34,955 nt of DNA. It comes from Prevotellaceae bacterium (GTDB lineage Bacteria > Bacteroidota > Bacteroidia > Bacteroidales > UBA932). Positions 1 through 34,955 of this stretch are shown piece by piece; the stretch's first letter is position 1, and every line of letters begins with the position of its first letter. A program made the translations under genes and the position numbers. Under the pieces are notes generated by a model. That model ran no database searches and had not been told where the DNA came from. It saw nothing but the letters and a program-made list of their open reading frames with translations. The DNA is taken from the NCBI GenBank assembly GCA_031266935.1, contig JAISAC010000083.1:1-34955 (forward strand), written 5' to 3'.

Positions 1-170
1 TTTATTAACCGTATGCTTTAGCATACGGAGCGGAGATGTGCGGATGCTCGCTTGTCCGGGCAGTCCCGCAGGGACGACACTTTATTAACCGTATGCTTTA
101 GCATACGGAGCGGAGATGCGCCGGAGATGCGCGGATGCTCGCTTGTCCGGGCAGTCCCGCAGGGACGACA
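1..170. repeat. Tandem pair of interspersed palindromic repeat units
   Basis: Two direct copies lie head to tail: 1-80 and 81-170. The second is longer because GGAGATGCGC is duplicated inside it. Each unit contains a perfect hairpin, CCGTATGCTTTAGCATACGG (9-28 and 89-108), and a second small palindrome, GTCCCGCAGGGAC, followed by GACAC or GACA. A 46-base stretch (63-108) recurs with one mismatch at 32960-33005, and degraded relatives lie around it. This is a dispersed repeat family, not a gene. It sits directly downstream of the rplQ terminator. Confidence 0.9.
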
Positions 171-181
171 ATTTTATTAAC

Positions 182-214
182 AAAAGGGCTACCCTGCCAT
201 AGGGTAGCCCTTTT
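182..214 (-). terminator. Intrinsic terminator of the ribosomal superoperon
   Basis: A perfect 14-bp stem (182-195 paired with 201-214) encloses a 5-nt loop and has an A/T run on both sides. On the minus strand it lies about 57 nt after the rplQ stop and reads into TTTTGTTAATAAAAT, as expected for a Rho-independent terminator. The symmetry means it could also stop plus-strand transcription. Confidence 0.85.
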
Positions 215-270
215 TGATTTTGGCAAAAATACAGCCGATGTTACCTGTAAAATCGCTGCATTCACAAAAG

Positions 271-789
271 CTACTCTGCTTCGGGTGCTTTTGGAGCCTC
301 CGCTACTTCCAGTACCGCTGCTACTTCTGCAACGGAAGCGGGTGCTTCCTCAGCCTTTTCCGAAGCTTTCTTTGCGCTGCGGCGAGTTGTTTTCTTTGTT
401 GCCGACTTTTTGGCTGCCCCGGTGTAGGTTTCGTTGAAGTCCACCAACTCTATCAGCGCCATTTCGGCAGCGTCGCCGTGCCGGAAGCCGATTTTCAAAA
501 TGCGCGTGTAGCCGCCGGGGCGCTGCCCCACCTTTTCGGCCACAGCGCTAAACAGCTCCTTCACGGCATACTTGTTTTTGAGGTAGGAGAATACCGTGCG
601 GCGCGAATGCGTCGTGTCGCTCTTGCCTTTGGTAATAAGCGGCTCTACGTAAACCCTCAGCTCCTTTGCTTTAGCTAGCGTGGTTTCTATGCGCTTATGC
701 ATAATGAGCGAGTTGGCAAGGTTGGCCAGCATTGACCTGCGATGCCCTGTTTTTACCCCTAAATGGTTGATTTTATTTCCGTGTCTCAT
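271..789 (-). CDS. rplQ: 50S ribosomal protein L17
   Basis: L17 is a large-subunit assembly and exit-tunnel-side protein. The start [11 protein letters not shown] and the blocks around [13 protein letters not shown] and [15 protein letters not shown] are diagnostic. At 172 residues it is longer than the roughly 120-residue core because of a C-terminal tail from about residue 124. The tail is first Lys/Thr/Ser-rich, then Ala/Glu/Pro-rich, and so probably disordered. It is the last gene of the operon, 9 nt after rpoA, and is followed by the hairpin terminator at 182-214. Confidence 0.97.
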
Positions 790-798
790 ATTTTCTCG

Positions 799-1794
799 TT
801 ACTCCTTGTCAAGTTTATACTTTGTAATATCCATACCGAAGTTCAGGTTCAGCTGTATCAACTTTTCGTCCAGCTCGGTAAGCGACTTTTTGCCAAAATT
901 GCGAAACTTCAGCAGGTCGTTACGCTGAAACCTTACCAGCTCTCCCAGCGTTTCCACTTCAGCGGTTTTGAGGCAGTTGAGCGCCCGCACCGACAGGTCG
1001 AGGTCTGTAAGCTTGGTTTTGAGCAGCTGGCGCATGTGCAGTATCTCTTCGTCAAAATCGTCGTTGGTAAACTTTTCCTCGTCGGTGTCAATCGTAATTT
1101 TTTCGTCGGAGAAAAGCGCAAAGTGGTGAATTAAAATCTTGGCCGCCTCCTTGAGGGCTTCCTTGGGGTGGATAGAGCCGTCGGTTGTTACCTCCAGCGT
1201 CAGCTTCTCGTAGTCGGTCTTTTGCTCCACGCGGTAGTTTTCTACGGCGTACTTTACGTTTTTTACCGGCGTATAGATAGAGTCAATAGCAATAAGGCCA
1301 ATCTCTGATCCCTCTTCTTTGTTTTCGTCTGCCGGAACGTAGCCGCGCCCCTTGCCGATGTTAAATTCCATCTGCAGCTTCACGTTAGGCTCCATGTTGC
1401 AGATAACCAAGTCGGAGTTCAGCACCTTAAAAACGGTCATGCTGTTCGAAAGCTGCTCTGCCTTGAGCTGCGTTTGCCCCGTAATGTTTATCTTGAAGCT
1501 TTCGGTTTCAGTGCCTTCGGCTACTTTTTTCAGCCTCACTTGCTTGAAGTTAAGGATAATTTCAACCATATCCTCAAGCACTCCCGGAATGGAGGCAAAT
1601 TCATGGTCAACCCCGTGAATTTTTACTGAGGTTATTGCGTAACCTTCCAACGATGATAGCAGCACGCGACGCAGCGCGTTTCCTACCGTCATGCCGTAAC
1701 CCGGCTCAAGCGGGCGAAACTCGAATTTACCGAACGTAGCGCTCGATTCGAGCATTATTACCTTATCGGGCTTTTGAAATGCTAATATTGCCAT
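799..1794 (-). CDS. rpoA: DNA-directed RNA polymerase subunit alpha
   Basis: The alpha subunit dimerises to nucleate RNA polymerase assembly and contacts promoter DNA and regulators. The N-terminal domain shows [11 protein letters not shown] (about residues 38-48). The C-terminal helix-hairpin-helix domain is at about 260-315 and includes [10 protein letters not shown] and [11 protein letters not shown]. The length, 331 residues, is normal. It lies between rpsD and rplQ, the standard alpha-operon position, with 57 nt to rpsD and 9 nt to rplQ. Confidence 0.98.
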
Positions 1795-1851
1795 AATACT
1801 TTTTCCTTTAATTCCCCACTAAAATACAGGGCTTCGCTTATAAATATTTTG

Positions 1852-2460
1852 CTATTTAGAGTACAGCTCCACGATGAGCTGCTCATTTACAACTTCCGGA
1901 ATATCGGTACGCTCCGGTTTGTTAAGAAATTTCCCGCTCAGCGTATTGCTATCCCACTCCATCCACGAAAAGCGGCTGGAGCGCGAGCCTCCGCAGGTTT
2001 CCTGAATAACTTCAAGGCTTTTCGATTTTTCGCGAACGCCCACAACATCGCCTTCTTTGAGGATAACAGAGGGTATGTTGCAAACCTTGTCGTTGAGCAT
2101 AATGTGCCGGTGACCTACCAGCTGACGTGCTGCCGCCCGGCTGGGGGCAATGCCAAGGCGAAAAACCACGTTATCTAACCGGCTCTCAAGGAGCTGCAGC
2201 AGGTTGTCGCCCTTACGCCCTTTCATGCGCGACGCTTTCTCGAACAAGTTGCGGAACTGCCGCTCCAGCAGGCCGTACGTATATTTCAATTTTTGCTTTT
2301 CGGTCAGCTGAATACCGTACTCCGATACTTTTTTACGCTTCTTGGCCAAACCGTGCTGCCCGGGAGGATAGTTTTTTTTCTCGTATGCTTTATCCGCACC
2401 GTAAATAGGCGAGCCAAACTTACGTGCAATTTTGGTTGTTGGTCCTGTATATCTTGCCAT
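1852..2460 (-). CDS. rpsD: 30S ribosomal protein S4
   Basis: S4 is a primary 16S rRNA binder that nucleates small-subunit assembly and acts in decoding fidelity. Evidence is the start [16 protein letters not shown], the KNYPPGQHG block, and the S4 RNA-binding domain ([25 protein letters not shown], shown here only as its family signature). The length, 202 residues, is normal. The N-terminal cysteine cluster of zinc-binding S4 proteins is absent, so this is the C-minus form. It follows rpsK after a 48-nt spacer. Confidence 0.98.
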
Positions 2461-2508
2461 TTTAGTTTAAATTACTTTAAATTACTTGCTGTCAACTATT
2501 CTCACACA

Positions 2509-2898
2509 TTAAACCCTTCTCCGTCCTTTTGGACGACAACCATTATGGGGAACCGGCGTAACATCTACAATTTCGGTAACCTCAATACCGGCAGAGTGGA
2601 TGGTACGCATAGCCGATTCCCGGCCTGCCCCCGGACCTTTCACGTAGGCTCTTACTTTGCGCAGCCCCAAGTCGTAGGCTACCTTTGCGCAGTCGTTGGC
2701 AGCCGTTTGCGCGGCGTAGGGCGTGTTCTTCTTTGAACCGCGAAAACCCATCTTGCCTGCCGACGACCAGCTGATGGCCTGGCCATCGGCGTTGGTTAAC
2801 GTAATGATAATGTTATTGAAAGTGGAGGTGATATGGACTTCGCCAATTGCCTCAACCTTCACAATCCGCTTTTTTGTCGTTCCTGGTTTTTTTGCCAT
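2509..2898 (-). CDS. rpsK: 30S ribosomal protein S11
   Basis: S11 lines the platform and E-site side of the small subunit. Diagnostic blocks are [37 protein letters not shown] and the basic end [12 protein letters not shown]. The length, 129 residues, is normal. It starts 135 nt after the rpsM stop. That spacer contains an A/T-rich heptad array just upstream of the start codon and a G/C-rich imperfect palindrome further 5'. Confidence 0.98.
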
Positions 2899-2906
2899 TG
2901 CTTAAA

Positions 2907-3033
2907 AATTTCAAATTTCAAATTGCAAAACTCAAATTGTAGCCCTCTCCCCCACCCTAACGCCGCTTGCGGTTCCGCTTTTCGGGGGCAAGCTTCGGCA
3001 GCTCATCGGGCAGGGCTATCGGTTACTTGCTGC
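2907..3033. repeat. rpsM-rpsK spacer with A/T heptads and a GC-rich palindromic segment
   Basis: From 2907 to about 2938 the spacer consists of degenerate TTTCAAA-like heptads (TTCAAAT repeated, then TGCAAAA and CTCAAAT). This becomes an A-rich, unstructured region just 5' of rpsK on the minus strand. From about 2941 to 3010 there is a C/G-rich stretch with self-complementary pieces (CCGCTTGC and GCAAGC, CCCCCA and GGGGG) that looks like an inserted palindromic element. No coding potential is seen. Confidence 0.55.
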
Positions 3034-3414
3034 TTACTTCGTTGCCTTTTTCTTATTAGCTACGGTTTTCTTTTTACCTTTTCGCGTACGGGCGTTGTTC
3101 TTGGTGCTTTGCCCGCGCACAGGCAACCCCAAACGGTGACGGATACCGCGGTAGCAGCCAATATCCATAAGCCGCTTGATGCTCAGCTGCACAACGGTGC
3201 GCAGCTCGCCCTCGAGCTTGTATCCGCCCTGCTGAATAGCGTTACGAATTGCCGTTTCCTGAGCATCCGTCCAGTCCTTCACCTTCACATCGCAGCTAAC
3301 GCCGGCGGTTTCCAAAATTTTGCGCGAGGTGCTGCGGCCAATGCCGTAGATGTAAGTAAGACCTATCTCTCCCCGCTTGTTTTTCGGTAAATCAATACCT
3401 GAAATACGTGCCAT
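3034..3414 (-). CDS. rpsM: 30S ribosomal protein S13
   Basis: S13 sits in the head of the 30S subunit and contacts the 50S subunit and P-site tRNA. The N-terminus [16 protein letters not shown], the [14 protein letters not shown] helix-two-turn-helix region and the Arg/Lys-rich tail after [18 protein letters not shown] identify it. An upstream in-frame ATG at 3465 would add 17 residues. The family alignment favours the ATG at 3414, which gives 126 residues. The gene lies 87 nt after rpmJ, in standard order. Confidence 0.97.
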
Positions 3415-3501
3415 ATTTTTATATACTGTTTGTTTACTGTTGAGCTTGCTAACTATAAGCAGCATAAATCTTTATATGCTATACTTTTTACATGCTATAT
3501 C

Positions 3502-3618
3502 TTACCCCTGTCGCATTTTGAATTTCGGGGTTTTCTTGCAAATAACGTACAAACGGCCTTTGCGCTTTACAATTTTGCAATCTTCGCTACGCTTTTTGAT
3601 GGATGCTCTTACTTTCAT
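3502..3618 (-). CDS. rpmJ: 50S ribosomal protein L36 (partly cysteine-free form)
   Basis: This 38-codon gene begins [20 protein letters not shown] and ends PKFKMRQG, the hallmark of L36, a small protein of the large-subunit stalk base. The position between infA and rpsM is the universal one. Zinc-binding L36 uses Cys11, Cys14, Cys27 and His33. Here position 11 is Ser and position 33 is Phe, while Cys14 and Cys27 remain. Two ligands are insufficient for the classical zinc ribbon, so the protein probably folds without zinc (inference). The spacer upstream carries ATTCAAA-like repeats. Confidence 0.96.
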
Positions 3619-3661
3619 TTTTTCACAATTCAAAATTCAATAACTCAAAAAAAATTTAAAC

Positions 3662-3880
3662 TCATTTATATCGGAACGTTATTCGCCCTTTCGACAGGTC
3701 ATAAGGTGTCATCTCTATGCGCACCTTGTCGCCGGGCAAAATTTTGATGTAGTGCATGCGCATTTTCCCCGAAATATGCGCCGTTATCACGTGCCCGTTG
3801 TCCAGCTCCACGCGAAACATAGCGTTAGAAAGCGCTTCTACGATAACTCCATCTCGTTCTATGGCGGTTTGTTTTGCCAT
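3662..3880 (-). CDS. infA: Translation initiation factor IF-1
   Basis: IF-1 is an OB-fold protein that occupies the 30S A site during initiation. [48 protein letters not shown] and [11 protein letters not shown] match the family along its full length of 72 residues. It starts 3 nt after the map stop codon, which suggests translational coupling, and precedes rpmJ by 43 nt. Confidence 0.98.
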
Positions 3881-3883
3881 CTG

Positions 3884-4687
3884 TTATATCATGTTTCCTT
3901 TTTGTTTTAAAACTTCCTCCACGTACTCAAACGTAGTTAAAATATCCGGCTGCTCTTTGCCCACCGCCACCGCATACTCAAAATGCGCCGAGAGCTTGCG
4001 GTCTTTGGTGCGGATAGTCCAGCCGTCCTTTTCCTGTACAACATCGCGTACGCCCATATTTATCATGGGTTCTATGCAAATGGTCATGCCTTTAATGAGC
4101 TTTTTTCCGGAGCCCCGCCGCCCATAGTTGGGTACGCCTGGTTTTTCGTGCATTTTGGTTCCTATGCCATGCCCCTCCATTTCGCGCACCACAGCGTAGC
4201 CTGCTTTCTCCACGTAGCTCTGCACGGCAAACGAAATATCGCCAATACGCTTGCCCTCCACCGCCTGCGCCGCGCCCTGCTTCAGGCTTTCCTTGGTAGC
4301 GTGCAGCAGCCGCATGGCGCTTTCGCTCACGTTGCCCACCGCAAAGGTATATGCCGAATCGCCCACGTAACCTTTCATGCGCGTACCGCAGTCAACCGAC
4401 ACAATGTCGCCGTCGCGCAGCGCGTAGCTGCTGGGAACACCGTGTATCACCACGTCGTTGATGGAGATGCACAGGGTATTGGGAAACCCATCGTAGCCCA
4501 GAAACCCCGGCTCTGCACCGTGATCGCGAATAAACTGCTCTGCGATTTTGTCCAGCTGCAAGCCTGTAACCCCCGGAGCAATATGCTTTGCCAGCTCGGC
4601 CAGCGTACGCGACACCAGCTGGTTATTTTCACGAAGCAGCTCAATCTCCTCGGCGTTTTTTACTAATCCCATTTTCCTAAAGAACAT
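3884..4687 (-). CDS. map: Type I methionine aminopeptidase
   Basis: It removes the initiator methionine from nascent proteins in the cytoplasm using a dinuclear metal centre. All five ligands are present: Asp99, Asp110, His173, Glu206 and Glu237. Each is offset by two from the E. coli numbering. The catalytic-pocket His is at 82 (VIHGVP). The length, 267 residues, is normal. An alternative start at Met6 (4672) is preceded by AGGA and is also plausible. It lies between secY and infA, as in many bacteria. Confidence 0.97.
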   Translation of the reverse strand: MFFRKMGLVKNAEEIELLRENNQLVSRTLAELAKHIAPGVTGLQLDKIAEQFIRDHGAEPGFLGYDGFPNTLCISINDVVIHGVPSSYALRDGDIVSVDCGTRMKGYVGDSAYTFAVGNVSESAMRLLHATKESLKQGAAQAVEGKRIGDISFAVQSYVEKAGYAVVREMEGHGIGTKMHEKPGVPNYGRRGSGKKLIKGMTICIEPMINMGVRDVVQEKDGWTIRTKDRKLSAHFEYAVAVGKEQPDILTTFEYVEEVLKQKGNMI

Positions 4688-4734
4688 TTCCGGATTTTTA
4701 ATTCATAACTTTCGTCGCACAATTATGAACAAGC

Positions 4735-6057
4735 CTACACTCCGCTCCTGCCTTTCAGGCGTCCTGTCTTCATAAGGCCGTCGTAGTGGCGCGAAAGGAG
4801 ATGGCTCTCAATTTGTTGCAGCGTATCAAGTATTACGCCCACCAAAATCAGCAGCGACGTCCCCCCAAAAAAGCGCGCAAACTGGTTGCTAACGCCAAGA
4901 AAGTTCATGGCAATGGCCGGCAGAATAGCCACCAAGGCCAAAAAGATAGAGCCGGGTAGCGTAATGCGCGACATTACGCTGTCAATGTACTCTGCGGTTT
5001 TTTTGCCCGGCTTAACGCCCGGAATAAAGCCGCCGTTCTTCTTCATATCCTCCGCCATGTTGGTGGGGTTAATCGTTATCGCCGTGTAGGCATACGTAAA
5101 CCCTACCACCAGCAAGCCAAACAGCAGGTTGTGCCAAAAACCCGTATAGTTGGAGAGCGCTATGCCAATGGCGGTGGTTGCCTCAAACTGCGAAAACAGC
5201 ATGGGCAGGAACATGAACGCCTGCGCAAAGATGATGGGCATTACGCCTGCAGCATTTATCTTGAGCGGTATGTACTGGCGAACGCCTCCGTACTGCTTGT
5301 TGCCCACAATGCGCTTGGCGTACTGCACGGGTATCCTGCGCACACCCTGCACCAGCGCAATCGTAGCAACAAATACCAAAAACAGGAAGACCATTTCGAC
5401 CACAAACATTATCAACCCGCCGGCATGTTGCGAAACGCGCGACCCCCACTCGGACACTACGGCAAAGGGCAAATCGGCAATAATACCTACCATGATGATA
5501 ATGGAGATACCGTTACCCAAGCCTTTGTCGGTGATGCGCTCGCCAAGCCACATGATGAACATGGTGCCGGACATGAGGACAATCGTTGCAAAAATGGTGA
5601 AGTAAACGCCCTTTATCAGGAAAGCCGCCTCCGGCAGCCTTGCATGCAGGTTGGCCAAATACGCCGGCGCCTGAAGGCACAAAATGAGAATGGTCAGGTA
5701 GCGCGTAATCTGGTTCAGCTTGCGGCGTCCGCTTTCACCCTCGCGCTGCAGGCGCTGAAAGTAGGGTACCATCATCCCCATGAGCTGCACCACAATGGAG
5801 GCCGAAATGTAGGGCATTACCCCCAGGCCAAAAATTGCGGCGTTGCCAAAGGCGCCTCCCGAAAACATGTTGAGCAACCCTACCAAACCCTCGCTGGCCT
5901 GGCTTTGCAGCTCGGCTAACATTGATGGGTTAATACCCGGAATAACCACATAGCAGCCAAACCTGAAAACAAGTATCAAGCCCAAAGTGTAAAGAATTCG
6001 CTTTCTAAGATCCTCTATCTTAAAAATATTCCTTATCGTTTCTATAAACTTTTTCAT
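4735..6057 (-). CDS. secY: Protein translocase channel subunit SecY
   Basis: SecY is the ten-helix inner-membrane channel for Sec-dependent export and membrane insertion. Hydrophobic segments occur throughout. The family blocks PYISASIVVQL, REGESGRRKLNQITRYL, GVRRIPVQYAKR and PLKINAAGVMPIIFA are clear, and so is the C-terminal cytosolic segment near SHLLSRHYDGLMK. The length, 440 residues, is normal. It follows rplO, the standard end of the spc operon. Confidence 0.98.
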   Translation of the reverse strand: MKKFIETIRNIFKIEDLRKRILYTLGLILVFRFGCYVVIPGINPSMLAELQSQASEGLVGLLNMFSGGAFGNAAIFGLGVMPYISASIVVQLMGMMVPYFQRLQREGESGRRKLNQITRYLTILILCLQAPAYLANLHARLPEAAFLIKGVYFTIFATIVLMSGTMFIMWLGERITDKGLGNGISIIIMVGIIADLPFAVVSEWGSRVSQHAGGLIMFVVEMVFLFLVFVATIALVQGVRRIPVQYAKRIVGNKQYGGVRQYIPLKINAAGVMPIIFAQAFMFLPMLFSQFEATTAIGIALSNYTGFWHNLLFGLLVVGFTYAYTAITINPTNMAEDMKKNGGFIPGVKPGKKTAEYIDSVMSRITLPGSIFLALVAILPAIAMNFLGVSNQFARFFGGTSLLILVGVILDTLQQIESHLLSRHYDGLMKTGRLKGRSGV

Positions 6058-6122
6058 CGTTACTTAAAAACTATTATTACCTCAAAAATGAAGGTATATC
6101 TATGTGGTTATTATTTTTTCTC

Positions 6123-6569
6123 TTAAAGCTTAATGGCTTTACCTTCTTTTGCTTCAATAGCGGCAATAGCCGATTTTGAAAAGGCGTGAGCCGTAACCTC
6201 CAGCGCGGCTTTCAGCTCACCCTGCCCAAGTATTTTTACCAAATCTCTCTTCGAGGCCAGCCCAAAGCTTATCAGCGTATCAACGTCAACGACGCTTGCG
6301 CCTGTCCTCTCGGCAAGCGCCTGCAAGGTGTAAAGGTTGATAGCCTTGTACTCAACACGGTTAACGTTCTTGAAGCCAAATTTGGGGAGGCGGCGCTGCA
6401 GCGGCATCTGGCCTCCTTCAAAACCCAGCTTGCGCGAGTATCCCGAGCGCGATTGCGCCCCGTTGAGGCCGCGCGTCGAAGTACCTCCGCGCCCCGAACC
6501 TTCACCACGACCAATGCGCTTCTCTTTATGCGTTGAACCCGCTGTCGGGGTCAAGTTATGTAATTCCAT
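6123..6569 (-). CDS. rplO: 50S ribosomal protein L15
   Basis: L15 is a late-assembly large-subunit protein. The glycine/arginine-rich N-terminus ([17 protein letters not shown]), the [18 protein letters not shown] block and the C-terminal globular domain identify it. The length, 148 residues, is normal. It lies between rpmD and secY, and the 30-nt spacer 5' of its start is A/T-rich with ATTCGAA/TTCAAAA motifs. Confidence 0.97.
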
Positions 6570-6599
6570 AGCAATTATCTAAATTTTGAATTCGAAATT

Positions 6600-6845
6600 C
6601 TAAACTTCTTCTACTTTTTCTTCCACCTTTACCGCTTCTGCTTCCCTTTCTTCTACCTTTTCCACCTTTACCTCTTCCACCTTTACCAGGTGGCTCACAG
6701 CCTTTATCATACCTCTCAGCACCGGACTTTCCTCGCGCTCTGTAGCGCGATTTATTTTGCCCAACTTGAGGCTCTTGAGCGTGGCTTTTTGCTTATCGTT
6801 GCTGCCTATCTGGCTGCGCACCTGCGTAATTTTGAGTACTGCCAT
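6600..6845 (-). CDS. rpmD: 50S ribosomal protein L30 with acidic C-terminal tail
   Basis: Residues 1-58 (MAVLKITQVRSQIG through VSHLVKVEEV) are a complete L30 with the expected GKINR and RGMIKAV segments. The family normally ends near residue 60. Here about 22 further residues form a Val/Glu/Lys repeat (KVEKVEE, AVKVEEKVEEV), which is unusual for a basic rRNA-binding protein. The gene lies between rpsE and rplO. The tail is encoded by a repetitive A/G-rich stretch on the minus strand, so repeat expansion may have lengthened the gene (inference). Confidence 0.96.
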   Translation of the reverse strand: MAVLKITQVRSQIGSNDKQKATLKSLKLGKINRATEREESPVLRGMIKAVSHLVKVEEVKVEKVEEREAEAVKVEEKVEEV

Positions 6846-6865
6846 TTCTTTTTCCCTCCGTTGTT

Positions 6866-7387
6866 TTATCCGTTAAATACTTTGTTTACCGATATGCCGC
6901 GCAGGTTGGCCACTGTGTTGGCGTCGCGCAGCTGCAGCAGAGCGTTTACCGTAGCCTTCACTAAGTTGTGCGGATTTGACGAGCCTTTCGACTTTGCCAG
7001 CACGTCGTGAATACCCACGCTCTCAAACACTGCGCGCATGGCGCCGCCGGCCTTCACCCCCGTACCGGGCGCCGCGGGGCGCATGTAAACGCGCGCGCCG
7101 CCAAATTTTGCTACCTGCTCGTGAGGAATGGTACCCTTGTGCACCGGAACTTTCACCAGATTCTTTTTGGCGTCTTCAATGCCCTTGCTAACGGCAATCG
7201 AAACTTCGTTTGCCTTACCAAGGCCATAGCCAACGATACCGTTTTCGTTGCCCACCACCACAATTGCAGCAAAGCTGAAGTGGCGACCACCTTTGGTTAC
7301 CTTAGTTACGCGCTCAACGGCTACCAACCTGTCAATGAGGTTAAGGTCTGTTGTCTTTACTTTTCTTATGTTTGAATTTTCTGCCAT
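6866..7387 (-). CDS. rpsE: 30S ribosomal protein S5
   Basis: S5 is a decoding-fidelity protein at the mRNA entry channel. The double-stranded-RNA-binding-like N-terminal domain ([19 protein letters not shown]), [10 protein letters not shown], and the C-terminal [16 protein letters not shown] and [12 protein letters not shown] blocks are clear. The length, 173 residues, is normal. It starts 7 nt after the rplR stop, in standard spc order. Confidence 0.98.
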
Positions 7388-7394
7388 ACGATTT

Positions 7395-7769
7395 TTAGAA
7401 TTTTAGTCCACCCTCACGAGCGGCCTCGGCTACACATTTTACTCTCCCGTGGTACAAGAAACCGTTGCGGTCAAATACGACCTCCTTAATGCCTTTCTCA
7501 AGCGAGCGCTCGGCGGCAATTTTGCCTATTACCTTAGCAGCCTCCTGCTTGGTTTTTCCTTTTACCTGCTCAACCACCGATTTCTCAATGGAGCTTGCTG
7601 CCAGCAGGGTTGCTCCCTGGCCGTTGCAAGCCGTATCGTCGATGAGCTGAACGTAGATTTGGTCGTTGCTGCGGTACACCGACAGGCGCGGACGACTGGC
7701 CGTACCGTGAACAACCTTACGAATACGGTATTTGATACGCTGCCTTCTTTCTGTTTTTGATAGTGCCAT
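7395..7769 (-). CDS. rplR: 50S ribosomal protein L18
   Basis: L18 carries 5S rRNA into the central protuberance together with L5. The basic N-terminus [35 protein letters not shown] and the C-terminal [25 protein letters not shown] match the family. The length, 124 residues, is only slightly above the usual 115-120. It lies between rplF (18-nt gap) and rpsE. Confidence 0.98.
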
Positions 7770-7787
7770 TTTTTTATTCCCTCCTGC

Positions 7788-8348
7788 TTATTTAGACGCC
7801 GCCGATTTACCGGCCTTACGGCGAATTACTTCGCCTACAAACTTAATACCTTTACCCTTATACGGCTCGGGCTTGCGCAGCGAGCGTATTTTTGCGGCAA
7901 CATGACCCACCAGCTGCTTATCAATGGATTTCAGCGTAAGGCGAGGGCTTTCGCCTTTCTTTACAGGTATGGCTTCGGCTTTGATTTCCTTGGGCAGCAT
8001 CAGGTGAATTTCGTGCGAAAAGCCAAGGCTGAACTCTACTACCTGCCCTTTCACCTCAACCTTGTAGCCTACGCCCACCAGCTCCTGCTCAATGGTATAG
8101 CCCGCAGATACGCCTACCACCATGTTGTTGATGAGCGCCCGGTACAAGCCGTGCATTGAGCGGTGGCGCGGCTGGTCGGTGGGGCGCGTTACTTTTACTT
8201 GACCATCCTCTACGGCTACGGAGATATCCTTATCTACCGCCTGCTTCAGCTCGCCAAGAGGTCCTTTAACCACAACCACATTACCCGCGTCAACCGTTAC
8301 GGTAACGCCTTGTGGCAGGTTTACAGGCAATTTTCCTATTCGTGACAT
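7788..8348 (-). CDS. rplF: 50S ribosomal protein L6
   Basis: L6 lies near the GTPase-associated region of the large subunit and has two repeated alpha/beta domains. MSRIGKLPVNLPQGVTV, the VKGPLGEL motif and the C-terminal signature PEPYKGKGIKFVGEVIRRK are diagnostic. The length, 186 residues, is normal. It starts 29 nt after the rpsH stop. Confidence 0.98.
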   Translation of the reverse strand: MSRIGKLPVNLPQGVTVTVDAGNVVVVKGPLGELKQAVDKDISVAVEDGQVKVTRPTDQPRHRSMHGLYRALINNMVVGVSAGYTIEQELVGVGYKVEVKGQVVEFSLGFSHEIHLMLPKEIKAEAIPVKKGESPRLTLKSIDKQLVGHVAAKIRSLRKPEPYKGKGIKFVGEVIRRKAGKSAASK

Positions 8349-8377
8349 TTAATCTTACTGTTAATTTACAAATTAGC

Positions 8378-8773
8378 TTAATATATATAGCAAAGAACTT
8401 CGCCGCCAACATTTTGCAGGCGCGCCTCCTTATCGGTCATCAAGCCTTTGGAGGTAGAGAGGATGGCGATACCCAGGCCGTTCAGCACGGCAGGCATGGT
8501 ACGTACGCCGGCGTAGCGGCGCAACCCCGACGTGCTGATGCGCTTCAGCCCTTTGATGGCAGAGCGCTTGCTCTCGGGGTGGTACTTGAGCGCAATCTTA
8601 ATGCTGCCCACAGCGCCTTCTTCTATAAACTTGTAACTCAAAATGTAGCCCTTTTCATGAAGAATACGGGTTATCTCCTTTTTGATGTTGGAAGCGGGTA
8701 TTTCCACTACCTTGTGCCCCGCCTTGATGGCGTTGCGGATTCTTGTTAAAAAATCTGCTATTGGATCAGTCAT
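8378..8773 (-). CDS. rpsH: 30S ribosomal protein S8
   Basis: S8 binds the central domain of 16S rRNA. The start [20 protein letters not shown], the [13 protein letters not shown] block and the end [22 protein letters not shown] are typical. The length, 131 residues, is normal. Its usual upstream neighbour is rpsN, but here a foreign 183-codon gene lies between them, 60 nt upstream of rpsH. Confidence 0.98.
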
Positions 8774-8833
8774 TTTTGTTGGTTTTTAGTTTCAGCGCTC
8801 ATTGCGCCCGATATCCAAATTAACTATTGTTGA

Positions 8834-9385
8834 TTATTCGCTATATTTATACTTTACAACTCCCTGTACTAAATCTAACCGATGATTTTTGGAGGAAACG
8901 CGCTCATTCCCATCGCTATCGTAATAAAATGTTTCCAAATCATTTTCATCTTTCGGGTTGCGCCCTCTGCAAACCCTTATCTTATAGCCTTTATACCGCT
9001 CGTCATTCAATAAAATCAGCAAGACGTCATTCGGCTTAATTTGATCTTTTCCAAACGAGGCGTCAAATTTTTTGGCGTAAACAATATCTCCGCTGCTAAT
9101 GCCTTTTTTCTTCATCGAAACGCCGTCAGCCCGCGCCAGAATATAGTCCGAAGAATTGTATTTTTTTCCTTTAACAACGAACTTTTTCCCCGAAAAAAGT
9201 ATTTTATCTACAGGAGCAGGGTTACCCTCCTGTTCGCTTTCATATACTATATGCCCTGTTTCAACTTTCGGCAGCAAGCTACTTTTCCTTTGCTTTACCA
9301 TCGCACTGCTTACAATAATGTAAACGACTAATGTTACAAATATTATACCAAAAATTGTGCTTATAATGATTTCCATTGAGTCCAT
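8834..9385 (-). CDS. Membrane-anchored S24/LexA-like domain protein inserted in the spc operon
   Basis: This protein of unknown function has 183 residues. Residues 5-29 form one hydrophobic transmembrane segment, followed by a basic stop (KQRK). The C-terminal half resembles the LexA/S24 peptidase fold. ADGVSMKKKGISSGDIV (86-102) matches the family's G-x-SM...I..GD motif, with Ser90 at the nucleophile position, and the chain ends in the family-like QGVVKYKY. The catalytic lysine is uncertain: the aligned position appears to be Cys139, with Lys135 nearby, so activity may be lost. Met4 (9376) is an alternative start. The gene lies between rpsN and rpsH with no visible promoter and is visibly A/T-richer than its neighbours, which suggests later insertion. 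Confidence 0.75.
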   Translation of the reverse strand: MDSMEIIISTIFGIIFVTLVVYIIVSSAMVKQRKSSLLPKVETGHIVYESEQEGNPAPVDKILFSGKKFVVKGKKYNSSDYILARADGVSMKKKGISSGDIVYAKKFDASFGKDQIKPNDVLLILLNDERYKGYKIRVCRGRNPKDENDLETFYYDSDGNERVSSKNHRLDLVQGVVKYKYSE

Positions 9386-9517
9386 AAGTCAACATTTCTA
9401 ATTAACGTATTATATTTAATTGATAATAAGCTACGAAATCATAAATATTAAACCCTTCCCTTCATCCACGCTCAAACAGCAGGTAAACCATTGCTAAGGC
9501 AAGCAGGCCATATTACT

Positions 9518-9787
9518 TTACCAGCTCGCCTTTTTCACGCCGGGTATCAAACCCTGGCTGGCCATTTCTCTAAAAGTGATACGGCTAATTCCAAACTGGC
9601 GAATGTACCCTTTAGGGCGTCCCGTAAGCGAACAGCGATTATGCAGGCGCACCGGACTTGAGTTCTTGGGCAGCTTTGCCAGCGCCACGTAATCTCCGGC
9701 TTCCTTGAGCGCCTTGCGCTTCTCGGCATACTTTGCCACCAACTTGGCGCGCTTTACTTCGCGCGCTTTCATGCATTCTTTTGCCAT
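9518..9787 (-). CDS. rpsN: 30S ribosomal protein S14, zinc-free form
   Basis: S14 sits in the 30S head. The sequence ends with [20 protein letters not shown] and the terminal KKASW. The length of 89 residues and the lack of CxxC pairs mark the long C-minus form, as opposed to the roughly 61-residue zinc form. It lies after rplE (20-nt gap), but the expected neighbour rpsH is displaced by an inserted gene and a 132-nt spacer. Confidence 0.98.
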
Positions 9788-9807
9788 CGTTCTACCTCTA
9801 CTGTTTT

Positions 9808-10410
9808 TTACTGTTTTTTTGCATTTTTAAAAGGAAGTCCAAAATGGCGAAGCAAAGCGTACGCTTCTTCGTCCCTTTCGGTAGTGGTAACAAAGGTCAT
9901 TTCTAAGCCCATGATTTTTGTTACCTTTTCAATATCTATCTCCGGAAAAACAATTTGCTCCTTAACGCCTAAGTTGTAGTTGCCGCGGCCATCCAGCTTA
10001 TCGCTGATGCCGCTGAAATCGCGAGTACGAGGAAGCGAAATACAAATCAGCCTTTCCAAAAATTCGTACATTTTGTTGCCGCGCAGGGTTACTTTTACGC
10101 CTATCGGCATACCCTTACGCAGCTTGAAGTTGGATATATCCTTCGTGGCGCGGGTAATCAGCGCCTTTTGGCCGGTGATGGCAGAGAGCTCGCTCTGGGC
10201 AACCTCTATCAACTTTTTATCAGCTGTTGCCACGCCAACGCCCTGGTTAACGACAATCTTCTCAAGCTTTGGCGCCTGCATGACGTTTTTATATCCAAAT
10301 TCCTTTACAAGGGCGGGTACAATTTCTTCCCTGTACTTTTTTTTGAGCAAAGGAATATATCCCTTTGCGTCCACATATACTTGTACCTGTGGTTGTTGTT
10401 TTTTTGCCAT
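9808..10410 (-). CDS. rplE: 50S ribosomal protein L5
   Basis: L5 binds 5S rRNA in the central protuberance and contacts P-site t[16 protein letters not shown], the [21 protein letters not shown] region and [23 protein letters not shown] are diagnostic and cover the full family. It has 200 residues, including an N-terminal extension of about 15 Gln/Lys-rich residues. Its start codon overlaps the rplX stop by one base (TAATG), which indicates translational coupling. Confidence 0.98.
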
Positions 10411-10736
10411 TACTTAATTTCCTCTCCGGTTGTTTTTGCGTAGCGTACCAATTTGTTTTTTTCGCCCATGCGGCGCCCCACCCTGGTGGGGACTCCGCTG
10501 CCGTCGTTCACCATAAGGTTCGAAATGTGTATTGCAGCCTCCTGCTTGATAATGCCGCCTTGCGGATGCTTTGCATTTGGCTTGGTATGCTTCGATACCA
10601 GATTTACACCTTCTACAATGGCGCGGCCTTTGTCTGTGAGCATTTCGAGCACACGTCCCTTTTTGCCCTTGTCGTCGCCGGCAATTACGGTAACGCTATC
10701 GCCTTTTTTTACTTTAAGTTTTACTCTACCCAGCAT
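10410..10736 (-). CDS. rplX: 50S ribosomal protein L24
   Basis: L24 is an assembly initiator of the large subunit with a KOW motif. The motif is seen as [21 protein letters not shown] (residues about 10-30), followed by [14 protein letters not shown] and [17 protein letters not shown]. The length, 108 residues, is normal. The stop codon shares one base with the rplE start. Confidence 0.98.
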
Positions 10737-10820
10737 GGTTTTTACTTTTCAAAGTTGTCCTTTTGTTTTTTTGTCTTTTTAGCCTTCCTGTTTTCACAGC
10801 GCTTCTTATTAAAGCACTTT

Positions 10821-11186
10821 TTAAAGCACTTCGGGCGCCAGCGACACAATTTTCATATAGTTTTCGCGCAGCTCACGGGCTACCGGGCCAAAGATGCGGG
10901 TGCCGCGAATTTCGCCCTGCGCGTTGAGAAGAACGCAGGCGTTGTCGTCAAACCGAATGTACGAGCCGTCCGGACGGCGAATTTCTTTGTGGGTGCGCAC
11001 AATAACAGCTTTGGATATGCTGCCTTTTTTGGCATCTCCACCGGGGGAAGCGCTTTTTACGCTCACCACAATTTTGTCTCCAATGGAGGCGTAGCGCCTC
11101 CTGGTACCACCCAGCACGCGAATACAAAGCACCTCCTTCGCGCCGCTGTTGTCCGCCACCTGTAATCTTGATTCTTGCTGTATCAT
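10821..11186 (-). CDS. rplN: 50S ribosomal protein L14
   Basis: L14 is a subunit-interface protein of the large subunit. [42 protein letters not shown] and the end [11 protein letters not shown] are nearly universal. The length, 121 residues, is normal. It starts 3 nt after the rpsQ stop, and an 84-nt spacer separates it from rplX. Confidence 0.98.
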
Positions 11187-11189
11187 GGC

Positions 11190-11453
11190 TTACTTTACTT
11201 TTTCTACGATTTCTACTAATCTCCAACGCTTATTCTTGCTCAGCGGGCGGGTTTCCATGATGCGCACGGTATCTCCCTCGCTGCACTCGTTCTTTTCGTC
11301 GTGCGCAGCGAACTTGGTTGTATGTTTAACGAACTTTCCGTAAACAGGATGCTTTACCTTCCGCTGCACGGCAACTACGATGGATTTATCCATTTTGTTG
11401 CTGGTCACAACTCCTATTCTTTCCTTTCTCAGGCCTCTTTCTATAGTTTCCAT
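11190..11453 (-). CDS. rpsQ: 30S ribosomal protein S17
   Basis: S17 is an OB-fold 16S rRNA-binding protein. [19 protein letters not shown], the [14 protein letters not shown] block and the signature [20 protein letters not shown] identify it. The length, 87 residues, is normal. It lies between rpmC (12-nt gap) and rplN (3-nt gap). Confidence 0.98.
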
Positions 11454-11465
11454 GTGTGTGAGATG

Positions 11466-11669
11466 TTATTTTTTTATCTCGTTAATTTTTCGTTCGTGAA
11501 GGATGGTAAGCATACGCGCAATATTCTTACGTGTTTCCTTTATCTTGCTCGCGTTTTCGAGCGGTGAAATAGCGTGGTTAAGGCGCATTTTTGCCTGCTG
11601 GCTCTTTTCTACCTCCACCTTCTCCAGCAAATCTTTGGTGGACATTTCCCTAATTTCTGATGCCTTCAT
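11466..11669 (-). CDS. rpmC: 50S ribosomal protein L29
   Basis: L29 is a two-helix protein near the peptide exit tunnel, where it helps form the docking site for targeting factors. MKASEIREMSTKDLLEKVE, LRFNH-like KMRLNHAISPLEN and ETRKNIARMLTILHER match. The length, 67 residues, is normal. It lies between rplP and rpsQ, as in the standard S10 operon. Confidence 0.97.
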   Translation of the reverse strand: MKASEIREMSTKDLLEKVEVEKSQQAKMRLNHAISPLENASKIKETRKNIARMLTILHERKINEIKK

Positions 11670-11688
11670 TCCTTATATCCTCCTTAAA

Positions 11689-12120
11689 TTATGCTGATTT
11701 TTCTGCTATATAATCCCGGCGCACCACAAACTTAGTGCTTACAGGGAGCTTCTGTGCGCCTAAGCGCAGCGCTTCCTGCGCCACCTCAAACGGCACACCC
11801 TCCACTTCAAAGAGCATACGGCCCGGCGTTACCGGCGCCACAAAGCCTTCGGGGGCGCCCTTACCTTTACCCATGCGGACTTCGGCAGGTTTTTTCGTAA
11901 TGGGCTTGTCGGGGAATATGCGAATCCACATTTGCCCCTCGCGCTTCATGTGGCGCACAATGGCCTGACGAGCGGCTTCTATTTGCTTGCCGGTAATCCA
12001 GCAAGATTCCAGCGTTTTGATGCCAAATGAGCCAAATGAAAGCTGGTTGCCGCGCTGGGCAATGCCTTTCATCTTCCCCTTCTGCATCCTTCTGTATTGC
12101 GTCTTTTTAGGCTGTAACAT
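11689..12120 (-). CDS. rplP: 50S ribosomal protein L16
   Basis: L16 organises the A-site tRNA elbow region of the large subunit. [19 protein letters not shown], the [20 protein letters not shown] region and [11 protein letters not shown] (which contains the arginine hydroxylated in some bacteria) are diagnostic. The length, 143 residues, is slightly over the usual 136-140. It follows rpsC after 23 nt. Confidence 0.98.
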
Positions 12121-12143
12121 TTTGTTTTACTTCGCTATTTTTT

Positions 12144-13016
12144 TTACTTCTTTGAACCAGAACCAGAACCACTGCCACCGCGTCCGCTGCGACGGTCGCG
12201 GTCGCCCCTACCGCGGTCGCGGTCGTTTCTACCGCGGTCGCGGTCGCCGCGGCCACCGCCGCCGCCGCGCCCGCCACGATCACCACCACCGCCACCGCCA
12301 CGGTGGTGCGAACGCTCATCGCGCCCACCACCGCCTGCCGACAAGCCGGCAACGTTAGCCGCTACGCCCACGTTGGGGAGCAAATCGCGCTTGCCGTAAA
12401 CCTCGCCGTTGCAAACCCATACCTTGACGCCCAGCAGGCCTACCTTGGTAAGCGCCTCGGCAAGGGCGTAGTCAATATCGGCGCGGAACGTGTGCAGGGG
12501 GATACGCCCCTCCTTGATAGTTTCGCTGCGCGCCATTTCGGCGCCGCCAAGGCGTCCGGAAATCTGCACTTTAATACCCTCGGCGCCTAACCTCATGGTC
12601 GAAGCCATGGTCGTCTTGATGGCGCGGCGGTACGATATGCGCCCTTCCACCTGACGGGCTATGTTGTTGGCAACAATCAGCGCGTCCAGCTCCGGGCGTT
12701 TCACCTCAAAAATGTTGATTTGGATGTCCTTTCCCGTTATCTTTTTGAGCTCCTCCTTGAGCTTATCCACCTCCTGTCCGCCCTTGCCGATGATAACGCC
12801 GGGGCGCGCCGTGTTGATGGTTACCGTAATGAGCTTGAGGGTGCGCTCAATCACTATGCGCGACAAGCTTGCTTTTGCCAGACGCTCGTTGAGGTAGCTG
12901 CGGATTTTTGAATCCTCAACTATTTTGCCTGCATACTTGCGCCCACCGTACCAGTTAGAATCCCAACCGCGAATGATACCTATTCGGTTACTTATCGGAT
13001 TAATTTTTTGTCCCAT
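12144..13016 (-). CDS. rpsC: 30S ribosomal protein S3 with long Gly/Arg/Asp-rich tail
   Basis: S3 lies at the mRNA entry tunnel. The first 220 residues or so are complete: [14 protein letters not shown], the KH domain with [14 protein letters not shown], and [13 protein letters not shown]. From about residue 227 to 290 there is a low-complexity tail with poly-Gly blocks, then [20 protein letters not shown], then a Gly-Ser run ending in KK. Core S3 proteins normally end before such a tail, although some Bacteroidetes have shorter basic extensions. The DNA under it (12170-12310) is an imperfect CGGTCG/CCACCG repeat array, so slippage may have built it (inference). The tail resembles RGG-type RNA-binding segments. 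Confidence 0.97.
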
Positions 13017-13025
13017 ATTGCTTAT

Positions 13026-13532
13026 TTATGATACTTGTTCGGTTACGGTTTCTACTACGTCTGTTAATGCTACTGTTGCGGCTGCGTCTTTGTCCTTTTT
13101 TGTTTTTGTACCCTCTTCATCAATCACCTCAGGTACGTAGGTATCCAGCACAATGTGCACATGGTTGGAGCGCTTGCGAATACGGTAGGCACGTCCCTGC
13201 GGTGCGGGTGAAATGCGCTTGAGCATAGGGCCTCCGTCAACAAAAATTTCGCTTACAAAAACCTTGCCATCCTCCAAGTCGCGCTTGCTGCCCTCATTCT
13301 TGGCTTCCCAGTTGGCAATTGCCGACTTGAGGAGCTTCTCCAAGTCTATGGAAGCATGCTTTTTGGTGTACTTGAGCACACCCAGCGCCTTGTTGACCTC
13401 AACACCGCGTATCAAATCGGCTACCAGCCTCATCTTACGGGGTGATGAAGGGCAATTGCGAAGTATGGCTCCCGCCACTAACTTCTTCTCTGCCTTGAGC
13501 CCTTCGGCTCTTAATCTTTTTCTTGCACCCAT
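13026..13532 (-). CDS. rplV: 50S ribosomal protein L22 with C-terminal extension
   Basis: L22 lines the peptide exit tunnel. [19 protein letters not shown], the [20 protein letters not shown] helix and the loop [20 protein letters not shown] are diagnostic; the last is the region mutated in macrolide resistance. The core ends near residue 132. About 36 extra residues, Lys/Asp then Thr/Val-rich, follow. It is normally directly preceded by rpsS, but here a secreted-protein gene separates them. It lies 9 nt upstream of rpsC. Confidence 0.97.
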
Positions 13533-13612
13533 TTAGTTACCTTTGCTATAAAAAAAGGATTTTCCCTATGATTAAAAAAATTATACTTGTATTTACTTAT
13601 CTATCTCAACTG

Positions 13613-14191
13613 CTAAAACCTGCGCTGAACGACTATCTGAAACGTTGCCAGCATTGTTGCAACCGTTCCTTTTGAAAAAATATCTTCATGTTCCTTTGTC
13701 GTAAAATATACCGGACCGCGAAACCTCATGGCAAAATTCCAATTGGGCAGCCTTTCTTCGTGAAAATAAAGTTCCACCAACATGTTGCAACCAAAAGGGG
13801 CTACATAAGCCAACTTGTCTGCCCATCGCTTTTGCCGGACAGAGGGGCTATAGTAATCCTGGGCAAACAAGCCCAGCCTCACGTTTATCATTACATCAGA
13901 ACTATCCTGCCTCTCTTTTATTTTAAAGAACTTTGATATTTGATTCATGTTTAGTATTCTGTACATACCGCCCATCGAAGCATACATACCATTAAAACCT
14001 GCAAGCCATCCCGCGTCGGCAGTAGCCGTCCAGCGATTGTGCCGGAGCGTGTACGACGGACCTATGACATTGCTTACCGCCAGCCCAACATAATGCTCTG
14101 TCTGAGCCTGCAAAGATGTAGCACTACTACATAACAAAAATACCTGCAGAGTAGTAATCAGGAACACTTTCTTTGCCTTCAGCCTTACCAT
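13613..14191 (-). CDS. Secreted beta-barrel-like protein, paralog 1, inserted between rpsS and rplV
   Basis: The function is unrecognised. The 192-residue product has a basic N-terminus, a hydrophobic stretch and a signal-peptidase-I-type end (SLQA then QTEHY). The mature part shows alternating aromatic/hydrophobic strands and ends in Phe (VVQRRF), which suggests a small outer-membrane beta-barrel (inference). QTEHYVGLAVSNVIGPSYTL and HNRW...GWLAG match two other genes here (18249-18758 and 18770-19357), so it is a divergent member of a local family. It lies in the normally invariant rpsS-rplV junction, with 60 nt and 80 nt spacers and no visible promoter. Base use is A/T-richer than in the ribosomal genes. 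Confidence 0.8.
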   Translation of the reverse strand: MVRLKAKKVFLITTLQVFLLCSSATSLQAQTEHYVGLAVSNVIGPSYTLRHNRWTATADAGWLAGFNGMYASMGGMYRILNMNQISKFFKIKERQDSSDVMINVRLGLFAQDYYSPSVRQKRWADKLAYVAPFGCNMLVELYFHEERLPNWNFAMRFRGPVYFTTKEHEDIFSKGTVATMLATFQIVVQRRF

Positions 14192-14251
14192 TGATGAATG
14201 TAAGCTTTGCGCAACTTTTTTTACTCTCTCAAAGCCTCTCTCCGCTCGCTA

Positions 14252-14518
14252 TCACTTGCGGTTGCCCGAGTGTCCCTTGAACGTTCGGGTCGGCGCAAAC
14301 TCTCCCAGCTTGTGCCCCACCATATTTTCGGTGATGTACACGGGGATAAACTTGTTGCCGTTGTGCACGGCGATGGTATGCCCTACAAAGTCAGGCGGTA
14401 TCATGCTTGCACGCGCCCAAGTTTTCACCACAACTTTCTTTTTGCTGACGTTCAAGGCAGTTACCTTTTTGTCCAGCTTAGGTTCAATGTATGGTCCTTT
14501 TTTTAGTGAACGGCTCAT
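14252..14518 (-). CDS. rpsS: 30S ribosomal protein S19
   Basis: S19 is in the 30S head and contacts tRNA through S13. [38 protein letters not shown] and the end [18 protein letters not shown] are diagnostic. The length, 88 residues, is normal. The 56-nt spacer upstream is mostly a tandem heptad array. Downstream, the expected rplV is displaced by an inserted gene. Confidence 0.98.
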
Positions 14519-14523
14519 TTACA

Positions 14524-14551
14524 AATTTTGAATTTTGAATTTTGAATTTTG
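14524..14551. repeat. Tandem heptanucleotide array (AATTTTG)4 before rpsS
   Basis: Four perfect copies of AATTTTG lie in the rplB-rpsS spacer, ending about 6 nt from the rpsS start codon (minus-strand sense: CAAAATT repeats). The tract would be an unstructured A/U-rich leader in mRNA. Similar but degenerate heptads occur before rpsK, rpmJ and rplO, and an octamer array before rplC. Confidence 0.9.
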
Positions 14552-14574
14552 AATTATTTCACTACCGCTTCAGG

Positions 14575-15399
14575 CTACTTTTTCCTTCTCTCAACAATAA
14601 ACTTTGAGGTGGTTTTCTTTGGGTTTCGGGTTTTCTTACCCTTAGCCAGCAAACCTTTGCGCGAGCGGGGATGTCCGCCGGAGTTTTTACCTTCGCCGCC
14701 GCCCATGGGATGGTCAACCGGGTTCATAGCCACGCCGCGGTTGCGGGGTCGGCGCCCCAGCCAGCGTTTACGTCCGGCCTTACCGTGCGATTCGTTTTGG
14801 GCGTCGGGGTTTGAAACCGAGCCAACCGTTGCGCGGCAGATAACGAGCACCATGCGCGTTTCGCCCGAGGGCAGCTTGAGCACAGCATATTTTCCTTCGC
14901 GCGCCAGCAGCTGGGCCGACGATCCGGCGCTGCGCGCCATGATAGCGCCCTGTCCGGGCGTAAGCTCAATGTTGTGGACAATAGTACCCAAGGGTAAGTC
15001 GGAGAGGAAAAGCGTGTTTCCTATTTCCGGAGGTACGCCTTTGCCCGACTGTATGCGCTGCCCCACCTTAAGCCCCACCGGCGCAATGATGTAGCGTTTT
15101 TCGCCGTCGGCATAAACGACCAAGGCAATACGGGCGTTACGGTTGGGGTCGTACTCTATAGTTTTCACCGTTGCGGCAAAGTTATCCTTATCGCGCTTGA
15201 AGTCAATAATGCGGTACATACGCTTGTGTCCGCCACCTCTATAGCGTACGGTCATACGTCCCTGGTTGTTGCGTCCGCCGGAGCTTTTGAGAGGAGCCAG
15301 CAGCGATTTTTCGGGAGTAGAGGCAGTAATTTCGTCAAATGCAGAAATAACTTTATGTCTTGTACCCGGCGTTACGGGTTTAAATTTTCTGAGCGCCAT
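14575..15399 (-). CDS. rplB: 50S ribosomal protein L2
   Basis: L2 is a core large-subunit protein needed for subunit association and peptidyl-transferase activity. [19 protein letters not shown], the [14 protein letters not shown] region and [13 protein letters not shown] (the conserved His near residue 230) identify it. The length, 274 residues, is normal. It lies between rplW (18-nt gap) and rpsS. Confidence 0.98.
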
Positions 15400-15417
15400 G
15401 TTTTTTTAGATGGTTTT

Positions 15418-15711
15418 TTAGATGCTACTGTAAAAATCAATTTGTTCACCTTTGACCAGCGTTACCACAGCCTTTTTGCGGTGCACAGTTCTGCCGGACA
15501 GGAGGCCAGCTTTAGTATAGCGGCTTTTGTTCTTACCGCGATAGTTCATGGTATTAACTTTTTCTACCTTAACGCCGTACATCGTTTCTACCGCTTGCTT
15601 GATTTCCAACTTGTTGGCCTCCGGCCTAACAATAAAACCGTACCGGTTCAGCTTATCGCCCTGCACCGTTATTTTTTCGGTTATGAGTGGCTTAATTAGT
15701 TGTGTGCTCAT
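15418..15711 (-). CDS. rplW: 50S ribosomal protein L23
   Basis: L23 lies at the tunnel exit and is the docking site for trigger factor and SRP. LIKPLITEKITV at the start and RYGFIVRPEANKLEIKQAVE, followed by VEKVNTMNYRGK, match the family. The length, 97 residues, is normal. It lies between rplD (56-nt gap) and rplB. Confidence 0.97.
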   Translation of the reverse strand: MSTQLIKPLITEKITVQGDKLNRYGFIVRPEANKLEIKQAVETMYGVKVEKVNTMNYRGKNKSRYTKAGLLSGRTVHRKKAVVTLVKGEQIDFYSSI

Positions 15712-15767
15712 TTAGTACTATTCAATGTTCTCTGGTTTATATTTAACTTCGGCTACTTTACCTCCGG

Positions 15768-16466
15768 CTACAGCGCGCCATTTTCTTCCTGTATGTCATT
15801 CGTTGGCAGGTCATTAGGTAGCAACAGCATATCGTTTTCCTCCCCAAACAATCGGTTAACAACGTCAACCGCCCCTTCAAAAAACAGCAAATCATTAGCA
15901 TTCATAACATCGTAAGTATTTATGTCAGAGGCTATTATTGTTTTTGTATTGGGTAAATTTCGGGATGACAAATATACATTTTTATTTGGTTCGGGCAGCA
16001 CGATGAGCAATTTTTTTCCATTTAGCTGCTGATTTTTCCATATTTTTAGGAATTCTTTTGTCTTTGGCGCTTCAAGGAGGAGGTCTTCAATCACGCGGAT
16101 GTTATTGCTCAGCGCCTTCTGCGACAATGCGCTACGGCGCGCCAAGCTTTTTTGTTTTTTGTTGAGCTTATGGCTATAATCGCGGGGCACAGGGCCAAAC
16201 ACGCGCCCTCCTCCTACAAAGAGGGGCGACTTGATGCTTCCGGCGCGGGCGCCGCCGGTACCTTTTTGCCTTTTGAGCTTCCTTGTGCTGTACCGCACCT
16301 CTCCGCGCTGCTTCGACTTGTGCGTACCTTGACGACGGTTGGCCTGCAGCTGCTTCACGTCGAGATAAATAGCGTGGTTATTCGGTTCAATGCCAAATAC
16401 CGTATCGTCCAAGCTAACCTTCTTCGATGTTTCTTGTCCTTCGATGTTATATACTGATAACTCCAT
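15768..16466 (-). CDS. rplD: 50S ribosomal protein L4
   Basis: L4 is an assembly and tunnel-constriction protein. [20 protein letters not shown] and [15 protein letters not shown] form the conserved tunnel loop (about residues 43-80), followed by the [17 protein letters not shown] block. At 232 residues it exceeds the usual 205-210 because of an acidic/Asn-rich C-terminal tail (about residues 208-232). It lies between rplC and rplW. Confidence 0.97.
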
Positions 16467-16475
16467 GATGTTGTT

Positions 16476-17105
16476 TTAATTCTCAATTAGTAAGTACGAC
16501 CCTATAGCGCCCGGTACCGAGCCTTTTACCAGCAGCAAGTTGCTTTCGGGAATAACCTTCACAATAACCAAATTCAGCACTTTGACGCGGTCTCCGCCCA
16601 TGCGCCCGCCCAGCTTGCGGCCAGGCAGCACACGCGAAGGATACGACGAGGCGCCTGCCGACCCCGGAGCGCGAAGCCGGTTGTGCTGGCCGTGCGTTTG
16701 TCCGCCTACGCCGGCAAAGCCGTGCCGCCTAACAACACCCTGAAACCCTTTTCCTTTTGATGTACCTACCACGTCAACCCAGTTATTTTCTTCAAACAAA
16801 TCAACCGTTACGGCATCACCTGTCGCCAACTCTTTGCTTTCCTTACCTGCAAAGGGCGAAAACTCTACCACCTTTCTTTTGGGTGTGGTACCGGCTTTCT
16901 TAAAGTGTCCGAGCAATCCCTGCGTGGTGCTCTTCTCCTTTTTATCGTCATAGGCAAGCTGCAAGGCTGCATATCCGTCTGTTTCAACGGACTTAACTTG
17001 CGTAACAACACATGGGCCAGCTTCGATAACGGTGCAGGGGATGTTCTTCCCGTCAGCGCCGAAAACGGAGGTCATTCCGATTTTTTTTCCTATAATTCCT
17101 GCCAT
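16476..17105 (-). CDS. rplC: 50S ribosomal protein L3
   Basis: L3 initiates large-subunit assembly, and its loop reaches towards the peptidyl-transferase centre. [12 protein letters not shown] at the start and [18 protein letters not shown] (including the Gln methylated in E. coli) are diagnostic. The length, 209 residues, is normal. It follows rpsJ after an unusually long 142-nt spacer that contains an octamer repeat. Confidence 0.98.
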
Positions 17106-17247
17106 GTTTAATTTAAAGATTCAAAAATTCAATAATTCAATAATTCAATAATGCTCAAAAATTCGATAATGCAGCACAAGCTGTCGGGCAACTTTCTGCA
17201 CTGCAAAATTGAATGGCGAGCTGTAAACCGTTTAACAGCAGGCTGCT
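17106..17247. repeat. rpsJ-rplC spacer with tandem ATTCAATA octamers
   Basis: Three perfect copies of ATTCAATA occupy 17127-17150, flanked by partial copies (TTCAAAA; TCAAAAATTCGATAAT). The rest of the spacer (17165-17247) is unique sequence without an open reading frame of note. The array ends about 22 nt from the rplC start and would form an A/U-rich leader on the transcript. Confidence 0.85.
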
Positions 17248-17553
17248 TTACACCTTAATTTCAACCTCAACGCCGCTGGGCAACTCGAGCTTCATCAGCG
17301 CGTCGATGGTTTTTGGCGTTGAGCTGTAGATGTCCAGCAGGCGCTTGTAGGTGCTCAGCTGAAACTGCTCGCGCGCCTTCTTGTTGACAAAGGTAGCGCG
17401 GTTCACGGTGAAGATTTTCTTCTGCGTAGGCAGGGGCACCGGACCGCTCACCACCGCTCCGGTTGCTTTCACCGTTTTTACGATTTTTTCCGACGACTTG
17501 TCCACCAAGGAGTGGTCGTACGACTTCAACTTTATTCTAATTTTTTGGCTCAT
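17248..17553 (-). CDS. rpsJ: 30S ribosomal protein S10
   Basis: S10 is a 30S head protein that also couples transcription to translation through NusB and Nus[38 protein letters not shown] and [19 protein letters not shown] are diagnostic. The length, 101 residues, is normal. It opens the S10 gene order. Upstream, 56 nt away, lies pyrE instead of the usual fusA or tuf. Confidence 0.98.
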
Positions 17554-17609
17554 GAAATACCGTCCTTAATTGTATAGAACTGATTATATAGAACTTAATT
17601 TTACTTCAC

Positions 17610-18239
17610 TTAAAACTTATCCGGCTCGCTACGCCACTTTTTCAGCGCTTCCACATCGCAGGGCTGAATATATCCATCTGCCAACGCCTGCTCCACCAGC
17701 GCGGTGTAGCCCGACAACGTGGTCAACTCCGTACCCAGCTCCTCAAACTTTTTACGCGCTTCGTCAAACTCATACGTAAAAATCGCCACCATTCCCAGCA
17801 CATTTGCCTTTTCTTCCTTCAGGTGCACCAGCGCGTTTACGCTGCTTTTGCCTGTCGAAACGAGGTCTTCTACCACCACTACCTTTTTTTCTGCCGGATC
17901 TGCGCCCTCCACTACCTTTTTCAGCCCGTGCTCCTTGCGCTCCGCCCTGACGTAGGCAAACGGCAAGCCTAACTTTTCTGCGACCAGCATCCCGTGAGCA
18001 ATGGCGCCGGTGGCAACTCCCGCTACTACCTCAACATCGGGATACTTTGAGCGTATCAGGCTCACAAACGCGCTGCATATCTCATCCCTCACCTGCACAT
18101 CGCCCAGCGTAAGCCGGTTATCGCAGTAAATCGGCGACCGCCACCCTGATACCCACGTAAACGGATTTGCAGGGCTTAACTTGATTGCGCCTATTTTCAG
18201 CAAGCTGTGCGCTATTTGCTTGGCTACTTCTACATTCAT
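17610..18239 (-). CDS. pyrE: Orotate phosphoribosyltransferase
   Basis: It converts orotate and PRPP to orotidine monophosphate in de novo pyrimidine synthesis. The PRPP-binding motif VVVVEDLVSTGKSS is at about residues 120-133, with Glu124 and Asp125. The flexible-loop RAERKEHGLKK (about 98-108) and GWRSPIYCDNR (32-42) are also typical. The length, 209 residues, is normal. It sits inside the ribosomal superoperon between fusA and rpsJ, together with two small secreted-protein genes. The next gene upstream ends 9 nt before its start, so co-transcription is very likely. Confidence 0.96.
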   Translation of the reverse strand: MNVEVAKQIAHSLLKIGAIKLSPANPFTWVSGWRSPIYCDNRLTLGDVQVRDEICSAFVSLIRSKYPDVEVVAGVATGAIAHGMLVAEKLGLPFAYVRAERKEHGLKKVVEGADPAEKKVVVVEDLVSTGKSSVNALVHLKEEKANVLGMVAIFTYEFDEARKKFEELGTELTTLSGYTALVEQALADGYIQPCDVEALKKWRSEPDKF

Positions 18240-18248
18240 GTCGTTGAA

Positions 18249-18758
18249 CTATAACTTATACTGCAACGAAAGCTGAAACACATATAAGCACTCCTCCCAG
18301 AAACTTCTCTTCCCGCCAAATTCATTTTCAGTAAGAATAAGAGGCATCCCTACGTGCATCCCATAACTCCATTTTTCAGCAAAATTAAAGAGCAATTTGG
18401 TCATAATTTGCACTCCAAAAGGAGTATCGTAATTCATTCTCTTTGCGAACCGCTCCTGCGTTGAGCCGGAAGCGGCGGTATATCCCTGTCCGAATAAGCC
18501 CATCCCCGCGTCCACCATCATCATTCCACTCTCATGGTACAGCAACCTGTACTGTCCGGTTACGGAAAGGTGCCCACCACTAACTCCTGTCAACCATCCA
18601 CCGGTAGCGGTTACATTCCAGCGGTTGTGCTGCAACGTGTAAATTGGACCTACTACTTTTCCACCAATCATCCCCAAATGATGCTCTGTTTGGGCGGTAG
18701 CAGCCTTACACGCAAACAACAACAGCAATATTCCCCATTTGTTGTAGCAGCTATTCAT
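18249..18758 (-). CDS. Secreted beta-barrel-like protein, paralog 2
   Basis: The function is unrecognised. The 169-residue protein has a signal peptide (hydrophobic ILLLLFACKA, cleavage before QTEHH). The mature N-terminal block QTEHHLGMIGGKVVGPIYTL, continuing LQHNRWNVT, is almost identical to the next gene (18770-19357), while the rest diverges. The C-terminal half has alternating strands such as WSYGMHVGMPL and FQLSLQYKL, as in small outer-membrane barrels (inference). It lies 9 nt before pyrE and 11 nt after its neighbour, so it is translated from the same transcript as fusA and pyrE. Confidence 0.8.
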   Translation of the reverse strand: MNSCYNKWGILLLLFACKAATAQTEHHLGMIGGKVVGPIYTLQHNRWNVTATGGWLTGVSGGHLSVTGQYRLLYHESGMMMVDAGMGLFGQGYTAASGSTQERFAKRMNYDTPFGVQIMTKLLFNFAEKWSYGMHVGMPLILTENEFGGKRSFWEECLYVFQLSLQYKL

Positions 18759-18769
18759 CTAAATCCTTA

Positions 18770-19357
18770 TCAATTTTTCTTGCCCGTGCTCTCCAACCTA
18801 TACTGCAACGATATTTGATAGAGATATAACAAACCTTTCCATAAAGCGACACCAGAGTTATTATCACTATAGCCAATACTTTCTTCTGTCGGGTTCGTCA
18901 GCAAGGGTATGCCAATGTGCATACCATAACTCCAATTAGGCGAAACATTAAAGTAAATTTTACCAATAAACTGTACTCCAAAGGGGGTTGTGTAATCTAA
19001 CTCTCTAGCCAACTTCTTTTGCTGTAAGGTTGGGGCAACATACCCCAGCCCAAATATCCCCAACCCCAAATCTACCCTTATTCCGCGTCCATAAAGCAAC
19101 TTTACGCCTGCATATTCAAAATTTTCCAACAAACTAAAGACCCTGTACCCGCCTGTTAGTGAAGCATACCCGCCTTTAAATCCTGTCAACCACCCACCGG
19201 TAGTGGTTACGTTCCAGCGGTTATGCTGCAACGTATAAATTGGGCCTACTACTTTTCCGCCAATCATTCCTAAATGATGCTCTGTTTGGGCTGTAGCGGC
19301 TTTACCTGAAAACAAAATCAGTAAAGCTGCTAAAGAACTTGTTCGACAAAAACTCAT
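18770..19357 (-). CDS. Secreted beta-barrel-like protein, paralog 3
   Basis: The function is unrecognised. The 195-residue product has a signal peptide (SSLAALLILFSGKAATA, then QTEHH). Its first roughly 35 mature residues differ at very few positions from paralog 2, and the DNA there is also nearly the same, so this is a recent duplication or gene conversion. The middle is longer than in paralog 2 (VKLLYGRGIRVDLGLGIFGLGY). NWSYGMHIGIPL and YQISLQYRL are shared with it. It ends in a short basic tail (STGKKN). It is the first gene after fusA, with a 99-nt spacer in which I see no convincing promoter. Confidence 0.8.
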   Translation of the reverse strand: MSFCRTSSLAALLILFSGKAATAQTEHHLGMIGGKVVGPIYTLQHNRWNVTTTGGWLTGFKGGYASLTGGYRVFSLLENFEYAGVKLLYGRGIRVDLGLGIFGLGYVAPTLQQKKLARELDYTTPFGVQFIGKIYFNVSPNWSYGMHIGIPLLTNPTEESIGYSDNNSGVALWKGLLYLYQISLQYRLESTGKKN

Positions 19358-19456
19358 TTTTGCAACCTAACTTATTATTTTTTATCATAAAACAGCTAAG
19401 TATGAGATATAATTGTCCATTAAGAAATCTGCTCTCTCCTACTGCCCAGCATTTTT

Positions 19457-21583
19457 TTACTCATCCAAATCTTTGTCGCCCTTTTTCTTGCCCTGCGCCT
19501 GCTCAATAATATCCTTAGCCAGCGAAGCAGGCACTTCGGTGTAGTGCGAGAACTCCATAGTAGAAGTTGCGCGGCCGGAGCTGAGCGTTCGCAATACCGT
19601 AACGTAGCCAAACTGCTCCGAGAGCGGAACGCTTGCCTTTATCACGCGGGCGTTGCCCTTGGAGTCCATGTTCTGGATTTGTCCGCGCCGCTTGTTGAGG
19701 TCGCCGATAATGTCGCCCATGTACTCTTCGGGGGTTACCACCTCCAGCGACATGATAGGCTCCATAATTACAGGCTTTGCCTTGGGGCAGGCGTGGCGGA
19801 AAGCCGCGCGCGCGCATATCTCAAACGAAAGCGAATCGGAGTCCACCGCATGGAATGATCCGTCCTTGAGCGTTACCTTCATCGAGGGCAGCTCGTAGCC
19901 GGCAAGCACGCCGTTGCTCATGGCCATTCTGAAGCCTTTCTCTACCGACGGGATAAACTCGCGCGGAATGTTGCCGCCCTTCACCATATCCACAAACTGC
20001 AGGCCGGTTTGGCCTTCGTCGGCAGGGGCAATTTCTACAATAATATCGGCAAACTTACCGCGTCCGCCGGTTTGCTTTTTGAAGAGTTCCCTGTGCTCAA
20101 CCGTACCGCGCAAGGCCTCCTTGTAGTTCACCTGCGGTGCACCCTGGTTGATTTCCACGCCAAACTCGCGCTTGAGGCGGTCAACAATAATTTCGAGGTG
20201 CAGTTCGCCCATTCCGCTAATGATGGTCTGTCCGGTTTCTTCGTCCGTTTTTACGGTGAACGTGGGGTCTTCTTCGGCCAACTTGCTGAGCGCTATTCCC
20301 AACTTATCCAAATCCTTTTGCGTTTTTGGCTCCACCGCCAGCCCAATCACAGGGTCGGGGAACGTCATTGACTCCAAAACAATAGGATTTTTTTCTTCGC
20401 AAACGGTATCACCCGTTCGGAGGTCTTTAAAGCCTACGCAAGCGCCAATATCTCCGGCCTCCAAAAATTCGATAGGATTTTGCTTGTTGGAGTGCATCTG
20501 GTAAAGGCGCGATATGCGCTCTTTCTTTCCGGATCGGGGGTTGTAAACGTACGATCCGGCGTCGAGGCGGCCGGAGTAGGCGCGCACAAAAGCCAAACGT
20601 CCAACGAAGGGGTCGGTAGCAATTTTGAACGCCAACCCGCAGAACGGCTCCGACGACGAAGGCTTACGCTCGATGGATTTTTCGGCATCATCGGGGTCTA
20701 CTCCCACTACCAAGCCTTTGTCAAGCGGGCTTGGCAGGTAGCGCACCACAGCGTCCAAAAGATACTGTACGCCTTTGTTTTTGAATGACGCGCCGCACAT
20801 CACCGGCACAATGGACATGCCAATGGTAGCTTTGCGTATTGTCTCAATGATTTCGGCTTCGGTAATCGAATCGGGATTGTCGAAGAATTTTTCGAGGAGC
20901 GTGTCGTTGTACTCAGCAATAGCTTCGATGAGCTTTCCGCGCCACTCGGCCGCCTCGGCGGCCAGCTCGGCGGGAATGTCCCCCGTTGTATAGTTCACCA
21001 GATCTTTGCTGTCGGAGTTATATATCAGCGCCTTGTTGGATACAAGGTCAACAATGCCCAGGAACTTGTCTTCGGCGCCAATGGGGAGAGTAATCGGTAC
21101 GGGAGTAGCCCCCAATTTTTCCTTTATCTCCTTCACCACGTTGAAAAAGTCGGCGCCTGTACGGTCCATTTTATTTACGTAGGCAATTTTCGGCACGTGG
21201 TATTTTTCGCTTTGCCGCCACACAGTTTCCGATTGCGGCTCTACGCCGCCCACGGCGCAGAACGTAGCAATGGTTCCGTCGAGTACGCGCAGCGAGCGCT
21301 CCACCTCTATGGTAAAGTCAACGTGTCCCGGAGTATCAATCAGGTTGATGTGGTAAGTATTTCCGTCGTAGTTCCAAAAAGTAGTAGTAGCGGCCGAGGT
21401 GATGGTAATGCCCCTCTCCTGCTCCTGCACCATCCAGTCCATGGTTGCAGCGCCCTCGTGCACCTCCCCGATTTTATGCGTTTTTCCCGTATAAAAAAGT
21501 ATCCGCTCGCTCGTTGTAGTTTTACCTGCATCAATGTGAGCCATAATGCCAATATTCCGCGTATATGTTAAATCTCTTGCCAT
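19457..21583 (-). CDS. fusA: Elongation factor G
   Basis: EF-G is the GTPase that drives ribosomal translocation and, with RRF, ribosome recycling. The P-loop is AHIDAGKTT (15-23), switch I contains [11 protein letters not shown], and DTPGH and NKMD follow. Domains II to V are complete. The length, 708 residues, is normal. It lies after rpsG in the str order. No tuf gene follows, and the gene is instead followed by the secreted paralogs and pyrE. Confidence 0.98.
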
Positions 21584-21621
21584 CTTCTATTTTTTCTCTT
21601 ATCTCTCCTTGCTTTTTGCAA

Positions 21622-22098
21622 TTAAAATCTATAGTGAGCAAAAGCCTTGTTAGCCTCCGCCATTTTGTGCATATCCTCCTTGCGCTTGAAAGCTCCGCCC
21701 TCTTCGTTGTAGGCGGCTACAATTTCGGCCGCCAGCTTTTCGGACATTGATTTACCGTTGCGGGCGCGCGCATACTTAATCATGTTTTTTACGCTCAGCG
21801 CGATTTTGCGCTCGGGGCGGACTTCGGTAGGCACCTGAAAATTTGCGCCTCCAATGCGACGGCTTTTTACCTCTATTGCAGGAGTAATGTTTTCCAGCGC
21901 TTTTTTCCAAATATCAAGCGGGGCCTTGTCAGCGTCTTTCAGCTTCTCGCCTACCTTATCTATAGCATCATAGAATATAGTGTAGGCAATACTCTTCTTA
22001 CCGGCGTTCATAAGGTCGTTCACAAACCTTGTTACCAGCGTATCTCCGAACTTAGGGTCGGGAAGTAGAATTCGTTTTTTTGGCTTTCCTTTTCTCAT
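21622..22098 (-). CDS. rpsG: 30S ribosomal protein S7
   Basis: S7 nucleates assembly of the 30S head and contacts E-site t[40 protein letters not shown] and [16 protein letters not shown] are diagnostic. The ATG at 22098 gives the usual 158 residues. An upstream in-frame ATG at 22110 would add only MLEK and is not conserved in the family. It lies between rpsL and fusA. Confidence 0.98.
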
Positions 22099-22170
22099 TT
22101 TTTCAAGCACCGGGCAGCTACAAGAGCGCCCGAATTTTTACATTTTAACTTTATTTGCAGCTATGTTACT

Positions 22171-22572
22171 TTACTTCTTTTTTGCGGGAGCAGCAGCCCC
22201 TGCCTTTGGGCGTTTAGCGCCGTAGCGCGAGCGGCTTTGCCGACGACCTTCCACGCCCGAAGCGTCCAGCGAGCCTCTCACCAAGTGGTAGCGTACGCCG
22301 GGAAGGTCTTTCACGCGTCCGCCGCGCACCAGCACAATGGAGTGCTCTTGGAGGTTGTGCCCTTCGCCGGGTATGTAGGCGTTCACCTCTTTCAGGTTGG
22401 TGAGCCGCACGCGAGCCACCTTGCGCATAGCCGAGTTGGGTTTTTTGGGCGTCGTTGTATATACGCGCACGCAAACGCCACGACGCTGCGGGCATGAATT
22501 CAGGGCAGGCGATTTACTTTTTTGTACCAGCTCTGTTCTTCCTTTTCTTACTAACTGCTGAATTGTTGGCAT
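22171..22572 (-). CDS. rpsL: 30S ribosomal protein S12
   Basis: S12 is the decoding-centre protein. [30 protein letters not shown] and [17 protein letters not shown] are diagnostic. Lys43 and Lys88, the sites of streptomycin-resistance mutations, are wild type. The length, 133 residues, includes a short Ala/Pro/Lys tail. It is the first gene of the superoperon, about 140 nt downstream of a good promoter. Confidence 0.98.
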
Positions 22573-22713
22573 TGTTGCTCAGAATGCTTTGTTACTATTA
22601 TATTACTACTTTATTTCTTATCTACCTAATTTTTAAACATTTATGACCTGTCATCTTCCTTGCTAAGGCTTTTTTTCGTAAAAAATTATGAACCTTGGAA
22701 AAAATCAGGGCTG

Positions 22714-22742
22714 CAAAGGTAGGCATTTTTTTGATATTACAA
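22714..22742 (-). promoter_or_regulatory. Promoter of the ribosomal superoperon
   Basis: On the minus strand, TTG (22740-22742) and TACCTTTG (22714-22721) are separated by 18 nt. This matches the Bacteroidetes sigma-ABfr consensus (TTG at -33, TAnnTTTG at -7). Transcription should begin near 22707, about 135 nt before the rpsL start. It is the only convincing promoter I see for the whole 22-kb cluster. Confidence 0.75.
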
Positions 22743-23038
22743 GGGCTTATCAACTTTTTAGCTCGCTTTTTTCGCCAAAAAAGCGGCAGTTTCGAGTTAA
22801 TTTATCGTAAACCGATTAACGAAAAAAAATCACAAGCCGTTTTTCGTAGGCGCTCAGCTTGCCCATAACCCCAAAATGTTCGCCAAGCGGATTGCTTCAT
22901 TCTCTTTATCTGCTTCACTCCGTGGGTAGAACGCGGGTAGAGCACAGATAGAACGGATAAAAACGGATTATGCGATTGCTGAACATAGCAAACTTTACGC
23001 AAATTTTACGCTACCTGTTTTTTCATCGAAAGAAAATG

Positions 23039-23046
23039 TATCTTTG
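23039..23046 (+). promoter_or_regulatory. -7 promoter element of the AAA-ATPase-like gene
   Basis: TATCTTTG at 23039-23046 matches the Bacteroidetes -7 consensus TAnnTTTG. The predicted transcription start is near 23052, leaving a 30-nt A/C-rich leader before the ATG at 23084. No clear TTG lies at -33. The element excludes the two upstream in-frame ATGs (22970 and 23036) as starts. Confidence 0.6.
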
Positions 23047-23083
23047 CATCATCACATTCAATAACCTCAACAACCCAACAACA

Positions 23084-24337
23084 ATGGAAACAAAAATGCC
23101 CAAACGCCTGCCCTACGGCAGTTCGAACTTTGAAACAATAAGAACCGGAAGCTATGCGTACATTGATAAAACCCGTTTCATTGAGCAGCTGGAGCAAGAA
23201 AACAACAGCAACCTGCTCTTTACCCGCCCCCGTAAGTTCGGCAAAAGCCTGTTCTGTTCGATGCTGTCCCACTATTACGACATTAATCAGGCGGGCAAGT
23301 TCGAGCAGCTGTTCGGCGACCTGTACATCGGGCAGCACCCCACGCCAAAGCACAACAGCTACATGGTGCTGAAGCTGGATTTTTCGGAGGTAGACACCTC
23401 AAGCGAGGAGCGCTTCAGGGCTTCGCTGTCCAACAAAATACAGGATAGCGTTCGCGAGTTTTTGAAATACTACAAGCATTTGTTGGCACACGGAGATATT
23501 TATAGCGAGCTGATAACCGCCGAGCAGTCGGGTGTCGGAGCGCTACGGAAAGCCTTTAATGCAGCGGAGGCTGCCGGCAAAAAAGTGTGCGTCATCATTG
23601 ACGAGTACGACCACTTTGCCAACGACCTGATTGCGCAGGGAACCGACGCGTGCCGCCATTTAATGCGGGCAAACAGAGTAATACGCGATTTTTACGAAAC
23701 GCTGAAGGAAGGCAGCAAAACCGTGGTGGACCGCATTATCCTTATCGGAATTACACCCATAATGCTCAACGATATTACCAGCGGCTTCAATATCTCCCAC
23801 AACCTGTCGCTCAACCCCAGGTACAACGAAATGCTGGGATTTACGCAGGAGGAGGTAAGTACGCTCATGAAGGAAGCCGGCGTGGAGCCGTCCATGATTA
23901 GCGTGAACATGGAGCTGTTTTACAACGGGTACCGCTTTCACCCGGACGGAGAGCACAAGGTGTACAACCCTGCAATGATGCTCTACCTGTTTGACCAAAC
24001 GCTGCGATTCAAAAACAGAATGGAGAATGTGATTGATGAAAACCTGAAAACGGACTACGGGCGGCTGCAAATGCTGATAGAAAATGAACGTAACCGCAAT
24101 TTGCTGATTGAAATAGCCGAAAATAACGGCATTAACTCGGAGATAATATCTAAATTTTCCGTTGACCAGCTGCATGACAGCGAATACTTCCCATCGCTGC
24201 TGTTTTACATGGGGCTGCTTACCATCGACCGGTACGAGGGCGGAATAACCTACCTCAAAATTCCCAACTACTCCATCCGCACCATCTACGGGGATTACAT
24301 TTTGCAGCTTACCAAAGACCGGAACAAGGAAGTTTAG
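23084..24337 (+). CDS. AAA-ATPase-like protein (DUF1703-type family), lacking the C-terminal nuclease domain
   Basis: The N-terminus MPKRLPYGSSNFETIRTG, the modified Walker A TRPRKFGKS (47-55, lacking the usual first Gly) and Walker B VCVIIDEYDHF (168-178, Asp173/Glu174) match the AAA-ATPase-like family that is expanded in Bacteroidetes. MLGFTQEEV and YNGYRFHPDGEHKVYNP are family-typical downstream blocks. Relatives usually continue for another 100-150 residues into a PD-(D/E)XK nuclease domain. This 417-residue protein stops right after KIPNYSIRTIYGDYI and is followed by a terminator, so the nuclease is missing. The start at 23084 is chosen because the promoter lies just upstream. The cellular role of the family is not settled. 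Confidence 0.85.
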   Translation: METKMPKRLPYGSSNFETIRTGSYAYIDKTRFIEQLEQENNSNLLFTRPRKFGKSLFCSMLSHYYDINQAGKFEQLFGDLYIGQHPTPKHNSYMVLKLDFSEVDTSSEERFRASLSNKIQDSVREFLKYYKHLLAHGDIYSELITAEQSGVGALRKAFNAAEAAGKKVCVIIDEYDHFANDLIAQGTDACRHLMRANRVIRDFYETLKEGSKTVVDRIILIGITPIMLNDITSGFNISHNLSLNPRYNEMLGFTQEEVSTLMKEAGVEPSMISVNMELFYNGYRFHPDGEHKVYNPAMMLYLFDQTLRFKNRMENVIDENLKTDYGRLQMLIENERNRNLLIEIAENNGINSEIISKFSVDQLHDSEYFPSLLFYMGLLTIDRYEGGITYLKIPNYSIRTIYGDYILQLTKDRNKEV

Positions 24338-24402
24338 CGGCCTGATTTCTGATTTCATGCAGCTTCGTGTCAATTGCTTGTAAGGTGAAAGCAGCATACG
24401 CA

Positions 24403-24439
24403 AAAAGAGCTTTCGGAGTGATACTCCGAAAGCTCTTTT
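24403..24439. terminator. Bidirectional intrinsic terminator
   Basis: A perfect 17-bp stem (24403-24419 paired with 24423-24439) has a 3-nt loop, A-run entry and T-run exit on either strand. It lies between the convergent AAA-ATPase-like gene (ends 24337) and susD (ends 24457) and can serve both. Confidence 0.9.
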
Positions 24440-24456
24440 CAATTTTCTGTTCTCAG

Positions 24457-26196
24457 CTAATTTGAGGTTGGGTTTTGCGTCAGCGTTCCGGCGTACGAGT
24501 CAATAGCCGTCTGGGGGATGTAGTACACAACGCGGTAGTCGGTTGACAGGATTTCCTCCGTAGCGTTGTGCGGCCCCGGATAGCGGCGGGTGAGCGACCG
24601 TCCGTTGCGGTACACGTCGTAGCTGCGCTCGGCTTGGAACGCCAGCTCAAGGGTGCGCTCCTTGTCGATTAGCTCTCCGGCGTTGGTGGCGTTCAGCGAA
24701 GCGTAGCCTTTGCCCGGCAGCGAGCGCTCGCGCACGAGGTTTAGCGCCGTCACGGCGTCGCCATAGCTACCCTGCTTGGCCAGAGCCTCCGCCTTGTTGA
24801 GGTAAACCTCCGCAAGGCGGGTAATAATGGGCGAATGGAGGTGCGAATCCTCGCCCTCGCGGGAGCACTTCACGATGTAGAACATCGGATATACGCGGTT
24901 GAGCGAGATGAACTGGTCTTTGTAGCCGGTGTACGTTTCCGTTTGGTCGACCAGCGTATCGTGGTATTCAACCGAGTAAATGCCCTGCGAGGCATCCACC
25001 TCCGTCAGCTTGTAGGCCTTTGCTGCCGCCGTGCCTTTTCCTTCTATGCAGCTGTCGCCGTTTGCCGTCAAGTCGGCCTGCACGTAGTTAAAGTTGGTAT
25101 GCTCTTTGCTGGCATTGTACACTTTTTTGATAAACCGGAATACCGGCTGCGCGGTTTCCGTGTACTGCGGCTCAATAAAGGCTGCGCGGGCGTCAACAAT
25201 GGTATTGTTGTACCAGTCGTTGCGCCCCGTTTCGTCGAGCAAGGCAATGTACTTGGCGCTGGCGTACATTTCGCCCCATCCCATGCCGCCAATGTTGGCG
25301 TACATGCCGCCAACGCCGTAGTAGTGGTCGTAGCCCGAAAATTCGGAGGCAACGCGCTTAACGGCGAAAATCGTTTCCTTGTTGGTTTCCGGAGTAAAGG
25401 TGTTGTACTTCATAAAATTCTCGCGGGACAGCAGCTCGTACTTGCCGCTGTTGATGACCTTGTCGGCGTACTCGACCGCTTTTGCAGCGTGGGCGGCGTT
25501 GGGGTTATCCCACGTGCCGCTCATGTAGAGGTAGATGCGGCTGAGGAGCGCCCAGGCGGCTTCGCGCGAAGCGTAGGCTGGGCCGCGGTCAACGGTGAGC
25601 ATTGTAGCGGCTTTTTCCAAATCTCCGATGGCCTGCTCGTACGTTGCCTTGACGGTTGCGCGGTCGGGCAGGTGGAGGTCAACTATGTTCTCCGGCGTAC
25701 CGTTGACAACAGGTACCCCGAGGTTGACATCGGGGCTTTGGTAGTACGGCCTCCCGTAGGCGCGGCAGAGGTAGAAGTAGAGCATACCGCGCAGAAAGTA
25801 GCACTCGCCAAGCTTGGAGTCAACGGCGGGGTCGGCGCCCTCTCCAATGAGGCTGATGATGTTGGAGGTTTGGGCTATGGCTTTGTAGCTGTTGCTCCAG
25901 AAGCTGTTGAGGCGTCCGTTTGCCGGTGTGCGGGAGTAGGAGATGAACTGGTAGAACGCGTCGGTGGACGAGCCTCTAATCATCATGTTATCTCCGGCGT
26001 ACTCGCCGCAGCGGTGCATTACGTCCGACCAGTCCTTGAGCTGCGTGTAGGCGCCGTTGAGCAGCTCGTCCATGAGCGCGTCGGGGTTTTCTTTGATTTG
26101 CTCCGCCGCCATCTGGGTCGAGGGGAAGCGCTCTATGTCGCAGGCCGCAAGCAGGCATGTAGCGGCGGCGACGCTGAGAATGAATATCTTTTTCAT
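24457..26196 (-). CDS. SusD/RagB-family outer-membrane lipoprotein
   Basis: SusD-like proteins are surface lipoproteins that cap a SusC transporter and bind its ligand. The start at 26196 gives MKKIFILSVAAATCLLAACD, a lipoprotein signal with lipobox LAAC and Cys19. The N-terminal half has the helical repeats of the family (CYFLRGMLYFYLCRAYG). The C-terminus has PIITRLAEVYLNKAEALAKQG, LVRERSLPGKGY and YYIPQTAID, all SusD signatures. The length is 579 residues. Starting at an upstream ATG (26232) would overlap susC and spoil the signal peptide. It begins 13 nt after the susC stop. The substrate cannot be inferred, because no hydrolase is adjacent. Confidence 0.93.
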   Translation of the reverse strand: MKKIFILSVAAATCLLAACDIERFPSTQMAAEQIKENPDALMDELLNGAYTQLKDWSDVMHRCGEYAGDNMMIRGSSTDAFYQFISYSRTPANGRLNSFWSNSYKAIAQTSNIISLIGEGADPAVDSKLGECYFLRGMLYFYLCRAYGRPYYQSPDVNLGVPVVNGTPENIVDLHLPDRATVKATYEQAIGDLEKAATMLTVDRGPAYASREAAWALLSRIYLYMSGTWDNPNAAHAAKAVEYADKVINSGKYELLSRENFMKYNTFTPETNKETIFAVKRVASEFSGYDHYYGVGGMYANIGGMGWGEMYASAKYIALLDETGRNDWYNNTIVDARAAFIEPQYTETAQPVFRFIKKVYNASKEHTNFNYVQADLTANGDSCIEGKGTAAAKAYKLTEVDASQGIYSVEYHDTLVDQTETYTGYKDQFISLNRVYPMFYIVKCSREGEDSHLHSPIITRLAEVYLNKAEALAKQGSYGDAVTALNLVRERSLPGKGYASLNATNAGELIDKERTLELAFQAERSYDVYRNGRSLTRRYPGPHNATEEILSTDYRVVYYIPQTAIDSYAGTLTQNPTSN

Positions 26197-26209
26197 TTTA
26201 TTATTTTTT

Positions 26210-29200
26210 TTAGAAGTTGAGGTTAATGCCAAATATGTACTTGCGCGTAATCGGGTAGTTGCTGGCGTTGCTTACGCCGCTTACTTCGTAGCTTCTGTTC
26301 GGATTTACCGGCATGTCGGTATCTACGCTTCTGCTCAAATCTACCACCGGTATTTCCGGATCTACGCCGGAGTACTTTGTAAAGGTCAGCAAGTTTTCTG
26401 CCGTAAAGGAGACGCGGAGGCTCTGAATTTTCCACTTCTTGAGCGGGAGGGTGTAGCCAACGGACAGGCTTCGGAGCTTGAGGTAGCTTCCGTCCTCCAA
26501 GTAGCGCGACGATGTGTTGCTGGACTTCGACGAGTTGTTGAACGACGGCAGCGGGTGGGTAGCGTTATCGCCCGGCTTTGTCCAGCGGCTCCAGCCGTCA
26601 ATGAGCTTTATCTGGTTGCGGTCGGTATTATAGGTACCGTCGGAGTCGTACTCCATGCGGGCGTAGTTGAAGATAGTGCCGCCCACGGAGTAGCCAAACA
26701 CGGCATTCAGGTCGAGCTGCTTCCAGCGCAGCAGGGTAGAAAAGCCCCCGTAAAAGTCGGGCGTATAGGATCCGCACATTACCCTGTCGGCCTTCGCGTA
26801 GTCTTCGGTGATGACGCGCGAGCCGTCTTCCGCCGTGGTGTACCACTGCGGCGCGCCCGTTTCGGAGTTCACGCCGGCCCACTCGTAGGTGTACCACGTG
26901 TCGCTGCTGTATCCGGGCTTGAGGATACGCTCAATGCCGCCTGCGATGTTGCTCGCTCCGCTTACTACCTGCTCAAGCCCCTGGTAGAGCGCCTTTACCT
27001 CATTACGGTTGGCGCCGATGTTGACGTCTATGCTCCAGCCCCAGTCCTGGTTTTTGATAATGTCGGCGCCTACGACGGCCTCCACGCCTCTGTTCTCCAG
27101 CTCGCCCACGTTTTGCCAGTTGGACGTAACGCCGGTAAGAGCCGGGATAGGCACGTTAAACAGGACGTTGTCCGTGCTCTTCAGGTAGTAGTCCAAGTTC
27201 AGGCGGAAGCGCTCAAGGAAGCTGAAGTCCACCCCGATGTTCAGCGTTTTGGTTTTTTCCCAGGTAAGGTTTTTGTTGCCTATCTGGTAGATGAGGGCGG
27301 CAAAAACCTCGTCGTAGCTGCCGGAAACGCTGTACAGGTCGTACTGCGGGTAGAGGCTTCTCGGGCGGTTGCCCACCGTTCCGTAGGCAGCGCGCAGCTT
27401 GAGCAAATCTACCCAGCCGGCGGTGAAGAAAGCCTCCTTGTTAACAATCCAGCCACCGCTGACGGAGAAGAAGTTTCCGTACTTGGCGTTTGCGCCGAAG
27501 TTGGAAGCGCCGTCGCGGCGGGCGGATACCTGCGCCATGTACTTACCGTCGTAGGCGTAGCTGGCGTTGAAGAGTAGCGACTGAATGGCAGAGGTGTTGA
27601 TATACCCACGGGGAGCCTCCGGCGTAGTGGTTACGTCCAGCACCTCAAAGCCCGGCACAAAGCCTGTACCTCCCGTTTTCGCATACTTGTAGCGGTAGTC
27701 GCTGAACTCGTAGGCCGCCAGCGCGCTGATGGAGTGCTTGCCGAGCGCCTTGTTGAAGCGCAGAATCTGGTTGGTGTACCGCCGCTCGGTCTTGCCATCG
27801 TCCTCAGAGATGCGCCCGCTAACGCCGGAGCCGCTGCTGGAGCGAGGGTCGGTGTAGTCGCTGTTGGCGTAGTTTTCCCACGTAAAGTTGTTGACCGACG
27901 AAAAGCTCAGCCAGTCGGTGAAGCGAATATCAAAATCAATATTCCCCATAAAAGAGTGGTGAACGCTGGCCGACTTGTTCCACTGCAAATCGTAGAGGTA
28001 GTTCGTCCCCGTGTTGTTCACCCACGTGCTCGACATGTTGGGCGTTGGCGTACCGTCCTCGAGGTAAGGGCTATCCCAGGGAAGGTTGGAGTACATTGCC
28101 GTAATCGAATGCTGCCTGTCGTCAACGTCGCGGCGCGAGCCGGAGACAGAAGGCTTCACCGTAAGCCACTGCACAGGCTTGTACTCGGCGCGGTAGCGCA
28201 TGCTGTAGCGGGTAAACTCGTAGCCCTTTACCGCCCCTTCTTCGTTGTAGTAGCCCATAGAGAAGTAAGACTTTACATTCTCGTTACCGCCGGCAACGGA
28301 AACGTTGTAGTCTTGCGCGACGCCCGTTTGCGTCGCCAAATCCCACCAGTCGTAGTTGCTCTCCCTGAGCTGCTCGTTCCAGCGCGGAAAAGCCACCATT
28401 TCCTGATTGGCAAACGATTTAAAGTAGTCGTACAGCTCGGCGCCGTTCATCACCTCCAGCTTCCCGTTGTCGAGGCTGCTCACCCCAAACTTTGCCGACA
28501 CGTTCACGCTTGCCTTGCCGCCCTTGGCCTGTTTGGTGGTTACCACGATTACCCCGTTGGCGCCCTGCGACCCGTAAATAGCGGTAGAGGCGGCATCCTT
28601 GAGGATAGTCATCGTCTCAACATCGCTGGGGTTGAGCGTATAGTTGGAGGCGTTGCCTACAATCACGCCGTCAACTACCCACAGCGGGTCGGTAGTGCCG
28701 TTGATGGACGACCGTCCGCGGATGATAATGTTTCCCCGCGAGCCGGGTTGGCCGTTGCCCGGCGCCACAAAAACGCCCGGCACTTTGCCCGAAAGCATGT
28801 CCTCCACCGACGGCGTGGTGATGGTGGCAATTTTTTCGTTGCCCAGCGTTTGCAGCGCGCCGGTGAGGCTTTCCCGCCGCTGCGTGCCGTAGCCCACCAC
28901 CACTATTTCGTCGAGCGACTGGTCGCTTTCGCTCAGCACAACGTCAATGCGTCCGCGCCCGGCAACAGCTTCTTCCTTAGTGCTCAGCCCCAGAAACGAG
29001 AATACCAGCGTTGCGTCGGCAGGTGCGCTGATGTTGTAGCCGCCGTTTACGTCGGTGGTAGCGCCAATGGTAGCGCCTTTGACCGTAACGCTTGCCCCAG
29101 CAACGGGGTCGTTGTTGCCGTCCAGCACCGTACCGGAGATGTTAAGATTTTGCGCCTGCAGCGACAGCGGCAGCACGGCGCAAAGCAGCAGCAGCGACAG

Positions 29201-29296
29201 CAGGCGCTTCGCGCGCCTTAGCAAGCCGTCGGCTACCCGAGCAGGTGCGGATGTAGCCCGCCCTGCCCGATTTTGATCGAGTAGTTTGTTGTTCAT
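26210..29296 (-). CDS. SusC/RagA-family TonB-dependent outer-membrane transporter
   Basis: This protein imports glycans or peptides across the outer membrane, powered by TonB. It has an unusually long, Arg-rich N-region before the hydrophobic signal segment (RLLSLLLLCAVLPLSLQA; cleavage after about residue 48). A carboxypeptidase-regulatory-like domain follows (about 52-130; ISGTVLDGNNDPVAGASVTV). Then come the SusC signature DEIVVVGYGTQRR, a plug domain (about 140-250; GRSSINGTTDPLWVVDGVIVG, SVNVSAKFG) and a beta-barrel that ends in Phe (FGINLNF). The length, 1028 residues, is typical. It is co-transcribed with susD, and upstream lie two hairpins and a (TG)33 tract. Confidence 0.96.
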   Translation of the reverse strand: MNNKLLDQNRAGRATSAPARVADGLLRRAKRLLSLLLLCAVLPLSLQAQNLNISGTVLDGNNDPVAGASVTVKGATIGATTDVNGGYNISAPADATLVFSFLGLSTKEEAVAGRGRIDVVLSESDQSLDEIVVVGYGTQRRESLTGALQTLGNEKIATITTPSVEDMLSGKVPGVFVAPGNGQPGSRGNIIIRGRSSINGTTDPLWVVDGVIVGNASNYTLNPSDVETMTILKDAASTAIYGSQGANGVIVVTTKQAKGGKASVNVSAKFGVSSLDNGKLEVMNGAELYDYFKSFANQEMVAFPRWNEQLRESNYDWWDLATQTGVAQDYNVSVAGGNENVKSYFSMGYYNEEGAVKGYEFTRYSMRYRAEYKPVQWLTVKPSVSGSRRDVDDRQHSITAMYSNLPWDSPYLEDGTPTPNMSSTWVNNTGTNYLYDLQWNKSASVHHSFMGNIDFDIRFTDWLSFSSVNNFTWENYANSDYTDPRSSSGSGVSGRISEDDGKTERRYTNQILRFNKALGKHSISALAAYEFSDYRYKYAKTGGTGFVPGFEVLDVTTTPEAPRGYINTSAIQSLLFNASYAYDGKYMAQVSARRDGASNFGANAKYGNFFSVSGGWIVNKEAFFTAGWVDLLKLRAAYGTVGNRPRSLYPQYDLYSVSGSYDEVFAALIYQIGNKNLTWEKTKTLNIGVDFSFLERFRLNLDYYLKSTDNVLFNVPIPALTGVTSNWQNVGELENRGVEAVVGADIIKNQDWGWSIDVNIGANRNEVKALYQGLEQVVSGASNIAGGIERILKPGYSSDTWYTYEWAGVNSETGAPQWYTTAEDGSRVITEDYAKADRVMCGSYTPDFYGGFSTLLRWKQLDLNAVFGYSVGGTIFNYARMEYDSDGTYNTDRNQIKLIDGWSRWTKPGDNATHPLPSFNNSSKSSNTSSRYLEDGSYLKLRSLSVGYTLPLKKWKIQSLRVSFTAENLLTFTKYSGVDPEIPVVDLSRSVDTDMPVNPNRSYEVSGVSNASNYPITRKYIFGINLNF

Positions 29297-29334
29297 AATA
29301 AAAATGTTTAAGTGAATAAAAGAAATGGAAAAAA

Positions 29335-29369
29335 ATAGCAGCCGGACGAAAGCGCCTGCAAGCTGCTAT
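29335..29369 (-). other. Leader hairpin upstream of susC
   Basis: ATAGCAGC (29335-29342) and GCTGCTAT (29362-29369) form a perfect 8-bp stem with a 19-nt loop in the susC leader, about 40 nt before the start codon. Confidence 0.5.
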
Positions 29370-29397
29370 GCTTACTATCGGAGAGAACATAAAAAAA

Positions 29398-29426
29398 GTG
29401 AACAGCCGAAATAACCGGCTATTCAC
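29398..29426 (-). other. Second leader hairpin upstream of susC
   Basis: The arms at 29398-29408 and 29416-29426 pair over 11 positions. The single non-Watson-Crick position is a G-U pair only in minus-strand RNA (C-A on the plus strand), so the structure favours the susC-sense transcript. It lies at or just after the predicted transcription start, so it may be a 5'-terminal stabilising hairpin or a regulator target (inference). Confidence 0.5.
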
Positions 29427-29428
29427 TC

Positions 29429-29460
29429 CAAAGAAAAAACTATAAACTATTGTAAGACAA
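29429..29460 (-). promoter_or_regulatory. Weak candidate susC promoter
   Basis: On the minus strand, TTG (29458-29460) and TTTCTTTG (29429-29436) are spaced by 21 nt. The -7 element has one mismatch to TAnnTTTG (T for A). It would place the start near 29423 and give a leader of about 125 nt. The (TG)33 tract begins only 33 nt upstream of the TTG. Confidence 0.3.
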
Positions 29461-29491
29461 GAAAATTTTACGTAACTTGCGGCCTCGCCAT

Positions 29492-29560
<69 letters not shown>

Positions 29561-29741
29561 AAGAGTTATGCCCAGCCTGCCGTAGCGGTGCAGCCTGCTA
29601 AAAGTAGCGTCCTGTATGTCGTAGCCGAGCCTCATTTTCCTTTTTATTTACGCATAAAATAATAATATGCAGGTGCATGGGTAGTATAAGAATGGAAATT
29701 TTTTCCACTTTAAACGGTACAAATATACAACATAATATCTC

Positions 29742-29774
29742 AAAAGCTGCATCGCTTCAGCTAAAAATGCAGCT
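29742..29774 (-). terminator. Weak terminator-like inverted repeat after the 726-residue gene
   Basis: AGCTGCAT (29745-29752) and ATGCAGCT (29767-29774) form a perfect 8-bp stem with a 14-nt loop. On the minus strand it is followed by TTTTGAG. It lies 40-70 nt after the stop of the 29814-31994 gene. The stem is short and the T-run is poor. Confidence 0.35.
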
Positions 29775-29813
29775 CCATTAGGTAGAATCCGGAAATTCTC
29801 CAAGCGCTGCCTG

Positions 29814-31994
29814 CTAAAACGACACGCTTATGCCCGGGCTTATCATCACAAACGGGATTTTTTCCTGCAGCTTGTACCCCACCCCCACGTGAATGGGTAC
29901 GTTGAACATCCGGCGGGCGCTGAGGGGGTATATGCTGCCCAGCGCAACAAAGGCCAGGTCGCGCTTGGCATCGTCCCTAAAGTTGAACGTGTTGATGAAC
30001 AGGAAGCCCGCGCCGCAGCGGTAGGGCTTCATCTTGCCGGCCTTCTCGCTGTCGGTAAAGCTGAGCTGCGCAATGAGCGCAATGCTGATGCCGCCAAGGT
30101 TGTCGGTGAACGACGATTTTTTTTGGGACTCTTTCTCCGACTGGCTCTCGCCCAAGTTCTGGATGAGCATACCGGCCGGCAGCGAAAGGTCAATGTCAAA
30201 CAGCACTCGGGGCTGGTAGATGACCTCCACGCGCTTCTCGAAAATCGGCTCGGAGTACTTTTCTGCCGAGTGCTTTATGTCGAGCTGCACCTTGCCAAAG
30301 TTGTCTAAGGCGTTTGTCTTGGCGTTTAGAATGTTGTTAAAGTTAATGCTTTCGCTCAGGCAGCTTTTGTCTTTATAGTACGCGCCGCGCGGCGAAGTTT
30401 CGTCGGGGCACACCAGCTGGTTCTTGAGCGAGCGCATTTCGATAATCTCCCCGCGCTTGCCCAAAACGCGCACGTCAATGTCCATATACTGCTTGCCGTA
30501 GAGCTTAGTTGCGTCGTCAACATCTCCTTTGCTGAACGAGAGCGAAAACTCCTTGAGCACGCTGCGCGATATGATGATGTTGCTGACCTTATTTACCTGA
30601 ATTTGGGCGTCGCTTCCGTAGCTGAGCGTAACAAAGTCAAAAGGTCGCGGGTGCTGGTACTCATCCACCTGCAAGGCTTTGCCGGTGGGCTGCCCGTTGT
30701 TGAGCAGGGCAACCTGCCGCTTGTTGATGCTCATTGGTATGTGCAGCTTAAAAAGGCGGCGCGTTTCGGTCTGGTTAATGGTATCGGAGGTAAGGTCTAC
30801 GGCGTCCTGCCACGTAAAGCGCGCCTTGTGCAGCGACTCGCCCTCTACGCTTACGTCCACCTGCTCGCCGGGGTTTACCCTGCTCCCCGATTGCCAATCG
30901 CTGCCCTCGTGGAGCACGTAGATGGCCGATATCTGCGTTTTGGGCGTAATGTCGAAGCTGGTAATAAACGCCGGCATGTCGTTCATTTTGATGTAGAGGT
31001 AGCCCTCCGTATTGCGGTGCAGGTTGAATACGGTGAGCTTGCACAGCACCTTATCGTTGGCCAAATCCTTAATGGTAAACAGCTCGGCAATGAGCGACCC
31101 GCCGGCGGCCTCCTGGTCTTCTATGCGGTATGTTCTGTTGAGCAGCAGGCGGCGGTTGTTGTCTATCACAACGTTCACGCCGCGGTACCGCGCCTCGTCG
31201 TCGTAGGTTACTTCCTTTTTGTCGATGTTGAGGAATACCAGCCGGCTCGCCTTGATGGTGAGCGGCGGCGACTGCAGCGCAACAGCGTTGCTCAAGCGCT
31301 TGTCGGCGTTGAGGAAAGGGGCAATCGTCTCCAGCGTAGCGTCGAAGTCTTTCACGCCCAGCTCGCGCGGCTGCAAAATCAGCACCAGCCTGCCGTCGCG
31401 CAGCGCTATGCGGTAGTCTATGCCGTTGCTGTTCTGCCAGTCGCCGGACAGCCGGATGTTGTCTATGTTGTTTGTTTCCAGGTCGAAAATTTTTTCTTCG
31501 CCCACAAAAAGGACGTCGCTGGTGGGGAAAAATTTCACCCACGTTTGCGTGTAGGGAAACAGCGCCAGCTCCCAAACTCTGGTATGCGGCGCGGCATTCT
31601 CGCCCTGCGGCTGCGTTGTTACGTTGACCAAAATGGAGAGATGCTCGTTGCTAAGGAGGTCGGCAAAGCGGAGGCGCGCGCGGTAGCAGCCCTCGTTTTC
31701 GATAAAAGCGCAGGAGTCGAGCACTTCATAGCCGGCAGATTCGACCAGCGACAGGCGCCGAACGTCGCTGCCTTCCTTTGGGTAAAACCGCAGCTCGCAC
31801 GCCGCGTAGCGGTTGGCATACTCAAAGTAGAGCTGGTGCTTGCGCCGGTGCAGGATGGTGTTTTGGCTTAGCGTGTACAGGCTGGTATCAACGGCAAGCG
31901 TTACCTCGTCAAAGTACCTGTCGGCAACGGGCGCAGCGTAGATACCTGCCGGCAGCAGCGCAAGCAGCATGGCGATGGATATTAGGTTGCGCAT
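29814..31994 (-). CDS. Large secreted protein of unknown function with barrel-like C-terminus
   Basis: I do not recognise the family. The protein has 726 residues and a signal peptide (MRNLISIAMLLALLPAGIYA, cleavage before APVAD). The body is rich in beta-strand patterns without obvious catalytic motifs, with segments that look like repeated Ig-like or sandwich domains. The last 130 residues or so alternate like outer-membrane strands (PYRCGAGFLFINTFNF, FNVPIHVGVGYKL) and end in Phe (GISVSF), so the C-terminus may be inserted in or docked to the outer membrane (inference). The open frame continues upstream to 32585, but that part is antisense-frame noise over rubrerythrin, and the signal peptide sets the start. 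Met9 (31970) is an alternative start if the -7 element at 31996 is real. Confidence 0.8.
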   Translation of the reverse strand: MRNLISIAMLLALLPAGIYAAPVADRYFDEVTLAVDTSLYTLSQNTILHRRKHQLYFEYANRYAACELRFYPKEGSDVRRLSLVESAGYEVLDSCAFIENEGCYRARLRFADLLSNEHLSILVNVTTQPQGENAAPHTRVWELALFPYTQTWVKFFPTSDVLFVGEEKIFDLETNNIDNIRLSGDWQNSNGIDYRIALRDGRLVLILQPRELGVKDFDATLETIAPFLNADKRLSNAVALQSPPLTIKASRLVFLNIDKKEVTYDDEARYRGVNVVIDNNRRLLLNRTYRIEDQEAAGGSLIAELFTIKDLANDKVLCKLTVFNLHRNTEGYLYIKMNDMPAFITSFDITPKTQISAIYVLHEGSDWQSGSRVNPGEQVDVSVEGESLHKARFTWQDAVDLTSDTINQTETRRLFKLHIPMSINKRQVALLNNGQPTGKALQVDEYQHPRPFDFVTLSYGSDAQIQVNKVSNIIISRSVLKEFSLSFSKGDVDDATKLYGKQYMDIDVRVLGKRGEIIEMRSLKNQLVCPDETSPRGAYYKDKSCLSESINFNNILNAKTNALDNFGKVQLDIKHSAEKYSEPIFEKRVEVIYQPRVLFDIDLSLPAGMLIQNLGESQSEKESQKKSSFTDNLGGISIALIAQLSFTDSEKAGKMKPYRCGAGFLFINTFNFRDDAKRDLAFVALGSIYPLSARRMFNVPIHVGVGYKLQEKIPFVMISPGISVSF

Positions 31995-31995
31995 A

Positions 31996-32003
31996 CAAAG
32001 ATA
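31996..32003 (-). promoter_or_regulatory. -7-like element touching the start codon
   Basis: TATCTTTG on the minus strand (31996-32003) matches TAnnTTTG and ends one base before the ATG at 31994. If active, transcription would begin at or inside the first codons, giving a leaderless message or use of Met9. It also overlaps the T-run of the rubrerythrin terminator. No TTG is found at the proper distance inside the terminator stem. Confidence 0.35.
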
Positions 32004-32033
32004 AAAAGCCCCGGCAGGATAGCAGTGCCGGGG
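32003..32033 (-). terminator. Intrinsic terminator of rubrerythrin
   Basis: CCCCGGCA/TGCCGGGG arms (32009-32016 and 32026-32033) form a GC-rich 8-bp stem with a 9-nt loop. It is followed on the minus strand by C then TTTTT (32003-32007). It lies about 25 nt after the rubrerythrin stop. Confidence 0.8.
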
Positions 32034-32058
32034 AGCTGTGTAAAAAAAATAATTTTGC

Positions 32059-32631
32059 CTAAAAGTTATCAGCCAGCAGCTCAAAGTAGGCTTGCGGATG
32101 CTTGCAGGCGGGGCAAACGTCGGGCGCCGACACCCCTTCGTGGATATGGCCGCAGTTGCGGCACTTCCAGAACGTAACCTCTCCTTTCCGGAATACTTCG
32201 CTGCTCTCAATATTGCGGAGCAGCTTGCGGTAGCGCTCTTCGTGGTGCTTTTCGACGGCGGCAATCTGCCTAAAGGTTTCGGCAACGTTCTTAAACCCTT
32301 CTTCATCGGCAACTTTTGCGAACTTCGGGTAGAGGTCGTCCCACTCCTCCAGCTCACCGTTGGCGGCAGCCAGCAGGTTTTGCGCCGTAGCGCCAATGAC
32401 GCCTGCCGGATAGGTTGCGGTAATTTCAACAGGGCCGCCTTCCAAATACTTAAAAAACAGCTTGGCATGTTCTTCTTCGTTGGCTGCAGTTTCGGCAAAG
32501 ATAGCGGAGATTTGCTCGTAGCCTTCCTTTTTTGCCGCCTTGCTGAAAAAAGTGTAGCGATTTCGCGCTTGCGATTCTCCGGCAAAAGCTTTCAGCAAGT
32601 TTTGCTCGGTTTTAGTTCCTTTTATGTTCAT
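32059..32631 (-). CDS. rbr: Rubrerythrin
   Basis: Rubrerythrin is a non-haem diiron peroxidase that reduces hydrogen peroxide in anaerobes and microaerophiles. The diiron ligands are visible: Glu19, Glu52-x-x-His55, Glu93 and Glu127-x-x-His130. The C-terminal rubredoxin-like centre has Cys157, Cys160, Cys173 and Cys176 (CRNCG and CPACKH). The length, 190 residues, is typical. It is a single-gene unit with its own promoter (32663-32693) and terminator. Its presence suggests an anaerobic lifestyle. Confidence 0.97.
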
Positions 32632-32662
32632 AGCGATTCAATTTTTTTAGTTGGTAATGGAA

Positions 32663-32693
32663 CAAATGTACAACAAAAATCCAAGAAAAGCAA
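32663..32693 (-). promoter_or_regulatory. Promoter of rubrerythrin
   Basis: On the minus strand, TTG (32691-32693) and TACATTTG (32663-32670) are 20 nt apart and fit the Bacteroidetes consensus. The expected start is near 32656, which leaves a leader of about 25 nt. Confidence 0.65.
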
Positions 32694-32740
32694 CATTTAT
32701 ACCGTGCGCGGGATATTTTTGTGAGATGTAATCACACCGT

Positions 32741-32802
32741 CGTCATTGCGAACGACGACAATTTGCTTCGACTGTGTGGAATACTCTCTTTTAGTAATGA
32801 CG
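32741..32802. repeat. Palindromic interspersed element bounded by CGTCATT...AATGACG
   Basis: The ends CGTCATTGCG and AGTAATGACG are inverted, and the inside resembles the common dispersed sequence with 'gcgaacg' and 'tgcttcg'. This is typical of short intergenic palindromic repeats. No gene is present. Confidence 0.55.
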
Positions 32803-32820
32803 AATAAACAAGATATAACA

Positions 32821-33080
32821 GTTAATAAAGTGTCACCCCTGCAGGGTTTGCAGAGACACGCGGATGCTCGCCTAACCGTATGCTAAAGCATACGCTTAAT
32901 AGAGTGTCACCCCTGCGGGGTTTTGCAGCATACGGGCAAGCGGGTGTCACTCCCATCAAGTCCCGCAGGGACGACACTTTATTAACCGTATGCTTCAGCA
33001 TACGGATTGCAGCATACCTGCGTAGAGACACAGTGCACCACGTCTCTACAACGAGCAGTCTCGCAGGGACGACACTTTTA
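32821..33080. repeat. Cluster of interspersed palindromic repeats (same family as 1-170)
   Basis: The core at 32960-33005 matches 63-108 in 45 of 46 positions. CCGTATGCTAAAGCATACG (32876-32894) is the same hairpin in the other orientation. GTGTCACCCCTGCGGGGTT (32909-32927) and a relative near 32828 are inverted copies of the GTCCCGCAGGGACGACAC part, with both stem sides changed together. GTAGAGAC/GTCTCTAC (33022-33029 and 33042-33049) is a separate hairpin family. A further GTCTCGCAGGGACGACAC lies at 33058-33075. Confidence 0.85.
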
Positions 33081-33127
33081 TATCTGTTATATTTTATTTA
33101 TTTCTCATCCCTAAAGGAAATGATGTA

Positions 33128-33316
33128 GTGCGGTACACAAAAAAATTTGACGATGAGATTTACTTGTTCGAGGAAGTCCGTACCGGCAGAAAAGAACTTG
33201 CGTTTGAAACCATGTACAAGCGCAAAATAAAAGGGAGCGAACAGCTGAACGCGCCGCCGCTCCTAACGCCCAAAAACGACTCTCTTTTATCAAAGCCGAC
33301 CCTACAAGCAGGTTGA
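33128..33316 (+). pseudogene. Possible fragment of an ECF sigma factor N-terminus
   Basis: The frame opens with GTG and encodes 62 residues. DEIYLFEEVRTGRKELAFETMYKR (residues 9-32) resembles the start of sigma-70 region 2 in ECF sigma factors (LF..I..G...AF..LY.RY). After residue 32 the resemblance stops and the frame ends early. No promoter is seen. If the reading is right, it is a decayed or truncated remnant within a repeat-rich stretch. A chance resemblance is possible. Confidence 0.3.
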
Positions 33317-33469
33317 CTTTTCTGCCGGTAAAGGTACAAATAATTCCAATGTTGACAAAAAAATCCACAAAATTTGTCTCTACACACGGAATGTACAAAA
33401 GTTTCCATTTTTTCAGCCTCCCCCTCTCTCCCTCCCTCCGTCATTCCTGCGAAAGCTTGAAAACCTCAT

Positions 33470-33641
33470 TTTTACCTAATTTTTTAACAAAACAACCTCA
33501 GTAGCAATGAATTAATACGCATATCAACAACCTAATTACCTCATTAAAGCAGCTGTTGCTGAAAAATGAGGTAATGAGGTCGGGAAAATTCTATATAATT
33601 ATCTGTTAATGATGTTGTTTTGTTAGAAAAATTAGGTAAAA
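33470..33641. repeat. 172-bp fold-back element with nested inverted repeats
   Basis: The outer arms 33470-33496 and 33614-33641 are inverted copies with a single one-base insertion (core TTTTACCTAATTTTT...AACAAAACAAC). An inner perfect 10-bp pair, TTACCTCATT (33536-33545) and AATGAGGTAA (33565-33574), lies between them. The ACCTCATT motif also occurs just before the left arm (33463). The structure resembles a miniature inverted-repeat element or a large cruciform. It encodes no protein. Confidence 0.8.
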
Positions 33642-33716
33642 CCGAGCGTAGCGAGTTCACGAACACTTTAAAATAAACACAAGTGAGTAAATGAAGTTTT
33701 GTGCCCCCGCAACCCG

Positions 33717-34955
33717 TCATTCCTGCAAAGGTGGGGAATCGGCTAAAATCAAAATCGCCACCCGCCGATTTACCCGCCGGTTTTTTTCGTTGGCGTTGGG
33801 GATAAGAGGATGCAGGCTGCCCTCGCCCAAGAGGCTGATGCGGCTCCCGTCCACGCCCTGCTGCACGAGGTAGCTGCTGACCGTCTCGGCGCGAGACCTG
33901 CTGATGCGGTAGTTTACTTTATCCGAGCCAATGTCGCAGGTATGCCCAACGCAGATTACGTTGAGGGACGGGTTTTGCTTTAGCAGCGCAGCTTTCCTGT
34001 TCAAGTCGGATTTTTGGTTGGGCGTAAGCGCTGTCTGGTTGACAGTGTAGCCGGCTACCGGCTGCTCAATCGCTTTTTTCACCTCGACGTACGCCAGTTC
34101 TTCCTCTTCTTGCAGCGGCAGCAAATGCTGCTGCTGCCGGAGGCGTATATCCGCAACCGTACGCCGCAGCTCCGCCTCGAATTTTTGGCGCTGCGCTTCG
34201 TCGACGTCCCGCTGCTGCTTTGCCTCGTCCGCCGCCTTGAGCCGCTGCGCCAGCGCGGCTTCTTTTCGCGCCTGCACGAGGCACAGGGCGTCTTCCTGCG
34301 GTATTGGCTTTGCCGAAAGCTGCGGCGCGTCAAAGGGAGTGAAGCCAAAGGCGAGGCGCAGCTTGAGGCCTGCGGCCATGAGCGAAACCTTGTCGATAGC
34401 GCGGTTGTCGGGGGCGTAGCGGGAGGCGAGCACGCTGCCCATCGTAAAGCTTTCGGGGGCGGCCGCGTTGGGCTGCATCAGGCTTTCGGTGCGGGGCGAG
34501 CGCAGGGCCTCGGTCAGCCCATAGTCGACGAACAGGCCGGCGTAGAGGGAGAGGGCGCGGGCGAGCCTCCACTTGACGCCGGCCTCGGCAGCGGCCGTGT
34601 AAACCAACTTCATATCGAGCGTACCCTCCGCGCTTCTGTCGCTGAAGGTGCCAAAGCCCATGTAGGGCGGGCCTTGCACCGTGTTGTCCAGCGCGGGGTA
34701 GTAGCTTTCGCTGCGGATAACGGCGTCGCGAATTTCGTAGCGCGCGCCGAGCGGAATGGAGAGCTTAACGCCGGCCTGCGCGTAGAGCGGATGCCGATGC
34801 CTGCTCTGGTAGCTCAGCATCAAAGGGATGTGGACAAACGTTGCCTGCTGCTGCTCGCGGTAGCTGACCAGCTCGGTGTGGAGGTCGTAGCGCTCGCCGC
34901 CGGCATCCTGCTGGTTGTAGAGGATTACAGCGGCGCCGCCCAGCTGCGCAGCAGC
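33717..34955 (-). CDS. OmpA-family outer-membrane protein (5' end outside the window)
   Basis: 412 residues are visible with no stop up to the window edge, so the gene starts further right. Visible residues 1-208 look like outer-membrane strands (FVHIPLMLSYQ, HPLYAQAGVKLSIPLG, LSLYAGLFVDYGL). About 218-300 is an Ala/Gln/Arg/Glu-rich helical, probably coiled-coil, linker. About 305-405 is an OmpA peptidoglycan-binding domain: GHTCDIGSDKVNYRISRSRAE with the ligand-binding Asp, then GEGSLHPL and NRRVNRRVAI with the conserved Arg. Such proteins tether the outer membrane to the cell wall. The last residues (SPPLQE) and the stop lie inside a CGTCATTCCTGC repeat. Confidence 0.9.
   Translation of the reverse strand, partial: AAAQLGGAAVILYNQQDAGGERYDLHTELVSYREQQQATFVHIPLMLSYQSRHRHPLYAQAGVKLSIPLGARYEIRDAVIRSESYYPALDNTVQGPPYMGFGTFSDRSAEGTLDMKLVYTAAAEAGVKWRLARALSLYAGLFVDYGLTEALRSPRTESLMQPNAAAPESFTMGSVLASRYAPDNRAIDKVSLMAAGLKLRLAFGFTPFDAPQLSAKPIPQEDALCLVQARKEAALAQRLKAADEAKQQRDVDEAQRQKFEAELRRTVADIRLRQQQHLLPLQEEEELAYVEVKKAIEQPVAGYTVNQTALTPNQKSDLNRKAALLKQNPSLNVICVGHTCDIGSDKVNYRISRSRAETVSSYLVQQGVDGSRISLLGEGSLHPLIPNANEKNRRVNRRVAILILADSPPLQE

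Follow-up and report, generated by a model that had tools for sequence, protein, structure and literature searches.

What is a gene for a small membrane protein doing between rpsN and rpsH, inside the spc operon? In the window (the whole 34,955-nucleotide stretch of Prevotellaceae DNA analysed here), the plus-strand reading of positions 8834-9385 was interrupted by stops, and the minus strand was open for 183 aa. The neighbouring genes rpsN (9518-9787) and rpsH (8378-8773) have the same orientation as this ORF, and secY belongs to the same gene string, ~2.8 kb downstream. Gene order and the minus-strand reading thus bear out the preliminary description, which had placed the ORF at exactly these boundaries within the spc operon and near the secY-containing segment. 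The differing base composition that it remarked on was found as well (GC of 38% for the ORF vs 45-54% for the spc neighbours in the window), and relatives reach 48%. The positions of the features discussed below are collected in Table 1.

Table 1. The 183-aa ORF and its features, in window coordinates
Feature	Position	Strand	Basis
Whole ORF, 183 aa, membrane-anchored protein with predicted S24/S26 fold	8834..9385	minus	kept at the same junction in 7 genomes
Predicted transmembrane helix, residues 6-24 (helix predicted 3-34)	9314..9370	minus	model, hydropathy, flank charges
Predicted S24/S26-fold (LexA C-terminal-like) domain, residues 38-183	8837..9274	minus	AlphaFold2, Foldseek, VIA-align, hhalign
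Thr43-Gly44, putative equivalent of the LexA Ala84-Gly85 scissile bond	9254..9259	minus	alignment, VIA-align, hhalign
Ser90-Met91, putative nucleophile position (LexA Ser119)	9113..9118	minus	alignment, hhalign
Lys135-x-Arg137, invariant in 23 members	8975..8983	minus	alignment, MAFFT, model strand 132-142
Cys139, unconserved	8969..8971	minus	genus alignment
His168, invariant in 23 members; Y-S-F-H-P motif in many relatives	8882..8884	minus	alignment

The ORF is a protein gene under selection. It is the sole copy in its source genome, a 2.85 Mb draft assembly that is 73% complete. The isolate codes in the genus, whose named relatives are MAGs, hint tentatively at an origin from termite guts. 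The rpsN-rpsH junction was assembled in eight genomes of the genus (three more had no assembled rpsH), and seven of the eight carried the ORF. The other six orthologues shared 63-86% identity with the window protein and always lay between rpsN and rpsH. In one genus member (1.5 Mb), the junction was free of the ORF and measured 163 bp. With the gene, the gap spanned 649-767 bp in the genus; in 22 genomes from 21 other genera of the family it spanned 28-282 bp, with no relative inside. The dN/dS of the ORF across the genus was 0.11-0.22. Together with the conserved position, these ratios indicate a selected gene that was present early in the genus and is missing from at least one member. A chance ORF is ruled out by the same dN/dS values, and an assembly chimera by the agreement of seven separate assemblies. 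The genus nearest by rpsH identity carried a different small ORF in its rpsN-rpsH gap (about 1219-1500 in its own locus), of ~64 aa and with two hydrophobic stretches, meaning that small membrane genes of other kinds are found in this gap as well.

The window protein on its own matched none of the Pfam families, including Peptidase_S24 (PF00717), and a PDB sequence search with this single sequence returned nothing useful. A profile built from the seven genus sequences led to distant members, and further searches extended the alignment to 23. Of these, 12 matched PF00717 (best E 1.1e-6), and hhalign of the family against LexA and Bacteroidales HTH-S24 repressors gave 96-98% probability; the relationship to S24 that had been suspected from the motif is therefore found at the level of the family and not in a Pfam match of the window protein itself. 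The AlphaFold2 model computed from the 23-row alignment (pLDDT 83, pTM 0.71) replaced an earlier one from seven close sequences, which had reached pLDDT 66 and given a meaningless Foldseek list. With the new model, the top 16 Foldseek rows against the PDB were all LexA or UmuD. VIA-align superposed residues 38-183 of the model on LexA 79-198 with Z 10.7 (rmsd 3.2 over 111 residues), followed by lambda CI (Z 9.5) and UmuD′ (Z 8.7); the signal peptidases SipA, SpsB and human SEC11C scored Z 8.1-9.1, below LexA. According to the model, the ORF product thus has the S24/S26 fold, of the LexA type, as the preliminary description had anticipated when it proposed structure prediction as a check. The family is a previously undescribed one from Bacteroidales and a variant of the known S24/LexA proteins. 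We found no paper on a membrane S24 protein inside ribosomal operons. No protein of the source genome (73% complete) matched Pfam S24, be it LexA, UmuD or similar, and 12 of 14 control genomes had such a match.

In place of the winged-helix DNA-binding domain of LexA, which is absent, the model has one N-terminal membrane helix. It corresponds to the only N-terminal hydrophobic segment, in agreement with the single-pass protein described previously. Hydropathy and flank charges placed positive charge on the C-terminal side of the helix in nearly all of 24 members, which suggests an N-out/C-in orientation and a cytoplasmic domain. This predicted orientation makes a role like that of signal peptidases less likely, as the catalytic domain of S26 enzymes lies outside the cytoplasm.

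LexA cleaves itself at the Ala84-Gly85 bond by Ser119/Lys156 chemistry (PMC10020695). The corresponding serine motif, reported earlier as G-V-SM...GD with Ser90, reads D-G-V-S90-M-K-K-K-G-I-S-S-G-D in the window protein, and Ser90 aligned with LexA Ser119. Position 90 was Ser in 19 and Cys in four of the 23 family sequences, an exchange characteristic of nucleophiles, which suggests retained chemistry. Gly44, Lys135, Arg137 and His168 were invariant in all 23. At the putative scissile position, Ala-Gly was present in 16/16 relatives outside the genus, and Thr-Gly in all seven genus members. VIA-align and hhalign agreed on an offset to LexA of 41 residues, which places Thr43-Gly44 on Ala84-Gly85; for VIA-align, which gives the first and last aligned residues only, this placement follows from the aligned range. 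We found no paper on a LexA A84T variant.

The position of the catalytic lysine is ambiguous. In hhalign, LexA Lys156 fell one residue off Lys135, and MAFFT (genafpair) put Arg137 in the Lys156 column, with Lys135 two residues before it. Judged from the sequences, either Lys135 or Arg137 would occupy the Lys156 position or its neighbourhood, and the alignments disagree on which. Being two residues apart in a predicted strand (132-142), the two side chains should share one face of it. The preliminary description had named Lys135 and Cys139 correctly as residues and had tentatively taken Cys139 as the lysine position, from which it argued for a possibly non-catalytic protein or an altered dyad. 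This assignment is ruled out: residue 139 varies within the genus (C/Y/C/L/C/C/F), and the argument built on it gives no support to the non-catalytic reading.

Relatives were few, all of them in Bacteroidales. Among 395 genomes sampled from across the phylum, one more weak match turned up, and the other matches were known members. Most members outside the genus were the second gene of a pair, the first gene of which codes for a 4TM protein of ~140-155 aa with scattered weak Pfam matches and no known family. A neighbourhood survey, already proposed in the preliminary description, recovered the same insertion in the seven genus genomes and relatives at four ribosomal-operon sites. That description had missed the 4TM partner, the several operon sites and the LexA-like Ala-Gly of the relatives. 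At rpsJ/rplC, pairs were present in four genomes of one genus (complete copies) and in one genome of another family, and one genome had three tandem pairs at this site. Two genomes carried pairs after rpsC, and four at rpsH/rplF (in one of them, the contig starts just before the pair). The rpsN/rpsH site held a pair in one genome, in addition to the partner-less gene of the window's genus, and in several genomes two of the sites were filled. The protein tree grouped the members from each of the four operon sites into one clade (support 96-100), which points to separate old insertions that were inherited thereafter.

The 4TM partner was not found in any of the 11 genomes of the window's genus that were searched, which are incomplete assemblies, and the rpsN-rpsH gaps of genomes without the gene contained no convincing remnants of the module. 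One genome combined a lone 4TM gene in the rpsN-rpsH gap (9768-10223 in its own locus) with a complete pair between rpsH and rplF; this lone gene is the mirror image of the lone S24 gene in the window. A few members occurred outside the four sites, namely upstream of recA, within a T6SS/RHS locus that also carries an Imm22 gene, near a cydA-like gene, and in a polysaccharide locus, where the member had no clear membrane helix. The T6SS/RHS member and its 4TM partner (7480-8514 in that locus) lay between the RHS/Imm22 genes and a VgrG-like gene, beside a membrane protein gene of the 8xMP family.

Few gene strings in bacteria are as conserved as the S10 and spc operons, and extra membrane genes at four points within them were unexpected. 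That the family lodged repeatedly in ribosomal operons is, to us, more surprising than the window gene itself. The four-site and sometimes tandem insertions suggest that selection favoured either co-expression with ribosomes or a location from which a gene is not easily lost. Given this location, the proteins are probably made in step with ribosomes.

Our best account, held tentatively, is that the ORF product is a membrane-tethered, LexA-type self-cleaving switch, or a derivative of one, co-expressed with ribosomes; the fold in this account is that of the model, and cleavage is proposed from the conserved residues. The flexible [Ala/Thr]-Gly segment behind the anchor would fold into the active site, where Ser/Cys90 would attack the bond just behind the membrane helix, with Lys135 acting as the base and Arg137 and His168 as further candidates for base and support. 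Cleavage could then free the domain from the membrane, by analogy with LexA, in which it frees the regulatory from the DNA-binding domain. In the paired relatives, the adjoining 4TM protein might be the sensor, or the effector or target under control. The family hints at a switch linked to stress or growth. We counted in favour of the tethered switch the LexA-type fold covering the cleavage loop, the Ala-Gly of the outside relatives, the Ser/Cys90 and Lys135/Arg137/His168 pattern, the predicted cytoplasmic domain (as in LexA, in contrast to signal peptidase I), the dN/dS values and the four one-clade sites. Counted against it were the ambiguous Lys156 column, Thr at P1 throughout the genus, the lack of a Pfam family for the window protein, and the absence of a DNA-binding domain and of a known link to RecA.

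Because the window's genus combines an absent partner with Thr at P1, cleavage may be reduced or lost there, and the window copy could be slow, conditional, or a derivative relying on the tethered fold. For the same two reasons, the main rival is a catalytically dead tethered S24 fold, a pseudo-protease serving as a membrane scaffold or sensor to which a peptide or partner binds, in line with the non-catalytic sensor of the preliminary description. The replacement of Ala in 7/7 genus members, the missing 4TM gene in the 11 genomes and the placement of Arg137 in the Lys156 column by one alignment are all compatible with such a protein. Nevertheless, Ser90, Lys135, Gly44 and His168 stay invariant within the genus, and position 90 exchanges Ser for Cys and for nothing else across the family, as expected of retained chemistry; we consider a dead enzyme somewhat unlikely.

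A less probable explanation is a defence or selfish two-gene module, consisting of a 4TM effector and a LexA-like trigger, that persists inside essential operons, with the window copy as a solo remnant or domesticated piece. It would account for the patchy distribution, the low GC, the tandem copies and the several operon sites, and the member in the T6SS/RHS polymorphic-toxin locus is a lead for a link to interbacterial conflict loci. However, PADLOC gave no match to a known defence system, searches of phages, plasmids and viral contigs found no relatives, each site was inherited as one clade, meaning that the module is not moving now, and the solo gene is under strong purifying selection. 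We regard a defence or selfish role as unlikely. A trans-acting, signal-peptidase-like membrane protease whose substrates would be the 4TM partner or membrane proteins emerging near SecY is very unlikely: the S26 enzymes also match the fold (Z 8.1-9.1), the single N-terminal anchor resembles that of signal peptidases and a 4TM gene adjoins most relatives, but the charge rule predicts a cytoplasmic domain, on the opposite side of the membrane from that of signal peptidases, LexA superposes on a larger part of the model and with a higher Z, and the 4TM alignment has, by eye, no conserved Ala-Gly or Ala-x-Ala.

Compared with known systems, the tethered switch that we favour is closest to the C-terminal domain of E. 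coli LexA (Peptidase S24, clan SF), with which it shares the predicted fold and the G-x-S-M motif; the putative scissile bond also lies at the corresponding place before the domain. It differs in the anchor, in Thr-Gly and in having no known regulon; moreover, the invariant Lys-x-Arg and His, with the lysine position ambiguous, are not the LexA pattern. UmuD/UmuD′ is likewise an S24 domain without HTH, and its self-cleavage site, like the putative one here, is near the N-terminus, whereas the ORF product is membrane-anchored, has no umuC neighbour and is encoded in a ribosomal operon. Signal peptidase I (S26; SpsB, SipA, SEC11) has the single N-terminal anchor in common with it and a comparable core fold in the model; the ORF product differs in its predicted cytoplasmic orientation and its LexA-like cleavage loop, and the structural match is lower than with LexA. 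In the CI-RexA-RexB cluster of phage lambda, an S24 autoprotease gene lies beside the gene of a small 4TM protein. The S24 and 4TM pairs of the relatives resemble this cluster in layout; they lack both the HTH and RexA.

A broader proposal, which we put forward as doubtful, is that ribosomal operons of some Bacteroidales repeatedly took in an undescribed module of a 4TM protein and a tethered, self-cleaving protease of LexA-like type, its active site rearranged to Ser/Cys-Lys-Arg-His, that the module ties growth to the state of the membrane or to stress through domain release, and that the window represents a partner-less branch. If true, a LexA-type autoprotease would act at the membrane instead of on DNA, and a familiar switch would be wired in a new way. 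With its exchange of Ser for Cys and its ambiguous lysine, the family is also a test case for change in the S24/S26 active site.

Two other features were observed near the ribosomal genes. Upstream of rpsH (window 8774-8822, minus strand), GGATATCGG was invariant in 25 aligned rpsH leaders from many genera of the family and from the window's genus, a set from which a few motif-less leaders were left out. Right after it, 24 of the 25 had a stem of at least 4 bp with compensatory changes (GCGC/GCGC, GCATC/GATGT, GCACC/GGTGT); stems of at least 5 bp occurred in 14 leaders, compared to 1.1 in shuffles. The element had no match in Rfam and is perhaps an r-protein leader. Furthermore, three related-looking, probably secreted proteins with a TEHxxG...GPxYTLxHNRW pattern are encoded among the ribosomal genes (13613-14191, 18249-18758 and 18770-19357), one of them between rplV and rpsS.
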